Source: Apibacter sp. B3706 (GTDB lineage: Bacteria; Bacteroidota; Bacteroidia; Flavobacteriales; Weeksellaceae). Taken from it: a stretch of 64,000 nt of DNA. The notes below the pieces were generated by a model. That model searched no databases. It was not told where the DNA came from and saw only the letters and a program-made list of their open reading frames with translations. Numbering within the stretch: the first letter of the stretch is position 1; every line of letters begins with the position of its first letter. Position numbers and translations under genes: made by a program. Shown one piece after another: positions 1-64,000 of this stretch. The stretch lies in contig NZ_CP049715.1 in NCBI RefSeq assembly GCF_011082725.1, forward strand, positions 868,001 to 932,000, read 5' to 3'.

Positions 1-155
1 TATCAACCCCGCGTCCATTAACTAAAAAAGGAAAATACAAAGTAGAATTTGGAGACAAAGCAACCGATTATACGGCCGCTCCGGAAGACTTTGTGCTTGA
101 CACCGAAATAGAAGACCCCTTAAAAATATATCAAGAAGAATTATTAAAAAAATAA
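1..155 (+). CDS. Phage tail-fibre-like protein, C-terminal end (partial)
   Basis: This is the 3' end of a gene that begins before the window; the first full codon is at position 3 and the stop is TAA at 153-155. The roughly 50 visible residues carry YKVEFGDKATDYT followed by APEDF, the same end as the next gene. Motifs of the type G-x-KATD-[WY]-T-x-APED are common at the end of carbohydrate-binding-like modules in phage tail proteins, so the product is probably a tail fibre or baseplate-attached protein. It lies 6 bp before the next paralogue on the same strand. The function is inferred from this motif and from context. Confidence 0.75.
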   Translation, partial: STPRPLTKKGKYKVEFGDKATDYTAAPEDFVLDTEIEDPLKIYQEELLKK

Positions 156-161
156 AAAACT

Positions 162-1109
162 ATGAGCTTATTATACCTACCCGAATGGCTTAAAAAAGCC
201 AATGAAACCTTTAAACAAATAGGTAATAACATTAAAAAATTATATGAAACTCTTAACAATAAAGTAGATAAAGAAGCAGGAAAAGGCCTTTCAGAGCAAA
301 ACTTTACCAAACAAGAAAAAGACAAACTAAAAAGTCTTTCCAACAAATATTTAGGAACTTATGCTTCCTTTGAAGCCTTGTGTGCGGCTTATCCCGAAAC
401 CGAAACCAATGCACAAAAGTGGAACCCTTCCAAAGAAGGCGGGTTTTATGCCGATGTAGACGAAGGAAAAGGCAAAAAAGTATCTCGTTACATTTGGGAC
501 ACTAACGATTTTACATGGACTAAACAGGAAGGAACATCTACCGCTTTAACGGCATCCCAAATAAAGGAAATGTACGAGTCCAATGCAAATACCAATGCCT
601 TTACCGATAAAGAAAAACAAACGGTAAACACGGTAGAAAAAGATATCGAAAGTTTAAAAAACGTCAAAATTGGAACAAGAAATTTACTATATGCAGGAAA
701 ATCCGAAAAAGAAAAATTATTTGGATATATAGGTGATGACGGTAAAATAATGAACAATGAGCGAGATATTTATACTGATTTTATAGAGGTTAAAGACTAC
801 TTGAAAATAGTCGTGAAATGTTGGAGTAAGCCTTCAGGAGGACACCCTGTCATAGCTTTTTACGATAAAGATAAAAAATTTATCAAAAAAGAATATTTTA
901 ATGAAAATACTTATTACGAACTGATACTTGATATACCTGCTAATACCTTTTATTTACGAATATCGGCCCCGCGTCCATCAACTACAAACGGGAAATACAA
1001 AGTAGAATTTGGAGACAAAGCAACCGATTATACAGACGCACCGGAAGACTTTGTGCTTGATTTCCAAACAGAAGATCCACTAAATGTTTATCTAGAAGCC
1101 TTAAAATAA
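162..1109 (+). CDS. Phage tail-fibre-like protein, paralogue 2
   Basis: A 315-aa protein. Residues 1-60 are helical and polar and include LSEQNFTKQEKDKLKSL (43-59); a second similar segment, TASQIKEMYESNANTNAF, lies at about 130-147. Such N-terminal stretches recur in tail fibres and baseplate proteins. Residues 171-296 form a beta-rich module starting GTRNLLYAGK and ending VEFGDKATDYTDAPED, matching the modules of the flanking genes. The start ATG follows the upstream stop by 6 bp, so the paralogues form one transcription unit. Likely role: adsorption structure of a prophage. The assignment as tail fibre is inference; no receptor-binding domain can be named. Confidence 0.75.
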   Translation: MSLLYLPEWLKKANETFKQIGNNIKKLYETLNNKVDKEAGKGLSEQNFTKQEKDKLKSLSNKYLGTYASFEALCAAYPETETNAQKWNPSKEGGFYADVDEGKGKKVSRYIWDTNDFTWTKQEGTSTALTASQIKEMYESNANTNAFTDKEKQTVNTVEKDIESLKNVKIGTRNLLYAGKSEKEKLFGYIGDDGKIMNNERDIYTDFIEVKDYLKIVVKCWSKPSGGHPVIAFYDKDKKFIKKEYFNENTYYELILDIPANTFYLRISAPRPSTTNGKYKVEFGDKATDYTDAPEDFVLDFQTEDPLNVYLEALK

Positions 1110-1116
1110 TTAAAAG

Positions 1117-2013
1117 ATGAGCTTAATAAACCTAAAATCTTTCTGTCAACAAACTAATCAAACTTTTTCAGTAATAGCAAAGGATTATAAAAGATTCCGA
1201 ACACATGTCAATAGTATGTTTGAGTCCTTAACAATCGGAGGTCGAAATATTCTATGTGAAAAAAAATGTTTAGAGGAAAAACGTTTTGGTTATTTAGGTG
1301 AACAAGGAGAAATAATTACAGATGATAATTATATATATACTGATTATATACCGGTATATGATTATGAATATATTACAATAAAGTTATGGGGAGGTAGTAA
1401 TAGAAATTTTAGAGCTTCGTTATCTTATTATCAATCTAATAAAGAATATGCAGGCTCACGAACACTTCCTTCTGATTCATATTCAGTAAATACGTTTAAT
1501 ATACCCGGAGTGGCATATTTCGTAAGAATATCCGTTCCTCATCCTAGATTTCAAGTCAAGTACAAAGTAGAATTTGGAGATAAAGCAACCGATTATACTC
1601 CTGCCCTGGAAGATTACCCATACTTAAATCAAAAAATTTATGACAAAGAAACTCTCAACTGGAATTTTCATCCGAAAACTGACGTAATTTCTTTTTTAGC
1701 TGTAAAAGAAGGAGGCTTGGTTGTAATTACGGCAACAATATACATTAAAAACGCCGAAGAAAAAGAGGTAATAACCTTATTTAAAGTCCCGGAAGAATTG
1801 AAAGGCAAGACTGATGTAAACCAATTAATAAATGTCGTTCGGTTGAGTACAATCATGGGTAACAGAAGTACCCTCAGAGAGCTAGATTATTTCTGTGAGA
1901 ATGGTAGCGTAACTATTTCTAATACTAAATTCGAAGGAGTTAATGATTCCTTTAACGATTTCAAAGACAGTAAAGTACGAATAACTTTAACGTATCCCTG
2001 CTTAAAAATTTAG
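1117..2013 (+). CDS. Phage tail-fibre-like protein, paralogue 3 with unique C-terminus
   Basis: A 298-aa protein. The first 40 residues resemble the start of the previous gene (MSL, then a short helix). Residues 41-166 are the shared module, from GGRNILCEKK to VEFGDKATDYTPALED. Unlike the two upstream copies it has about 130 more residues with no counterpart there, rich in beta-strand-like segments, which could be the distal receptor-contact part. It starts 7 bp after the previous stop. The long spacer segment present in paralogue 2 (residues 40-170) is missing here, so the three genes look like rearranged versions of one modular protein. Confidence 0.72.
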   Translation: MSLINLKSFCQQTNQTFSVIAKDYKRFRTHVNSMFESLTIGGRNILCEKKCLEEKRFGYLGEQGEIITDDNYIYTDYIPVYDYEYITIKLWGGSNRNFRASLSYYQSNKEYAGSRTLPSDSYSVNTFNIPGVAYFVRISVPHPRFQVKYKVEFGDKATDYTPALEDYPYLNQKIYDKETLNWNFHPKTDVISFLAVKEGGLVVITATIYIKNAEEKEVITLFKVPEELKGKTDVNQLINVVRLSTIMGNRSTLRELDYFCENGSVTISNTKFEGVNDSFNDFKDSKVRITLTYPCLKI

Positions 2014-2051
2014 AGACAGCCCGTAAGTAATTGAGAGAAAATAAATATGAG

Positions 2052-2462
2052 ATGAAAGAAATAATAGATAAAATAATGTCTTTTGGCGATTGGTTTATAA
2101 CCAACGCTTTCAAAAAAGAATTTTTATTTCTGTTAGTCTGCGCCTTAATGCTCATCCCCGCCTATATATTCCACGATGAGTTGGAAGATAAAAAAAGAGA
2201 AAAGATAGAATGCGACAAAAACAGAGAAGAGGAAAAAGACGAGTATTATTTAGAACTGAAGAAAAAAGATGAAAAATACGATGAACTGGAAAAAAAGTAC
2301 ATAGAACAAAACCAAAAATGTTATGAGAAATGGGTGGAATACTTAGGCGAAACCAAAAAAGAATATCACCATATAACTAAAGATATTCAAGATAACGAAA
2401 AAATAATTAGAGAAGCAAACGAAGCTATTTTAAGACTAAAAAAACTAAAAAAAGAAAAATAG
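2052..2462 (+). CDS. Small membrane protein with coiled coil, prophage lysis region
   Basis: Product of 136 aa from the ATG at 2052; a TTG at 2031 would add seven residues but is less likely. One hydrophobic segment at about residues 15-34 is followed by a long charged coiled-coil tail (roughly 37-130, Lys/Glu rich). It sits directly before two more membrane-anchored proteins and the M15 peptidase, with 1-3 bp gaps. A holin-like or spanin-like job fits the position but nothing in the sequence proves it. I do not recognise a named family. Confidence 0.6.
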   Translation: MKEIIDKIMSFGDWFITNAFKKEFLFLLVCALMLIPAYIFHDELEDKKREKIECDKNREEEKDEYYLELKKKDEKYDELEKKYIEQNQKCYEKWVEYLGETKKEYHHITKDIQDNEKIIREANEAILRLKKLKKEK

Positions 2463-2463
2463 T

Positions 2464-2853
2464 ATGAAACTAAAATTTATCATATCGGCCCTTGTAGTAC
2501 TCCTTTTTTGTTATTTACTCAAGCCTTATCCTTTAGAGTATAAGACGCATCACAGAAATACAGAAAGCAAGAAAAACCGCTTTGCTGTTTCTGAGTTGCC
2601 GAATATCGATTCCATAAAAACCATAACAAGCAAAAACGTAACCAGCATCAAAGCGAAAAGGAAACAATTATTGAATACGGAGGAAAGAAAAAACAAGGTA
2701 CTGAACCAACTTAAAAATGAGTTGGCCTTTGCACAAAAAGAAATAGAAGAAGACAGTAAAAAGCAACAAGAAGCCGCCGAAGAAAATCTAGTAAAAAATC
2801 AAGACAAAGCCCATAAAAAAAGAACAAGAAAAAACAAAACATCAAAAAATTAG
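2464..2853 (+). CDS. Membrane-anchored basic protein, prophage lysis region
   Basis: A 129-aa protein that starts one base after the previous stop. Residues 5-20 (FIISALVVLLFCYLLK) form a signal anchor. The rest is highly charged, with a coiled-coil-like stretch at about 65-110 and a very basic tail. The arrangement (short anchor plus helical periplasmic part) is what Rz-type spanins show, and the endopeptidase gene follows 3 bp later. That role is a guess from context; no family is recognised. Confidence 0.55.
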   Translation: MKLKFIISALVVLLFCYLLKPYPLEYKTHHRNTESKKNRFAVSELPNIDSIKTITSKNVTSIKAKRKQLLNTEERKNKVLNQLKNELAFAQKEIEEDSKKQQEAAEENLVKNQDKAHKKRTRKNKTSKN

Positions 2854-2856
2854 AAT

Positions 2857-3297
2857 ATGAATAAATTCAGTAGCAGGAGTTATAAAAACTTAAAAGATAT
2901 ACATCCGGACCTGGTAACCGTAATGGTAGTGGCCATACAAAACAGTCCTTACGATTTCACCATAACTCAAGGGCTGCGGTCCACTCAAGAACAAAAAGAA
3001 CTTTTTGCACGGGGGAGAACCAAGGCGGGCAAAATTATAACCTATGCCGATGGAGAGAAAAACAAGTCCAACCATCAAGCAAAGGCCGATGGTTACGGCT
3101 ATGCGGTAGACTTATATCCTTATTACAATGGATCCGTACAAACAGGAGAAAAAGGAGAAGGACCGGAAGTACGAAAAAGATTAAAAGCCATAGCAGAACA
3201 CATAAAAAAAGCGGCCAAAGAATTAAAAATTACAGTAGAGTGGGGGGGCGATTGGAAGATGTGCGATGACCCTCATTTTGAGCTGAAAAAACCTTAA
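2857..3297 (+). CDS. M15-family peptidoglycan endopeptidase (phage endolysin)
   Basis: A 146-aa single-domain protein of the VanY/L-Ala-D-Glu peptidase type (Peptidase_M15_4). The zinc site is visible: SNHQ (His73), GYAVDLYP (Asp85) and DDPHFEL (His140), with Asp138 likely catalytic. GLRSTQEQKELFARG (39-53) is the usual segment before the first ligand. It would cut the stem peptide of peptidoglycan at the end of the lytic cycle. There is no signal peptide, so export needs a holin-like partner, consistent with the small membrane proteins on both sides. Length matches phage endolysins of this family. It lies 4 bp before the next gene. Confidence 0.88.
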   Translation: MNKFSSRSYKNLKDIHPDLVTVMVVAIQNSPYDFTITQGLRSTQEQKELFARGRTKAGKIITYADGEKNKSNHQAKADGYGYAVDLYPYYNGSVQTGEKGEGPEVRKRLKAIAEHIKKAAKELKITVEWGGDWKMCDDPHFELKKP

Positions 3298-3301
3298 ACC
3301 A

Positions 3302-3871
3302 ATGAAATCTAAAGAAAAATTCATATTTACCGTTGGAATGCTCGTGATGATATTTGCCGCCTGTTATACGTCTTATAAAGCCGGTAAAAGAAAAGTTATC
3401 ACTAAAACACAGCAAAAAGAAATTAAAGTTTCAGAAAAAAAGGTAAAAACTTACAAAAAAGAATATGACAGCCTACAGAAAGAATACGATAAGTTGGAGC
3501 AGGTAAAACAAGAAGTAAAAAAAATATACCTGAAAGGGAAAGAAAAAATTACGCTTATTACAGAAGAACGGATACAGCAATACAACGATACCCTTTGCCA
3601 AAAAGATGTCCAACAATTGAAAGAACAAGCGTATCAATGCGATAGTTTAGTAGACATCCAAAACATTCAATTAGAAAAAAACAAACACCAATTAAATTTG
3701 TCAAAACTAATTATCGATGAAAAAGACAAAGAAATAGGGATTTACAAGAATAAAAAAAGCAAAATAAACCCCGTTGGTATCGGTATTTTTGGAGGCTATG
3801 GCACCGACTTTAAAAACGGATGGACACCAACCGTTGGCGTTGGTATAAGCTATAATTTTATAAGGCTTTAA
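3302..3871 (+). CDS. Signal-anchored coiled-coil protein with C-terminal Gly-rich beta segment
   Basis: A 189-aa protein. Residues 7-25 form a membrane anchor, 35-155 a long Lys/Glu/Gln coiled coil, and the last 34 residues are Gly-rich and end in VGVGISYNFIRL. The last part looks like a beta-barrel strand end, as in outer-membrane proteins. Phage-borne proteins of Bacteroidota with this plan sit after the lysis enzyme and are spanin-like candidates that would link inner and outer membranes; this is inference from plan and position. It is the last gene of the rightward tail-lysis run. Confidence 0.58.
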   Translation: MKSKEKFIFTVGMLVMIFAACYTSYKAGKRKVITKTQQKEIKVSEKKVKTYKKEYDSLQKEYDKLEQVKQEVKKIYLKGKEKITLITEERIQQYNDTLCQKDVQQLKEQAYQCDSLVDIQNIQLEKNKHQLNLSKLIIDEKDKEIGIYKNKKSKINPVGIGIFGGYGTDFKNGWTPTVGVGISYNFIRL

Positions 3872-4098
3872 AAATTAATCAATAAAACGAAATAATTATA
3901 ACTTCTATTCATTTGTTTTTTTGTTAGATGGGCTTATTGAAACCAGTTATTTAAGCGTTTTAATAATATATAAACCATTAATTATATTAAAAACTATTTT
4001 AAAAAAATTATTTGATTATATTAGTACTACAACTTTAAATATTAAAAAAACAAATAAATATAATGTTATTTTATACTTATTTTATTTAGATAAATTTT

Positions 4099-4106
4099 TA
4101 TCTTTG
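4099..4106 (+). promoter_or_regulatory. Bacteroidota -7 box TATCTTTG
   Basis: TATCTTTG matches TAnnTTTG, 20 bp before the ATG at 4127. It gives the two small membrane genes their own promoter, separate from the late tail-lysis run, which is what a gene expressed in the prophage state would need. No clear TTTG -33 element is seen. Confidence 0.55.
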
Positions 4107-4126
4107 CATTACTTTTCAATTGTACT

Positions 4127-4420
4127 ATGAAAAATTATGTGCTAGATGGCGTAAAGTTTCAAATTGAATATCTGTTTGCTAATTTTGGAATAATTATAGC
4201 ATTATTTGTTGTAGGTTTTACAATAGGGTATCTTTTTAAAAAATATATTTCCGATAGTGATTTTAAAAAACAAATAAATTTAAGGATACAAGAAAAGGAT
4301 GAAACAATAATGGATTTGAGATATATTATTTATGATAAATTAAAAGAAGTTAAGGTTGAAAAGAAAGATTATTTATTTTTTAAAAGGTTAAAAGAATTTT
4401 TTAAAAAAATTAAAACATGA
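4127..4420 (+). CDS. Small membrane-anchored protein of unknown function
   Basis: A 97-aa protein. One transmembrane segment lies at about residues 18-40 (FGIIIALFVVGFTIGYLF) and the remainder is a charged cytoplasmic tail. Its stop overlaps the start of the next gene by 4 bp (ATGA), so the two are translationally coupled. The pair has its own -7 box and is more AT-rich than the tail genes upstream. Prophage genes in this position are often lysogenic-conversion or superinfection-exclusion genes, but no family is recognised and no function is claimed. Confidence 0.6.
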   Translation: MKNYVLDGVKFQIEYLFANFGIIIALFVVGFTIGYLFKKYISDSDFKKQINLRIQEKDETIMDLRYIIYDKLKEVKVEKKDYLFFKRLKEFFKKIKT

Positions 4421-4953
4421 ATATATTAATAACAATACTATCTTTAGCACTATTAGTGTATATGTTGCTCCATCAATATATAAAGCAAAAAAAGGAAGTG
4501 TTAATATTGAAATTAGCTTCCGATTATGATAAGATGGAACTTGCCTATATAAAAAATAAGAAAAATTTAGAAAAAGAAGACATTGAATTTTTAAAAATAT
4601 TTAAGAATATAGTTGTTAATCCTGAATTTCTAGACTTTAAAATAAAATTAATTATTTTTCTAAATTCTTTGGAAGATCAAGAGTATGCAAAAGATAAAAA
4701 GAATTTAAATGAAGTAATTAAAATTCAAAATAAAGAATTTTTAAAAGCTTATGATCAATTTAATGATACATCAAAAAAACTCACAATCTTAAGTACTTAT
4801 AGTCTTTCCGTTTTAATTTTTATTACTAAGCTTATTTTTAAATCCATGGTAAGAAATGGTTTTTCTAGTTTAAAGGTAAATTATAAAAAACATCTATCAG
4901 AAATTAAAGATGTTTTAAATAATAAAGATATTCTTCTCTCAAAATGTGAGTAA
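4417..4953 (+). CDS. Membrane-associated protein of unknown function, partner of the preceding gene
   Basis: A 178-aa protein. Residues 3-19 are a hydrophobic N-terminal anchor; the rest is helical and charged, with a less polar stretch at about 130-145 (LSVLIFITKLIFKSM). It is coupled to the upstream gene by a 4-bp overlap. Its last 56 codons are present again at 6302-6472, where they are cut off from any start. The gene lies tail-to-tail with a leftward integrase remnant at 4962-5012. No family is recognised. Confidence 0.62.
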   Translation: MNILITILSLALLVYMLLHQYIKQKKEVLILKLASDYDKMELAYIKNKKNLEKEDIEFLKIFKNIVVNPEFLDFKIKLIIFLNSLEDQEYAKDKKNLNEVIKIQNKEFLKAYDQFNDTSKKLTILSTYSLSVLIFITKLIFKSMVRNGFSSLKVNYKKHLSEIKDVLNNKDILLSKCE

Positions 4954-5012
4954 TTAATTTATCATTCTATCAATTTTTTCATATCATCAACCACTTTTTT
5001 ACCCATCATTTT
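4783..5012. repeat. 230-bp direct repeat, copy A
   Basis: Matches 6302-6531 (copy B) without gaps; my hand alignment finds about 21 mismatches in 230 positions, roughly 91 percent identity. It spans the 3' end of the 4417-4953 gene and the last 17 codons of an integrase on the opposite strand. The match stops abruptly at 5012, just before the DUF5131 gene region. Confidence 0.92.
4962..5012 (-). pseudogene. Integrase 3'-end remnant
   Basis: On the minus strand this encodes KMMGKKVVDDMKKLIE and a TGA stop, nearly identical to the C-terminus of the integrase at 6481-7611 (KMLGKKVVDDMKKLIE). Nothing of the rest of an integrase lies to its right; the sequence changes at 5013 into the DUF5131 cassette. 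It is a fossil of an integrase that once ended here. Confidence 0.85.
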
Positions 5013-5064
5013 CTTGGATAAAGATCTATTTATTTCTATCTTTATAAGAGATAACTTACTTAAG

Positions 5065-5826
5065 ATGAAAACAAAAATAGAATGGACAGAGGCAACATGG
5101 AATCCTTCAACAGGTTGTAATAAAATAACAGCAGGTTGTAAATTTTGCTATGCTGAGGTAATGGCAAAAAGGTTACAAGCAATGGGAACTCCGGGATATG
5201 AAAATGGATTTGAATTTACTTTAATGCCTGAACGGTTAGAATTACCAAAAAAAATAAAGAAACCAACAAAATTTTTTGTGAACTCTATGAGTGACCTTTT
5301 CCATGAAAAAATGCCATTTCACTTTTTAGATAAAATTTTTAACACTATACGTGAAACACCTCAGCACCAATACCAAATTTTAACTAAAAGAGAAAATATA
5401 TTAAAACAATATTTTGAAAATAGAACAATTCCTGATAATGTATGGCTTGGAGTAACAGTAGAAGACGCAAAAACTAAATATAGGATTGATATTTTAAGAA
5501 AAATTCCTGCTAAAATTAAATTTTTATCTATAGAGCCTCTTATAGGCTCTGTTGGTAAATTAGATTTAACAAATATTGATTGGGTTATTGTTGGTGGCGA
5601 AAGTGGAAACAAAGCAAGACCTATGAATCCTGAATGGGCAGAAAAAATCCTAACACAATGTAAAGAACAGGGTGTAGCATTCTTTTTTAAACAATGGGGA
5701 ACTTGGGGAGAGGATGGAATAAAGAGAAATAAAAAGATTAATGGCAGTTTACTCTCTGGAAAAGAGTGGAAAGAAATGCCTGAAATTTCCAAAAAATTTG
5801 AAAAGAAATCATTAACATTAATATAA
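5065..5826 (+). CDS. Gp37/Gp68-family (DUF5131) three-cysteine protein
   Basis: A 253-aa protein from the ATG at 5065; a TTG at 5014 would add 17 residues that do not look like the family start, which normally opens near I-E-W-T-x-x-T-W-N-P. Three cysteines lie as C18-x6-C25-x2-C28, a radical-SAM-like cluster motif. The family (phage Gp37/Gp68, PF07505) occurs in phages and in accessory islands, often next to a three-Cys-motif partner gene (TcmP); no such partner is present here. The biochemical role is not firmly known. The gene sits alone between two 230-bp repeats and has a terminator at 5969-6005, so it looks like a cargo cassette. Confidence 0.85.
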   Translation: MKTKIEWTEATWNPSTGCNKITAGCKFCYAEVMAKRLQAMGTPGYENGFEFTLMPERLELPKKIKKPTKFFVNSMSDLFHEKMPFHFLDKIFNTIRETPQHQYQILTKRENILKQYFENRTIPDNVWLGVTVEDAKTKYRIDILRKIPAKIKFLSIEPLIGSVGKLDLTNIDWVIVGGESGNKARPMNPEWAEKILTQCKEQGVAFFFKQWGTWGEDGIKRNKKINGSLLSGKEWKEMPEISKKFEKKSLTLI

Positions 5827-6301
5827 GTTTTTAAATCATTCTAAATTATTTAATTTCAGAGTGATTTTTTATATTCTAGAGTAAAAATTTTTGTAAGAAA
5901 GAAGAATTATTTATACATTTATGATATGAGTTTATTTGAAGTATAAATAATTTTTATTCTTCTTAATTAAAAAAAGCCTAATTTCAATAATTTAGGCTTT
6001 TTTTTATGATGTTATAAAAGAAGTTTTCTACTAATTCTTAATATTTTTATTAAAGATTATTTTGAAAAATTTAGCGCTACAACTTTAACAAATATATATA
6101 TATTATTAAATAAAAATGACTAATACTTTAAATAACTAATTTGTTGTTTAACGAAAAATACAATTATCTTAAATAAGCAGGTTTAATTTTAAAAAAAACA
6201 TCTGTTTATTAAATAACTTAGTTTGTTCTTTGAATAAGATTTTATTATAAAATCAAAATTTCGATAATATTTTCTTTTATGGAATCTAGATTTTTTAACT
6301 T
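5827..6301. other. Gene-free stretch between DUF5131 gene and repeat copy B
   Basis: Very AT-rich. It holds an imperfect inverted repeat (arms near 5898-5916 and 5941-5964), the terminator at 5969-6005, and then about 300 bp with no open frame of note. A 17-nt stretch near 6070 (TAGCGCTACAACTTTAA) resembles one near 4020 (TAGTACTACAACTTTAA), upstream of the small membrane pair, so part of this region may be a decayed copy of that upstream region. Confidence 0.6.
5969..6005 (+). terminator. Rho-independent terminator after DUF5131 gene
   Basis: Arms AAAAAAAGCCTAA and TTAGGCTTTTTTT flank a 10-nt loop, followed by a T run. It lies about 140 bp after the DUF5131 stop. Confidence 0.8.
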
Positions 6302-6472
6302 ACAATCTTAAGTACTTATAGTCTTTCCGTTTTAATTTTTATTAGTAAACTTTTTTTTAAATTCCTGGTTAGAAATGGTTTTTCCAGTCTAAAGGTGAAT
6401 TATAAAAAAATAATATCAGAAATTAAAAATGTTTTGAATAATAAAGATGTTCTTCTTCCAAAATTTGAGTAA
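6302..6472 (+). pseudogene. 3' fragment of the small membrane gene (copy of 4417-4953)
   Basis: In frame it gives LSTYSLSVLIFISKLFFK and continues to a TAA at 6470-6472, matching the last 56 codons of the 4417-4953 product with substitutions. No start codon or upstream part of the gene is present to the left of 6302. It is a truncated duplicate, not an expressed gene. Confidence 0.88.
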
Positions 6473-6531
6473 TTAATTTATCACTCTATCAATTTTTTCA
6501 TATCATCAACCACTTTTTTACCCAACATTTT
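6302..6531. repeat. 230-bp direct repeat, copy B
   Basis: Second copy of 4783-5012, at a constant offset of 1519 bp. Here the integrase part is continuous with a full-length integrase gene, so copy B is the parental arrangement on the right side, while copy A is parental on the left side (complete membrane gene). Confidence 0.92.
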
Positions 6532-7611
6532 AGCGTAGTGTTGTGTCTGTTTTAAATTAGAATGGCCTAAAGCTCTGCTTACTGTTTCAATAGGCATACT
6601 TTTATTAAGTAAATACGTGGCAAAAGTATGACGAGCAACGTGACTGGTAAGTTTTTTAGTAAGTCCGACATATTCACCAACTATTTTTAAATAATCATTA
6701 TATTTTTGATTGCTTATTTTAGGTAGTTTATAATCAAATTTTTTTAACACCCTTTCGGCTTCCGGTAAAAGTAATGATATAAAACTTTCATCGGTCTTTT
6801 TTCTATTAGACCGAATAACTTTATACCCGTCCAGTTCAACGATATATTCACTATTGAATAGTTGAGTGTCGGCATATGACATACCGGTATAACATTGAAA
6901 TAAAAATAACTCTCTGACTCTGTCAATTTTAGGGTTATCAAATTCAAATAAATAAATACAGTCAACTTCATTAGGAGTTAAAAATACAGGCTTCTTAGAC
7001 TTACCTTTTGAAATTTTAAATAAATCGTAGGGATTAGATTTACAAAGTCCCCTTTTAATCGCCTCATTAATATATCCCTTAAACAAACTATGACGTTTGT
7101 AAAGAGTAGGGGAAGATTTAATAAACTGTCTTAAATACTCATCAAAGTCTAATAAATTTTTGTAGGTTAAATCAGCAAATACTTTAATTTTTCCAAAGTC
7201 TTCAAGCCTTCTCAAAAACGATTTATTATATTCTATGACAGATAAAGACGGATCGCGCCGTTTTAATTCAGAATAAATAAATTCAACTATTGAATGGGTT
7301 AAAGATTCATCTTTATTCCAGTTTTTGGCATCTTCTAAGGAATTGCAGTTTTCCGATAAAACAAATGCCTCAATATTCCTAAATATTCGATGAGCCTTAG
7401 CGGTTATAGCAGATGCATTAGGATGGTTTTTGCAGGTAAATCCGTTTTTGGATGTAAATTCAGATGGTTTTAATCTAATGCCTGTAGATATAAATATACG
7501 GTTTATGGTTTTGTTCTGCCTTACTTCAATATGTAATAGCCCGGTTTCTTTACCTTTATTCTTAATTTCATTTTTCCTGTCGAATATAAAGCGTAATGAT
7601 AAGCTATCCAT
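6481..7611 (-). CDS. Tyrosine recombinase (phage-type integrase)
   Basis: A 376-aa site-specific integrase of the Bacteroidota phage or conjugative-element type: an N-terminal arm-binding region (about 1-90), a SAM-like core-binding domain (about 100-205) and a catalytic domain (about 215-376). Visible catalytic residues are H324-x-x-R327 (SHVARHTF), H350 (ALGHSNL) and nucleophile Y359 (QHYAKML). The usual first arginine, in TGLR, is replaced (TGMSYAD), as also known for IntDOT-like enzymes. It begins 168 bp from the 3' end of a tRNA-Ser, the classical position of an integrase beside its attachment site. It would drive integration and excision of the element to its left. Confidence 0.92.
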   Translation of the reverse strand: MDSLSLRFIFDRKNEIKNKGKETGLLHIEVRQNKTINRIFISTGIRLKPSEFTSKNGFTCKNHPNASAITAKAHRIFRNIEAFVLSENCNSLEDAKNWNKDESLTHSIVEFIYSELKRRDPSLSVIEYNKSFLRRLEDFGKIKVFADLTYKNLLDFDEYLRQFIKSSPTLYKRHSLFKGYINEAIKRGLCKSNPYDLFKISKGKSKKPVFLTPNEVDCIYLFEFDNPKIDRVRELFLFQCYTGMSYADTQLFNSEYIVELDGYKVIRSNRKKTDESFISLLLPEAERVLKKFDYKLPKISNQKYNDYLKIVGEYVGLTKKLTSHVARHTFATYLLNKSMPIETVSRALGHSNLKQTQHYAKMLGKKVVDDMKKLIE

Positions 7612-7633
7612 GTAATTATAAATTTGATTAAAG

Positions 7634-7700
7634 GTATCAAAAAATTTGATACTTTTTTAAAAAAAGGTATCAAAAAATTGGCAGAATATGGCAGAATATG
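7634..7700. repeat. Repeat cluster between integrase and tRNA (possible integrase arm sites)
   Basis: An inverted repeat GTATCAAA-aaa-TTTGATAC (7634-7652) is followed by a second copy of its left part (AAAGGTATCAAAAAATT, around 7663) and by a tandem direct repeat GCAGAATATG twice plus GCA (7681-7703). Such clusters beside an integrase commonly bind integrase or excisionase. The function is inferred from position. Confidence 0.5.
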
Positions 7701-7750
7701 GCACAGATAAAAAAACGTAAAAAAGGGCTATAAACTGCGTAAACACAAGA

Positions 7751-7773
7751 AAACCCGCTTAAATAGCGGGTTT
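7751..7773 (-). terminator. Hairpin downstream of tRNA-Ser
   Basis: AAACCCGCT and AGCGGGTTT pair around a 5-nt loop. Read on the minus strand it follows the tRNA 3' end by 5 bp and is followed by a T-rich stretch, so it probably ends the tRNA transcript. Confidence 0.7.
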
Positions 7774-7778
7774 ATTAG

Positions 7779-7865
7779 CAGAGAGGATGGGATTCGAACC
7801 CACGATACGGTTACCCGTATACTACCTTTCCAGGGTAGCCTCTTCAACCACTCGAGCACCTCTCT
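7779..7865 (-). tRNA. tRNA-Ser (GGA)
   Basis: An 87-nt class II tRNA on the minus strand. The acceptor stem AGAGAGG pairs with CCTCTCT, with discriminator G at 7779 and no encoded CCA. The anticodon loop CTGGAAA gives anticodon GGA; a long variable arm (TATACGGGTAACCGTAT) and the T-loop GGTTCGAATCC are present. The 3' half faces the integrase, so it is the likely attachment site of the element on the left. Confidence 0.95.
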
Positions 7866-8046
7866 GTTTAGTAGAGCGCAAATATAGAAATATTTTTAAA
7901 TTGAACCAACTATAATATAATCTTTATTAAAATTAAGTTTTATCGGGATGAACGTTTAAATTTATATTTCATTAAGAAATTAATAATATAGATATAAAAC
8001 TATAATCGGATCAATACTCTGTTTCTTCTTATACTAATTATAAACA

Positions 8047-8078
8047 AAAAACAACTAAGATAATCTTAGTTGTTTTTT
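8047..8078 (-). terminator. Bidirectional hairpin after the acyl-CoA ligase gene
   Basis: AACAACTAAGA and TCTTAGTTGTT pair with a 3-nt loop and have A and T runs on the two sides. It lies 26 bp beyond the stop of the leftward ligase gene. Confidence 0.75.
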
Positions 8079-8103
8079 TATAATAATAAGAATTTATTTA
8101 CTG

Positions 8104-9858
8104 TTAACTATACATATCATCGATTAGAAATTTAAATTTTTCCAATACAATTTTACGTCTAACTTTTAAAGTAGGAGTGATCTCACCGGAATCCATGTTA
8201 AAATCCATAGGAAGCAATTGAAATTTTTTAATTTTTTCAAATCCTGCTAAATGTTGCTGAATATGATTGATTCTCGCAGTGAATAAATCTTTAATTTTTT
8301 GATGAGATATAAGCTCCTCAAAAGAATTAAAATGAATATTTAAATTTTCTGCAAAATGTTTTAAAGCCTCAAAGTTAGGTACTAATAAGGCCGTTACATA
8401 TGGTTTATTATCACCCACAACCACAGCTTTCTCAATATAATTATCATTGGTTAAAAGATTTTCAATCGGCTGCGGACAAATATATTTACCGTTAGACGTT
8501 TTCATTAAATCTTTAATGCGATCAATAATAATTAAATTTCCGTTTTCGTCAAATTTTCCTGCATCACCGGTTTTGAACCATCCATCGGCAGTAAAAGCAT
8601 CTTTAGTCTCTTTTTCCTTCTTATAATAACCTTTAAAAACCCCGTATCCTTTAATTAAAATTTCATTCTCATCGCCTATACGTATTTGTACTCCTGTCAT
8701 GGGCTTACCAACCGAATTATACTCATAGTTTTTCAACGGAAAAGCTGCCACAGTCGCAGTGGTTTCAGTTAAGCCATATCCCACGCATAAATGAATTCCA
8801 ATACAATCCAAAAATTCTGTTATTTCAGGACTGATCGAAGCTCCTCCTACAGGAATAAATCTAAGTTTACCTCCCAATTGTTTCTTAACTTTTTTGAAAA
8901 GCAGTGTATCAACGATTTTATACTTTAGGGCTAAAAACCAAGGTATTTTTTTGTCGTTTCTTTTTAAATTGGAGTATTTTTGACCAATTTTCAAAGAGGA
9001 TGTAAATAATTTCTTTAAAAATTTGGGACTGCTTTGGATTTTTTCATTAACAGAAATATAAATCTTTTGGAAAAGGCGAGGAACCGAACACATGGTTGTC
9101 GGCTTCACTTCTAAAAGAAATTGTGATATTTCTCTAGGATTTTCACAAAAGCTCAGCTGTCCACCACTTGAAAGTACAAAAGAACTCCAACATTTTTCGA
9201 ATACATGACTTAATGGTAAAAACACTAATGAATTTTCATTTTTAGGAGTAAAACCAAAGAAACTTTCATGAGCTTTACAAGCTTCGATAAAATTTCCGTG
9301 AGAAAGCATTACGCCTTTAGGTTCTCCGGTTGTTCCGGAAGTATATATTATAGAAGCGATATCGTCTTTATCTTTAGAAACCACTTCACAGTCTGTTGAC
9401 TGATCTTTAATCAAATCATAAAAATGATAGGAATATTTACTTTGTAATTCAATAAAATTCTTAGCAACTAAAATATGTTCAAGAGAAGTTCCTTTAGAAT
9501 AGATCTTTAAACAATTCGTATATTGTTTTTCATTTCCGGCAAGAATAATTTTTACATTAGCATCATCTATGATGTATTCAGCTTGTTCAGAAGTTAGAGT
9601 AGCAAAAATCGGTACAGTAACAGCACCAATAGTAAGAATCGCTAAATCTAAAATCATCCATTGCGGCATATTATCAGCATATATGGCAATCTTGTCATCA
9701 GGTTTAGCACCTAAAGACTTTAGAGCATTGGCTGTTTGTTTAACTAAATTAGTAAACTCTAACCAAGTATACGATTTCCATTCATGATTTTCTTTAAAAT
9801 TTAAGGCTACTTTAGAAGATAATACTTTATTATCAAGTATGATTTGCGAAAAATTCAT
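8104..9858 (-). CDS. Long-chain fatty acid-CoA ligase (AMP-forming)
   Basis: A 584-aa member of the ANL superfamily. The ATP-binding motif YTSGTTGEPKGVMLSHGNF lies at about 168-186, followed by VGYGLTETTA and the hinge/adenylation segment DGWFKTGDAGKF. It would activate long-chain fatty acids to acyl-CoA via acyl-AMP at the membrane. Length and motifs match bacterial FadD-type (FAA1-like) enzymes. It has its own terminator and stands divergent from the GH3-like gene. Substrate chain length cannot be told from sequence. Confidence 0.9.
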   Translation of the reverse strand: MNFSQIILDNKVLSSKVALNFKENHEWKSYTWLEFTNLVKQTANALKSLGAKPDDKIAIYADNMPQWMILDLAILTIGAVTVPIFATLTSEQAEYIIDDANVKIILAGNEKQYTNCLKIYSKGTSLEHILVAKNFIELQSKYSYHFYDLIKDQSTDCEVVSKDKDDIASIIYTSGTTGEPKGVMLSHGNFIEACKAHESFFGFTPKNENSLVFLPLSHVFEKCWSSFVLSSGGQLSFCENPREISQFLLEVKPTTMCSVPRLFQKIYISVNEKIQSSPKFLKKLFTSSLKIGQKYSNLKRNDKKIPWFLALKYKIVDTLLFKKVKKQLGGKLRFIPVGGASISPEITEFLDCIGIHLCVGYGLTETTATVAAFPLKNYEYNSVGKPMTGVQIRIGDENEILIKGYGVFKGYYKKEKETKDAFTADGWFKTGDAGKFDENGNLIIIDRIKDLMKTSNGKYICPQPIENLLTNDNYIEKAVVVGDNKPYVTALLVPNFEALKHFAENLNIHFNSFEELISHQKIKDLFTARINHIQQHLAGFEKIKKFQLLPMDFNMDSGEITPTLKVRRKIVLEKFKFLIDDMYS

Positions 9859-10031
9859 ATATAATTTTTTTTATCGAAATTTAGAATAAGATAAGCCTAA
9901 ATCTCGAAATGTAAAGTTAAGAATAATATAATTCTTATGAAATTAAGGTATGTTAATTATTTCAAAAATTAGTTAATTTTTGGCTAGATTTAGTAATATA
10001 TGTATTTTTATATCCTAAAATTAGTAAAGAA

Positions 10032-11546
10032 ATGGTATCAGGAATTGTAAATACCTTTATCCAGTGGTATGTAAAGAAAAGGGTTAAGCAAATGGAAGTG
10101 TTCATTAATAATCCTGAAGATACCCAAAATGCCGTATTAACAGCTCTTTTATATAAGGCAAAAGATACCGAATACGGGAAAAAATATAAGTTTAATCAAA
10201 TAACTTCATATAAGGATTTCAAAAATCAAGTTCCATTAGTACATTATGAAGATTTCGAACCTTTTATAACGAGAGCAAGAAAAGGCGAAAAAAATGTTAT
10301 ATGGCCCGGAATAATTCAATGGTTTGCCAAATCATCCGGTACAACCAATGCTAAAAGTAAATTTATTCCAATTACTGAAGATAGCTTGCAAGAATGTCAT
10401 TATAAGGCAGGAAAAGATTTATTTTCAATGTATGCTTTCCATAATCCAAATACAAAAATTTTTCAATGTAAAAATTTAAGGTTGGGAGGAACCCGAGAAA
10501 ATTACGCCGGTTTCGATTCGAAATATGGAGATTTATCTGCCGTTTTAATAGATAATCTACCCTTTTGGGCAGAATGGAAAAGCACTCCAAATAAAGAAGT
10601 ATCTCTTTTAAAAGATTGGGAAATCAAATTACCTGCAATTGTGGAACAAGTCATTACGCAAGATGTGGGAAGTTTTACCGGAGTTCCTTCCTGGATGATG
10701 GTATTATTACGAAAAGTATTAGAAGCCACTGATAAAAAATACATTGATGAATTATGGCCGAATGTTGAATGTTTCTTTCATGGGGGAATAAGTTTCACTC
10801 CTTATGTTGAGCAGTATGCATCCATATTTTCCAAACCGATTAATTATTATGAAATTTATAATGCTTCCGAAGGGTATTTTGCCATGCAAGATACCAATGA
10901 AAGTAAAGATATGCTCTTAATGCTCGATTATGGTATATTTTATGAGTTTATACCTATGGATGAGTTTTATTCGGATAATCCGACAGTTATATCCATTGAA
11001 GATGTAAAGTTAGACACCAATTATGCATTGGTTATAACAACTAATGGCGGATTGTGGAGATACATTATAGGTGATACGGTAAAGTTTGTTTCTAAAAATC
11101 CGTATCGAATAAGAGTTACGGGAAGAACCAAATTTTATATTAATGCATTTGGTGAAGAATTGATGGTTGAAAATGCTGAAAAAGCCTTAAAAGAGGCGGA
11201 AAAAGAAACCCAAGCGATAATATCCGAATATACGGCCGGGCCGATATTTATGAAAGGAAAAGAAAAAGGTTCGCATGAGTGGATCATAGAATTTGCACGA
11301 CAACCGAATTCTATGGAAAAATTTACGGAAATTTTAGATAATGAATTGCAGAAATTAAATTCCGATTACGAAGCCAAAAGATATAATAATATGACATTAA
11401 CGATGCCCAAAGTACATTCAGCAAGACCTCATCTTTTCTATGACTGGATGAAGCAAAGAGGTAAATTGGGTGGTCAAAATAAAATACCCCGTTTAGCTAA
11501 TGACAGGGAATATTTGGATTCATTGCTGAACTTAAACCATAAATAA
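10032..11546 (+). CDS. GH3 auxin-responsive promoter family-like protein
   Basis: A 504-aa protein of the bacterial GH3 group, an acyl-adenylate-forming family related to plant amido synthetases. SSGTTNAKSKFIPIT (about 106-120) is the ATP-binding segment, and YNASEGYFAMQD and TTNGGLWRYIIGDTVKF are family signatures. It is widespread in Bacteroidota but its substrate there is unknown. It is followed after 16 bp by a lipoprotein gene on the same strand. It is divergent from the fatty-acid ligase, another adenylating enzyme; whether they cooperate is unknown. Confidence 0.88.
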   Translation: MVSGIVNTFIQWYVKKRVKQMEVFINNPEDTQNAVLTALLYKAKDTEYGKKYKFNQITSYKDFKNQVPLVHYEDFEPFITRARKGEKNVIWPGIIQWFAKSSGTTNAKSKFIPITEDSLQECHYKAGKDLFSMYAFHNPNTKIFQCKNLRLGGTRENYAGFDSKYGDLSAVLIDNLPFWAEWKSTPNKEVSLLKDWEIKLPAIVEQVITQDVGSFTGVPSWMMVLLRKVLEATDKKYIDELWPNVECFFHGGISFTPYVEQYASIFSKPINYYEIYNASEGYFAMQDTNESKDMLLMLDYGIFYEFIPMDEFYSDNPTVISIEDVKLDTNYALVITTNGGLWRYIIGDTVKFVSKNPYRIRVTGRTKFYINAFGEELMVENAEKALKEAEKETQAIISEYTAGPIFMKGKEKGSHEWIIEFARQPNSMEKFTEILDNELQKLNSDYEAKRYNNMTLTMPKVHSARPHLFYDWMKQRGKLGGQNKIPRLANDREYLDSLLNLNHK

Positions 11547-11562
11547 TCTAAAAACTTTAATA

Positions 11563-11955
11563 ATGAAACAATTTTTTTTAATTTTAGGAACTACTCTAAG
11601 CTTACTTGCCTGTTCATCTAAAAATAACACCCATTCGGTCATTGTAGGAAATGATGCAGACGAACACGGGTGTAAAAAATCTACCGGTTCTCAATGGTCA
11701 CAAATTAAAAGAGATTGCGTTCAACCGTTTAGTGTAGGAATTAAATTAAAACCAGTTTCCACAACCTCTACTCAAGCAGCTTATATACTTGTAGATAAAG
11801 ATCGTATCGAAATATTTTCATCTGAAATACCCGGTTCAGTGATCGCACAAAAGATAAATGATACTGAATGGAAAAATGGAAATTGGGTAGTAAAAAAAAT
11901 TAATGATATCTATGAATTAGAAAAAGACGGCAAAACGCTTTACAAAAATAACTAA
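11563..11955 (+). CDS. Putative lipoprotein, lysozyme-inhibitor-like C-terminus
   Basis: A 130-aa protein. The signal ends in a lipobox, LSLLACSS, with Cys17 as the likely lipid-modified residue. The DEHGCKKSTGSQWSQ segment (34-48) and a second Cys (DCVQPF) resemble a conserved motif in small Bacteroidota lipoproteins. The C-terminal half (IEIFSSEIPGSVIAQ onward) is beta-rich, somewhat like MliC lysozyme inhibitors. That likeness is weak and by eye. It is probably co-transcribed with the GH3-like gene. Confidence 0.65.
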   Translation: MKQFFLILGTTLSLLACSSKNNTHSVIVGNDADEHGCKKSTGSQWSQIKRDCVQPFSVGIKLKPVSTTSTQAAYILVDKDRIEIFSSEIPGSVIAQKINDTEWKNGNWVVKKINDIYELEKDGKTLYKNN

Positions 11956-12178
11956 TAAGGATATCTATTCAATATAATATTAGTTTACGAAAAATTATAT
12001 GGTAAAACTACAGAAACTTTAGGTAACTCTATTTTTATAAAGTAGGATTTTTTTTAAAGTTTTAAGTTCAAATATGTATAGCATATATACACTAGTATAT
12101 GTAAAAATTTATTGCCTTTGAACCATAAAATTTGAAAATAAATAATTACATTTAGAAACAGTATTAATACATAAGAGG

Positions 12179-13459
12179 ATGATCCAGTCACCTTTAGCAG
12201 AAAGAATGCGTCCGAAAACCCTTGAGGACTATCAATATCAAAATCATTTAATAGGAAAAGACGGTCCCATTAAACGAATGGTGGAAAGTGGAAATCTGGC
12301 TTCCATGATTTTTTGGGGTCCTCCGGGAACAGGAAAAACAACTCTCGCAGAAATAATAGCCCATGAATCTCAAAGAGACTATTATACACTTAGTGCGGTA
12401 AGCTCCGGAGTTAAAGAAGTAAGAGAAGTAATAGAAAAGGCTAAAAATCAAAATTTATTTACCGGAAAAAGTCCTATTTTGTTTATTGATGAAATCCACC
12501 GATTCAACAAGTCGCAGCAAGACAGTTTATTACAAGCCGTTGAAAAAGGATGGGTCGTATTAATCGGAGCAACCACGGAAAATCCCAGTTTTGAAGTTGT
12601 ATCAGCACTATTATCCAGGTGTCAGGTATATACCCTTTATCACTTAGACAAAAAAGCGTTGTCCAATTTATTGCACAGAGCTATAACAGAAGATGAAACT
12701 TTGTCCCAAAAGAAGGTAATTATAGATGAAGAAGAGGCCTTATTGCAATATTCAGGAGGCGATGCCAGAAAACTGTTAAACAGCTTGGATTTAGTTGTAC
12801 AACAATTCAGTGATCAGGAGGAAATCCATATCAATAATGAAGAAATAAAAAAAGTCATTCAACAAAATATGGCTTTGTATGATAAAGGAGGAGAACAACA
12901 TTACGATATCATTTCCGCCTTTATAAAGTCGATTCGAGGTTCAGATCCCAATGCAGCCGTATATTGGTTAGCTCGAATGCTGGATGGGGGAGAAGACATT
13001 AAATTTATAGCTCGAAGGATGGTTATTTCCGCTTCAGAAGATATAGGTATGGCCAATCCTACAGCTTTAATATTAGCAAATAATACCTTTCAAGCGGTAA
13101 ATGTCATTGGAAATCCCGAAGCAAGAATTTTATTAAGTCAGTGTGCCATTTATTTAGCAACCTCTCCTAAATCAAATGCTTCCTATTTGGCAATAAATTC
13201 AGCCTTAGCATACGTTAAAGAAACAGGAAATTTGCCCGTTCCTTTACCAATTAGAAATGCACCCACTCAATTAATGAAAGAGCTGAATTACGGTTCAGGA
13301 TATAAATATGCCCATGATTATCCGGGAAATTTTGTATATCAAGAATTTTTACCCGATCAAGCTTCTCATCAAAGTTTTTATCAACCCGGTAATAATCCAA
13401 GAGAAAACAAACTCAGAGATTATCTTAAAAATTTGTGGATGGATAAATACAATTTTTAA
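12179..13459 (+). CDS. rarA: Replication-associated recombination protein A (MgsA/RarA)
   Basis: A 426-aa AAA+ ATPase of the clamp-loader clade. Walker A is GPPGTGKTTL (47-56), Walker B FIDEIHRF (D104, E105), and sensor 1 is GATTENPSFEV. The C-terminal tetramerisation region contains GLNYGSGYKY-like sequence (here LNYGSGYKYAHDYPGNF). It acts at stalled replication forks. The start follows an AAGAGG ribosome-binding-like stretch directly before ATG, which is rare in this window. It stands alone, followed by uvrC. Confidence 0.95.
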   Translation: MIQSPLAERMRPKTLEDYQYQNHLIGKDGPIKRMVESGNLASMIFWGPPGTGKTTLAEIIAHESQRDYYTLSAVSSGVKEVREVIEKAKNQNLFTGKSPILFIDEIHRFNKSQQDSLLQAVEKGWVVLIGATTENPSFEVVSALLSRCQVYTLYHLDKKALSNLLHRAITEDETLSQKKVIIDEEEALLQYSGGDARKLLNSLDLVVQQFSDQEEIHINNEEIKKVIQQNMALYDKGGEQHYDIISAFIKSIRGSDPNAAVYWLARMLDGGEDIKFIARRMVISASEDIGMANPTALILANNTFQAVNVIGNPEARILLSQCAIYLATSPKSNASYLAINSALAYVKETGNLPVPLPIRNAPTQLMKELNYGSGYKYAHDYPGNFVYQEFLPDQASHQSFYQPGNNPRENKLRDYLKNLWMDKYNF

Positions 13460-13632
13460 TATGATCACAGAATTGACTAAAATTCAGTGATATAAAAGAT
13501 GTAGTAAAAATAGAATAAATCTTCCTTTTAGTCCAATTTTAATTTTTCCAACCTTACCATTCAATTGTTGCAACTAAGATAAGAATCTTAGTTCGTCTCT
13601 ATTTTTGAATCATTAATTAATTTAGTTATACG

Positions 13633-13640
13633 TATTTTTG
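13633..13640 (+). promoter_or_regulatory. -7 box TATTTTTG for uvrC
   Basis: Matches TAnnTTTG, 23 bp before the uvrC ATG; a TTTG at 13604-13607 could be the -33 element. Confidence 0.55.
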
Positions 13641-13663
13641 TATAGGAAATTTCAGTAACAGAT

Positions 13664-15451
13664 ATGTCATTAGAACTTCAGTTAAAAACATTACCTAACA
13701 AACCGGGAATTTATCAGTTTTTTGATGAAAACCAGAAAATTTTATATGTTGGAAAAGCTAAAAACTTAAAAAAAAGGGTTTCATCCTATTTCAACAAAGA
13801 ACATGTAGGTAAAACTAAAGTTTTAGTTTCAAAAATTAAAAATTTAAAAATTACGATTGTTGATACTGAATACGATGCCTTATTGTTGGAAAATAATCTG
13901 ATTAAAGAATTTCAGCCGCGATATAATATTCGTTTAAAGGATGATAAAACCTATCCTTGTATATGCATTAAAAATGAACCCTTTCCAAGAGTTTTTTTAA
14001 CCAGAAAATTAATAAAAGACGGTTCTGAATACTATGGACCCTATAGTTCCGTAGTAGTAGCCAAAGCACTGTTAGAGTTAATAAAAAGTATCTATCCCTT
14101 ACGAAGTTGTAATTTAGATTTAACTCAAGAAAAAATTGAATCACATAAATTTTCCGTTTGTCTGGAATATCATATCCATAATTGTTTAGGTCCCTGTGAG
14201 GAATATCAAACGCTTGAAGATTATTTAGAAAATATCAAAGAAATACGGGATATTATCAAAGGTAATATATCCGAGCCTTTAGCATCCTTACGAAAAAAAA
14301 TGATGCAGTATTCTGATAAAATGGAATACGAAAAAGCACAGCAAATAAAAGAAAAATTAGATATTTTAGAAAAATATCAAGCGAAATCAACTGTTATTTC
14401 ACCCACTATATCCAATGTGGATGTATTCGGTATTACTTCCGATGAATCGGCTGCTTATGTTAATTATTTTAAAATTGTAAAAGGTAGAATCATTCAATCC
14501 TATACAACTGAAATAAAAAAACAGTTGGATGAATCCGATGAAGAAATATTACAAAAAAGTATAATTGAAATACGAGAAAAATTCAATTCAGTATCTAAAA
14601 TCATTTATATTCCTTTTCCTGTAGATATAAAAATACCGGATGTAAAATTATATATTCCTAAAATAGGGGATAAAAAGAAAATATTAGATTTATCTGAAAG
14701 AAATGCCAAAGAGTATAGGTTAGAAATGCTAAAACAGGTTAAAATTGTAGATCCCGAACGACATTCCAACCGAATTATGGCTGAAATGAAAACGCTTTTA
14801 CATTTACCGGAAGAACCACGATTAATTGAAGGTTTTGATAATTCCAATATACAAGGAACCAATCCGGTTTCTGCCTGTGTTGTCTTCCGCAACGGCAGAC
14901 CGAGTAAAAAAGAGTATCGTATTTTTAATGTTAAAACAGTAGAAGGACCTAATGACTTTGCTACTATGGAGGAGGTAATATATCGCAGATACAAAAGGCA
15001 ATTAGAAGAAAATAACGAATTACCTCAACTTATACTAATTGACGGAGGAAAAGGTCAGTTAAGCTCTGCCTATAAATCATTGGAATTACTGGGATTGGCG
15101 GGAAAAATACCTATTATCGGGATCGCCAAAAGGTTGGAAGAACTCTATTTTCCCCATGATTCCATCCCTTTATATTTGGATAAAACTTCAGAAACCCTAA
15201 AAGTGCTGCAAAAAGTTCGAGATGAGGCGCACAGGTATGGAATAACGAGGCACAGAAATAAAAGAAGTAAAAAAACATTCACGACTGAACTGGAAACAAT
15301 ACCCGGAATTGGAAAAAAAACCATTGAAATACTTTTAAATCACTTTAAATCCGTATCAGCCATAAGACAGGCTAGCGAAGATGAAATTCAAAAGCTTATT
15401 GGAGATAAAAGAACTTCAATAATCGTAAATTATTTTAAAACGGATAAATAA
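13664..15451 (+). CDS. uvrC: Excinuclease ABC subunit C
   Basis: A 595-aa nucleotide-excision repair nuclease. The N-terminal GIY-YIG domain is clear (PGIYQFFDE and ILYVGKAKNLKKRVSSYF, 14-40). A UVR segment lies at about 205-240 (KMMQYSDKMEYEKAQQIKEK), then the RNase H-like C-terminal nuclease (GFDNSNIQGT, DGGKGQL) and two helix-hairpin-helix motifs (IPGIGKKT) at the end. It incises DNA on both sides of lesions with UvrB. The neighbouring rarA also serves genome maintenance. Confidence 0.96.
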   Translation: MSLELQLKTLPNKPGIYQFFDENQKILYVGKAKNLKKRVSSYFNKEHVGKTKVLVSKIKNLKITIVDTEYDALLLENNLIKEFQPRYNIRLKDDKTYPCICIKNEPFPRVFLTRKLIKDGSEYYGPYSSVVVAKALLELIKSIYPLRSCNLDLTQEKIESHKFSVCLEYHIHNCLGPCEEYQTLEDYLENIKEIRDIIKGNISEPLASLRKKMMQYSDKMEYEKAQQIKEKLDILEKYQAKSTVISPTISNVDVFGITSDESAAYVNYFKIVKGRIIQSYTTEIKKQLDESDEEILQKSIIEIREKFNSVSKIIYIPFPVDIKIPDVKLYIPKIGDKKKILDLSERNAKEYRLEMLKQVKIVDPERHSNRIMAEMKTLLHLPEEPRLIEGFDNSNIQGTNPVSACVVFRNGRPSKKEYRIFNVKTVEGPNDFATMEEVIYRRYKRQLEENNELPQLILIDGGKGQLSSAYKSLELLGLAGKIPIIGIAKRLEELYFPHDSIPLYLDKTSETLKVLQKVRDEAHRYGITRHRNKRSKKTFTTELETIPGIGKKTIEILLNHFKSVSAIRQASEDEIQKLIGDKRTSIIVNYFKTDK

Positions 15452-15524
15452 GATTTTCTAAACTTGTAAAAACTCGATAAAAAGTTAATCGGATAAAATC
15501 GTTACTATAATTAAAAGATAATAG

Positions 15525-15532
15525 TATTTTTG
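15525..15532 (+). promoter_or_regulatory. -7 box TATTTTTG for the DUF4197 gene
   Basis: Matches TAnnTTTG, 26 bp before the ATG at 15559. Confidence 0.5.
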
Positions 15533-15558
15533 CTTGTTATTTTTAATTATAAAAATTT

Positions 15559-16263
15559 ATGAATTATACATTTTATTCTAAAATTGGATTGCTTTTTATT
15601 TTTATATTGAGTTTTCAACTATGTATCTGTCAAAAAAGATCAACCAATCATTTAGCCGCCTTACATGCCGTAAAAAAAATTTTAACTGCCAGTACCAATC
15701 AAAGTTTTTCTGTACTAAAAGATACAGGTTCATTTCTAATCAATACAAAAATGGAAGAAGCCTTACCCGATGAACTTAAGGATATTAATACAAAACTCGA
15801 AACCTTAGGCTTATCGAGTATTGTTGAAAGTGAAAAGCAAAACATCGGAAAAGCAGCTCAATCTTCAGTTAATTTATTTAAGCCTATCATTAATTCTGCA
15901 ATTAAAGACATCACGCCTTTAGAAGCTGCTAAAATTATAGCCGGAGGAAAGGGAGCAGCTACTCAATATTTGAAAAGGAAAACGGAAGCGAAACTTTTTG
16001 AAGCAATACAACCCGAGGTTGAAAATGAATTAAACAGCAGTGGAGTAACCGCATTGGTTAATTCCGCATTAAACAACAAAACAATTCAAAATGCCTTAGC
16101 CATGATTACCGGAAACCCTGCTTCAACAACCGAAAAAGAATCTAATTCGATTGCTAAGTACGCAACTAGTCAAATTGTTAATGGATTTTTTCAAGTAGCA
16201 GAAGAATATGAAGTAAAAAATTCCAATCTTTCTACAGATCTTATTAAATCGTTAGTTAAATAA
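15559..16263 (+). CDS. DUF4197 family exported protein
   Basis: A 234-aa protein with a signal peptide (hydrophobic 8-23, SFQLCIC). The body is helical and contains ITPLEAAKIIAGGKGAATQYLK, a typical DUF4197 segment, and a paired-helix end. The family is common in Proteobacteria and Bacteroidota and has no known role. It is convergent with htpG and shares its terminator. Confidence 0.8.
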   Translation: MNYTFYSKIGLLFIFILSFQLCICQKRSTNHLAALHAVKKILTASTNQSFSVLKDTGSFLINTKMEEALPDELKDINTKLETLGLSSIVESEKQNIGKAAQSSVNLFKPIINSAIKDITPLEAAKIIAGGKGAATQYLKRKTEAKLFEAIQPEVENELNSSGVTALVNSALNNKTIQNALAMITGNPASTTEKESNSIAKYATSQIVNGFFQVAEEYEVKNSNLSTDLIKSLVK

Positions 16264-16392
16264 GCTAAAAAGAAAGTTATTTTTGAATTAAACAGTATCT
16301 ATCACTTAATTTTAGTCATCCGGAAAAAATAAAGAAACGGTTAAAATAGAGGAATAGATAACTAAAACAAGTTTTATTAAAATAAAATTAAA

Positions 16393-16420
16393 AAAAGCCA
16401 TTCTGATTAGAATGGCTTTT
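16393..16420. terminator. Bidirectional terminator between DUF4197 gene and htpG
   Basis: AAAAGCCATTCT and AGAATGGCTTTT form a perfect 12-bp stem with a 4-nt loop, ending in A and T runs. It serves both convergent genes. Confidence 0.85.
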
Positions 16421-16440
16421 AATCTATCAAAGATTATTTT

Positions 16441-18324
16441 TTACTTTATCATTTCGTAACTTCTCTTAATAAAATCAGTAAGATCTTTACCTTTAAGTAT
16501 ATTTTGAGAAAGTTTAGCTAAGTCTAAAGCTTGTTTAATAATGGAAGCTTTTTCGTCTTTGTTTTCCTTCTTTAAGATTTCGGAAGCAATAGGATTATTG
16601 GTATTAACGACAAGATTATAAGATTCAGGGAAATTACCCATCATGCCGTACATTCCACCGCCCACTTGTTGCATATCTTTCATTCTTCTCATAAATTCCG
16701 GCTGAGTCAAAATAAAAGGAGCGTCATCCTTACTTAAATTTTCTAACGAAATAGTATACGTTTTAGAATCTACATTTTCCTCAATTTCTTTTTTAAGAGT
16801 TTCTTTTTCTTCATCGGTTAAAACAGATACGGTGTTTTCGTCCTTCTTGATAAGATTGTTAATATGATCTGCATCTACTCGTACAAAAGAAATATTTTCT
16901 TTAGAAGTTTCCAATTTTTGAATTAAATGAGGAACTATTGGAGAATCCAATAATAAAACTTCATAACCTTTTTGTTTAGCCGTTTGAATGTATTGATCTT
17001 GCTCATCTAAATTGGTAGCATATAAGATCACTAATTTACCATCTTTGTCGGTTTGGTGATCTTTAATCTTATCTTTTAACTCGTCGAACGTATAATATAC
17101 ATGATCTACCGTAGGATAAAGCGCGAATTTATCTGATTTTTCATAGAATTTTTCTTCGGAAATCATTCCGTATTCTATTACTATTTTAATATCATTCCAT
17201 TTCTTTTCAAAATCCTCGCGGTTTTCATTAATTAAAGAAACCATCTTATCAGCCACTTTTTTGGTGATGTAAGAAGAAATTTTCTTAACAGCGCCGTCAG
17301 CTTGTAAATAAGAACGAGAAACGTTTAACGGAATATCGGGAGAATCAATAACCCCTCTCAATAACATTAAGAAATCGGGAACGATGCCTTTAACCTCATC
17401 GGTAACAAAAACTTGATTTTGATATAATTGGATTTTGTCTTTATCTAAATTCAGGTTATTGGCTAATTTAGGAAAAAATAAAATTCCGGTTAAATGAAAC
17501 GGATAATCTACATTCAAATGAATGTAAAATAAAGGTTCATCAAATTGCATCGGATACAGCTCATGGTAAAATGCTTTGTAATCCTCATCTTTCAATTCAG
17601 AAGGAGACTTTGTCCATGCCGGATTAGGATTATTGATGATATCATCAACGATTACTTTTTCAGGTTTGGCATCTTTATCAGTACCCTCAGGTAGCGGTAA
17701 CATTTCTTCCTTAGTTCCGAATTTTATCGGAATAGGCATGAATCGATTGTATTTTAACAGTAGTTCGCGAATTTTGTATTCTTCTAAAAATTCAGAAGAA
17801 TCTTCGGCAATGTGTAAAATAATTTCAGTACCGCGATCTTTTTTATCTGCAGGACCTAAATCGAATTGAGGACTTCCGTCGCAAACCCATTGCACGGCCG
17901 GAGCATCTGTATAAGATTTAGTTATGATTTCCACTTTATCGGCAACCATAAAAGCAGAATAGAAGCCTAAACCGAAATGACCTATAATACCTTCTTTTTC
18001 AGCATCTTTGTGTTTAGAAATAAAGTCTTCAGCTCCGGAAAACGCTACTTCATTAATATATTTTTGTACTTCTTCTTCTGTCATACCGATCCCTTGATCG
18101 ATAATATGAAGGGTTTTATCTTCTTTGTTTATTTTAATTTCAATAATTGGACTGCCGTATTCAACGTTAGCTTCTCCAATATTCGATAAATGTTTAAGTT
18201 TTAATGTAGCATCGGTAGCATTAGATACCAGCTCACGTAAAAATATTTCGTGATCGTTATATAAAAACTTTTTAATCAGTGGAAAAATATTTTCAACCGA
18301 TACATTAATATTTCCTTTTGCCAT
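16441..18324 (-). CDS. htpG: Molecular chaperone HtpG (Hsp90)
   Basis: A 627-aa protein. The N-terminal GHKL ATPase shows FLRELVSNATDAT (23-35), DQGIGMTEEEV and GHFGLGFYSAFMV; the middle domain shows the conserved GVIDSPDIPLNVSRSYLQ. The C-terminal dimerisation region follows. It is an ATP-driven cytosolic chaperone. A TACCTTTG box on the minus strand about 95 bp upstream is the probable promoter; no CIRCE-like element was seen. Confidence 0.96.
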   Translation of the reverse strand: MAKGNINVSVENIFPLIKKFLYNDHEIFLRELVSNATDATLKLKHLSNIGEANVEYGSPIIEIKINKEDKTLHIIDQGIGMTEEEVQKYINEVAFSGAEDFISKHKDAEKEGIIGHFGLGFYSAFMVADKVEIITKSYTDAPAVQWVCDGSPQFDLGPADKKDRGTEIILHIAEDSSEFLEEYKIRELLLKYNRFMPIPIKFGTKEEMLPLPEGTDKDAKPEKVIVDDIINNPNPAWTKSPSELKDEDYKAFYHELYPMQFDEPLFYIHLNVDYPFHLTGILFFPKLANNLNLDKDKIQLYQNQVFVTDEVKGIVPDFLMLLRGVIDSPDIPLNVSRSYLQADGAVKKISSYITKKVADKMVSLINENREDFEKKWNDIKIVIEYGMISEEKFYEKSDKFALYPTVDHVYYTFDELKDKIKDHQTDKDGKLVILYATNLDEQDQYIQTAKQKGYEVLLLDSPIVPHLIQKLETSKENISFVRVDADHINNLIKKDENTVSVLTDEEKETLKKEIEENVDSKTYTISLENLSKDDAPFILTQPEFMRRMKDMQQVGGGMYGMMGNFPESYNLVVNTNNPIASEILKKENKDEKASIIKQALDLAKLSQNILKGKDLTDFIKRSYEMIK

Positions 18325-18418
18325 ATATTTTTTTGTTTTTTACGATTAATTAATGAAAATTAATTTTCAAAAGTCAAAAAAAGTACCAATGAAAATCTTA
18401 TGACAAAATGACGGGAAA

Positions 18419-18426
18419 CAAAGGTA
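18419..18426 (-). promoter_or_regulatory. -7 box TACCTTTG for htpG
   Basis: Minus-strand TAnnTTTG about 95 bp upstream of the htpG ATG, implying a long 5' leader. Confidence 0.4.
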
Positions 18427-18604
18427 AAAGGCGCATTAGCATTAGATAATTTTTATTTCCATTTTTTAAAATAGCATTTACAATTGAAATTATTACATAC
18501 TATCCAATTTTTATTTTCTAAAATAAGATAAATTTATTTTAATTTTTTATCTTTAATAGTTTAAATTAAAAATTATTACAAACTTAATTTTAAGTGTAAA
18601 CAGA

Positions 18605-19051
18605 ATGATAAGAAGAGCAGTTAAAGGAGATTGTAAAAGATTAATGGAATTAGTACATGAATTAGCCGATTTTGAAAAAGCACCGGATGAAGTTACCGTA
18701 AATCTATCCCATTTTGAAGAAAGCGGATTTGGAGATCATCCCGTTTGGTGGGCGTTGGTCGCTGAAGATGAGAAATCTAAAACCATTATAGGTTTTGCTT
18801 TATACTATGTGCGATATTCGACATGGAAGGGGCAACGCCTGTATCTTGAAGATCTTTATGTATGCCCCTATTGGAGAGGAAAAGGAATAGGAAGTCAACT
18901 TTTTGAGGCTGTAATTAGGGAAACTAAAGATCAACAATTAAACGGGATGGTATGGCAGGTATTGGAATGGAACGAAACGGCAATAGAATTTTATAAAAAG
19001 TATAATGCAAAATTTGATGCAGAATGGATCAATTGCAGTATCGATTTATAG
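18605..19051 (+). CDS. GNAT family N-acetyltransferase, diamine acetyltransferase-like
   Basis: A 148-aa acetyltransferase. The acetyl-CoA loop is YWRGKGIGSQLF (94-105), preceded by LYLEDLYVCP. The order of motifs (YYVRYSTWKGQRLYLEDLYV) resembles the spermidine/spermine and thialysine N-acetyltransferase group, so a small amine is a likely substrate. It is a single gene with gaps on both sides. Confidence 0.82.
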   Translation: MIRRAVKGDCKRLMELVHELADFEKAPDEVTVNLSHFEESGFGDHPVWWALVAEDEKSKTIIGFALYYVRYSTWKGQRLYLEDLYVCPYWRGKGIGSQLFEAVIRETKDQQLNGMVWQVLEWNETAIEFYKKYNAKFDAEWINCSIDL

Positions 19052-19384
19052 TCTCAAGCATTTAAAAAATATATCAAAGGGTTTATTTTATACAGCAAAG
19101 TAGATAATTTACATTTTTTTGTGTTGAATCTTTAGTTTTAGTTGTGATTTGGTAAAAAATCATTGTTAATTTAGGAATAGATTTATCGAAAATGTAAGAT
19201 TTTAACAGATATATATCATTAAAAAAACAGTTATTTTTCGAATTTCATTATATTTGTAAAATTTATTAAATTTCGTATAAAATAAGATAAATTTTATCTG
19301 AAATTATGTATTATTTGAAAATGGAGCAAAAATAATTACAATTTTTTATACTAATACTAAATTACTAACTGTAAAGAATTAATT
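19052..19384 (+). other. Intergenic region before the amino-acid permease
   Basis: 333 bp, AT-rich, no open frame of note. It contains the -7 box at 19249-19256, which would give the permease mRNA a leader of about 120 nt; no conserved riboswitch fold was recognised. Confidence 0.5.
19249..19256 (+). promoter_or_regulatory. -7 box TATATTTG, permease promoter candidate
   Basis: Matches TAnnTTTG 129 bp before the TTG start at 19385. Confidence 0.4.
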
Positions 19385-20866
19385 TTGAAGAATTTAAAGT
19401 CTGATAGAACAAAGAAAGAATTAAAAAGAGGATTATCTAATCGACATATACAACTTATCGCTTTAGGCGGCTCCATAGGTACCGGATTATTTTTAGGAAT
19501 CGGACCGGCTGCTGTCATGGCAGGACCATCCGTTATTTTAGGTTATACCATTGCCGGATTTATAGCATTTATGATTATGAGGCAACTGGGAGAAATGGTA
19601 GTTGAAGAACCGGTATCGGGAAGTTTTAGTCATTTTGCCAACAAATACTGGGGACCTTTTGCAGGTTTTGCTTCCGGTTGGAACTATTGGTTGTTATACA
19701 CGTTAGTAAGCATGACGGAATTAACCGCCATAGGAACCTATGTACATTTTTGGTGGCCGGAAATTCCATTATGGGTATCGAGTTTATTCTTTTTTGTGGT
19801 TATTAATTTAATTAACCTGGCTAATGTAAAGATTTACGGAGAAGCAGAATTTTGGTTTTCAATCATAAAAGTTATTGCAATCATAGCTATGATTGTTTTT
19901 GGAAGCTATCTTTTGATAAGCGGTTCGGGAGTCCCTAAAGCATCCATAACTAATTTATGGAACGACGGTGGATTTTTTCCTAAGGGCTTATTTAATTCAG
20001 ATGGAACAGGAGGTTATCAAGGGTTACTTGCCGCAATGGCTTTCATTATGTTTTCTTTCGGAGGGTTGGAGCTGATCGGGATCACTGCTTCTGAAGCAGA
20101 AAATCCTGAAGTAACTATCCCTAAAGCGACGAATCAGGTAATATACAGAATCCTTATTTTTTATACCGGAGCTTTACTGATCTTATTTTCACTTTCTCCG
20201 TGGAGAGAAATAACAACCGGAAGCAGTCCGTTTGTAACCGTTTTTGATACCCTTAACGGTTTTAGTTTTACATTATTAGGTCATACTTTTTATTTTACAA
20301 GCATCATTGCAAATGTTCTGAATGTGGTGGTTTTAACTGCAGCCCTATCTGTTTATAATAGCAGCGTGTACAGTAACAGTAGGATGTTATATGGTTTGTC
20401 CGTTCAAGGAAATGCTCCTAAATTTTTATCGAAACTGAATGCCAATCATGTACCGGTAATGGCCATATTGGTTTCCGCCTTATTTGCTGCTGTTTGTGTT
20501 ATTGTAAACAAAGTAATGCCGAAAGAAGCTCTCAATTATTTAATGTCGTTAGTAGTTTCTTCTCTAATCATCAATTGGATAATCATCAGTTTAACCCATT
20601 TTTATTTTAAAAGAAGTAAAAATAAAGAAGGAGTGTTTAAAACTAAATTTCCTTCTTTATGGTTTCCGCTGGGAAATATTATTTGTTTGATATTCTTAGT
20701 TGGAATTTTACCCATTATGTGGTTTACCGGTATGGAATTATCTATTGAGCTGATTCCTGTATGGTTGTTTGTTCTGTATTTCTGCTATAGATTTCCTAAA
20801 TATAAATGGATTTTATTAATTATATTTTTAGCCTATTTTCTCTGGAGAATTTACAGCATAATTTAG
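19385..20866 (+). CDS. Amino-acid permease (APC family, AAT group)
   Basis: A 493-aa transporter with 12 predicted membrane spans. The start is TTG; no ATG lies between it and the family motif RGLSNRHIQLIALGGSIGTG (15-34), and the length before that motif fits homologues. GEMVVEEPVSGSFSHFANKY and GFASGWNYWLLYTLV are typical of AroP/LysP/GabP-type proton symporters. It imports an amino acid across the inner membrane; which one is not decidable here. It is convergent with the nucleoside phosphorylase gene. Confidence 0.9.
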   Translation: MKNLKSDRTKKELKRGLSNRHIQLIALGGSIGTGLFLGIGPAAVMAGPSVILGYTIAGFIAFMIMRQLGEMVVEEPVSGSFSHFANKYWGPFAGFASGWNYWLLYTLVSMTELTAIGTYVHFWWPEIPLWVSSLFFFVVINLINLANVKIYGEAEFWFSIIKVIAIIAMIVFGSYLLISGSGVPKASITNLWNDGGFFPKGLFNSDGTGGYQGLLAAMAFIMFSFGGLELIGITASEAENPEVTIPKATNQVIYRILIFYTGALLILFSLSPWREITTGSSPFVTVFDTLNGFSFTLLGHTFYFTSIIANVLNVVVLTAALSVYNSSVYSNSRMLYGLSVQGNAPKFLSKLNANHVPVMAILVSALFAAVCVIVNKVMPKEALNYLMSLVVSSLIINWIIISLTHFYFKRSKNKEGVFKTKFPSLWFPLGNIICLIFLVGILPIMWFTGMELSIELIPVWLFVLYFCYRFPKYKWILLIIFLAYFLWRIYSII

Positions 20867-20937
20867 TGGGTTATTATATTTTCAACCATACAATGATTAA
20901 GAAAATAGATTTGGGTTCTAATTAATTTAAAAAAAAA

Positions 20938-21825
20938 TTAATTAGAACTTGTAAGCTTTTCTAAAGCATATTGTATCATTTTATCTATAGAGGAATACGG
21001 ATCTTTACTAAAAGTACCTGCATAACGGTTAGCTACAATAGTGTTTAATGATAAAGCACGATGACCCATCAATTGAGATAAACCGTAAATGGCTGATGTT
21101 TCCATTTCAAAATTGGTAATTCTGTGATTTTTATATTCGAATCGATTAAGTTTTTCGTTCATCTTTTCATCATCTAAGTCCAAACGTAAAATTCTTCCCT
21201 GAGGACCGTAAAAACCAATAGCGGTTGCAGTGATGCCGGCTCTGACGGCTGAATTTTCACACATAAGGTCCAGTAATTCTTGAGAGCCGTCTACAACATA
21301 AGGAGCTGCTCTTTTTTTATTCCAGTTGGTTTGCGATGTAAACGCTTCTGCAATTTCATTGGTGTAAAAATTTTCAGTATTTGCGTAAAAGCTCATTAAA
21401 CCGTCAAATCCTAATCCTTTAGTTGAGGCAACCATCGTATCTACCGGAATATCGGACTGTAAAGAACCGGAGGTTCCTAATCGAACAAAAGTAAGTCGGG
21501 TAGGGATAGTTTTAATTTTCTTATTAATTAAGTCAATATTGGCAAGAGCATCCAACTCATTCAAAACGATATCAATATTATCGGTACCCATACCTGTGGA
21601 TATTACAGTAAGCCTTTTTCCGTTAAGTGTTCCCGTGTGAGTAACAATTTCTCGTTTTTGAGACGTAACTTCAATGGAATCGAAATATTGTGACACTTTA
21701 GGTACGCGTCCCGGATCACCAACCAGTATAATGGTATCTGCCAGCTCATCGGGTTTGATATTGCAATGATAAATACTCCCGTCGGGATTTAATACTAATT
21801 CTGAATTTGATAATTTAGAAGCCAT
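20938..21825 (-). CDS. Nucleoside phosphorylase (uridine phosphorylase-like)
   Basis: A 295-aa protein of the PNP/UDP phosphorylase family. VGDPGRV (36-42) is the phosphate-binding loop, ISTGMGTDN and RLGTSGSL are further conserved segments, and ITNFEMETSAIYGL carries the ribose/base-binding Glu. It would cleave a nucleoside with phosphate in salvage. The long N-terminus before the phosphate loop is usual for Bacteroidota members. A long inverted repeat (20915-20948) overlaps its stop codon and may be a weak terminator. Confidence 0.85.
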   Translation of the reverse strand: MASKLSNSELVLNPDGSIYHCNIKPDELADTIILVGDPGRVPKVSQYFDSIEVTSQKREIVTHTGTLNGKRLTVISTGMGTDNIDIVLNELDALANIDLINKKIKTIPTRLTFVRLGTSGSLQSDIPVDTMVASTKGLGFDGLMSFYANTENFYTNEIAEAFTSQTNWNKKRAAPYVVDGSQELLDLMCENSAVRAGITATAIGFYGPQGRILRLDLDDEKMNEKLNRFEYKNHRITNFEMETSAIYGLSQLMGHRALSLNTIVANRYAGTFSKDPYSSIDKMIQYALEKLTSSN

Positions 21826-21865
21826 AGTTTGTAAAGCTAATTTTTTTAAATTTGATATCTATATT

Positions 21866-22204
21866 TTATCCGCCCACTCGTTTTACGGAAAATCCTTTTT
21901 CTTTTAAAATATCCATTATTTTATCTCGATAATTTCCCTGAATAACAATAATTCCGTCTTTGGCAGATCCGCCCACACCTAATTGGGATTTTAGTTCTTT
22001 GGCAAGTTGTTTTAAATCTTCATCTGCTCCGTTATAATTTTCCAAGATAGTAACGGGCTTTCCATTTCTTCCTTTTTTTTCATATTTACAAATAATAGGG
22101 TCCTCCTGCATAAATAATTCTTTTTTAGGGGTGGAAGATGATTCTTCAGGTTCTTCAAATAGATGATTCGGAAATAGTTTCTTAAGCTGATCTTGCAAAT
22201 CCAT
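21866..22204 (-). CDS. SUI1/YciH-type translation initiation factor-like protein
   Basis: A 112-aa protein with an eIF1/SUI1 fold at about 35-112: NGKPVTILENYNGADED, then LAKELKSQLGVGGSAKDG (66-83) and IVIQGNYRDKI. The N-terminal 30 residues are a linker. Bacterial homologues (YciH) bind the small ribosomal subunit and are thought to modulate start-site choice. It lies upstream of the phosphorylase gene on the same strand with a 40-bp gap, so they may be co-transcribed. Confidence 0.88.
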   Translation of the reverse strand: MDLQDQLKKLFPNHLFEEPEESSSTPKKELFMQEDPIICKYEKKGRNGKPVTILENYNGADEDLKQLAKELKSQLGVGGSAKDGIIVIQGNYRDKIMDILKEKGFSVKRVGG

Positions 22205-22244
22205 GATATTGCTTTATATATACAATTACGAAATTAGTAATTTT

Positions 22245-22300
22245 TTATTGTAAGGAATTGATTTTACTTATCTATAGTTTGAAATTATTGTAAGGAATTG
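22245..22300. repeat. Pair of 16-bp direct repeats, 40 bp apart
   Basis: TTATTGTAAGGAATTG occurs at 22245-22260 and again, identical, at 22285-22300. They lie between the divergent starts of the YciH-like gene (22204, minus) and the acetyltransferase gene (22382, plus). The start-to-start spacing of 40 bp is close to four helical turns, as expected for two operators of one regulator; it could also be a chance local duplication. Confidence 0.6.
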
Positions 22301-22351
22301 TTTCAATTGATAAAAAATCTATACGATCGTGTATGAATAGTAATTTTAGTT

Positions 22352-22359
22352 TAATTTTG
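22352..22359 (+). promoter_or_regulatory. -7 box TAATTTTG for the acetyltransferase gene
   Basis: Matches TAnnTTTG; transcription would begin near 22366, about at the in-frame TTG (22367), which favours the ATG at 22382 as start. Confidence 0.55.
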
Positions 22360-22381
22360 AATTTAATTGAATTCAGGTAAA

Positions 22382-22894
22382 ATGCTAGAGATACGAAAAA
22401 TAAGTGAAAGAGATATAGAATCACTGGTTTATATAAGTTATAAAACGTTTGTTGAAACTTTTGGAAGTTCAAATACTCAAGAAAATATGGATCGTTATTT
22501 GGATGAACATGTAAATTCAGATCAATTGAAATCCGAGTTAGCTGATTCCAATTCTGAATTTTATTTTGCCGAAATCGATCAGAATCCTGTAGGTTATTTT
22601 AAAATTAATTTTGGAAAAGCTCAAACGGAAATTAAAAAAAATGAGGGAATGGAAATTGAACGGATATATGTTCTTAGGGATTTTCAAAAACAATTTATAG
22701 GACAACAATTATTTAATCAGGCCATTGCCATAGCTAAAGAAAGAAATTGCACTTATGTTTGGTTAGGAGTTTGGGTGAAAAACATTAAAGCCATAAAATT
22801 TTATCAGAAAAATGGACTCAAGGTTTTTGATACGCATTTTTTTGTATTAGGAGAAGATAAGCAAACGGATCTTATGATGAAATTGGAATTTTAA
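22382..22894 (+). CDS. GNAT family N-acetyltransferase
   Basis: A 170-aa protein. The acetyl-CoA region is RIYVLRDFQKQFIGQQLF (here Q-x-x-Q-x-F-I-G-Q-Q, a variant of the usual Q/R-x-x-G-x-G/A loop), followed by FYQKNGLKVFDTHFF. The start at 22382 is preferred to the TTG at 22367. Many relatives act on peptides or small amines; the substrate here is unknown. Two 16-bp repeats lie upstream. Confidence 0.78.
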   Translation: MLEIRKISERDIESLVYISYKTFVETFGSSNTQENMDRYLDEHVNSDQLKSELADSNSEFYFAEIDQNPVGYFKINFGKAQTEIKKNEGMEIERIYVLRDFQKQFIGQQLFNQAIAIAKERNCTYVWLGVWVKNIKAIKFYQKNGLKVFDTHFFVLGEDKQTDLMMKLEF

Positions 22895-22962
22895 TATACG
22901 TATTTGATCAATTATCATTTATTTAAAAATATTTTGAATTAAATACGTTGAAGCATATAAAC

Positions 22963-23000
22963 AAAAAAATACTATTTAAACATTAAATAGTATTTTTTTT
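22963..23000. terminator. Bidirectional terminator
   Basis: An A-run plus TACTATTTAA pairs with TTAAATAGTA plus a T-run. It separates the convergent acetyltransferase and nitroreductase genes. Confidence 0.75.
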
Positions 23001-23015
23001 AAACTTTTTATTCTA

Positions 23016-23615
23016 CTATATTGATTTTATAATCTTGTCCATTTCCAATCTGGATTTTGGAGTTTTAGAAGGTTGATTATTGTCATCCGGATTTCTATAT
23101 CCAATGGCTACAGCAAAAAGGGTTGTATAATCGTTGAGTTTCAATATTTCATTATATTTTTTAGGTTCAATTCCTTCCATAGGAGTACTGTCAATACCTA
23201 AGGCGGCACAGGCACTTAAAAAGAATCCTAAGGATAGATATACTTGTTTTTGAAACCAAGATTTTATTTCAAATTCTGATTGCGGTTTCAGTACTTGATT
23301 ATAATAAGCCATGCTGCCTTCAGGCAAATAATTAGGCATTTCCTCTTCAAATTTTTTGACATTATCCAGAGCAGTAAACACTATGATATGGCTGCTATCT
23401 TTTATTTTTTGTGAATTAAATTCAGAAGCTCCCGCTAATTCGTCTTTTAGTGACGAATCTGATATAAAATAGAATTTCCAAGGTTGGCTGTCGATGGAAG
23501 AGGGACTAAGCCTCAATATTTCTTTTAATTTTTGAATATTCTCTTCAGATACTTTTTTAGTGGGATCATATAATTTAGTAGTATACCTGGTTTTTGCTAA
23601 TTCCAAAAAATCCAT
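23016..23615 (-). CDS. Nitroreductase family protein (NAD(P)H-dependent, FMN)
   Basis: A 199-aa flavoenzyme. RYTTKLYDPTKKVSEENI near the start and LRLSPSSIDSQPWKFYFI (33-50) form the FMN-binding pattern, and the C-terminal half has the GIDSTPMEGIEPKKYNEIL segment typical of the NfsB/DrgA group. It would reduce nitroaromatics or quinones with NAD(P)H. It is a single gene closed by the terminator at 22963-23000. Confidence 0.88.
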   Translation of the reverse strand: MDFLELAKTRYTTKLYDPTKKVSEENIQKLKEILRLSPSSIDSQPWKFYFISDSSLKDELAGASEFNSQKIKDSSHIIVFTALDNVKKFEEEMPNYLPEGSMAYYNQVLKPQSEFEIKSWFQKQVYLSLGFFLSACAALGIDSTPMEGIEPKKYNEILKLNDYTTLFAVAIGYRNPDDNNQPSKTPKSRLEMDKIIKSI

Positions 23616-23761
23616 ATTTTCTTTTTTTAAAATTTAAATAATTATTTATTCTGTTACTAAGTTATGAAGATATGACGAATTAATAAAATTATAGGGTTAA
23701 TACTGAGATATTTTTTACTATTTATTTAAAATCTTACAATAACAAAAAATTTTATTTAGCA

Positions 23762-24808
23762 TTAGTTTAAATGCTTTTTAAAAAATCGTTCCAATGTATC
23801 AAAAGGTATGATTGTTACGTTATCATATAAATCCACATGAACAGCATTTGGAATTAGTAGTAATTCTTTAGGTTCTGCAGCCGATTGATAGGCATCTTCA
23901 CTGAAATATCGTGAATGTGCATTTTCTCCGGCAATTAATAATATCGGTCGGGGAGATATTTCTTTAATATAGGTTAAGATAGGCATATTCATAAAGGAGA
24001 GGGGATTGGTAGCATTCCAAGCTCCCGTTGAATTCAAAGACCGTTCATGAAATCCTCTGGGTGTACGATAGTAATCGTAATAATCTTTTACAAATTGCGG
24101 TTCATCGCCATTCAATTTCACAGGATTTAATTAAGGGCCTGCATGAAAAATGCCATCTTCTGCATCTTTCCATCGTTGCTCACTCAATTGCTTTAAAATG
24201 TTGGTTCGTTCTTCTAAAGTCATTTTATCAAAATATCCTTTGGACATCACCCGGGACATATCATACATACTCGTTGTGGCAACAGCTTTTACTCTTTTGT
24301 CTACTGCCACAGCGTTTAGGGCAAATCCCGCCCATCCGCAAATACCAATAATTCCAATTTTATTTTTATCTACATTTTTTTGAATTCCCAGAAAATCAAC
24401 GGCTGCACTAAAATCTTCAGTATTAATATCAGGAGATGCTACATTGCGAGGTTCCCCGCCGCTTTCTCCTGTATAAGAAGGATCAAAAGCCAATACAATA
24501 AAACCTCTTTCTGCCATTTGATTGGCATACAATCCCGAAGCTTGTTCTTTAACTGCTCCAAAAGGTCCACACACAGCAAGGGCGGGTAGGGGTTTATTAG
24601 TGTGTTTTTTAGGGATATATAAGTCTCCGGTAAGAGTAATTCCGTAGCGATTTTTAAATGTAACTTTCTGTCTTGTTACCTTATCGCTTAACGTAAACGT
24701 GTAATGTTCGGTTTGTTTTGTCTGATTCATTTCTACTTGATGTTTATTTTGCTGACCTGCTGCCCAAATAACTAGGTTCATAGTCAGTAACAGGATTATT
24801 TTTTTCAT
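23762..24808 (-). pseudogene. Alpha/beta hydrolase interrupted by an in-frame stop
   Basis: Read on the minus strand this is one frame of 349 codons broken only by TAA at codon 226 (plus-strand 24131-24133). The N-terminal part has a signal peptide (hydrophobic 3-18), GDLYIPKK and the nucleophile-elbow-like segment GIIGICGWAGFALNA. After the stop the same frame runs on: LNPVKLNGDEPQF, YYRTPRGFHERS, ISPRPILLIAGENAHSRYF and NAVHVDLYD, which supplies the C-terminal catalytic region. Both halves belong to one exported hydrolase family of Bacteroidota (YcjY-like). No frameshift is needed to join them. A GTG at codon 230 could restart translation but that piece would lack the nucleophile region. 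Probably a recent loss of function. Confidence 0.85.
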
Positions 24809-24845
24809 TCGTTGAGGATTAATGGTATTAATAAAATCATTATTT

Positions 24846-24853
24846 CAAACCTA
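24846..24853 (-). promoter_or_regulatory. -7 box TAGGTTTG for the hydrolase gene
   Basis: Minus-strand TAnnTTTG 38 bp upstream of the hydrolase ATG. Confidence 0.5.
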
Positions 24854-25151
24854 TTAATGATATAAGTGTATAGTTTGAATGATATTTATTTTTTTCAAGT
24901 AAAAATATAATGGGATTTCTTTTTTTATTTTGTTGTACGGATCATTTTAGTATTCTGTAAGGCTCAATTCTTTTTATTTGCCTTGAAATAAAAAATTCCT
25001 AAGAAATCATCAATATGCACGTTTTCTGAAATACGTTCAACTTAAACTTAAATTTGTAAAGTAACGAAACAAAAGTTAAAGAATTATAAAATTCATATTA
25101 TATCTAACTGTTTAAATTATGTTTATATTGGATAAAATATAAAAAATTTAT

Positions 25152-25159
25152 TACATTTG
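25152..25159 (+). promoter_or_regulatory. -7 box TACATTTG for the lipoprotein gene
   Basis: Matches TAnnTTTG, with TTG at 25128-25130 as possible -33 element, 21 bp before the box; ATG follows at 25181. Confidence 0.6.
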
Positions 25160-25180
25160 TAAATAAAAAAACATTTAATC

Positions 25181-25840
25181 ATGAAAAAGATCATTATTGC
25201 TTGCCTGGTATCAATTTTTCTGGTATCGTGTTCAAATCCTTTAAATAAAAAATTTGATCCCAAAACATTTGATACAGATTATGAAGCTATTTTAAAAAGT
25301 AAAAAACTAGATAAAGAAGATGAAGAATTACTTGCAGCAATGGCATTATTTGGAAATCGATCTTCAATAGGCAAAACATATAAGCAAATTTTAAAGGAAG
25401 CTAAAGAAAAAGAAAAAGAAAGAAAAGAATTAGCAGAAAAATCTGCAAGAGAAAAAGCAGAAAAGGAAGAAAAGATTAATAATGCAATAACTATTTCGTT
25501 TTATGATTATTATTTTAAACCTACAGATGTTGATCATTTATTTACCTCTTATCATGTTTTTAAATATGCTGTTCAAAATAAAACAGATAAAGAAATTGTT
25601 GGAGTTAAATTTACTTACACAATCTATAATACTTTAGGTGAAATGATTGGTTTATCTAATACGGTTAGTTTGACCGATAAAAGAATACCTCCCAAAGAAT
25701 CTATCCAAGCTGAAACCGATATTGCTAAAGGACGTAGTGAAAAAGAAAAAGATATTAATGAGTCCAATTTTCGAAATTTAAAATTTAAAATTACTATAGA
25801 AAAAATTGTTTTTGCCGATGGTACTCAATTAGAAAATTAA
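25181..25840 (+). CDS. Lipoprotein of unknown function
   Basis: A 219-aa protein with a lipobox (FLVSCSNP, Cys17). Residues 20-60 are polar, 60-100 form a Lys/Glu coiled coil, and 105-215 is a beta-rich domain with YAVQNKTDKEIVGVKFTY and IPPKESIQAE, resembling FxLYD-like immunoglobulin-type domains in exported proteins. It has its own promoter and a strong terminator. No specific function can be named. Confidence 0.75.
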   Translation: MKKIIIACLVSIFLVSCSNPLNKKFDPKTFDTDYEAILKSKKLDKEDEELLAAMALFGNRSSIGKTYKQILKEAKEKEKERKELAEKSAREKAEKEEKINNAITISFYDYYFKPTDVDHLFTSYHVFKYAVQNKTDKEIVGVKFTYTIYNTLGEMIGLSNTVSLTDKRIPPKESIQAETDIAKGRSEKEKDINESNFRNLKFKITIEKIVFADGTQLEN

Positions 25841-25860
25841 ACATATATTATCTAATGTTA

Positions 25861-25892
25861 AAAGCCTGATAGTTAATACCATCGGGCTTTTA
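25861..25892 (+). terminator. Terminator after the lipoprotein gene
   Basis: AAAGCCTGAT pairs with ATCGGGCTTT (one G-T pair), followed by a T-rich tail. Confidence 0.8.
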
Positions 25893-25971
25893 ATTTTGTA
25901 TTCTATAATGTTCTTGTATTAGGTTAAATAGGTTTGAGCTGTTAAATTTTTAAAAATAAGAGGGGAGAAAT

Positions 25972-27900
25972 TTATTTATTCCTGTAATAAATTAAGATAT
26001 CATCTTCAATTTTTAATAATGTAAGAATTATAATCTTAAGTAATGAATAGTAGTCTTTATGATGTTCATTTTTAGAAAAAGAATTTGTTCCATGCAAATA
26101 TTTATTTCTTAAATCATATCCATTAGTGAATTCTTTTTTATTGAGGTAAAAATTCAGATATTCTCTCTCTTGAACTGTTAATAGTGTATTTTCGAATTTC
26201 AATAAACCTTTATCTAATAAAATATCTATTTCTCTTCTAATAACTTCTGAGTAATTCCAGTAACTTAGAACTTCATTACGATAAAGTTCTCCAATAATAA
26301 AGATTAAAATTTCATTATATAATTTTATAAAACCTTGATTATCTACTTTTAAATATTTTTCATCAATTAATTTTTCGATAATATCTCTTTGAAAATTTTT
26401 GAAATTAACAAGCTTCAAATTTTCATATAGAAGTAAGTCATATAAATTATTATATTTATTTTCATATGGTTCTACATTATATAATAAACTTTGATCTGAA
26501 TAAAAATGATGTATTAAAAAATGAATATGATTATCATTTATATAAATATATTTTTTATTATTTAAGCTGTGTATTTCACTAAACCTGATAGGAAAAGAGT
26601 TAATTTGAATTAATTCTAAATCAATTTCTTTTTCATCTACAAATAGTTTAAATTGTTTTAATAGAAACTCATAATCTGGGGCTAATGTTCTTATTTTCTC
26701 AATATAAGAATGATTATTAGTATTAACTTTAAATACCAATTTATTATTAAATATCAGAGTATTTAAATATTCTATAAATGAATTAATAATATTCTCAATA
26801 GAATTATTATTTCGTTTTAAATAATCTTCAAAAATAAGTAATTGTAATTCTGATAAAATTTCCTTATGTATAAATTCTTCACCTATTTCATAAGCATTTT
26901 TGGATTTCACAAAAAGTGTCTCAAGGAGTCCAAGTTCACTTGTTTTACTTACAAGTGATATAAGATTTTTTTCATCTAAAAAAATAAATATTTGAGAAAA
27001 AACATGAAATAATTGAATGTTATTATTTAAAGTATTTAAAAATTTTTCACTATAAATAATTTCATAAACCTCTTGTGTATGATTACATATTACATGTTCT
27101 AATTGATTTTTATCAAATCTTATACTAATACTAACATTTTGAATATATTCACTTTCTGATATTTCACTATTTAGTTGAATTGATTTCTTTTTAGCTTTTA
27201 ACCTAGTTTTTGGTGATAATATCAGATCATTAGAGTCTTTAGAATTCTCAATTAATCTCACATAATTTAAGTTAGGTTTATTTCTTTCTAAATAAGAATC
27301 TATAATTTTTTCTTTGTCAAAAAGACTTAAACTTTTTGGAAAAAAATATTGTGGTGATTCATCTAAAGAATGATCTTTTTCTAACTTTGTAAGTAAAATC
27401 TCAGCTGTATTTTCATATCCGATAAGAAATTCTTTTATTTTATTATCAAAATAATCAACTATACCTTTATGTAACAATATAGAGTGAATGTATCTTTTAT
27501 TATTATTTAAGATTTTAAAAAAAATTTCACTACTAAAATTTTTATATACTTTGAATTTATTTACAAGATTCCAAAAATTATTTATATAGATATATTCAAT
27601 ACTTTTTAACTTTAATTCTAGACAATTATCTGTGATTTTAATAATTTTTCGTTTAAGAATATCAAATGTTTTATCTATAATTACATGATAATTATGTTTT
27701 CTTTTTTCACTCCATGTTGTTAAATATAGTCCATTATCAAAAAATAATTTAATATTGTAAAACTCAAATAATTCATTTAGAGTATATAATTTATCTTCTT
27801 GAAAATTATCTAAAATTTCTTCAGCAATTTTCAAGAAATAAGGCGCCGATAAATCCTCTTTAGAAAAAAATTGAATTTGATGTTTTTTTGATGAACTCAT
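25972..27900 (-). CDS. Large unknown protein with C-terminal R-x4-H (HEPN-like) motif
   Basis: A 642-aa cytosolic protein with no signal peptide or membrane span. It is Asn, Ile, Lys and Phe rich and more AT-rich than its neighbours. I do not recognise the first 550 residues, which look mostly helical. The C-terminus contains YDLRNKYLHGTNSF, in which R598-x4-H603 fits the catalytic pattern of HEPN ribonucleases (also seen in DUF4209/Apea-like C-termini), followed by a long helix LLKIIILTLLKIEDDIL. If the HEPN reading is right it may be an RNase toxin or a defence effector. It is the second gene of an operon, 39 bp after the acetyltransferase gene. The HEPN call is by motif only. Confidence 0.7.
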   Translation of the reverse strand: MSSSKKHQIQFFSKEDLSAPYFLKIAEEILDNFQEDKLYTLNELFEFYNIKLFFDNGLYLTTWSEKRKHNYHVIIDKTFDILKRKIIKITDNCLELKLKSIEYIYINNFWNLVNKFKVYKNFSSEIFFKILNNNKRYIHSILLHKGIVDYFDNKIKEFLIGYENTAEILLTKLEKDHSLDESPQYFFPKSLSLFDKEKIIDSYLERNKPNLNYVRLIENSKDSNDLILSPKTRLKAKKKSIQLNSEISESEYIQNVSISIRFDKNQLEHVICNHTQEVYEIIYSEKFLNTLNNNIQLFHVFSQIFIFLDEKNLISLVSKTSELGLLETLFVKSKNAYEIGEEFIHKEILSELQLLIFEDYLKRNNNSIENIINSFIEYLNTLIFNNKLVFKVNTNNHSYIEKIRTLAPDYEFLLKQFKLFVDEKEIDLELIQINSFPIRFSEIHSLNNKKYIYINDNHIHFLIHHFYSDQSLLYNVEPYENKYNNLYDLLLYENLKLVNFKNFQRDIIEKLIDEKYLKVDNQGFIKLYNEILIFIIGELYRNEVLSYWNYSEVIRREIDILLDKGLLKFENTLLTVQEREYLNFYLNKKEFTNGYDLRNKYLHGTNSFSKNEHHKDYYSLLKIIILTLLKIEDDILIYYRNK

Positions 27901-27939
27901 AAGTATTGTAAAAGATATGTAATTTATTTAATTTAAAAT

Positions 27940-28758
27940 TTATCTATCAACATTTATAAGTATATATGTATGTTTGTATATTTCATAAAAACCGATGTTT
28001 TTACATAAAATATTGGATTCTACATTTTTTTTGTCCGTCATTAAAAAAACTTTTTTATTTTTATCTATTAGAAGATTAGAGCAATATGAAAGAATTTTCT
28101 TCCCATATCCTTGATTTCTATATTTTATATTTGTAAATAAAATTCCAATATCAGGGTCTATGATTGTACAAAAACTAGCAATATTTTCTTTGTCTGCATT
28201 AATGATATAAATTTCTTTATTTATTATTTCGTTTACTATTCTAAAATTCATTTCTTCAATTGATTTATCATTTTTTCCTTTATATTCCTCATGATAATAA
28301 TCTTGCATCATCTTGGATAAGATAGGTAAATCATTGGACGTCGCAGGTCTAATATTATTTGTTAAAAAGTTATGTACTGAAACAGCTTCATAAAAAACTC
28401 TTTCTTTTTCTATATTAAAAGAATGAATATTATAAAAATTTAATAAATCATATATTAATTCTTCTGTACCCATTATTTCATAATTCTTATATAATTTTAA
28501 ATCAATTTTTTGTGTCAATTCATTCACCAAAACTTTATTCCAATTTTTACCATATATATATAATATATCACTATGTATAATTAAAATCCAACTATTATAA
28601 TTTGATGAATGAATTATAAATGAACTTTCATAAATTATTTTATGTCCTGAATTTATTGAATCTATTGCAATTAATAAATATTTATATTTATAATTATAAA
28701 TACCTAAATTATTTTTTAAAATTGCCCAAAAACTATCAGATTTAATAGGTGTATACAT
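27940..28758 (-). CDS. GNAT acetyltransferase with unknown N-terminal domain
   Basis: A 272-aa protein. Residues 136-268 form a GNAT domain: IRPATSNDLPILSKMMQDY at its start, acetyl-CoA loop YRNQGYGKKIL (213-223) and a C-terminal NILCKNIGFYEIYK segment. Residues 1-130 are a separate domain of alpha/beta look that I cannot name. It shares the extreme AT-richness of the next gene and precedes it by 39 bp on the same strand. GNAT proteins occur as toxins and as modifiers of partners; here it may modify the adjacent large protein or a tRNA. That is inference from pairing. Confidence 0.78.
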   Translation of the reverse strand: MYTPIKSDSFWAILKNNLGIYNYKYKYLLIAIDSINSGHKIIYESSFIIHSSNYNSWILIIHSDILYIYGKNWNKVLVNELTQKIDLKLYKNYEIMGTEELIYDLLNFYNIHSFNIEKERVFYEAVSVHNFLTNNIRPATSNDLPILSKMMQDYYHEEYKGKNDKSIEEMNFRIVNEIINKEIYIINADKENIASFCTIIDPDIGILFTNIKYRNQGYGKKILSYCSNLLIDKNKKVFLMTDKKNVESNILCKNIGFYEIYKHTYILINVDR

Positions 28759-29759
28759 TTTATATAATCTTTTCTTGAATATCTTTCATAAGTGGTTTTT
28801 TTCTATTTCTCACATTCTAAAGGAATTTAAAAGTTTCTTATTTTCGTATTATATTTCTAAGCTATTGTCAATAGGATTAATATTAATGGTATGAGTATAC
28901 ATTGTATTCAAAAATATACATCAATAAATTTGTTTGATATTCACATAACAAAAGCTAAAACATTTGTTTTTATACCAAATATTTCACGAAAAGGGTCAAT
29001 ATTTTTATTTTGAAGTAATTTTTTAGATCTGTAATTGTTCAAAATCATAAGGCAAAATCATTAATTTATATTTTAGCTAATTTACAAAAAAACAAATATA
29101 AGATAAGCTAAAAAATTATTTGTAAATCAACAGATTGAAAAATTAAATATCGGGCAGGAAAGAATTTTCTTTGTGGAGAAATTAGTAAGTTCTCAAATAT
29201 AAGAGCAAAAGCAAAATACACACTATATAGTAATAATATATTGAACAGGAAAATGGTTGCAAAACTAGGGATTAAGACTAGGAGATCAGATAGTTATTAT
29301 ATACAGCAAAGAAAGGGTTATTGCAAAGATATGATAAGAAATGTAGATATATTATGTTAAATAGATATACTTGAACTCCATATAATTTATTAAATAAGAA
29401 TCAAAAATTTTAGTAAATAAAAATTCGCTAGTGCTCAAACATTTATTTTTCTTCATGTATGGAAATCATAGTTTTTCACATACATAAATTCAAAGAAATT
29501 AAAGACATAAAAATAATATTTCTTTTCACAGATGTTAGAAAAAAAACTAAATAATACAATCACAATCTGCCGATTTAGGATTTTTTTAAATAATTTACAA
29601 AATAATATTAAAGCCACATCTCGAAGCTTTAACAGAGACACAAAATAACATTATAGAAAATCTATGAAAACATCTTTAATTTAGAAATATTTAATTTTCC
29701 TATAATTTATATTATGTTAAATAGAATATTTAATACACTGTTATTTAAGTTTATCGATT
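28759..29759. other. About 1 kb without recognisable genes
   Basis: Extremely AT-rich. An open stretch near 29155-29358 on the plus strand (with NRKMVAKLGIKTRRSD when translated) has no start and no match I recognise; it may be a decayed gene. The only ORF-sized frame on the minus strand (29453-29641) looks random. No repeats, RNA gene or insertion-sequence ends were seen. It borders the accessory operon and may be the scar of an insertion or deletion. Confidence 0.55.
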
Positions 29760-30287
29760 CTAACTCCAATTTTCTTTTTTTAGTTCATACAAATAATTAA
29801 TATAGGAACTGTATCCATCGGTAACTGTGATTTCCTTAGACGTTTTGATTGCATTTATTTTAGCTATAGCTTTTTGTGATCTAAAGTTAGTAGAACCTAT
29901 ATGAAAATAAATTTTGTCAACATATTGGAAAATATAATCAATCATCAATTTTTTAATTGAAGAATTGATACCAGTTCCCCAATACTTCACTGCTATAAAA
30001 GTATATCCGATTACGATGCTTTTGTCATTTTCCGAATAATCATAAAACCGAGTACTTCCGATTAATTCTCCGGTTGCTTTATCAATAATTTTAAAAGCTC
30101 CTTTACTTTCAACTGCTTCTTTAAAAAATACTTTGAATACGTCTTCTTTCCAACGATTATGACAAGGATGTTCTTCCCAGATTTTTTTATCTTTTGCTAC
30201 TTGATACAAACTCTCAAAATCGTTGATTTCTAAGGGTAATATTTGTACAAAATCATTTTCTAAATTGGGTTGAATTGAAAAATTCAT
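29760..30287 (-). CDS. GNAT acetyltransferase, RimJ/RimL type
   Basis: A 175-aa protein. LENDFVQILPLEINDFESLY at the start, AFKIIDKATGELIGSTRFY in the middle and IGYTFIAVKYWGTGINSSIK (variant acetyl-CoA loop W-G-T-G-I-N) fit the RimJ/RimL group, which acetylates N-termini or small molecules. The NFRSQKAIAKINAIK segment is typical. It is the last gene of the leftward par-dapB-lepB operon, 4 bp after the C1 peptidase gene. Confidence 0.85.
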   Translation of the reverse strand: MNFSIQPNLENDFVQILPLEINDFESLYQVAKDKKIWEEHPCHNRWKEDVFKVFFKEAVESKGAFKIIDKATGELIGSTRFYDYSENDKSIVIGYTFIAVKYWGTGINSSIKKLMIDYIFQYVDKIYFHIGSTNFRSQKAIAKINAIKTSKEITVTDGYSSYINYLYELKKENWS

Positions 30288-30291
30288 AGTA

Positions 30292-31473
30292 TTAATTCTT
30301 AAGGTTTAGTTTTTTATAAATTTTTTTAGGAATGGCTTTTTTGTTTACTAAAATTGCGGTGGTTTTGAATTGTACGTAATTTTTTGTGACGTATAAATAT
30401 CCTTGATAATCATTACTAATTCCCCAAGAATTTTTAACTAAATAATATTCCTTTCCGTTTTGGTCTTTAGCCAAGCCCACTATATGCATGGCATGATCAT
30501 CTGTTGTAGTTTTATTGTTAAAGGATTCCTGACGCAATTCTTCAGTGATAACCTTTTCCGGCTTGGGATAACTGAATAAATTTGCTTTTTCTTCGGAAGA
30601 AATGGAATAAATATTCGTATCGGGAACATAAGCGATACCATTTTTCCAACTGAAATACGGCTCGCTAACATCGCTGGCCCATCCAATCGTATATCCCGTT
30701 GATAAAGCATGATCAATAATTTCAGTCAATTCCTTCATGGGAACATTGTACATTTTGTCTCCACTCCAATTATCAGGTAATGGCGGATAAAATAGTGTAT
30801 AATATTCGTAATCTTTAAAAGAAGAAATTTCTATATAATCATTTGGATCTAAATCAACAATTTCTTCTGCAAATGTTTTAGGTGTATATTCTTTACCCTT
30901 ATAAATAAATGTTTCAGGAACTTTTCCAATGTATTTATCTAAAATAGATGAAAAATTTTGCGTCCATTGGGTATTAATAGGTGCTTTTTGAGATTTTACC
31001 GTATCTAGATATTCTTTAAGTTCTTGCTGCATTTTACTGAAATTATTCTTTATAGCACCATTAATTAGTCCGGTATACGCTTCCTGAGGAACCATTCCAT
31101 ATTTTTTGTACATATTAATAACATCGTGTAAAGAACCGCCATCACCATAATTAACGAAACCGTCCATTAAAATATAATTTTTGGCTTTATCCTCGTAAGT
31201 TTTTCTGGCAGTGTATATTTCTGCTATATCTAATACTCGATGATGTTTTTTATATATTTCAGATTCTAAAAAAGAATTTCCTGCATAACTCCAGCAAGTC
31301 CCTGAAGATCCTTGATTTTTTACGGAAGTATTATCCAGTTGTTTTATGATGGTAAAACGAAAATCGGTATGGGTTGACTTATTATCTTTAATTTTATTGA
31401 TTAAATCATCTTGAGCATAACTTATTGAAGGTAAGATCCATAATGCCATTACAAAAAAGATGGTTTTCTTCAT
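30292..31473 (-). CDS. Exported C1-family cysteine peptidase (bleomycin hydrolase/aminopeptidase C type)
   Basis: A 393-aa protein from the ATG at 31473; the frame is open further up, but those 21 residues are basic and would overlap lepB, while 31473 gives a proper signal peptide (hydrophobic 4-19, cleavage near YAQ). Catalytic residues are Q54 and C60 in QGSSGTCWSYAG, H327 in DDHAMHIVG and N348 in VKNSWG, as in the Peptidase_C1_2 family. It lies 10 bp after lepB, so its export by that peptidase is natural. Bleomycin hydrolase homologues are usually cytosolic; the signal peptide marks this as the exported Bacteroidota variant. Confidence 0.88.
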   Translation of the reverse strand: MKKTIFFVMALWILPSISYAQDDLINKIKDNKSTHTDFRFTIIKQLDNTSVKNQGSSGTCWSYAGNSFLESEIYKKHHRVLDIAEIYTARKTYEDKAKNYILMDGFVNYGDGGSLHDVINMYKKYGMVPQEAYTGLINGAIKNNFSKMQQELKEYLDTVKSQKAPINTQWTQNFSSILDKYIGKVPETFIYKGKEYTPKTFAEEIVDLDPNDYIEISSFKDYEYYTLFYPPLPDNWSGDKMYNVPMKELTEIIDHALSTGYTIGWASDVSEPYFSWKNGIAYVPDTNIYSISSEEKANLFSYPKPEKVITEELRQESFNNKTTTDDHAMHIVGLAKDQNGKEYYLVKNSWGISNDYQGYLYVTKNYVQFKTTAILVNKKAIPKKIYKKLNLKN

Positions 31474-31483
31474 ACTTTGATAA

Positions 31484-33094
31484 TTATTTTTTATCGTTTG
31501 CTTTCTTTTTCTTTTTGTTAAAGTAATCGTATGCAAAATATCCTCCTAACAATAAGATAAATACAGGTATATAATTAGTTTTATCTTTAAGCGGAACATT
31601 TGTGTTAACGGTACGAAACATTCTATCCCATCTTATTTTAAATTTGGCAGGATGTCCGAAAGGATCATTTTCGAATAAACCTTGAATGCTTAACCAGGTA
31701 AAAATAGGAGTTCCTATAATGTGATCTTCCGGTACATATCCGAAATAACGGCTGTCTAAAGAATTATCTCGGTTGTCCCCCATCATCCAATAATAATTTT
31801 GTTGGATGGTATAGGTGTTAGTTTCCTTACCGTTTATGTAAAATTTTCCTTCCTTTTCCTTTAAATCATTATATTCATAATTTTTAATGATTCTTCTATA
31901 TTGATCTATATTTTGACGGGTCAACGTAATAACATCCCCTTTTTTAGGTATCATGATAGGTCCATATTGAGAGCCGTTCCAACCACTATGAAGGGGAAAA
32001 ATGGAATTAGTTGTATCAATTTTAGTTTTAGCTATATCTCTATAATGGATGCCCTCCTCTCCTTTATTTGCATATAAAACCTGAATAGAATCTACCGTAT
32101 CAAAATTTTTTATTTTGTTTGCATTTTCTTGGGTAAGCCCTTTGAAATAATAAATAGTATTACCCTGTTCGTTCATTCCTTCTTGATATGTGGCATATCC
32201 CAATAGATCTTCAATTTTTCTTTGACTGATTCCGGCTTGGGTTGTATATACTAAATAGTCTCTTTGTTGTTCTTCATCTTTTTTTATTTCTTCGGGTTTT
32301 CCATTGATAAATAAATTTCCGTCAATTAATTGAATTTTATCTCCCGGTAAACCCACGCAGCGCTTAACATAAGGATCTTTCCTATCGATGGCAGTATGCA
32401 AAGAATCTGTAGGATAATTAAATACAACAATATCATATCTGTTAACCTTAGTCCAACCGGGAAGTCTCATATACGGCAAACGAATTTTATCAACATAAGA
32501 ATTTATTTGATTTTGAGGTTGTTGATTGTTTCCCAACGGAATTTTATTTTGTAAAAAAGGCAACGCTACAGGAGTCATCGGAATTCTTATTCCATAATTC
32601 AACTTACTGACAAAAAGGAAATCTCCTACCAGCAAGGTTCTTTCCATAGAAGCTGTTGGAATGGTAAACGGTTGAATGACAAAAGCATGAATGACTGTGG
32701 CAAATATAACGGCAAACAATACGGCAGATATAAATGTTTCTTTTCGTTCTTGTTTACCACTGTATTGTGTTTCAGGTGAATAGTTTATATATGCTAAAAA
32801 AATAAATGAGAAGAATAAAACTAAAACGGCATCTAAGTATGAACGACGATTGTAATGTCTTATAAAATCTACTAATATAATGGCTCCCATAATTGGACCG
32901 ACAATCGGGATAAATACTATAATAAACCACCACCAAGGTCGATGAATAATTTTTAAAGTAACTAAAATATTGTAAAAAGGAACTAAGGATTCCCATGCTT
33001 TTCTACCTGCTTTTTGAAATAATTTCCAAGCAGTCAGGAAATAAAATATATTTGAAAGTAAAGCGAATAGTAAATAATAAGTTAAATAATGCAT
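31484..33094 (-). CDS. lepB: Signal peptidase I, long Bacteroidota form
   Basis: A 536-aa S26A peptidase. Residues 1-100 hold three or four membrane segments (the first ones like DUF5684), then a further span at about 120-140. The nucleophile is S149 in TIPTASMERTL and the general base K244 in YVKRCVGLPGD; GDNRDNSLDSRYFGYVP is box E. A large insert (about 255-420) separates the catalytic boxes and there is a C-terminal membrane span near 505-525. It removes signal peptides at the inner membrane. It lies between dapB and the exported peptidase in one operon. Confidence 0.93.
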   Translation of the reverse strand: MHYLTYYLLFALLSNIFYFLTAWKLFQKAGRKAWESLVPFYNILVTLKIIHRPWWWFIIVFIPIVGPIMGAIILVDFIRHYNRRSYLDAVLVLFFSFIFLAYINYSPETQYSGKQERKETFISAVLFAVIFATVIHAFVIQPFTIPTASMERTLLVGDFLFVSKLNYGIRIPMTPVALPFLQNKIPLGNNQQPQNQINSYVDKIRLPYMRLPGWTKVNRYDIVVFNYPTDSLHTAIDRKDPYVKRCVGLPGDKIQLIDGNLFINGKPEEIKKDEEQQRDYLVYTTQAGISQRKIEDLLGYATYQEGMNEQGNTIYYFKGLTQENANKIKNFDTVDSIQVLYANKGEEGIHYRDIAKTKIDTTNSIFPLHSGWNGSQYGPIMIPKKGDVITLTRQNIDQYRRIIKNYEYNDLKEKEGKFYINGKETNTYTIQQNYYWMMGDNRDNSLDSRYFGYVPEDHIIGTPIFTWLSIQGLFENDPFGHPAKFKIRWDRMFRTVNTNVPLKDKTNYIPVFILLLGGYFAYDYFNKKKKKANDKK

Positions 33095-33158
33095 GAGATA
33101 ATCTTTAAATCTTTTTAATATTTAGTTATTTAGTAGCCTAAAATAAAATAGTTTTTAT

Positions 33159-33860
33159 CTAAAAGCCTAATACATCTTTCATGGTGAATACCCCTTTTTT
33201 TCCGATAAGCCATTGGGCTGCAATTAATGCTCCCATAGCAAATCCTTTTCTAGAATGGGCTACATGTTTCAGTTCAATATCGTCTATAGGCGAATTATAA
33301 ATCACAGTATGTGTTCCGGGAACATCATGAACTCTTTTAGCTTCAATTCCCAATAAATTATTATTGGTTTTATAGGATAAATTCCATCCGTCAAAACCAT
33401 AAATCGGTATGATTTCATCGGCAAGCGTTATGGCAGTACCACTGGGTGCATCTTTTTTTTCTGTATGATGAATTTCTTCAATGTGAACTGTATATTCCCG
33501 GAACTTCTGCATAATTTCAGCTGCTCTTTTATTTATTTCGAAAAATAAATTAACGCCTAAACTGTAATTGGAAGAATAAATAAATCCCCCGTTATGCTTT
33601 GCGCAATATTCTTTTACTTGAGGAAGCTTATCTAACCAGGCAGTTGTTCCACAAACAACAGGTATACCCAATTCTAAACAAGCAATTACATTTTCATAAG
33701 CAGTAGAAGGAGTTGAAAATTCAATAGCTACATCCGCACCATTTAAATTTTTTTGAGTTGGTTTTTCTTCTAATCGGGCTACAATTTCGTGATTATGATT
33801 TTTAGCTATTTCTTCAATGGCCTTACCCATTTTACCATAACCTACTAAAGCTATTTTCAT
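33159..33860 (-). CDS. dapB: 4-hydroxy-tetrahydrodipicolinate reductase
   Basis: A 233-aa enzyme of lysine and diaminopimelate synthesis. VGYGKMGKAIEE (6-17) is the NAD(P)-binding loop, VCGTTAW follows, and HIEEIHHTEKKDAPSGTA (128-145) carries the catalytic His and Lys. It reduces the dapA product to tetrahydrodipicolinate, needed for peptidoglycan. It lies 36 bp after the DUF5683 gene in the par operon. Confidence 0.95.
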   Translation of the reverse strand: MKIALVGYGKMGKAIEEIAKNHNHEIVARLEEKPTQKNLNGADVAIEFSTPSTAYENVIACLELGIPVVCGTTAWLDKLPQVKEYCAKHNGGFIYSSNYSLGVNLFFEINKRAAEIMQKFREYTVHIEEIHHTEKKDAPSGTAITLADEIIPIYGFDGWNLSYKTNNNLLGIEAKRVHDVPGTHTVIYNSPIDDIELKHVAHSRKGFAMGALIAAQWLIGKKGVFTMKDVLGF

Positions 33861-33896
33861 AAGAATATATATTATTTTTTATAAACATTAATCATT

Positions 33897-34496
33897 TTAA
33901 AAAGACAAGCAAAATGAAAGTCCTACTTTTTGATTAGTAAACCAGGTATCGGCGTCTTCCATAATAACGGGTCGTACAGCAAGATCTTTATCTTTGTCGA
34001 ATATTGAAAGATGAGCATCAACAGTGGCATCAACAATATTTAAAAGATAAGCCAGGGAAGTCAGCACAATCGCATAATCTCTGTTTCTCCTTTCCGAATC
34101 TTGAGCGTTAGCTAAAACTTTAGGACTTATTCCTGCTACATCTGAAAATTGATGCTTTTGTCCGCTAAGTTCCGCTAAATAGGCTTTGTGATATTTATTA
34201 TATCGATTGTCGTAATATTTTATAAAACCGATCCCTGCACCAATAACCCCTAACACAATAGGAGCTTTAATATATTTTTTATTGTATAATTGTCCTAAAC
34301 CGGGAAGTATGGCAGAGTATAAAGAAGCTTTCAGAGGGCTTCTTAACATCGTTTGAGTTAGAGAATCTGTATGATTAATATTGCGTATTATAACGCCATC
34401 ATCACTAATGGTGGCATGGTTTGTTTCTTGATTTTGCGCTAAAATAAAACAAGTAAGAAATAATGAAAGTATAACCAATATTTTCTTTTGTATCAT
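33897..34496 (-). CDS. DUF5683 family membrane protein
   Basis: A 199-aa protein with a signal peptide (5-20, ending ILAQ). It contains [20 protein letters not shown] (63-82), the family hallmark, then a hydrophobic segment and a second one at about 140-160. The function is unknown, but the position between parB and dapB is conserved in many Flavobacteriia. Its start overlaps the parB stop by 4 bp. Confidence 0.85.
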
Positions 34497-35377
34497 TCTA
34501 ATAATTTCTGAATTCTTTCAAATTCTTCCGTGGAATCAAAATTAATGATAATTTTTCCTTTTCCTTTTTCTGTAGCCTTTATTTCAATAGTTGTTTCGAA
34601 ATAATCCTCAAAATTTTTCAAACCCTTTTTTAAATGATTGGGTAATTCTTTTTCTTTGGAAACTTTTTTGCTTTTAGGATTTTTAAAGGTTCGAATGAAA
34701 CTTTCAGTTTGTCTTACGGATAATTGTTCTCGTACAATTTTTTCATATACAAATAATTGTTTCTCTTGCTCTTCCAAGGATATGAGCGCTCTTCCATGCC
34801 CCATGGAAATAATACCGTCTCGGATTCCCGTTTGGATAATCGGAGAAAGTTTTAAAAGTCTTAAATAATTGGTTATGGTGCTTCTGTCCTTCCCTACTCT
34901 GTTACTCAAGTTTTCTTGAGTTATATTGATTTCTTCAATTAATTTTTCAAAGCTTAAGGCAATTTCGATAGGATCCAGATCTTTTCGTTGAATATTTTCA
35001 ACTAAAGCCATTTCTAAAAGTTCCTGATCGTTAGCTAATCGAACAAATGCAGGTAATTTTTTTAAACCGGCCTGTTTGGAAGCGCGATATCTCCTTTCAC
35101 CCGAAATTAAATCGAATTTGTCTCCATTTTTACGAACAGTTATTGGTTGTATTAATCCTAACTGTTTAATAGAAATGGATAATTCATCTAATGCTTTTTG
35201 ATCAAAATTAGTTCTGGGTTGATTGGGATTGGTTATAATATCATCAAGTGAAATCTCCAAAATGTTACCTACTAATTCTTCTGCTCCTTTTTCTTCGGCA
35301 GAATTAACTTTTTTAGAATTCTCACTTAAGATTGCGGATAGACCTCTACCCATAGCTCTTTTTTTGTCTATAGCCAT
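34493..35377 (-). CDS. parB: Chromosome-partitioning protein ParB
   Basis: A 294-aa protein. The N-terminus has [12 protein letters not shown] (10-21), then the ParB/Srx domain with [11 protein letters not shown] and the CTPase motif [12 protein letters not shown] (116-127). The helix-turn-helix that reads parS lies at about 165-200 ([20 protein letters not shown]). It loads on parS and is moved by ParA. It starts 3 bp after parA. I found no clear parS palindrome in the window. Confidence 0.94.
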
Positions 35378-35380
35378 AAT

Positions 35381-36157
35381 TTATTTAACTTCAGCCTTGT
35401 TTTTATTTAATACTTCTTCAGCAAGTAAGATATAATTTATAGCACCTTTGCTTTCTGCGTCATATTTTAGTATGGATTCGCCAAAACTCGGAGCTTCACT
35501 TAATCGCACATTTCTTTGTATGAGACTGTCAAACACCATATCCGGAAAATGAGTTTTGACTTCTTCTACCACTTGGTTCGATAAACGTAAACGGGCATCA
35601 TACATAGTTAATAATAACCCTTCAATAGTTAGATCCGGATTGTGCAGTTTTTGCACGCTGTTTATCGTATTAAGGAGTTTTCCTAAACCTTCTAAGGCGA
35701 AATATTCACATTGGATGGGAATTATTACAGAATCGGCAGCAGTTAAAGCATTTAAAGTAATTAATCCTAATGACGGGGCACAATCAATGATTATGAAGTC
35801 ATATTCATCTTTTATATCTTTTAAAGCTTCCTTTAACATGTATTCTCTATTGACCTTGTCAACCAATTCAATTTCAGCAGCAACAAGATCTATATGAGCC
35901 GGTATTAATTCCACATTTGGGGAGGTAGAGGGTTGTATGGCATCTTTGGCAGAAGCACTGTGTTCCAACACTTCATAGGTACCATATTCTACTTCTTCGA
36001 TATTAATACCTAATCCGGAACTGGCATTTGCCTGAGGGTCTGCATCGATGAGTAAAACTTTTTTTTCAAGCACCCCTATGGCCGCAGCCAAATTAACGGC
36101 TGTAGTGGTCTTTCCAACTCCTCCTTTTTGATTAGCTATAGCAATAATTTTTCCCAT
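35381..36157 (-). CDS. parA: Chromosome-partitioning ATPase ParA
   Basis: A 258-aa protein. The deviant Walker A NQKGGVGKTTTAVNLA (8-23) is followed by LLIDADPQANAS and IIIDCAPSLGLIT, as in Soj/ParA of chromosomes, and it lacks the N-terminal DNA-binding domain of plasmid ParA. It drives origin segregation with ParB. It is the first gene of the leftward operon. Confidence 0.95.
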   Translation of the reverse strand: MGKIIAIANQKGGVGKTTTAVNLAAAIGVLEKKVLLIDADPQANASSGLGINIEEVEYGTYEVLEHSASAKDAIQPSTSPNVELIPAHIDLVAAEIELVDKVNREYMLKEALKDIKDEYDFIIIDCAPSLGLITLNALTAADSVIIPIQCEYFALEGLGKLLNTINSVQKLHNPDLTIEGLLLTMYDARLRLSNQVVEEVKTHFPDMVFDSLIQRNVRLSEAPSFGESILKYDAESKGAINYILLAEEVLNKNKAEVK

Positions 36158-36473
36158 CAGTATAATAAAATTTCAAGCTGTAAAAATACAATTTTTAAAC
36201 GGTATATTCAGAAAAAATTATCAACATTAGAGGGATTTATAGCAGGTTATCGACTATTTTTTTGGTATTATTATGCTGTTTTTTCTCCCTAACTTAATTA
36301 TTTTACTTTGAACTTTATTTTAATTTTATTTGGTTTTAAACATTCATCGCAAAAGTAATACAAGTTAAAAAGGTTGCCTTTTGTTATATATTAAAAAATA
36401 GTTTAAAATGTATAACTTTAAATTAAACCTTTTAAAATATTCCTTGTCAATATAGTTGTAAATCTAAAGTTAT
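36158..36473. other. Intergenic region between divergent parA and the Spy-like gene
   Basis: 316 bp, AT-rich. It must carry promoters for both genes but shows no exact TAnnTTTG. TTATCAACA at 36218-36226 is one base off a DnaA box; a single near-match is not evidence for an origin. Confidence 0.45.
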
Positions 36474-36857
36474 ATGAAAAAAATAATTTTTGTAGGAGCA
36501 TTAGTATTATCCTCTACTTTTGCTTTTACACAATCCAAATGTGAGGATCTTAAGGATCATGATAAAAAAGAAGAAAAAGTGAAAGAGATGAGGGATAGGA
36601 TGGCTAAAGAACTTAATTTAACGGAAGATCAAATTAAAAAGATTAATTTAATTGAGGATAAATATAAAAGCCGTGAGGATGAGTTAAGGAAAAAATCAGA
36701 AGAATTGCGTCAACAAATCCATCAATTAAAGGAAGATAAAAAATCTGAAATAAATAAAGTTTTTACTGAAGAACAAAGACAAAAGCTCAAGAAAATTAAA
36801 GAGGATATGCATAATAAAAAGCATTTACATAAACAGGGTAAAAAATTTCGTTCCTAG
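36474..36857 (+). CDS. Spy/CpxP-like periplasmic protein
   Basis: A 127-aa exported protein. The signal peptide covers about 1-19 (hydrophobic 4-17, cleavage near AFTQ). The rest is almost wholly helical and charged: MAKELNLTEDQIKKINLIED, then a coiled coil and FTEEQRQKLKKIKEDM, the LTxxQ pattern of Spy/CpxP and heavy-metal-resistance periplasmic proteins. The His/Lys-rich end could bind metal. Its role is probably envelope stress or chaperoning; that is inference. Confidence 0.75.
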   Translation: MKKIIFVGALVLSSTFAFTQSKCEDLKDHDKKEEKVKEMRDRMAKELNLTEDQIKKINLIEDKYKSREDELRKKSEELRQQIHQLKEDKKSEINKVFTEEQRQKLKKIKEDMHNKKHLHKQGKKFRS

Positions 36858-36893
36858 AGAAAAATAGTTTTTTATACAATTCTTTTTTCATTT

Positions 36894-36925
36894 AAAAAGA
36901 GCTTCTACTAATAGAAGCTCTTTTT
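36894..36925. terminator. Bidirectional terminator
   Basis: AAAAAGAGCTTCTA and TAGAAGCTCTTTTT form a perfect 14-bp stem with a 4-nt loop, between the Spy-like gene and the convergent exporter gene. Confidence 0.88.
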
Positions 36926-36972
36926 AATTTTATAATATATATATTATTATCAAATATATTATTATTAAAAAG

Positions 36973-38814
36973 TTAAGAAAAATTTTGCATGTCAATTAAT
37001 TTTTTATAAATACCATTTTTCTCCAATAATTCTGCATGAGTTCCTTGTTCCATTATTTTTCCTTTATCCATCACCACAATCATATCTGCATTTACAATAG
37101 TAGATAATCTATGAGCAATAACCAGGGATGTTCTGTTAGACATAAGATTATCTAAAGCATCTTGTACCAATCGTTCACTCTGAGTATCTAAGGCAGAGGT
37201 TGCTTCATCTAAAATCATAATAGGTGGATTTTTCAATATAGCTCTGGCAATAGCAATTCTTTGTTTTTGTCCACCCGATAATTTTCCGCCTCCTTCACCA
37301 ATGGTTGTTTCGAAACCTTCCGGCATTTGCTCAATGAATTCCAGTGCATTGGCAACTTTAGCAGCTTCTATAACTTCATGCATGGATGCATTTGGATTGC
37401 TTAATTTAATATTATTGGCAATGGTATCATTGAATAATATGGATTCTTGAGTAACCATGCCCAGTAATTTACGGTAAACTTTTAAATTTAAATCTCTTAA
37501 ATCATGACCATCTACATAGATCACTCCGCTATCAACGTCATAAAACCGTGCAATTAAATTGGCTAAAGTAGTTTTACCGCTACCGCTCTGTCCCACTACT
37601 GCTATTGTTTTGCCTTTAGGTATAAATAAATTTACATCTTGAAGAATGGGATGTCCGTCAACATATTGGAAATTAATATTTTTCAGTTGAATTCCTTCTT
37701 TTATTTCGGATAATTCTATGGCATGTTCCGGTTCGTAAATCTGTATGCTGGTTTCTAAAGTTTCCACTAAGCGATCTGTAGAGGCCGTACCTTTATGTAA
37801 ATTCGTGATGGAAGTTGATAAGGTTTTGGCCGGTTCCAATAATTGAAAAAATAGAGCTATATAGACTAAAAAGGAAGGAAGATTTAAACCTTCACCGTCT
37901 AAAATAAGAACTCCGCCGTACCAGGTTATAAAAATCATGGCAACAGAACCTAAAAATTCAGAAGAAGGCGAAGCAAGTTCATATTTTTTCATCATATTTA
38001 TGGATAGCCTTCTGAGATTAAGAACGCTATTCATAAATCTGTTTTTCATAGATTCTTCGGCATTGAAAATTTTGATTATTTTAGTTCCGTTTAGCGTTTC
38101 ATCAATTACTGAAAGTACATTACCCGATTCGGCTAATCCCTTTTTAGCATCTTTTTTCAAACTTTTTCCAATTGCGGAAATAATCCACGCCATAAAAGGC
38201 AGAACAATAAATGCTATTAAAGTTAACGAAGGACTAATGGTAATCAAAGCGATAAGAGTAAAAAGAATGGAAAAAGGCGTTCTCCAAAGCTCTAAAATAG
38301 AAGTTAAAATATTGCCTTCCACCTCTCCTACATCTCCGGAAAGTCGTATCATAATATCCCCTTTTTTTCGATCAGTGAAATAAGAAACCGGAAGCGTAAG
38401 GATTTTATCATACATAGCAACCCGCAAATCTTTGGAAACTCCGCTTCGTAACAGTACAATAAAATATTGAGCTAAATATCTGAAAATATTTCTAAATAAA
38501 AATAAAACTATAACAGTAACACAAAGATAAGCTAAAATCGTTTTAGGATTGGTTCCTTCAAGGGAATGATCTAAAAATACATAAAATTTATATTTCAGCT
38601 CAGCCATCATACCCGTTGAGGCTTGCATTTCTTTTTTCGTTTGTTCAATTAAAATTTGATTTTTTCCTCCTAAAAGCATTTCCAAAATGGGCATAATGGA
38701 AAAAACGGAAACTATTGAAAATAAAGAATATAGAACGTTAAATAGAATTCCTAATATAAATTCTTTTCTGTAGGGAGAGGCAAATTTTTTTAGTATTTTT
38801 TTTAATGATTTCAT
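36973..38814 (-). CDS. ABC exporter, MsbA type (permease-ATPase fusion)
   Basis: A 613-aa half-transporter. Six membrane segments occupy about 20-320, then an ATPase domain with Walker A VVGQSGSGKTTLAN, signature LSGGQKQRIAIARA, Walker B IMILDEATSALD and the H-loop IAHRLSTI. The layout fits MsbA-like lipid or lipopolysaccharide flippases, but drug exporters look alike. Its promoter is the TACCTTTG box at 38833-38840. Confidence 0.9.
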   Translation of the reverse strand: MKSLKKILKKFASPYRKEFILGILFNVLYSLFSIVSVFSIMPILEMLLGGKNQILIEQTKKEMQASTGMMAELKYKFYVFLDHSLEGTNPKTILAYLCVTVIVLFLFRNIFRYLAQYFIVLLRSGVSKDLRVAMYDKILTLPVSYFTDRKKGDIMIRLSGDVGEVEGNILTSILELWRTPFSILFTLIALITISPSLTLIAFIVLPFMAWIISAIGKSLKKDAKKGLAESGNVLSVIDETLNGTKIIKIFNAEESMKNRFMNSVLNLRRLSINMMKKYELASPSSEFLGSVAMIFITWYGGVLILDGEGLNLPSFLVYIALFFQLLEPAKTLSTSITNLHKGTASTDRLVETLETSIQIYEPEHAIELSEIKEGIQLKNINFQYVDGHPILQDVNLFIPKGKTIAVVGQSGSGKTTLANLIARFYDVDSGVIYVDGHDLRDLNLKVYRKLLGMVTQESILFNDTIANNIKLSNPNASMHEVIEAAKVANALEFIEQMPEGFETTIGEGGGKLSGGQKQRIAIARAILKNPPIMILDEATSALDTQSERLVQDALDNLMSNRTSLVIAHRLSTIVNADMIVVMDKGKIMEQGTHAELLEKNGIYKKLIDMQNFS

Positions 38815-38832
38815 GCTACCTTGAGATTAATA

Positions 38833-38840
38833 CAAAGGTA
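38833..38840 (-). promoter_or_regulatory. -7 box TACCTTTG for the ABC exporter gene
   Basis: Minus-strand TAnnTTTG 19 bp upstream of the ATG at 38814. Confidence 0.6.
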
Positions 38841-38863
38841 AACAAAAATTCGATTCTTTTTTG

Positions 38864-40465
38864 TCAAAAAGTAGCTTGTATTCCAATATGAATTTTAGAA
38901 TCTGAAAAATTTACAGGTTCAGAATCGTATTTGCCAACGGCATAGTTCAATGAAAAAATCCCGAAACGTGTTAAAAAGCTAATTCCTACTCCGGTTCCCA
39001 ATAAAAAGGGTTTTGTATTTTGATTTTTATTCTCAATCCATGCAACATCTGTAAATAAACTTAAATACAGTTCTTCAAACGGAACGTATCTGTATTCTAA
39101 ACTTCCGATGATATACGCATTGGCATAAATAGATTGTTCATTGAATCCACGGATAGTTTTCAAACCACCGATTTTAAATAATTCATTTACTGTCAACGTA
39201 TCCGAAAGTAAGGTTGAAGCATTTATTTTCGGTTTTAGATAATGAGAAGCAGATAATTTTATTAGTTTCTCTAGGGAAGCACTTACATTATATTCAGTTA
39301 AATTTTTTCGATCTTCCGGTATATTCCTATATGCAATTCCTTTTATGGAGTATAAATTTTTAGGACCTAAAATTTCGTTTTCATTTCTTTCTTTGTATTG
39401 ATAACTTATGCCTAATCCTGTTTTGGAAAAGTTGTTATTATTATCTAATTCCGATACATATCGTGAGTTTTCATATAATCCTTCTATACCTAACCGTTGA
39501 TTTACGGTATATTGATAATATATATGTTCATTTAGGCGAATGGTTGCATAGGTGCTGTCTTGTTTAAATATAGTTAACGATGTTTCTGATCCGAATTTAG
39601 ATTTAAAAAGATAGGGCACGTTGACTTGAACTTCAAAGTTTTGAGATTTATCCGGTGTGGATAGCCAATTTAAGTTAATGGTTTCAAATGAATTCAATAC
39701 ATTGCCTAAAGAAAGTTGCAATTGACCGTTGACTTTGAATTTACCTTTTTCGTCATTACCAAAGCCTACCATTCCGTCCAATGAACTGGCTTTTCTTTTT
39801 TTTAAATATAAATAAATTTTGGTGGAATCAGGGGTGAATAATACTTGCGGATTTTTTTCTTCAGCTATAAATGCTGTTCCTTGTAACATAGCTGAAATTT
39901 CTTTAAGTCGCTCGTCTGAGTAGGTTTTACCAAGAAATCCATATTCTAAATCTTTTATTATTCCGCGAGGAATTTTGGTATATCCGTTTAAAACGAATGA
40001 ATTGATGAGCCTTTTTTGATGAAGTTCAACATGTATGGATGCTTCTAATGGTTCATTTGAGAGGGATAATTTTGTATGGACTTGGTTAAATGCATAGCCT
40101 TTTTTTATATAATAATAATGAATTACTCCTGCTAAAGAATCAATATTATCTGTTTGAAAATGATTTTTGTTAGTAATTGCCGCTTGTGAAAGAGAGTCTA
40201 ATTGTACCCATACTTTTTTGTAAAATTTTCCTCTGTTAATATAAACTAAGGTTTCTTTTTTATCTTTTTTTAAAGAATCCAGTTTTAGGGTATAAAAACC
40301 TAGATCTACTAAAGAATCTAAAATTGAACCTACTTTATTTTCAGAATAGGTTTTTGAAAACCAAAGTTTTTGATTATTATATATCTGGATGAAATTTTTT
40401 TCTACTTGGCCATGAAGCAAAATGGGAAAAATAATTATATAAATATAGAGCAGCTTAAATTTCAT
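38864..40465 (-). CDS. BamA/TamA-like outer-membrane protein
   Basis: A 533-aa protein with a signal peptide (3-19, ILLHGQ). About 90-235 holds POTRA-like repeats (FVLNGYTKIPRGIIKDLEYG), then a beta-barrel with the late motif LKTIRGFNEQSIYANAY and GSLEYRY, ending in IQATF with a C-terminal Phe as outer-membrane barrels need. It is shorter than true BamA and is one of several Omp85 paralogues usual in Bacteroidota. The client is unknown. Confidence 0.83.
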   Translation of the reverse strand: MKFKLLYIYIIIFPILLHGQVEKNFIQIYNNQKLWFSKTYSENKVGSILDSLVDLGFYTLKLDSLKKDKKETLVYINRGKFYKKVWVQLDSLSQAAITNKNHFQTDNIDSLAGVIHYYYIKKGYAFNQVHTKLSLSNEPLEASIHVELHQKRLINSFVLNGYTKIPRGIIKDLEYGFLGKTYSDERLKEISAMLQGTAFIAEEKNPQVLFTPDSTKIYLYLKKRKASSLDGMVGFGNDEKGKFKVNGQLQLSLGNVLNSFETINLNWLSTPDKSQNFEVQVNVPYLFKSKFGSETSLTIFKQDSTYATIRLNEHIYYQYTVNQRLGIEGLYENSRYVSELDNNNNFSKTGLGISYQYKERNENEILGPKNLYSIKGIAYRNIPEDRKNLTEYNVSASLEKLIKLSASHYLKPKINASTLLSDTLTVNELFKIGGLKTIRGFNEQSIYANAYIIGSLEYRYVPFEELYLSLFTDVAWIENKNQNTKPFLLGTGVGISFLTRFGIFSLNYAVGKYDSEPVNFSDSKIHIGIQATF

Positions 40466-40500
40466 AAGTTATACTAACAAAAAAGCTCAATGGTAAGGTA

Positions 40501-40508
40501 CAAATTTA
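40501..40508 (-). promoter_or_regulatory. -7 box TAAATTTG for the BamA-like gene
   Basis: Minus-strand TAnnTTTG 36 bp upstream of the ATG at 40465. Confidence 0.5.
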
Positions 40509-40742
40509 AAACTAAATTATTTTATATTTTTATTTAATAAAGTTCTTTAGTTTTTTGTAGGCGTCATTGTAAATGATGCTATTAATGGGAAAATAACAAA
40601 TATTTTAGTATAATTGTCTTGTAATGAACTATATAAATACTTATATACTTTCTAATTAATTATAGTTATGTATGCATTTCCTTTAAATAGATTGTAAAAT
40701 AGTTTGTAAATTTTCTTATTAACTAAAATTTGAAATAAAATG

Positions 40743-40934
40743 TCAAAGTTCAAGAGCAGTATGTATTCTCAAACTATTATTATTTTCATTATTTACTTTT
40801 GGTTGTTCAGATTTTTTTATCATGCTATCATCTTCTTTAGCATTTGAAATATATTCTTCAGCATTAACAAAACCTTTCATGAAATTTTGCCTTCTTTGGG
40901 CATTAATCTCTTGTATCTTTTTTATAAAATCCAT
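40743..40934 (-). CDS. Small hydrophilic protein of unknown function
   Basis: A 63-aa protein, MDFIKKIQEINAQRRQNF at the start, polar throughout, with no signal or membrane segment. It lies downstream of the dinD-like gene on the same strand, but the terminator at 40969-40999 stands between them. No promoter box was found. It may be a real small gene of the same accessory patch; the evidence is only its open frame and position. Confidence 0.4.
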   Translation of the reverse strand: MDFIKKIQEINAQRRQNFMKGFVNAEEYISNAKEDDSMIKKSEQPKVNNENNNSLRIHTALEL

Positions 40935-40968
40935 AATCCTATTTTACAAGGTTAAGATCTGAAAATAA

Positions 40969-40999
40969 AAAAACCTTCTGAATATAGCAGAAGGTTTTT
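40969..40999 (-). terminator. Terminator after the dinD-like gene
   Basis: AAAAACCTTCTG and CAGAAGGTTTTT form a perfect 12-bp stem with a 7-nt loop and flanking A/T runs. Confidence 0.85.
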
Positions 41000-41024
41000 A
41001 GTTATCATATTTTATTCTTATTTC

Positions 41025-41858
41025 TTATTCTTTCTTTTTTTTGGATATACTTTTCTTATTATCCTCAGTTATCATTTTTTTATGGCTTGATTTCAACTGT
41101 TTTTTTATGTCTGATAATTGTTTTTCTTTATCAAGTGATTCAGGTGGTTTTCCTGAATTTTTTATAATTATTTCTCGTACTTCTTTGCCTACGCTATAAT
41201 GAGTTTGTTCCAAATTAGCTTGCCCTTTAATATTATGATTTTTTATTCTTTCTTCTGTTTGTGTTACTCTAAATAAATTAGCTGCTAATTCTGTTCTCCC
41301 CATATAATCCATTAACTTTCCTTTTTTTATATTTCTTTTATTCTCCAACTTCCATGAAGGCATATTATACATTCCCAAATAACCTGCATTTTGAAATTTT
41401 GCAAAATCTTGTACTCCAGCACGCTTAACAGTAGAAGCTAAAGATTTGTTTCCTTCTGTTAATTCCTCTCTAATTAATAGTCTCTCTAATTCATTACTGC
41501 CTTCAAACTGTAATTCAAACTTTCTGGTTTGATGAGCAAAATATGATTGAGCTTGAGCAACTTCTACTTTTTTTGGATCTCCATTCATTACTGTTAGATA
41601 ACATGCAAATCTTGTGAGTTTAAAATCTTGTATGTTTCCATCTTCGAACTCCCTACTAGTTGAAATTATATTATCATAATGAGGTATTCCTAATGAAACA
41701 AAAGCTTTAGTAGCTCTATCTAAAACTTTTTGAAAAGATTTCATATTGCTATATCCTAACATATTCATTATATCAGATGCCCACCAAAAGCATATACCAT
41801 TCTCATTTTTAAAATCTTCGAAAGATAAATTTGCCTCATTTTGATTTCCCTCTTCCAT
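41025..41858 (-). CDS. dinD: DinD-like (DNA-damage-inducible protein D) protein
   Basis: A 277-aa protein. It has the BRO-N-like start of DinD, FWWASDIMNMLGYSNMKSFQ (24-43), then FKLTRFACYLTVMNGDPKKV and AQAQSYFAHQTRKFELQ (102-118), which define the family. The C-terminal 50 residues are basic and low in complexity. In E. coli DinD is SOS-induced and inhibits RecA-mediated strand exchange; the role in Bacteroidota is not established. The gene is often found in accessory regions. No SOS box could be identified. Confidence 0.85.
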   Translation of the reverse strand: MEEGNQNEANLSFEDFKNENGICFWWASDIMNMLGYSNMKSFQKVLDRATKAFVSLGIPHYDNIISTSREFEDGNIQDFKLTRFACYLTVMNGDPKKVEVAQAQSYFAHQTRKFELQFEGSNELERLLIREELTEGNKSLASTVKRAGVQDFAKFQNAGYLGMYNMPSWKLENKRNIKKGKLMDYMGRTELAANLFRVTQTEERIKNHNIKGQANLEQTHYSVGKEVREIIIKNSGKPPESLDKEKQLSDIKKQLKSSHKKMITEDNKKSISKKKKE

Positions 41859-41977
41859 AGTTGTAAATAAATTTAAGTAAAAATATAAAAATAAATTTAA
41901 ACCGTAATTACATATTTTAATTATACTTGTTTCTAAATTATAATTAATAGGTTAAAAAAGTAATTAGTTACCAAATT

Positions 41978-42682
41978 TTAAGATTTAAGGTTATTTGAAT
42001 TAATAATTTCTAACATATGCTCTTTACCTATAGTATGGGCTGCTTTAAGTGACAGAATCCATTGGATGGTATGATCCAACTTTTCTTGTTTTTTTATACT
42101 ATCTTTTTGATTGATATAATGAAGAAGCATAAATAGTATTGAAAAAATAAGTAAAATAATAGTCAATGCAAAAGCGGGATTAAATTGTTGATAGGCGGAA
42201 GGTGATGGATTTACATCATAGATCCAATTAACTAATAAAACAAGGGTGGAAATTATAAACAATCCAATAGCTGTCATATAATTAAGCAATGATAATTGTC
42301 TTACTTGCTTTATTTTTTGTTCAGAACTTGCTATCCATAATTTAAATTCTTCTTCCAAATTTTTCCAAGAATCAGAAGTATTGTTTTGTTCTTTATTAAT
42401 GAGCGTAAATTCATCGGTAGTGAAATGAGTGAATACCCAATATTCCCATCCCAAGCCTAAAGCCAAAACAATTACAATAAAAATTATAGAAAGAAAACTG
42501 TAAAATATCTCTTGGATGATATGGTAATAAAATCCTAAACCTACTAAGACTAACACTAATAGGGTAACTAAAAAATACTTTAAGTATCCTGAATTTTTTT
42601 TCTTCTTTTGATCATTATCTTTTTTATCGATATTATCAATAGTATTTCCTATATTTTGTTTATCTGATATATTTTTATCCAT
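41978..42682 (-). CDS. Multi-span membrane protein of unknown function
   Basis: A 234-aa protein. A charged N-terminus (1-33) is followed by about four membrane spans (35-57, 60-78, 132-152, 168-190); between the second and third is a soluble segment with EEEFKLWIASSEQKIKQVRQ. The C-terminus is cytosolic and helical. It lies 52 bp downstream of pgeF on the same strand and has its own -7 box. No family is recognised. Confidence 0.65.
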   Translation of the reverse strand: MDKNISDKQNIGNTIDNIDKKDNDQKKKKNSGYLKYFLVTLLVLVLVGLGFYYHIIQEIFYSFLSIIFIVIVLALGLGWEYWVFTHFTTDEFTLINKEQNNTSDSWKNLEEEFKLWIASSEQKIKQVRQLSLLNYMTAIGLFIISTLVLLVNWIYDVNPSPSAYQQFNPAFALTIILLIFSILFMLLHYINQKDSIKKQEKLDHTIQWILSLKAAHTIGKEHMLEIINSNNLKS

Positions 42683-42698
42683 TTTATAAATTTATTAA

Positions 42699-42706
42699 CA
42701 AAATTA
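42699..42706 (-). promoter_or_regulatory. -7 box TAATTTTG
   Basis: Minus-strand TAnnTTTG 17 bp upstream of the ATG at 42682. Confidence 0.5.
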
Positions 42707-42734
42707 TATAATATTTTAATAAATTCATAAAAAA

Positions 42735-43523
42735 TTAACGTAAAATACCACCGGTTACCATTCTACCGGAATTTATGGTTTGCCTTCTTGCCGAAAAAAA
42801 TAAATTAGGTTGAGTAACCGTACATAAATTTTTTATTTCTATATGTTGAGCGAGACAACCTGCTTGTTCCAGTAGCAACTGATTTGCTTTTCTAAGATCA
42901 ATATGATATTTTCGGGTTTCTTTATTTTTAAAACTAATTAGATTACTATCAAAACCTTCTTTAATAAAATCTTCTATGACATGATCTCCTACTTCAAAAC
43001 AGTTCGCGCAAATGCACGGACCAATTCCTACTCTGATATTTTCAGGTTTGCAACTAAAATAACGTACCATTTCCGACAGAGTTTTTAAAGCAATTTTGCT
43101 AACGGTTCCTCTCCATCCTGCATGAATGGCTGCCAAAGTTTGGGTTAAAGGATCATAAAGTATTATAGGTACACAATCGGCTGTAGTTATTCCTATGCAA
43201 ATTCCCTTTTCTTGAGTCAGTAAAGCATCTTTATTTTGAAAAATTTTAGATTGTTTATCACTTTCTAAATCTAAAAAATTTCGATCAATAAGTAACACAT
43301 GATTGCTGTGAGTTTGAACAGGTATATATAAATTATGGGTTGAAATACCTATCTCATTACAGAGTCTTTTTCTGTTTTCAATCACATTTTTCGGATCATC
43401 CCCGGAGGTTGTTCCTAAATTGAACGATGCATACTTCCCGACACTTACTCCTCCTTCGATTGTAGTTGTAAAATGGGTTAATTCTCTGTATGCAGATAAA
43501 TTATCAAATGTCAGAAAATTCAT
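42735..43523 (-). CDS. pgeF: Peptidoglycan editing factor PgeF (YfiH, Cu-oxidase_4 family)
   Basis: A 262-aa protein. The metal site is visible in VPVQTHSNHVLLID, GITTADCVPIIL and AAIHAGWRGTVSKIA, with GIGPCICANCFEVG further on. The family purges peptidoglycan precursors of wrongly incorporated L-Ser and has laccase or purine-nucleoside activity in other hosts. It is 57 bp downstream of polA on the same strand with no promoter box between, so co-transcription is likely. Confidence 0.9.
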   Translation of the reverse strand: MNFLTFDNLSAYRELTHFTTTIEGGVSVGKYASFNLGTTSGDDPKNVIENRKRLCNEIGISTHNLYIPVQTHSNHVLLIDRNFLDLESDKQSKIFQNKDALLTQEKGICIGITTADCVPIILYDPLTQTLAAIHAGWRGTVSKIALKTLSEMVRYFSCKPENIRVGIGPCICANCFEVGDHVIEDFIKEGFDSNLISFKNKETRKYHIDLRKANQLLLEQAGCLAQHIEIKNLCTVTQPNLFFSARRQTINSGRMVTGGILR

Positions 43524-43580
43524 ATAGTTAAAAGAGAATATTTATAAACTCATCAATTCTAGAGTGTTCTATATAAATTC

Positions 43581-46406
43581 TTAATGGGCTTCCAGCCAAT
43601 TGGGACCCACTCCAACATCTACTATTAAAGGAACTTCCATACGTACGGAATTTTCCATTGTATTTTTTATGAGTGTCGATACTTCCTTAATTTCTTCATC
43701 GGGAGCATCGAAAACCAATTCATCGTGCACTTGTAACAAAAGTTTGGTTTGAAATTTTCTTTCCTGCAGCAGTTCATGAATTTGTATCATGGCTATTTTA
43801 ATTACATCTGCTGCTGTTCCCTGAATAGGCGCATTTACTGCATTCCTTTCTGCATGAGAACGCACTACGCTGTTTCCGGAATGGATATCCGGCAAATATC
43901 TTCTTCTTCCCAATAAGGTTTCTACATATCCGTTTTTTCGTGCTATCTGTACTTGTTCCGAAATGTATTCTTTTAAAACGGGATAAGCCTGATAATAAGC
44001 ATCAATCAAACTTTTTGATTCGGATCTAGATAAACCGGTTTGCTCACTTAATCCAAATGCAGATACTCCGTAAATGATACCAAAGTTAACCGTTTTCGCT
44101 TGAGAGCGCTGCTCTTTAGTCACTTGATCCATAGGTACATGAAATACTTTTGATGCAGTAGCCCTATGGAAGTCCTCACCATTTTTAAAGGAAGTGATCA
44201 TGGTGGGATCTTTACTCATGGCTGCAATGATTCTCAATTCAATTTGGGAATAATCGGCAGAAATTATTTTATGTTTAGAATCCTTTGCTATAAAGGCTTT
44301 ACGTACTTCTTGCCCTCTTTCAGTTCTAATAGGAATATTTTGAAGATTGGGATTATTAGAAGCTAAACGACCGGTAGCTGCTACAGTTTGTGCAAAGGTT
44401 GTGTGTACTCTTCCCGTTAGTGGATTTACCTCATTGGGCAGGGCATCAACATAGGTAGATTTTAATTTTTGCAGCTGTCTGTATTCTAATAATAAATCTA
44501 TAATTTTATGTTTATGCGCCAGCTTTAATAAAACATCTTCGCCGGTTGCATATTGACCTGTTTTGGTTTTTCTGGGCTTAGTACCTAATTTTAATTTATC
44601 AAAAATAATATCTCCTAATTGTTTGGGTGAACTGATATTAAATTCCTCTCCGGCTAGAGAATATATTTCTTTTTCTAACTTTGACAGGTCTTCAACTAAT
44701 TCTTTAGACATTTCACCTAATGCTTTGATATCTAAATTGATACCTTCCCATTCCATGTCTTCCAACACCTTCATTAAGGGCATTTCTATGTCATCAAAAA
44801 GCTTTTTAAGATTATCATGTTTGAGTTGAGGTTCAAATTTGTCTTTAAGTTGTAAGGTAATATCAGAATCTTCAACCGCATATTCTTTTTGCAATTCAAT
44901 AGGAACGGTAGAAAATAATTTTTGATTTTTTCCTTTTTTTCCGATTAAAGATTCTATGGGAACAGGCTTGTAATTAAGCTCTGTTTCAGCCAATAAGTCC
45001 ATATTATGCCTTGCATCGGGGTTGATTAAGTAATGCGCAATCATGGTATCAAAAAGTACCCCTTTAACTTCTACCTTATATTTTCTTAAAACTTTACAAT
45101 CATACTTCAAGTTTTGGCCTACTTTAACTATATTCTCATCTTCGAAAACCGGTCGGAGCAGTTCTATAAATTCTTGTGTCTTTTCTTTGTCCTTAGGACT
45201 AAAAGGTACATAGTACCCTTTTGCCTTTTCATATGAAAATGAAATGCCGACTAATTCTGCGATCATGGAATCAGTTGAGGTAGTTTCCGTATCAAAGCAT
45301 ACAATTTTTTGCTTTAAAAGCTTATCTACCAACAATTTTACTGCCATAGGAGTTTCTGTTAGTTGATAGAGATGATCAGTATTTTCAATAGTTTTCCAGT
45401 TGGCGCTTTCTTTCATTTCAATGTCCTGATCGGTTGTATCAAACAACGATCTTTGTCCATTTACCGGAGCTTTACCCGAAGAATTTTTTTCTAAATTAGA
45501 TTCACTTTCAGAAATAATATGATACGTTTTCTGAAAATTTGTAATCATAGTTCTAAACTCTAATTCTTCAAAAATTTTAATGACCTCATCAACATTCGGC
45601 TGATCCACCGTTAAACTTTCATAATTAAATTCGATAGGAACATGAGTATCAATGGTTGCCAATTTTTTTGATAAAAGGCCTAGTTCCTCATTTGCTTCCA
45701 CTTTTTCTCTCATTTTTCCTTTTAATTCAGAAGAATGAGCAAATAAGTTTTCAATGCTTCCGTATTCTTTAATAAATTGTCTAGCCGTTTTTTCGCCTAC
45801 ACCGGGTATTCCGGGTATATTGTCTACACTGTCTCCCATCATGCCCAAAAGGTCAATAACTTGAGACGGATTTTTAACTTCGAATTTTTCTTTAACAGAT
45901 TCTACATCCCAAATTTCAATATCGTTTCCTCTGGATGCCGGTTTAAAAACAAAGATATTTTCGGAAACTAATTGCGCATAGTCTTTATCCGATGTCATCA
46001 TATAGGTAGTATATCCCTCTTTTTCCGCTTTTTTTGCCAAAGTTCCTATCACATCATCGGCCTCGTACCCTTCTTTCCAAAGACAAGGAATATGTAATGC
46101 TTCCATCAGTTTATGGATATAAGGAACAGCTATCCGTATAGCTTCCGGTGTTTCTTGCCGATTGGCTTTGTATTCTTTATAGACCTGATGACGGAACGTT
46201 TCTCCCACATCAAAAACTACAGCCAAATGTGATGGCTTTTCTTTTTTCATTAAATCGAAAAGCGTATTGGTAAATCCGAAAATAGCGGAAGTATTTAACC
46301 CTTTTGAATTGATTCTTGGGTTTTTTATAAAGGCATAATAAGCTCTGAATATAAGAGCATAGGCATCAATCAGAAATAGTTTTTTATCGCAATCTTGACT
46401 GGTCAT
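43581..46406 (-). CDS. polA: DNA polymerase I
   Basis: A 941-aa polymerase with all three domains. The 5'-nuclease lies at about 8-290 (YEADDVIGTLA, GMMGDSVDNIPGIPGVGEKT). The 3'-5' exonuclease is at about 340-535, with an intact DTETTST active-site motif. The polymerase is at about 560-941, with SADYSQIELRI (motif A), the O-helix RSQAKTVNFGIIYGVS and LQVHDELVF (motif C). It fills gaps in repair and Okazaki fragment processing. The intact exonuclease marks it as proofreading. Confidence 0.97.
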   Translation of the reverse strand: MTSQDCDKKLFLIDAYALIFRAYYAFIKNPRINSKGLNTSAIFGFTNTLFDLMKKEKPSHLAVVFDVGETFRHQVYKEYKANRQETPEAIRIAVPYIHKLMEALHIPCLWKEGYEADDVIGTLAKKAEKEGYTTYMMTSDKDYAQLVSENIFVFKPASRGNDIEIWDVESVKEKFEVKNPSQVIDLLGMMGDSVDNIPGIPGVGEKTARQFIKEYGSIENLFAHSSELKGKMREKVEANEELGLLSKKLATIDTHVPIEFNYESLTVDQPNVDEVIKIFEELEFRTMITNFQKTYHIISESESNLEKNSSGKAPVNGQRSLFDTTDQDIEMKESANWKTIENTDHLYQLTETPMAVKLLVDKLLKQKIVCFDTETTSTDSMIAELVGISFSYEKAKGYYVPFSPKDKEKTQEFIELLRPVFEDENIVKVGQNLKYDCKVLRKYKVEVKGVLFDTMIAHYLINPDARHNMDLLAETELNYKPVPIESLIGKKGKNQKLFSTVPIELQKEYAVEDSDITLQLKDKFEPQLKHDNLKKLFDDIEMPLMKVLEDMEWEGINLDIKALGEMSKELVEDLSKLEKEIYSLAGEEFNISSPKQLGDIIFDKLKLGTKPRKTKTGQYATGEDVLLKLAHKHKIIDLLLEYRQLQKLKSTYVDALPNEVNPLTGRVHTTFAQTVAATGRLASNNPNLQNIPIRTERGQEVRKAFIAKDSKHKIISADYSQIELRIIAAMSKDPTMITSFKNGEDFHRATASKVFHVPMDQVTKEQRSQAKTVNFGIIYGVSAFGLSEQTGLSRSESKSLIDAYYQAYPVLKEYISEQVQIARKNGYVETLLGRRRYLPDIHSGNSVVRSHAERNAVNAPIQGTAADVIKIAMIQIHELLQERKFQTKLLLQVHDELVFDAPDEEIKEVSTLIKNTMENSVRMEVPLIVDVGVGPNWLEAH

Positions 46407-46434
46407 TCTTTAGGGTTATCTGTGTTTTTATTTT

Positions 46435-46442
46435 CAAATATA
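46435..46442 (-). promoter_or_regulatory. -7 box TATATTTG for polA
   Basis: Minus-strand TAnnTTTG 29 bp upstream of the polA ATG; a TTTTG at 46468-46472 (minus strand) could be the -33 element. Confidence 0.55.
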
Positions 46443-46657
46443 AGATATTTGAAGTTAACACTTGTTGCAAAATGTAAAAAGAAAAACCTTAAAATTATTA
46501 ATTGAAAAAATGTTTATATTGATTTTAAAGTAGTAAATTCTATAAAATTCTAATATATCGATGATTAATATCGATAGTAAATTTAACACGTAAAGGATTT
46601 ATTTAACAGATAAATAGAACTTTATAGAGTAGTATCTTTTTAAAATGATTTATAAAT

Positions 46658-46721
46658 AATAAACTTTATATAATTCGTTAAGATAAAATGGTAGTTGATA
46701 GCGAATTATATAAAGCTTATT
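46658..46721 (-). terminator. Long inverted repeat after prfA
   Basis: 20-nt arms (46658-46677 and 46702-46721) match at 19 of 20 positions around a 24-nt loop. It starts 10 bp beyond the prfA stop. It lacks a clean T run, so it may protect mRNA or be part of a small RNA rather than a classical terminator. Confidence 0.5.
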
Positions 46722-46731
46722 ATGTAAGAAT

Positions 46732-47811
46732 TTAGTCTTCTTGACCTTTTAGTTTTTCTGCATTTTCGGCAATTTTTACCGCTTCAATCATTTCATCAAT
46801 ATCTCCATTCATAAAGTTATCTAAATTATAGATGGATTTATTAATACGATGATCCGTTACACGACCTTGCGGGTAATTATAAGTACGAATTTTAGCCGAA
46901 CGGTCTCCGGTGGATACCATTGTTTTTCTGTGTGCCGAAATTTTATCAAGATGCTCTTGCAACTTCATATCGTATAATTTGTTACGAAGCATTTGTAACG
47001 CCATCTCTCTATTGGCATGTTGTGAACGTGCTACCTGACATTGAATCATTATTCCGGTGGGCTTATGCGTAAGCTGAACTTTGGTTTCTACTTTATTAAC
47101 GTTCTGTCCTCCTGCTCCACTAGATCGAGCGGTTTGATATTCTAAATCTGCCGGATTAATTTCAACATCTACTTCTTCAGCTTCGGGTAAAACAGCTACG
47201 GTTATGGCCGAAGTATGTACTCTTCCTTGTGATTCAGTTTCGGGAACCCTTTGAACTCGGTGTACTCCCGATTCAAATTTCATGGTTCCGTAAGCTCCTT
47301 CTCCACTAACATTAATAATCATTTCTTTATATCCTTTAACGCTACCTTCCGTAGCGTCTACTACTTCAAAGTTCCAACCCTTTTGTCTCCAATACATGGT
47401 ATACATTCGGAAAATGTCTTCCACAAAAATAGCCGATTCATCACCACCCGTTCCGGCTCTTAATTCAACGGTGATATTTTTGTCGTCTTCAGGATCTTTT
47501 GGAATTAACATATATTTTATGTTTTCTTCCATTTCAGGAATTTTGGCTAAGGCATCATTTTTTTCTTCTTTTGCCAATTCAACCATATCAGGATCAATGC
47601 CCTCTTTAATAATTTCATCGGCATCTGAAACTGTATTTAGTAAGGATTTGTATTGATGATAGATTTCTACTATTTTGTTTAAGTCTTTATATTCTTTGTT
47701 TAGTTGAGCATATCTTTTTTGGTCTGAGATAACATCCGGTTGAATGATTAAATCTGATACTTCATCAAATCTTTGTTTTATAGCCTCTAATTTTGATACT
47801 AAATCTGACAT
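46732..47811 (-). CDS. prfA: Peptide chain release factor 1
   Basis: A 359-aa release factor. The catalytic GGQ is in [14 protein letters not shown]; the stop-codon-reading region has [15 protein letters not shown], in which the tripeptide is P-E-T. The frame is open 11 codons further (ATG at 47844), but the -7 box at 47834-47841 would place the RNA start near 47827, after that ATG; hence the start at 47811 ([11 protein letters not shown]), which also fits family length. It ends translation at UAA and UAG. Confidence 0.95.
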
Positions 47812-47833
47812 ATATACTGATGGTTTAAGTTTG

Positions 47834-47841
47834 CAAATGTA
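47834..47841 (-). promoter_or_regulatory. -7 box TACATTTG for prfA
   Basis: Minus-strand TAnnTTTG; it decides the prfA start because it overlaps the longer open frame. Confidence 0.6.
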
Positions 47842-48056
47842 CAACTTTGATAGAATATTTTCAGCTTCTTGCTTTTATATATATTTTTTTTAATATTATT
47901 TTTGAAAGTAACAAGTAAGTACTTTAAATCAATAATGCTTTGAAAGTCGATTAAACCGGAAGTTCAGTCGTTTTATTAATTATTCTGAATATATTTTTTT
48001 GTTTAATTTTCTGTTATTTGATGTATAGATTTCCTTTATTTAGCAACTGAAAACTA

Positions 48057-49907
48057 CTATTTTTTGGATGTATGGTAAAAACGTGAATTTTCAATTACCG
48101 CATCTTTAATTACACTAAAATCAACGGTATTTTCATTTACCGGATTTAATTTTTTATCGACAACATCATACATTCCCGAGGAATAAACATTAATTATCAT
48201 ATTTTTTTCAATGATAGCATATTTTTGATTATACCCGCAGATAAACCAATTTCTATTCTTGCAATCATATAAATTTTGGCCTACGCTATAATCGTAATAG
48301 TGATTTGTAACCCCCAAAACGGTATTCATAAGCGTTGGAATAATATCATAATGTAAAGTTAAATGAGTATAAGTTTTTGCCGGTCTAGAAGCATCAAATA
48401 CAATTAGGGGTGTGCCAATTTGATAATCTGAAAAATTTCCTCCGTGTTGCCAATATCCTTTTTTATTGTCATTAAATTCTTGTCCATGATCTCCTGTAAT
48501 GACTACAATTGAAGAGTCTAAGAGCTTTTTCTCTTCTAATTTTTTCAATATGTTTCCTATGAGACCATCAATATAATTTAATGAATTTTTATATCTGTTA
48601 TAAAAAGGGATTGGATTGTAATCATCATTTAAAGCTATATAATTTACTTCATCTAAGGTCGGTTTAAATTTCACCTGAAAATCTGAAGGATAATCAAAGC
48701 CATGAGCAGAATCAAAAAATAAGAAACTGAAAAAGGGAGTATTTTCTTTTGAATCATAGTAGTTAATAAATTTTATCCATTCATTATAAATATCTTTATC
48801 TCTTTCTGAAGGTGAATTTCCATTCGATTCCAGTCTCAAATTTTTAATTCCTGAAAATACATTTTTATTAAAAGGGGGATTTTCAAGCGTTGAGCTGGAC
48901 AAAATTGATAATGTATAGCCTTGTTTAAGTATTTCATTGAAAAAAACCGGAGATACTTGTAATCCTGTAAAATTATCATAATAAGTAGCAGGTATGGCAT
49001 AAAATAGCGAAAATATGCCTCCTGTGGTCATATTTGATCCGCTTTTATGGTTTTGAAATACTTGTGATCTTTTGGACAACTCAAAAATATGCGGAGTTAT
49101 ATTTTCGGTCATGCAATTGAATCTCCATGAGTCTATTACTATGAAAATTATATTCTTTTTTTGGCTATTTTCAGATAGAATTGGCTTTAAAGGATAATTG
49201 ATCAATGATTTTGAGTACGAGCGACTAAGTAAAGTATTTTTTTCAATTTCTTGTTTATTAATTAAATTAAGTTTGCGAAAAAGTGATTCAGAGGTTAACG
49301 GATAGAAGACAGGATATATATTTTTCATTTGAGCAATAGGCCTGTATCGACTCGCATCAGCCCAAGCATATATAAAGTTTGTACCAACTAATAAAAATCC
49401 TATAATCACTAAGATTAGCTTAATTTTCAAATTAGGTAATTTTTTGGATAGTTTGGAAGAAAAATACAGTATTAGTATCTCAAGTAAAATAAGTCCAATT
49501 AGGTAAAGTATTGCAATGGTAGTATTTATAGTTGAAAAATGAAAAATATCTGTAGCTCTTTTTCCAAAGACTAATTTAAATACTATAGGGGATAAATGAT
49601 ACCTAAATTGGCTAAATACCAGTAAATCTATTTGCAGATATAATATAATAAGAATAGAAAGAAAGCTAAAAATAAGTTTAGATAGTAATTTTGATTTGGT
49701 AAAAAATAAGAATAAAAGACTCAGTAACAGTGGAACACAATTAAGAATAAAAAAATGTGTAATAAGTGAAGAAAATATATAAAAATATGTAATGAATCCG
49801 CTTAAATTTTCGGTATATTTTAAATATTTAATCCCTAAAAAAATTACCAGTAAAAAATTAAAAAAATTGGCTAAACATAATTGTTTACTAAACAAATTAA
49901 TTTTCAT
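48057..49907 (-). CDS. YejM/PbgA-like membrane protein with sulfatase-fold domain
   Basis: A 616-aa protein. Five membrane spans lie in about 10-190, then a periplasmic alkaline-phosphatase/sulfatase-fold domain (about 245-610): IVIDSWRFNCMTENITPHI, GSNMTTGGIFSLFYAIPATYYD and VVITGDHGQEFND. This plan and these motifs match YejM/PbgA, which in enterobacteria senses lipopolysaccharide and tunes its synthesis, and the mTGG segment replaces the sulfatase Cys/Ser. Whether this one is an enzyme or a regulator is unclear. Its start shares one base with the stop of the CvpA-like gene. Confidence 0.82.
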   Translation of the reverse strand: MKINLFSKQLCLANFFNFLLVIFLGIKYLKYTENLSGFITYFYIFSSLITHFFILNCVPLLLSLLFLFFTKSKLLSKLIFSFLSILIILYLQIDLLVFSQFRYHLSPIVFKLVFGKRATDIFHFSTINTTIAILYLIGLILLEILILYFSSKLSKKLPNLKIKLILVIIGFLLVGTNFIYAWADASRYRPIAQMKNIYPVFYPLTSESLFRKLNLINKQEIEKNTLLSRSYSKSLINYPLKPILSENSQKKNIIFIVIDSWRFNCMTENITPHIFELSKRSQVFQNHKSGSNMTTGGIFSLFYAIPATYYDNFTGLQVSPVFFNEILKQGYTLSILSSSTLENPPFNKNVFSGIKNLRLESNGNSPSERDKDIYNEWIKFINYYDSKENTPFFSFLFFDSAHGFDYPSDFQVKFKPTLDEVNYIALNDDYNPIPFYNRYKNSLNYIDGLIGNILKKLEEKKLLDSSIVVITGDHGQEFNDNKKGYWQHGGNFSDYQIGTPLIVFDASRPAKTYTHLTLHYDIIPTLMNTVLGVTNHYYDYSVGQNLYDCKNRNWFICGYNQKYAIIEKNMIINVYSSGMYDVVDKKLNPVNENTVDFSVIKDAVIENSRFYHTSKK

Positions 49908-50362
49908 TATATATATTTAAAAACAACAGTTTTGAATAAAGATACAAAATTTAATAAATTAATAGAACAATTTTCTTCAGTTAATATATTTAAATAGTAT
50001 AAAAAACAATAAATCATCATTATTAGTAAGAAATATTTTAAAGCACCCAATGCCATTCCTGCTAGTTGGTTAGTGAAACCTAAACCTAATTTTTTTAAAA
50101 TTTTTTCAATAATTCGGGATAAAAATAGAATACTTATAAATAAAATGATGAAAACGCAGACATAGCTGACCCATGTCGATGTTTCTTCTGAAATTATTTT
50201 ATTTTGTAATAAAATGCTATGCATTTGAGATAAAAACAGAGAAGAAAATAAATATCCGACCGTGAGTCCTGCGATTGAAGAAATTTGTTTTAGAAAGCCT
50301 TTAATATATCCTATAATTGCACCGATTAGAGTGCCTCCCAATAAAATATATTCATAGTTCAT
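49907..50362 (-). CDS. CvpA family membrane protein
   Basis: A 151-aa protein with four hydrophobic segments. GAIIGYIKGFLKQISSIAGL (14-33) is the family signature of colicin V production proteins. CvpA relatives affect envelope integrity; the exact role is unknown. It lies 2 bp after pheA and overlaps the next gene by one base, so the three form one operon. Confidence 0.85.
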   Translation of the reverse strand: MNYEYILLGGTLIGAIIGYIKGFLKQISSIAGLTVGYLFSSLFLSQMHSILLQNKIISEETSTWVSYVCVFIILFISILFLSRIIEKILKKLGLGFTNQLAGMALGALKYFLLIMMIYCFLYYLNILTEENCSINLLNFVSLFKTVVFKYI

Positions 50363-50364
50363 TT

Positions 50365-51192
50365 TTAAATTTTATCTTCCTTATACTCCCCTAAGATATG
50401 TAAAAAATTGGTATTATTTTTTATCTCTTCCAATGCCCTGCGGTAATTGTCATCATTTCCTCCGGGAGTAATAATATCCGCATGAAAAGAATATTGGAAA
50501 ACCGATCCTGATAAAGGCACAGATTGTATTTTAGTGATATTCATTTGATGGTTTGCAAGAATATTTAAAACTTTTGCTAAACTACCCATTGTATGATCTG
50601 TAGTGAAGTATAAGGATGCTTTCGTAAAATTTTCAACTTTTTCCGTTTGAGGAGATAATAAATAAAAACGGGTGTAATTATCAGAAACATCATGAATATT
50701 TTCAGCCAAAACTTGTAATTGATACATTTCTGCTGCCAATTTTGAGCCAATAGTCGCTATACCTTTCATTTTTTTACTATGAATATTATATGCACAAGTT
50801 GCGGTATCGTCTTTAGATAATAATTTCCAATCAGGATATTTTTCAAGAAAATTTTCACATTGTAATAAAGCCATAGGATGGGTTCTAACTTCAGAAATTG
50901 AATCTAATGTTTCTCCCGGTAATGCTAATAAATGATGTTTAATCGGTAAGACCACTTCACCGACTATGTGTAACCCGTGTTTGGTAATTAAACTATAATT
51001 GGGTAAAATAGCTCCCGCTATTGAATTTTCTATGGCCATCATTCCATAGTTTGCTTTCCCATTAATTACATCCCTTACTACGGTTTTAAATGTAGGACTA
51101 TCAATTATTTCCACTTTTTCATTTTGAAAAAAACGGTTTACGGCTTCATGATGAAACGATCCTTTAATCCCTTGTATTGATATTGACTTCAT
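50365..51192 (-). CDS. pheA: Prephenate dehydratase
   Basis: A 275-aa monofunctional enzyme. The N-terminal dehydratase domain has IQGIKGSFHHEAVNRFF, MMAIENSIAGAI and DDTATCAYN-like (KDDTATCAYNIHS) segments, with DNYTRFYLL before the ACT domain (about 190-270, GSLAKVLNILANHQMNITKI). It makes phenylpyruvate for Phe synthesis; the ACT domain gives feedback control. It heads the pheA-cvpA-yejM-like operon. Confidence 0.94.
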   Translation of the reverse strand: MKSISIQGIKGSFHHEAVNRFFQNEKVEIIDSPTFKTVVRDVINGKANYGMMAIENSIAGAILPNYSLITKHGLHIVGEVVLPIKHHLLALPGETLDSISEVRTHPMALLQCENFLEKYPDWKLLSKDDTATCAYNIHSKKMKGIATIGSKLAAEMYQLQVLAENIHDVSDNYTRFYLLSPQTEKVENFTKASLYFTTDHTMGSLAKVLNILANHQMNITKIQSVPLSGSVFQYSFHADIITPGGNDDNYRRALEEIKNNTNFLHILGEYKEDKI

Positions 51193-51285
51193 AAATTAAT
51201 GGTACTAAACACCCAATTTTTTTTATTTTTATTAATTATATTTACATAAATTTAATGGAACAGCTTTGTTCAAGCTAGAAATAAA

Positions 51286-51984
51286 ATGTCTGTAAAAATA
51301 CAAAATCTAACTAAACATTATAAAGGACAAATTGCTTTACATGCTATTTCTCTGGAAATAAAAAAAGGTGAGATTGTCGGCTTATTAGGTCCAAATGGAG
51401 CAGGTAAAACAACCATGATGCGGTCAATTACAGGATCGTTATCTTTTGACAAGGGAAAAATTTGGATCAATGGTATGGATAATCAAGAGTTTCCATATAA
51501 AACCAAATCGTTAATTGGTTATCTTCCGGAAAATAATCCATTATATTTAGATATGTATGTTAAGGAGTATTTAAGCTTTGTTTCGGATATTCATCATACT
51601 CCCAAAAGCGAGATTTCCGACATTATTGAAAAGGTGGGCCTACAAAAGGAACAAAATAAGAAAATCAGTCAATTATCTAAAGGATATAAACAACGAGTGG
51701 GACTGGCTCAAGCAATTCTCTTTGATCCTGAAATTTTAATTTTAGATGAGCCGACTAATGGTTTGGATCCCAATCAAATTATTGAAATCAGGCAATTAAT
51801 TCAGGAATTAGGTAAAAAGAAAACCGTTATTTTATCTACTCACATTATGCAAGAGGTTGAAGCCTTATGTTCAAGAGTCATACTTTTAAATAAAGGATCT
51901 ATTATTCAAGATAGAAGTATTGAGGATTTTAAAGGTAAATATTTAAGTTTGGAAGAAGCTTTTTTCGAATATACCCATCATTAA
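51286..51984 (+). CDS. GldA-like ABC transporter ATPase, short form
   Basis: A 232-aa ATPase. Walker A is GLLGPNGAGKTTMMR (33-47), the Q-loop region is YLPENNPLY, the signature is LSKGYKQRVGLAQA and Walker B is ILILDEPTNGLDP. Sequence is closest by eye to GldA, the gliding-motility/type IX-linked ATPase, but it ends after SLEEAFFEYTHH, about 60-70 residues earlier than full GldA. No permease gene (gldF/gldG) is next to it. It may act with a permease elsewhere or serve another ABC-2 exporter. Confidence 0.85.
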   Translation: MSVKIQNLTKHYKGQIALHAISLEIKKGEIVGLLGPNGAGKTTMMRSITGSLSFDKGKIWINGMDNQEFPYKTKSLIGYLPENNPLYLDMYVKEYLSFVSDIHHTPKSEISDIIEKVGLQKEQNKKISQLSKGYKQRVGLAQAILFDPEILILDEPTNGLDPNQIIEIRQLIQELGKKKTVILSTHIMQEVEALCSRVILLNKGSIIQDRSIEDFKGKYLSLEEAFFEYTHH

Positions 51985-52013
51985 TTATTGAAAAAATAAC
52001 AACTTTACTTTTT

Positions 52014-52616
52014 CTAAAATAAAACAAAACCATCCTGTGAAATTTCTTCATCGTATAAATTGGTAGTTTCCTCATTGGTAAAATACAAATCATAGATAAC
52101 ATTTGAAGAAGAAATTATCTCTTGTTCAATCATTTTATCTTTACTAGATTCCATTTTTTTTGGAATTCTTTTAGGTGAACGTTTAGGAATATTGTTCGTT
52201 GAACCGGAAGTTGATACAAACGAATCCGACGGTTTAGGTGCATATAAATTATCTGTTAAAGCTAAATGGTTTTGATTTTCTAAGTTAGCACTTGTTATCG
52301 AAGAATCAGTAGTGTATTGATTTTTAGTACTATATATTCCCACCATTACAGCGAAAAATAAACAGGCTGCTGCCGGAATCCAATATATTTTTTTAGAAAA
52401 TAAAGTAAAAATTTTTGGCTTATCAGGATTTATTTTTTCAATCGTATTTGATACAATTTTCTTGTCTAAATTTTCAAAATAGTTATTTGGAATTTTGTAG
52501 GGGGATTCTGAAGGGTTATTAATTAACGATTGGGAAACAATACGTTTCTCCAACTGAGCAAAATAATTTTCAGGGGTTTGGAAAGGAGTAGATTTATTTT
52601 TATTGACGTTATTCAT
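52014..52616 (-). CDS. Single-span protein linked to the ECF sigma factor
   Basis: A 200-aa protein. Residues 11-25 and 40-55 are two copies of a motif (F-x-T-P-E-N-Y-F-A-Q-L-E-K-R-I-V-S and Y-K-I-P-N-N-Y-F-E-N-L-D-K-K-I-V-S). One membrane span lies at about 78-95 and a Ser-rich periplasmic part follows. It starts 17 bp after the sigma gene, so it may be its regulator (anti-sigma-like), though it lacks a recognisable zinc anti-sigma motif. Conserved pairs of this kind occur in Flavobacteriia. Confidence 0.7.
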   Translation of the reverse strand: MNNVNKNKSTPFQTPENYFAQLEKRIVSQSLINNPSESPYKIPNNYFENLDKKIVSNTIEKINPDKPKIFTLFSKKIYWIPAAACLFFAVMVGIYSTKNQYTTDSSITSANLENQNHLALTDNLYAPKPSDSFVSTSGSTNNIPKRSPKRIPKKMESSKDKMIEQEIISSSNVIYDLYFTNEETTNLYDEEISQDGFVLF

Positions 52617-52633
52617 ACAAGGTTTTAAATAAA

Positions 52634-53176
52634 CTATTTTTCAATATTGGCTAAAAGAAATTGTTCAACTTTTTTAGAAGCATGATGATAGGAAGACTTC
52701 AAAGCCCCTACAGATGTTTCCAGAATTTCCGACATATCTTCATATTTTATATCGTCAAAATACTTCATATTAAATACAATTCGTTGTTTTTCGGGTAATT
52801 CGGCTATGGCTTGTTGCAATTTGAACTGAATTTCATCTCCATCAAAAAAATTATCATCTTTGAGTTGAGAAGACAACTGAATGACTAATTCATCGCTTCT
52901 TATATTTTTTTTCTGAGCAGCACTATTAATAAAATTCAATGATTCATTAGTTGCTATTTTGTATATCCAGGTTTTAAGACTTGAATTTCTTTTAAATCCG
53001 GATAAATTTTGAAATACTTTAATAAATACATTTTGAGTTATATCATCTGCATCTGCATGAGTATAGACAATTTTACGTATATGCCAATATATGGGTTGAC
53101 TATACCTTTTTACCAGCAGCCTGAATCCGTTGTTAACATCTTTTTCTAAAAGAAGTAAAAGTTCTGTTTCGTCCAT
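52634..53176 (-). CDS. ECF-type RNA polymerase sigma factor
   Basis: A 180-aa sigma factor. Region 2 has DADDITQNVFIKVFQNL (41-57) and FKRNSSLKTWIYKIATNESLNF; region 4 has LPEKQRIVFNMKYFDDIKYEDMSEIL, a normal helix-turn-helix. It would direct polymerase to an unknown stress regulon. It is followed by the single-span protein, the probable regulator. Confidence 0.93.
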   Translation of the reverse strand: MDETELLLLLEKDVNNGFRLLVKRYSQPIYWHIRKIVYTHADADDITQNVFIKVFQNLSGFKRNSSLKTWIYKIATNESLNFINSAAQKKNIRSDELVIQLSSQLKDDNFFDGDEIQFKLQQAIAELPEKQRIVFNMKYFDDIKYEDMSEILETSVGALKSSYHHASKKVEQFLLANIEK

Positions 53177-53424
53177 TTTTATTTCTTATTATTTAGACAA
53201 TAAGAAATTAGAAAAGTTTAATTTCAATTAATAATTTCATGCATTATAATAAAAATATTCTTTATTAAAGGAATGTTATTTCAAAAAATAAGATTTTATT
53301 TTTAAATATATAAAATAAACTATGGGATTAAACCAACGGCCTGTTATTTGATATAATAGTTTGATAACTAACAGCATATTATTTTGTTATCGCAATTACA
53401 ACGATTACCGTTAAATACTAAAAA

Positions 53425-54330
53425 ATGGAAGAAAAAGAAATTATACTAATAACCGGCGCTCACGGAACGGTTGCCAACCAATTATCGACACTCTTAAAAA
53501 GTTACTCTCTCCGTTATCTTACCAGAAAAAAAACCAAACCGAATGAATATGAATGGGATATTGAAAAGCAATATTTGGATACCAACGCTTTGGAGGGAGT
53601 TAAACATATTATTCATCTAGCCGGTGCAGGTATTGCCGATGAAAGATGGTCGGATGAAAGAAAAAAAGTTATACTTTCCAGCCGAGTAGATTCGGCCAAA
53701 CTTATTCTAAAAGCTCTAAAGGATAGGAATCAAAAAATACTCACCTTTATCAGTGGTTCGGCTTCCGGCTATTATGGCAATACCACTTCAGACAAGATAT
53801 ATAAAGAAACAGATTCTAAGGGTAATGATTTTTTAAGTGAGGTATGTTTTCAATGGGAATCAGCAGCTGATGAATTTTTATCAGAAGGCGTAGCCGACAG
53901 AGTTGTAAAAATAAGGACAGGTATATCCTTATCTAAAAATAAAAAAGGCGTTTTATATAAAATTAAAAAAATGGTAAATTATTATGTAGGCGCCTGTCTT
54001 GGTTCTGGAAAACAGTATATTCCGTGGATACATATTGATGATTTATGTTCTATATATAAATATGTTTTGGTAAATGAAGGTTTACAAGGTACTTACAATG
54101 CGGTGGCTCCTTCCTACACAACAAACAAAGATTTAACCATTGATATTGCCCGAAAGTTAAATAAACCTCTTTTTTTACCTAATGTGCCCGGTTTTATACT
54201 GCGCTGGTTATTTGGTGAAGTTTCTACACTTTTATTGGAAGGCAGCAGAATTTCATCGGAGAAAATTCGCGCAGCCGGATTTACTTTTAAGTATCCCGAT
54301 TTAGATAGTGCTTTAGATTCTTTATTATAG
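53425..54330 (+). CDS. TIGR01777-family NAD-dependent epimerase-like protein
   Basis: A 301-aa extended short-chain dehydrogenase. ITGAHGTVANQL (8-19) is the NAD-binding loop, HLAGAGIADERW and SGSASGYYGNT the family signatures, and the C-terminal DUF1731 part has GFILRWLFGEVSTLLLEGSR. The E. coli relative is YfcH; the reaction is unknown. It stands alone and ends at the 36-bp palindromic terminator. Confidence 0.88.
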   Translation: MEEKEIILITGAHGTVANQLSTLLKSYSLRYLTRKKTKPNEYEWDIEKQYLDTNALEGVKHIIHLAGAGIADERWSDERKKVILSSRVDSAKLILKALKDRNQKILTFISGSASGYYGNTTSDKIYKETDSKGNDFLSEVCFQWESAADEFLSEGVADRVVKIRTGISLSKNKKGVLYKIKKMVNYYVGACLGSGKQYIPWIHIDDLCSIYKYVLVNEGLQGTYNAVAPSYTTNKDLTIDIARKLNKPLFLPNVPGFILRWLFGEVSTLLLEGSRISSEKIRAAGFTFKYPDLDSALDSLL

Positions 54331-54407
54331 TTTTATTATAGTTTAAAGAATAATGTTTGTGGTAGAAAAAAGTTTAGACGAAGTCGCAATCTTTTCATAC
54401 AAAAAGT

Positions 54408-54443
54408 TTGTGCTCAATTATAAATTTTTATAATTGAGCACAA
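54408..54443. terminator. Perfect 36-bp palindromic hairpin
   Basis: Two 17-nt arms (54408-54424 and 54427-54443) are perfectly complementary with a 2-base centre. It lies between the convergent epimerase and alaS genes and probably ends both. The tight loop means it could also be an intact cruciform or protein-binding palindrome. Confidence 0.75.
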
Positions 54444-54471
54444 CACAAATTATTATTATTTATTTATTTAT

Positions 54472-57081
54472 TTATTGTAAATAGTCTAAAGACTTTTTAA
54501 TAGCAATTGCCAATCCTGATAAATCGCTTCCTCCTGCTGTGGCAAAAGAGGGTTGTCCTCCACCGCCGCCTTTTATTTCTTTAGATAAAGCTTTTACGAT
54601 CGTTCCTGCATGTAAATTTTTAGTTTTAACTAAATCTTCAGAAATTCCTATGGAAAGTGTAGGTTTTTGATCGGTATGAGTACCTATGATAATAAACAAA
54701 TTGGAAATTTCATTCTTTAGTTGAAAAATTAAATCTTTTACTGATGCATTACTTAAGTCGGTCTGTAATCCAAGGTAATTTACTCCATTCACTTGAGTAA
54801 TTGAATTTTTCCAAAGTATTTTTTCATGATTTGCTTTTTCTTTGTTGAGTTGCTCAACTTGTTTTTTTAGTTGATCATTTTCCGAATATAATTTCTCAAT
54901 GGATTTAATAGGATCATCTGGCTGTTTTAAAAAGCTTTTTAAACGATCATATTGACTGAATTGATCTTTAAGAAACGCTATGCCTGTTTCGCCGGTAATC
55001 GCTTCAATTCTTCGTACCCCTGCGGAACTGGAAGATTCACTCATAATTTTAAAAAATATGATTTCATGCGTATTTTTTACATGGGTTCCTCCACATAATT
55101 CAACCGAATTTCCAAATTTAATTACCCGTACTAAATCGCCATATTTTTCACCAAAAAGAGCCATAGCTCCCATATCAATAGCTTTTTTAAATGGGACTGC
55201 CCTATTTTCGTCTAATTCGATTCTTTCATAAATTTTGGTGTTGACCATCATTTCAACTTTTTGTATTTCTTCCGGACTCATTTTGCTGAAATGGGAAAAA
55301 TCAAAACGTAAATAGTCCGGTCCTACATAAGAACCTTTTTGTTCAACATGTTTACCTAATACTTCCCTCAATGCTTCATGTAAAAGGTGGGTCGCCGAGT
55401 GGTTTTTGGTTATAGCCTCTCTTCTTTTGCTGTCTACCTTTGCATTAAATGGAAATTCAGGGTATTTCGGAAGTTCTTTTACCGTATGAATAATTAAATT
55501 ATTTTCCTTTTTAGTATTTAGAATTTCTATTTTTTCATTTAGATTTTCAATATACCCTATATCCCCTACTTGTCCTCCACTTTCGGCATAAAACGGGGTA
55601 ATTTGAAATACTAATTGATAAAATTCTCCTTCTTTATTTTCTACCTTACGATATCTTGTTATTTTAACATGAGTTTCCAAAAAATCATAACCTACAAATT
55701 CTTCTACATCATCTTCTTGTAAGATAACCCAATCATAATTTTTAAAAGTGGAAGCAGATTTGGAACGAGCTTTTTGTTTGCTCATTTCTTCATTAAAACC
55801 ATTTTCATCAATGGTTTTTCCATGATCCTCGGCAATTATTCGAGATAAATCTGAAGGAAAACCATAGGTATCGTATAATTCAAAAACAACATCTCCGGGT
55901 ATGATTTCTAATTTCGGATTGTTTTCCATAAAATTAGCCAATCGTACCAATCCTTGATCCAGCGTTCTTAAAAATCCAATTTCTTCTTCTTTTATAATTT
56001 CTGATATAAGACTTTCTTGTTTAGAAATTTCGGGAAAAAACTCTCCCATTTGAGTATTTAAAATCGGAACCAGCTTGTATAAAATAGGTTCTTTGATATG
56101 CAAAACACGGTATGCATAACCAATGGCCCGTCTCAAGATTCTTCGTATTACATATCCTGCTCCGGAATTAGAAGGTAACTGTCCGTCGGCTATAGAGAAT
56201 GTGATGGCTCTTACGTGATCTGCCAAAACTCGCATGGCTATATCAACGGTAGTGTTTTCGCCGTATTTTAGTTCGGATATTTCTTCTATTTTTTTTATTA
56301 AGGGAGTAAATACATCTGTATCGTAATTAGAAATTTTGCCTTGTAATACCATACAAAGCCTTTCAAATCCCATTCCCGTATCTACATTTTTTTTAGGAAG
56401 TTTTTCTAAACTGCCGTCCGCCTTACGGAGAAATTCCATAAAAACCAGGTTCCAAACTTCTATAACTTGCGGATGGTCATGATTAACTAAATTTTTACCA
56501 TCGATTTTTTTTCTTTCTTCATCCGAACGGATATCAACATGTATTTCCGAACAAGGCCCACAAGGTCCTGTTTCGCCCATTTCCCAAAAGTTGTCTTTTT
56601 TGTTACCGAGAAGTATTCGATCTTCTGAAATATGTTCTTTCCAAAAGTTGTAGGCTTCCATATCTTTTTCTAAGCCTTCTTCTGCATCTCCTTCAAATAT
56701 GGTAACATAGAGCCTGTCTTTTGAAATTTGAAATACATCAGTTAACAATTCCCAAGCCCATTCAATAGCTTCTTTTTTAAAATAGTCTCCAAAACTCCAG
56801 TTTCCAAGCATTTCAAACATGGTGTGATGATAGGTATCTTTACCTACATCATCCAAGTCATTATGTTTTCCTGAAACCCGTAAACATTTTTGAGTGTCGG
56901 CCGTACGCTTATTTTTAGGTTCTTTATAGCCTAAAAAATAATCCTTAAACTGTGTCATTCCGGAATTGGAAAACATGAGTGTAGGATCATCTTTTAAAAC
57001 AATCGGAGCAGACGGAACTATACTATGTTGTTTAGATTTAAAAAAATCCAGAAAAGTTTTTCGTATTTCTTTAGAAGTCAT
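54472..57081 (-). CDS. alaS: Alanine-tRNA ligase
   Basis: An 869-aa class II synthetase. The catalytic core is N-terminal (PTLMFSNSGMTQFKDYFLG, KHNDLDDVGKDTYHHTMFEML). The editing domain has NHSATHLLHEAL and VELCGGTHV as zinc ligands, and the C-Ala domain ends with GGGGGQPSFATAGG. It charges tRNA-Ala and clears mischarged Ser and Gly. Length is normal. The -7 box at 57107-57114 is its promoter. Confidence 0.97.
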   Translation of the reverse strand: MTSKEIRKTFLDFFKSKQHSIVPSAPIVLKDDPTLMFSNSGMTQFKDYFLGYKEPKNKRTADTQKCLRVSGKHNDLDDVGKDTYHHTMFEMLGNWSFGDYFKKEAIEWAWELLTDVFQISKDRLYVTIFEGDAEEGLEKDMEAYNFWKEHISEDRILLGNKKDNFWEMGETGPCGPCSEIHVDIRSDEERKKIDGKNLVNHDHPQVIEVWNLVFMEFLRKADGSLEKLPKKNVDTGMGFERLCMVLQGKISNYDTDVFTPLIKKIEEISELKYGENTTVDIAMRVLADHVRAITFSIADGQLPSNSGAGYVIRRILRRAIGYAYRVLHIKEPILYKLVPILNTQMGEFFPEISKQESLISEIIKEEEIGFLRTLDQGLVRLANFMENNPKLEIIPGDVVFELYDTYGFPSDLSRIIAEDHGKTIDENGFNEEMSKQKARSKSASTFKNYDWVILQEDDVEEFVGYDFLETHVKITRYRKVENKEGEFYQLVFQITPFYAESGGQVGDIGYIENLNEKIEILNTKKENNLIIHTVKELPKYPEFPFNAKVDSKRREAITKNHSATHLLHEALREVLGKHVEQKGSYVGPDYLRFDFSHFSKMSPEEIQKVEMMVNTKIYERIELDENRAVPFKKAIDMGAMALFGEKYGDLVRVIKFGNSVELCGGTHVKNTHEIIFFKIMSESSSSAGVRRIEAITGETGIAFLKDQFSQYDRLKSFLKQPDDPIKSIEKLYSENDQLKKQVEQLNKEKANHEKILWKNSITQVNGVNYLGLQTDLSNASVKDLIFQLKNEISNLFIIIGTHTDQKPTLSIGISEDLVKTKNLHAGTIVKALSKEIKGGGGGQPSFATAGGSDLSGLAIAIKKSLDYLQ

Positions 57082-57106
57082 TTTTACTACTTGGTTTTTG
57101 GAGCTA

Positions 57107-57114
57107 CAAAAATA
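57107..57114 (-). promoter_or_regulatory. -7 box TATTTTTG for alaS
   Basis: Minus-strand TAnnTTTG 26 bp upstream of the alaS ATG. Confidence 0.55.
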
Positions 57115-57141
57115 AGAATTTTAAAATTTCGTTTAAAAAAA

Positions 57142-57642
57142 TTAATTTATTTCTGCGTTTTGTTTAAAATTTATGATATCCTTTAAATCATTCATGGTGT
57201 ATTGCATCCACTCGATTTGTTTTTTAATCTTTCCCTCTTTATCAAAATAGAACCATGAAGTGAATTTCATGGAATGTATTAATTTATCCTTATAATAATA
57301 GGGATTATATTGCCCACTAACTGCTACGATGCTATCATTCGAAACTATTTCTTTAATTGTTACGCTTTCGGGATAATCTTGATGTTTTTTAAAATTTTTG
57401 TCATTCCAACTGTTCTCATACATATCCAAAATTATATTTTTGCCTTCCAATAAAGATTGCGAAACGGCATCTACCCATTTAGGATTGTTGTCCGTATAAA
57501 AGCCCATAAGTTGTTTGGCGTCTTTTCTTTGAGCATATATTTTATAAAATTCTTCTACATTTTTTATATTTTTCTTTTTCTCAATTGAAGTACACGATAG
57601 TAAGACGAGGCATAAAAGAAAATAAGAAACAATTTTTTTCAT
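57142..57642 (-). CDS. Lipoprotein with NTF2/SnoaL-like domain
   Basis: A 166-aa protein from the ATG at 57642: this start gives the signal sequence KKIVSYFLLCLVLLSCTS with Cys17 in the lipobox, and the -7 box at 57664-57671 lies just upstream of it, inside the longer open frame. The body (VEEFYKIYAQRKDAKQLMGF and GQYNPYYYKDKLIHSMKFTS) fits an NTF2-like fold, which binds small ligands or is an enzyme scaffold. It is anchored in an envelope membrane; no substrate can be named. Confidence 0.72.
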   Translation of the reverse strand: MKKIVSYFLLCLVLLSCTSIEKKKNIKNVEEFYKIYAQRKDAKQLMGFYTDNNPKWVDAVSQSLLEGKNIILDMYENSWNDKNFKKHQDYPESVTIKEIVSNDSIVAVSGQYNPYYYKDKLIHSMKFTSWFYFDKEGKIKKQIEWMQYTMNDLKDIINFKQNAEIN

Positions 57643-57663
57643 TATATAATTACGTTTAGTTGT

Positions 57664-57671
57664 CAAAAATA
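57664..57671 (-). promoter_or_regulatory. -7 box TATTTTTG for the lipoprotein gene
   Basis: Minus-strand TAnnTTTG 21 bp upstream of the chosen ATG at 57642. Confidence 0.55.
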
Positions 57672-57890
57672 ATACTATTAATTTATATTTATTTATCAAT
57701 AAAACATTTGTTTTTAATAAAGTGAATTTCATTTATGATTAAAAGTGAAAAAAATTAACAAAATCAATATAATTTAACATTTTTTTAACTATCTCATTGA
57801 AACCCTTTATTTAAAATAAATATAGAAGTTTACATATGTATGCTTACCATATGTGAAATGTATTTAAGAATATTTTAGATAATGAGATTG

Positions 57891-57898
57891 TAATTTTG
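57891..57898 (+). promoter_or_regulatory. -7 box TAATTTTG for the RlpA-like gene
   Basis: Matches TAnnTTTG, 25 bp before the ATG at 57924. Confidence 0.6.
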
Positions 57899-57923
57899 CA
57901 GCACAAAAGAGTAAAACTAAAAT

Positions 57924-58400
57924 ATGAAGAAAGTAACTTTAGCATTGATGATTATTTTATTAGTGTCTTTATCATTTACATTTTTTCACAGCGAAGAATT
58001 GGTAAAAGCTCCTTCCCTTTCTCATGTATCCGGTGACACTATTAAAGTAAATTACCAAAATGACAGTTTGACAAGTAACGTTTCCAAAGAAGAGGCAGAT
58101 AGTAATGAAAAATCCACTCTTTCCGGGCGTGTTTCTTGGTATGGAGGAAAGTTTCACGGTCGATTGACTTCAAGCGGAGAAAGATATAACATGAATGATT
58201 TTACTGCTGCACATAAAACATTACCATTTGGGACGAAAGTTAAAATTATAAATCCAAAAAATGGTAAAGAAGTTATTGTACGAATTACTGATCGTGGACC
58301 ATTTGTACCTAAAAGAGAATTTGATTTAAGTAAAGCTGCTTTTGCAGAATTAACAAGCTTAAATGCAGGAGTCATAAAAGTTAATTATGAAATATTGTAA
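57924..58400 (+). CDS. RlpA-like double-psi beta-barrel protein
   Basis: A 158-aa exported protein with an N-terminal hydrophobic segment (5-22) as signal or anchor. Residues 72-158 form an RlpA-like domain: GRVSWYGGKFHGRLTSSGER, AAHKTLPFGTKVKI and VRITDRGPF, including the conserved Asp of the lytic transglycosylase site. It has no SPOR domain and no lipobox. It probably acts on peptidoglycan in the periplasm. It is monocistronic, closed by the terminator at 58430. Confidence 0.85.
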   Translation: MKKVTLALMIILLVSLSFTFFHSEELVKAPSLSHVSGDTIKVNYQNDSLTSNVSKEEADSNEKSTLSGRVSWYGGKFHGRLTSSGERYNMNDFTAAHKTLPFGTKVKIINPKNGKEVIVRITDRGPFVPKREFDLSKAAFAELTSLNAGVIKVNYEIL

Positions 58401-58429
58401 TTTCATTGCTTAAAAAAATTTTAATTATA

Positions 58430-58462
58430 AACTCCGGTTATTGTTAACCGGAGTTTTTTTGT
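58430..58462 (+). terminator. Terminator after the RlpA-like gene
   Basis: AACTCCGGTTA and TAACCGGAGTT form a perfect 11-bp stem with a 4-nt loop and a T run: the strongest terminator in the window. Confidence 0.92.
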
Positions 58463-58632
58463 TTATAAATAGGGAATCTTAATTTTAAATATTTTAAAAT
58501 GAAATGGAGTAAATAAGTAGTATTTTAAAGATATTTTATTTAATAAGATTTCAATTGCTTTTCTTTATTTACGTACAAGTTATTAGGTAATTAATTGTTT
58601 AAAATTTGAATATCCAATACTTATAAAAATTT

Positions 58633-59529
58633 TTAATTGATATTTCTATATTCATTAGGAGTAATACCTAATTGATTTTTAAAAAATCGGGTAAAATGTT
58701 GAGGATATTTAAATCCAAGTTCATAAGCGATTTCAGAAATATTTTTATTCAGATCTAAAATTCTTTCTTTAGCTAAATAAATAACTTTTTCTTGGATATA
58801 TTCTTGAGCTGATTTTCCGGTTTCTTTTTTTACTAAATCTCCAAAATAGTTGGATGATAAATTCAATTGTGAGGCGCAAAAAGCTACTGAAGGTAAACCC
58901 AAATTTTTTGAATTATCAGAAGAAAAATATTCATAAAGTAGTTTTTCAAATTTTTCTAAGATTCCTTTATTAATATCTTTTCTTGTATCGAATTGACGAT
59001 CAAAAAAACGAGAACTGTAATTTAGTAGTAGTTCAATATTGGTAGTGATCAGTGTATTGCTGTGTTTATCTATAGGTTGTTCAATTTCATATTGAATATT
59101 CTTAAAACATTCTAAAACCATTTGTTTTTCTTTGTCGGATAGATGTAAAGCTTCGTTACTGTCATAAGAAAAAAATGAGTATTTTTTTATGTCTTTACCT
59201 AATTGAGTTCCAAGTAATAGGTCGGGATGGAACAATAATCCCCATCCTTTAGGTGCATAGGTGGTTACATTGGGCTCTACTTTCATAATTTGTCCGGGTG
59301 AAATAAAAACGAGAGAGCCTTCTTGGAAATCATACGTATTTCTTCCATATTTTAATTCACCGCATTTTAATTCTTTTAAAAATATGGCATATAAACCGTA
59401 ATTGAATGTTTGAGCTGTTATCGGTTTAGTTTTTGATAAATCAAGTACGTTAACTAATGGATGAGTGGTTTCAACTCCTCGCATGGTATTATAGGTTTTA
59501 ACACTATCTATAGAAATAATTTTTTCCAT
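58633..59529 (-). CDS. AraC family transcriptional regulator
   Basis: A 298-aa regulator with an N-terminal cupin-like effector domain (about 30-160) and two helix-turn-helices at the end (LGLPSVAFCASQLNLSSNYF and ISEIAYELGFKYPQHFTRFF, then GITPNEYR). It is divergent from the aldo-keto reductase gene with a 166-bp shared region holding both promoters, so it very likely controls that gene. Confidence 0.9.
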   Translation of the reverse strand: MEKIISIDSVKTYNTMRGVETTHPLVNVLDLSKTKPITAQTFNYGLYAIFLKELKCGELKYGRNTYDFQEGSLVFISPGQIMKVEPNVTTYAPKGWGLLFHPDLLLGTQLGKDIKKYSFFSYDSNEALHLSDKEKQMVLECFKNIQYEIEQPIDKHSNTLITTNIELLLNYSSRFFDRQFDTRKDINKGILEKFEKLLYEYFSSDNSKNLGLPSVAFCASQLNLSSNYFGDLVKKETGKSAQEYIQEKVIYLAKERILDLNKNISEIAYELGFKYPQHFTRFFKNQLGITPNEYRNIN

Positions 59530-59552
59530 TTTAGATGATCATTAGATTCATT

Positions 59553-59560
59553 CAAATTTA
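59553..59560 (-). promoter_or_regulatory. -7 box TAAATTTG for the araC-type gene
   Basis: Minus-strand TAnnTTTG 24 bp upstream of the regulator's ATG. Confidence 0.55.
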
Positions 59561-59656
59561 CATAAATCATGTTTTTACTCGTATAAGAAATTAATAATCA
59601 GTAAAATTGATAACAATTTCAGTAAATTATATAAAATTAAAGCTATTTTATAAAAG

Positions 59657-59664
59657 TATCTTTG
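59657..59664 (+). promoter_or_regulatory. -7 box TATCTTTG for the aldo-keto reductase gene
   Basis: Matches TAnnTTTG, 32 bp before the ATG at 59696; no clear -33 element, as expected for an activator-dependent promoter. Confidence 0.55.
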
Positions 59665-59695
59665 TTGATATAAATTTACTATTAAATATTTTTAA

Positions 59696-60682
<987 letters not shown>

Positions 60683-60993
60683 AAGAATTATAGTTGGATA
60701 GGGTTTTTAATGAGTTAAGATTGCTAAACAATTTTATATGAGTTAATAAACGCCGAAAAATCAATCAATTATATTATTTTTTTTTTGCTTATTTGTGACA
60801 ACCGTTGATTGTCATATAATTTAAGTAAATGTAACTTTATATAAGGGACTGATATAAATTATATATCAGTCCCATTTTTATATTGTTTACCAATATGTAG
60901 AAGCAAATGCGTAAATAAGAATTTTTTTAATCAAATGAATCGATGATAAAAACGATTATTGATAGCCGGCAAAATTTTAAATAAATAGGATTA
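60683..60993. other. Intergenic region between the reductase gene and rimO
   Basis: 311 bp. It holds a short inverted repeat TGACAA/TTGTCA (60796-60814), which could be an operator or weak hairpin, and the terminator at 60845-60873. No gene is seen. Confidence 0.55.
60845..60873 (+). terminator. Terminator between the reductase gene and rimO
   Basis: GGGACTGATATA and TATATCAGTCCC form a perfect 12-bp stem with a 5-nt loop, followed by ATTTTTA. Confidence 0.85.
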
Positions 60994-62295
60994 CTAAACT
61001 AATTCGCCATAAAGGTCAAAATCTTCTGCACGATTAATTTTAACAGATACAAAACTTCCTACGGATAAATATACATCATGGGCTGAAATTAAAACTTCAT
61101 TGTCCACATCCGGTGAATCGTATTCTGTACGGGCAATATAATAATCTCCTTCTTTTCTATCTATAATACACTTATAGGTTTTACCGATCTTTTCTTGATT
61201 TAATTCCCACGAAATTTGAGATTGAATTTCCATGATTTCGTTTACTCGATTCATTTTTTCTTCTTCAGTAAGAGAATCTTCTAATGAATAAGCGGACGTG
61301 TTTTCCTCATGGGAATAAGAGAAACAACCTAAACGATCAAATCGTTGTTCTATAACCCAATTTTTTAATTCTTCAAAATGTTCCTGAGTTTCGCCCGGAT
61401 AGCCTACAATTAAGGTTGTCCTAATTGCCATGTCGGGAACTTTCGAACGGAAATCAGTCAACAATCGGTTAGTTTTTTCTTTGGTAGTTCCTCTTTTCAT
61501 GGATTTTAATATATCGCTTGAAATATGTTGGAGAGGAATATCAATATAATTGCAAATTTTAGGTTCATTTTTCATAAGTTCCAGAACGTCCATAGGAAAT
61601 CCTGTAGGGAAAGCATAATGCAGACGAATCCACTCAATACCTTCCACTTTAATAAGCTCTTTTAATAAATCTGCGAGAGCTCTTTTTTTGTATAAGTCTA
61701 AACCGTAATAAGTTAAATCTTGAGCAATTAAAATTAATTCTTTGGTTCCACCTCGAGCCAACGATTGAGCTTCTTTTACCAGTTCTTCAATGGGAGTTGA
61801 AATATGCTTTCCACGGATTAAAGGAATTGCACAAAAACTACACGGTCGATCGCAACCTTCCGAAATTTTTAAATAGGCATAATGTCTAGGAGTGGTAATT
61901 AATTTTTCTCCTACTAATTCATGTTTGTAATCAGCACCTAAAGCTTTCAACAATAATGGCAATTCACGAGTACCGAAATATTGATCGACATTAGGAATTT
62001 CTTTTTCTAAATCGGGTTTATATCTTTCCGAAAGGCATCCGGTAACAAATATTTTTTCAATAGTTCCTTCTTCTTTTTGTTTGACACATTCTAAAATAGT
62101 ATTAATACTTTCTTCTTTGGCATTATCTATAAATCCGCATGTATTAATTACTACAATGTCTCCATTTTGTTCATGAACAACCTCTTTGTTATTGGCTTTT
62201 AATTGATTGATAAGAACTTCAGAATCGTAAATATTTTTAGAACAGCCTAAAGTTATTACGTTAATTTTTTTTTTCCCAACAGATTTTGTTCGCAT
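60994..62295 (-). CDS. rimO: Ribosomal protein S12 methylthiotransferase RimO
   Basis: A 433-aa radical-SAM enzyme. The N-terminal UPF0004 domain binds one cluster (ITLGCSKNIYDSE, NTCGF, VTGCLSERY); the radical-SAM site is EGCDRPCSFCAIP (C-x3-C-x2-C); a TRAM domain ends the protein (about 370-433, VSVKINRAEDFDLYGEL). It adds a methylthio group to an Asp of S12. The DLYGE ending distinguishes it from MiaB. Its promoter box is at 62317-62324. Confidence 0.95.
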   Translation of the reverse strand: MRTKSVGKKKINVITLGCSKNIYDSEVLINQLKANNKEVVHEQNGDIVVINTCGFIDNAKEESINTILECVKQKEEGTIEKIFVTGCLSERYKPDLEKEIPNVDQYFGTRELPLLLKALGADYKHELVGEKLITTPRHYAYLKISEGCDRPCSFCAIPLIRGKHISTPIEELVKEAQSLARGGTKELILIAQDLTYYGLDLYKKRALADLLKELIKVEGIEWIRLHYAFPTGFPMDVLELMKNEPKICNYIDIPLQHISSDILKSMKRGTTKEKTNRLLTDFRSKVPDMAIRTTLIVGYPGETQEHFEELKNWVIEQRFDRLGCFSYSHEENTSAYSLEDSLTEEEKMNRVNEIMEIQSQISWELNQEKIGKTYKCIIDRKEGDYYIARTEYDSPDVDNEVLISAHDVYLSVGSFVSVKINRAEDFDLYGELV

Positions 62296-62316
62296 TCGCT
62301 GTTATTTTTAATAAGG

Positions 62317-62324
62317 CAAATTTA
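62317..62324 (-). promoter_or_regulatory. -7 box TAAATTTG for rimO
   Basis: Minus-strand TAnnTTTG 22 bp upstream of the rimO ATG. Confidence 0.55.
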
Positions 62325-62376
62325 TTTATATTTTTATGAAATGTATAGGACAGATTACAATCAAATAGTATTTTGA

Positions 62377-63339
62377 TCAATTTAATTCTAAAATTTCTTT
62401 AACCCATGTTTTAACATGGTATTTATTAAGAATATGATCCGGAACTTTCTCATACTTTGAATATAAAAATTCATCCGGTATTTCAATATTTTCAGGGTCT
62501 ATAATCAAAATATTCGCAGGATTATAAAAATCGTAATTGACAATGTCTTTATTGGTAGTTATCAATTTTTTATGATGTCCTAAAGCTTCAAATACACGAA
62601 ATGTCAAGCCTATTTGTTCAGGCCTTTGTATGTCAACCATAAGATTAGATCTTTTAATTTTTTCAAGGACTTCATCTCTGGAAACCATTTTATTTAAATA
62701 TTTAATCTTGGTTTTGAATTTTTGAGTGTAAAAATTAAAATGGTTACGATTTACAACCAGAAATTCATAGGGATAATTTTTATTTTCTAAAATTTTTGCA
62801 ATTTTTTCTAATATGGGAGTTCTATTATCTAATGATGAAATATTGAAAGCTATTTTTTGCTCATGAAGATTTATATCTTCCATTTGCTCATAAATATAAT
62901 TGGGTATAAATTTTAAATTATATTTTTTGGCATCATTTCTATCATAACTGTAAATTTTATCAAAATATTTAAAAGTATCTGTAATAGAAGGCATACGCTG
63001 AATACCATCGTAATGGTAAGCAATCATTTCATTACTTGTATGTTTACAAAATTTTAAAGTTTCAGGAGATAACCATTCTGCATGAATTATAACGATCTTA
63101 TCAAATTTATCGTTTTTAGATAAAGCATTTTTAATTAATTTTTCCAGATGGGTTCTTTTGATATTAGTATTAAAAAATGATTTAGTAATTAAATTTTTTA
63201 ATCGAACCCATAGATTGGGATACCTATATCTGTTTGCATAAATATCAATATGAATTGCTTCTATATCTAGTTCTTTCATTGCAGAGATAATATATTTATC
63301 ATATCTATAATAATCTAAAGATATTAAAGCGATTTTCAT
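62377..63339 (-). CDS. Glycosyltransferase-like protein (LPS/CgeB type)
   Basis: A 320-aa protein with a two-lobed GT-B look: an N-terminal Rossmann-like half (MKIALISLDYYRYDKYI, HAEWLSPETLKF, YHYDGIQRMPS) and a C-terminal half with LMVDIQRPEQIGLTFRVFEAL and KLITTNKDIVNYDFY, the latter resembling the nucleotide-sugar site of CgeB-like transferases. It may add a sugar to a surface polysaccharide. It is a single gene, not inside a polysaccharide cluster, in the visible part. Confidence 0.72.
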   Translation of the reverse strand: MKIALISLDYYRYDKYIISAMKELDIEAIHIDIYANRYRYPNLWVRLKNLITKSFFNTNIKRTHLEKLIKNALSKNDKFDKIVIIHAEWLSPETLKFCKHTSNEMIAYHYDGIQRMPSITDTFKYFDKIYSYDRNDAKKYNLKFIPNYIYEQMEDINLHEQKIAFNISSLDNRTPILEKIAKILENKNYPYEFLVVNRNHFNFYTQKFKTKIKYLNKMVSRDEVLEKIKRSNLMVDIQRPEQIGLTFRVFEALGHHKKLITTNKDIVNYDFYNPANILIIDPENIEIPDEFLYSKYEKVPDHILNKYHVKTWVKEILELN

Positions 63340-63383
63340 AATTTACTGTTATTATATAACCGTTGTTAGTTATTAAAATATAG

Positions 63384-63391
63384 CAAATTTA
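63384..63391 (-). promoter_or_regulatory. -7 box TAAATTTG for the glycosyltransferase-like gene
   Basis: Minus-strand TAnnTTTG about 45 bp upstream of the ATG at 63339. Confidence 0.5.
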
Positions 63392-63440
63392 ACTGTATGT
63401 ACTAAATTATTATATTATAATCATCAATTTTCACTAATTT

Positions 63441-64000
63441 TTAACTTATTATCTTATTTTTTTTACTTCCTTCATAAATATCGTATTGAAAAAAACGACA
63501 TTCCAATTTCCCGTTATAAATTTTAATTTTTCTTGAAGGACGTAAGCCGATTTTTTTATAGGCTTCCAAATCTGAAGTAATGAACCAAGCTAATGTGTTT
63601 TTATAATTATTTTTTAATGTATCTCCGATATTTTTATAAAAATGATCTGTAGTAATGGATAGTCTTTCATCGTAAGGAGGATTAAAAACAACTAATAAGG
63701 GAAATAGTTCTTTTTTTGAAGTAAAAAAATCCTGATTTTTTAATTCTATAAATTCTGACAAATCTGCTGCTTCAATATTATTTTTTGCAGAAACTAAGGC
63801 TTTATCAGAAATATCATATCCGACTATTTTACCTGAAAAATCTTTAATCCTGTTAATTCGAGTATCTTTTATTTTGTTAAATAACTCCAAATCGAAATTT
63901 TTCCAATTCATAAACCCAAATTGTTTTCGATGCAATTGCGGAGGCATATTTAAAGCGATCATGGCGGCTTCTACTAACAAAGTGCCCGAACCGCACATCG
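63441..64000 (-). CDS. RlmL-like 23S rRNA (guanine-N2) methyltransferase (partial, 5' end outside window)
   Basis: The gene runs in from the right edge; about 186 codons are visible. The frame opens with the SAM-binding loop MCGSGTLLVEAAMIALNMPP, preceded by a codon that fits the usual DP of DPMCGSG, and goes on to VGYDISDKALVSAKNNIEAA and the catalytic VVFNPPYDERL (N-P-P-Y). These match the RlmL/YcbY N-terminal methyltransferase domain (THUMP-linked). The C-terminus is complete and lacks the second RlmK domain of the E. coli fusion. Confidence 0.87.
   Translation of the reverse strand, partial: MCGSGTLLVEAAMIALNMPPQLHRKQFGFMNWKNFDLELFNKIKDTRINRIKDFSGKIVGYDISDKALVSAKNNIEAADLSEFIELKNQDFFTSKKELFPLLVVFNPPYDERLSITTDHFYKNIGDTLKNNYKNTLAWFITSDLEAYKKIGLRPSRKIKIYNGKLECRFFQYDIYEGSKKNKIIS

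Follow-up and report, generated by a model that had tools for sequence, protein, structure and literature searches.

Why does a DUF5131 gene in an Apibacter prophage lie between two copies of a direct repeat, and does the repeat record the arrival of that gene or some other event? The host, Apibacter sp. B3706, is a bee-gut bacterium, and the prophage sits at the 3' end of a tRNA-Ser gene; we refer to the whole stretch of DNA analyzed, 64,000 nucleotides long, as the window. A sequence-only reading had taken the repeats as the footprint of recombination between related elements, or of a tandem duplication, that had carried the DUF5131 cassette in. In our analysis, mosaic turnover at a hotspot for prophage cargo accounts well for the locus (Table 1), which adds an example to a kind already described. 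The repeat pair is most likely a record of ordinary phage gene shuffling, with DUF5131 already present before the repeat arose.

Table 1. Features at the integrase end of the prophage, in window coordinates
Feature	Position	Strand	Evidence and remarks
Last lysis-cluster gene, left border of slot	3302..3871	+	189 aa; same neighbor in L081, L083 and L084
Left flank of slot, likely left-crossover zone	3872..3974		Common to L083/L084 (methylase carriers); divergence after 3974
Membrane-operon promoter region	3995..4126	+	79% match to region upstream of L081 membrane gene
Operon gene 1	4127..4420	+	97 aa, one transmembrane segment (hydropathy)
Operon gene 2 (the full small membrane gene)	4417..4953	+	178 aa, N-terminal transmembrane segment (hydropathy)
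Left repeat copy	4778..5012		Repeat search and alignment
Integrase tail relic, no integrase attached	4962..5012	-	Alignment to 6481-6531
Junction of integrase tail and cassette left flank	5006..5013		BLAST edge 5006 in L083/L084; junction sequences
DUF5131 gene	5065..5826	+	253 aa from ATG 5065; PF07505, E 6e-105; phrog_2045
Terminator hairpins after DUF5131	5827..6005	+	Fold of 5883-6005: -30.9 kcal/mol, z -4.8
Operon promoter-region relic, upstream of right copy	6045..6090	+	Aligns with L081 and with upstream region of left operon
Right repeat copy	6297..6531		Repeat search and alignment; common to all four prophages, whole or in part
Stump of operon gene 2	6297..6472	+	No start codon; in-frame stops upstream (translation)
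Tyrosine integrase	6481..7611	-	376 aa; PF00589 and PF13102
tRNA-Ser(gga), insertion site	7778..7865	-	ARAGORN, Rfam

A repeat search of the window gave two ungapped copies of 235 bp at a spacing of 1519, five more base pairs than the 230-bp, roughly 91% identical repeat first described. By exact count the copies agree at 213 of 235 positions (90.6%), leaving 22 mismatches. Searched against the 2.30-Mb genome, the repeat strongly matches only its own two copies (E values of 3e-117 and 1e-88; the next is 1e-4), and the best other ungapped match within the window reaches 109/235; chance is thus excluded as its source. Each copy joins the 3' end of a membrane gene (stop codons at 4953 on the left and, in a stump of the gene, 6472 on the right) to the last 51 nt of the integrase on the opposite strand. 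The content proposed for the copies by the sequence-only reading is therefore borne out, as is its layout, with the full membrane gene at the left copy, the full integrase at the right copy and DUF5131 in between. A composite transposon or insertion cassette was considered and rejected, as the repeats contain gene tails alone and the repeat search of the window found no inverted repeats or target duplications framing the cargo.

The nearest match to the integrase in a named genome is from Apibacter mensalis (81% over the part compared), and the prophage carries a repeat of the 3' end of the tRNA-Ser gene (about 7778-7799) at its other end, ~50 kb upstream (L028 13139-13257). An Rfam scan matched the tRNA alone, and a search of phage GenBank with the 3.2-kb locus gave zero matches. 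The tRNA-Ser end sequence occurs twice more upstream of the prophage, within L028 4660-13257 (genome 816,660-825,257), where there lie a decayed prophage end and then an 8-kb element with a truncated integrase and with genes that we take to be type I restriction-modification. Elements appear to be stacked at this tRNA-Ser. Separately, window 1-2013 encodes tail-side proteins with common repeated modules, for example ...KYKVEFGDKATDYT..., and at L030 15152-16180, just upstream of the window, lies a sequence 89% identical to window 111-1134.

From the last lysis-cluster gene to the convergent integrase, 3872-6480 is a variable cargo slot of this tRNA-Ser prophage. We compared the IMG/VR prophages with an integrase more than 90% identical, four in number, one of them the window's own or that of an identical strain; the three sisters are L081 (2891296228), L083 (2832298047) and L084 (2891212340). 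The bordering lysis-cluster gene and integrase are conserved in 4/4, and the contents between them all differ: operon and DUF5131, methylase and DUF5131, methylase, or a truncated membrane gene. The slot measures 2.4 kb in the window (3872-6296) and about 1-2.5 kb in the sisters. Farther out among the prophages with this integrase, a lysis-type gene sometimes faces the integrase tail directly; in others cargo does so, namely a HicA toxin and its weak HicB-like partner (L054, L087), a ParE toxin (L048), an IrrE-type peptidase (L042) or a gene with a weak PIN-domain match (L086). These contents in wider relatives support the idea that the position may act as a general cargo slot.

The individual sisters are informative about order. 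L084 departs from the window at 3974 and rejoins it at 5006, with a methylase gene in between, so that methylase and left module occupy the same place, bounded by these two positions. Both DUF5131 (99.0% identical) and its 3' flank (97.2%) are present in L084, followed by the right repeat copy; the left copy is absent. L083 has the same methylase. A deletion from window 5084 to 6387 has brought the start of its DUF5131 gene up against the right copy; it stops within the membrane-gene stump, with hardly any bases shared. In L081 a lone membrane gene and the integrase lie tail-to-tail with nothing between them, which is the cassette-free arrangement that had been predicted to exist. L081 is without operon gene 1 and without the transmembrane segment of gene 2, and upstream it retains remnants of the DUF5131 flank; for this reason L081 appears to have lost the cassette rather than never to have had it. 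An integrase-tail scan placed a second integrase 3' end in the window's prophage alone among the four.

The methylase of L083 and L084, a D12-class DNA adenine methylase (PF02086), has features of its own. Its leaders are strongly folded (-44 and -42 kcal/mol, z about -7.3; L083 4636-4775 and, on the minus strand, L084 3585-3725), and the leader also lies upstream of the methylase in L144. Pairing is possible between an upstream GTCCCC(A/G)GT and the AC(C/T)GGGGAC of the hairpin; the two change together between L083 and L084, which suggests that the leader may adopt alternative or pseudoknot pairing. Against Rfam no family scored above threshold, and a permissive scan gave implausible weak matches only. 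The window strain has a methylase of its own (genome 1,011,357-1,012,157; L147) that shares 52% identity with the slot methylase of the sisters; a single TAA falls within the listed match, and the stretch upstream has no structured leader.

The two repeat copies themselves differ in kind. An old operon-integrase junction survives as a stump in the right copy. About 58 codons of gene 2 are left in it, and the genome-search match to the stump contains an internal TAA. The left copy belongs to the only intact operon among the compared prophages, two genes overlapping by ATGA behind a region with a TATCTTTG motif that we take to be a Bacteroidota -7 type promoter. The operon proteins had zero matches in Pfam, PHROGs, NCBIfam and PADLOC. 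Homologues with the same two-gene arrangement are found in Apibacter genome L131 (gene 1, 48%; gene 2, 42%), where the diverged operon at 1208-1839 neighbors what we assume, reading its own sequence, to be an rsmA/ksgA-like gene; the unit thus occurs outside this prophage. The L081 homologue of gene 2 is 87% identical and N-truncated. Where the left module ends, the junction shares CATC-A/T-TTTT with the L081 flank and TCATTTT with the L084 flank, matches of just 7-9 bases in AT-rich DNA. It looks as though the newly arrived part is this left module of operon and integrase tail, and not the cassette.

Divergence levels bear on the age of the two copies. Across the four prophages, orthologous segments share 95-99% identity; between the window and its sisters, the lysis genes (2052-3871) show 96.5-97.3%, the integrase body 97.1-97.7% and the right copy 95.3-97.2%. 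The left copy is 93.2% identical to L081 and 90.6% to the right copy. An unrooted tree separates the left copy and L081 from the right copy, L083 and L084 with a bootstrap of 94, and places the left copy on a long branch of its own; built from five short sequences, one of them partial, the tree is moderate evidence. Because the copies are at 90.6% where orthologues are at 95-99%, and because of the bootstrap-94 grouping, the left copy did not arise by recent duplication of the right, which groups with the sisters' copies. A recent tandem duplication was accordingly disfavored. From the sequence-only reading, a footprint of recombination between related prophages at this end of the element is supported.

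The account that we consider probable starts from the observed gene contents, junctions, common right copies and divergence levels: a left module imported from a related prophage was placed beside a pre-existing DUF5131, and the right copy is the decayed ancestral operon. The ancestor would have carried DUF5131 and then the two-gene membrane operon, tail-to-tail with the integrase. That order looks ancestral, given the DUF5131-flank leftovers in L081 and the decayed prophage end at L028 4660-5241, which runs from the end of the lysis gene through the DUF5131 terminator and the operon promoter region to the attachment site. On the branch shared by the window and two of the sisters, the operon would have decayed until only its last ~58 codons were left beside the integrase, as the right copy. 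Later, an intact and diverged operon with the 51-nt tail of an integrase that it would once have faced, most likely from a related prophage, would have been placed on the other side of DUF5131 as the left copy, through a left crossover in shared sequence after the lysis cluster and a right join at a few matching bases. Ancestral order, donor, crossover positions and direction of travel are our reconstruction, and the left module may have replaced the methylase module or have been replaced by it. The state of the slot before the import is uncertain, because the cassette flanks of L081 and L084 are not significantly similar (p 0.12-0.16). The direct repeat would then be a by-product of a module swap on the left side of DUF5131 and would not mark the entry of that gene.

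Counting against an import is the small number of relatives, four prophages with the window's own included. Further, no donor with the left operon beside an integrase was found in 40 related genomes and IMG/VR, which gave a distant chromosomal homologue only, and an old duplication followed by different losses would fit most of the same data. With no donor prophage found, such a duplication keeps some probability, though we regard it as unlikely. In it, cassette, operon and integrase tail were doubled in place in an ancestor; afterward the first cassette was lost, the second operon decayed, and in sisters the methylase replaced the left copy. The integrase tail is joined to the cassette start in exactly the order that a tandem duplication would leave, with the first cassette missing, and such a history is consistent with copies that diverged before the three right copies split from one another. 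The scheme nevertheless needs more steps, and it leaves the left copy on its own long branch. Moreover, alignments that could reveal an integrase-tail relic in the cassette flanks of L083/L084 and L081 were no better than shuffles, leaving no trace before the cassette in the former and none in the latter.

That the repeat-making event carried the DUF5131 cassette in between the copies, as the sequence-only reading held, now seems very unlikely. The cassette does lie exactly between the copies, and the arrangement in L081 is cassette-free. But L084 has the cassette and the right copy without the left copy, which would call for a secondary loss there, and L081 keeps its cassette-flank leftovers; the histories of the three sisters thus indicate that the repeats do not mark the insertion of DUF5131. 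We give similarly little credence to the broader proposal that, in Bacteroidota prophages, the integrase 3' end and the tail of the facing gene form a preferred recombination stretch for trading modules, with the tails as scars. Less probable again is an integrase tail that serves as a docking site for repeated insertion and excision of cassettes: the slot always adjoins the integrase 3' end and its contents change often, but the tail is doubled in one of the four prophages only, the L083 deletion ends in the membrane-gene stump with almost no shared bases, and neither inverted repeats nor target duplications were found around the cargo. Finally, repeats can mislead assemblers, but a collapsed or falsely duplicated stretch is hardly credible for copies that differ at 22/235 positions (9.4%) and are separated by 1.5 kb in a genome assembled as one contig; L083 and L084, moreover, each carry the right copy independently.

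The DUF5131 protein, with the Cys-rich motif GCNKITAGCKFCYAE, matches PDC-M30B (PDLC04569; 1.2e-118), subunit B of the PADLOC candidate defense pair PDC-M30 (TcmP and DUF5131). In contrast to that pair, it has no adjoining TcmP: tblastn at 1e-3 found no TcmP gene in the window. With no partner in the locus, the prophage gene falls outside PDC-M30, and it is an orphan relative of subunit B. A complete TcmP-DUF5131 pair lies elsewhere in the same chromosome (L026 4868-6732, genome near 2,194,867-2,196,731; TcmP by NCBIfam TIGR04474), its DUF5131 79% identical to the prophage gene at the DNA level, and such a pair is also found in one IMG/VR phage (L104). A search against solved structures gave zero matches to DUF5131, and none of the papers searched names it. 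The 470 bp 3' of the gene contain the terminator hairpins and the operon promoter-region relic. Part of this, a 124-bp block with a long hairpin and terminator (5883-6005), recurs with 94% identity at L027 5505-5628 (genome 1,676,504-1,676,627); both places lie behind or between accessory genes, and the block could be a small mobile or shared terminator. For the membrane operon, a role in superinfection exclusion or defense is at most a reasonable guess from its position.

In general, the locus carries a lesson for repeat pairs, that a direct repeat around a gene need not signal the insertion of that gene. It also records a hotspot for cargo next to the integrase of Apibacter prophages, and the slot, with its membrane operon, orphan DUF5131 and methylase with structured leader, is a sensible place to seek phage-defense or exclusion genes.

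Two known systems offer comparisons. Phage morons, and mosaic module exchange more broadly, involve independent units with their own promoter and terminators that are swapped whole. The Apibacter modules are alike in being independent transcription units with promoter and terminators that are exchanged as units; the left module differs in that it is not clean and drags along a non-functional integrase tail.

The closer parallel is with prophage diversity hotspots, variable loci of about 1-5 kb that have a conserved phage gene on either side, carry antiviral cargo and turn over fast among close relatives. Such hotspots are reported next to the integrase in Vibrio and Bacillus prophages, and exchange by recombination between co-resident phages has been suggested for them (Rousset et al. 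2022, PMC9122126). The Apibacter slot is similar in its conserved borders, its size and its fast cargo turnover in prophages that are nearly identical elsewhere. It differs in running from the lysis cluster to the integrase 3' end, in Bacteroidota prophages, and in that the defense role of its cargo is a candidate one, drawn solely from profile matches to candidate defense models. It differs also in that turnover here has left a visible duplicated remnant.
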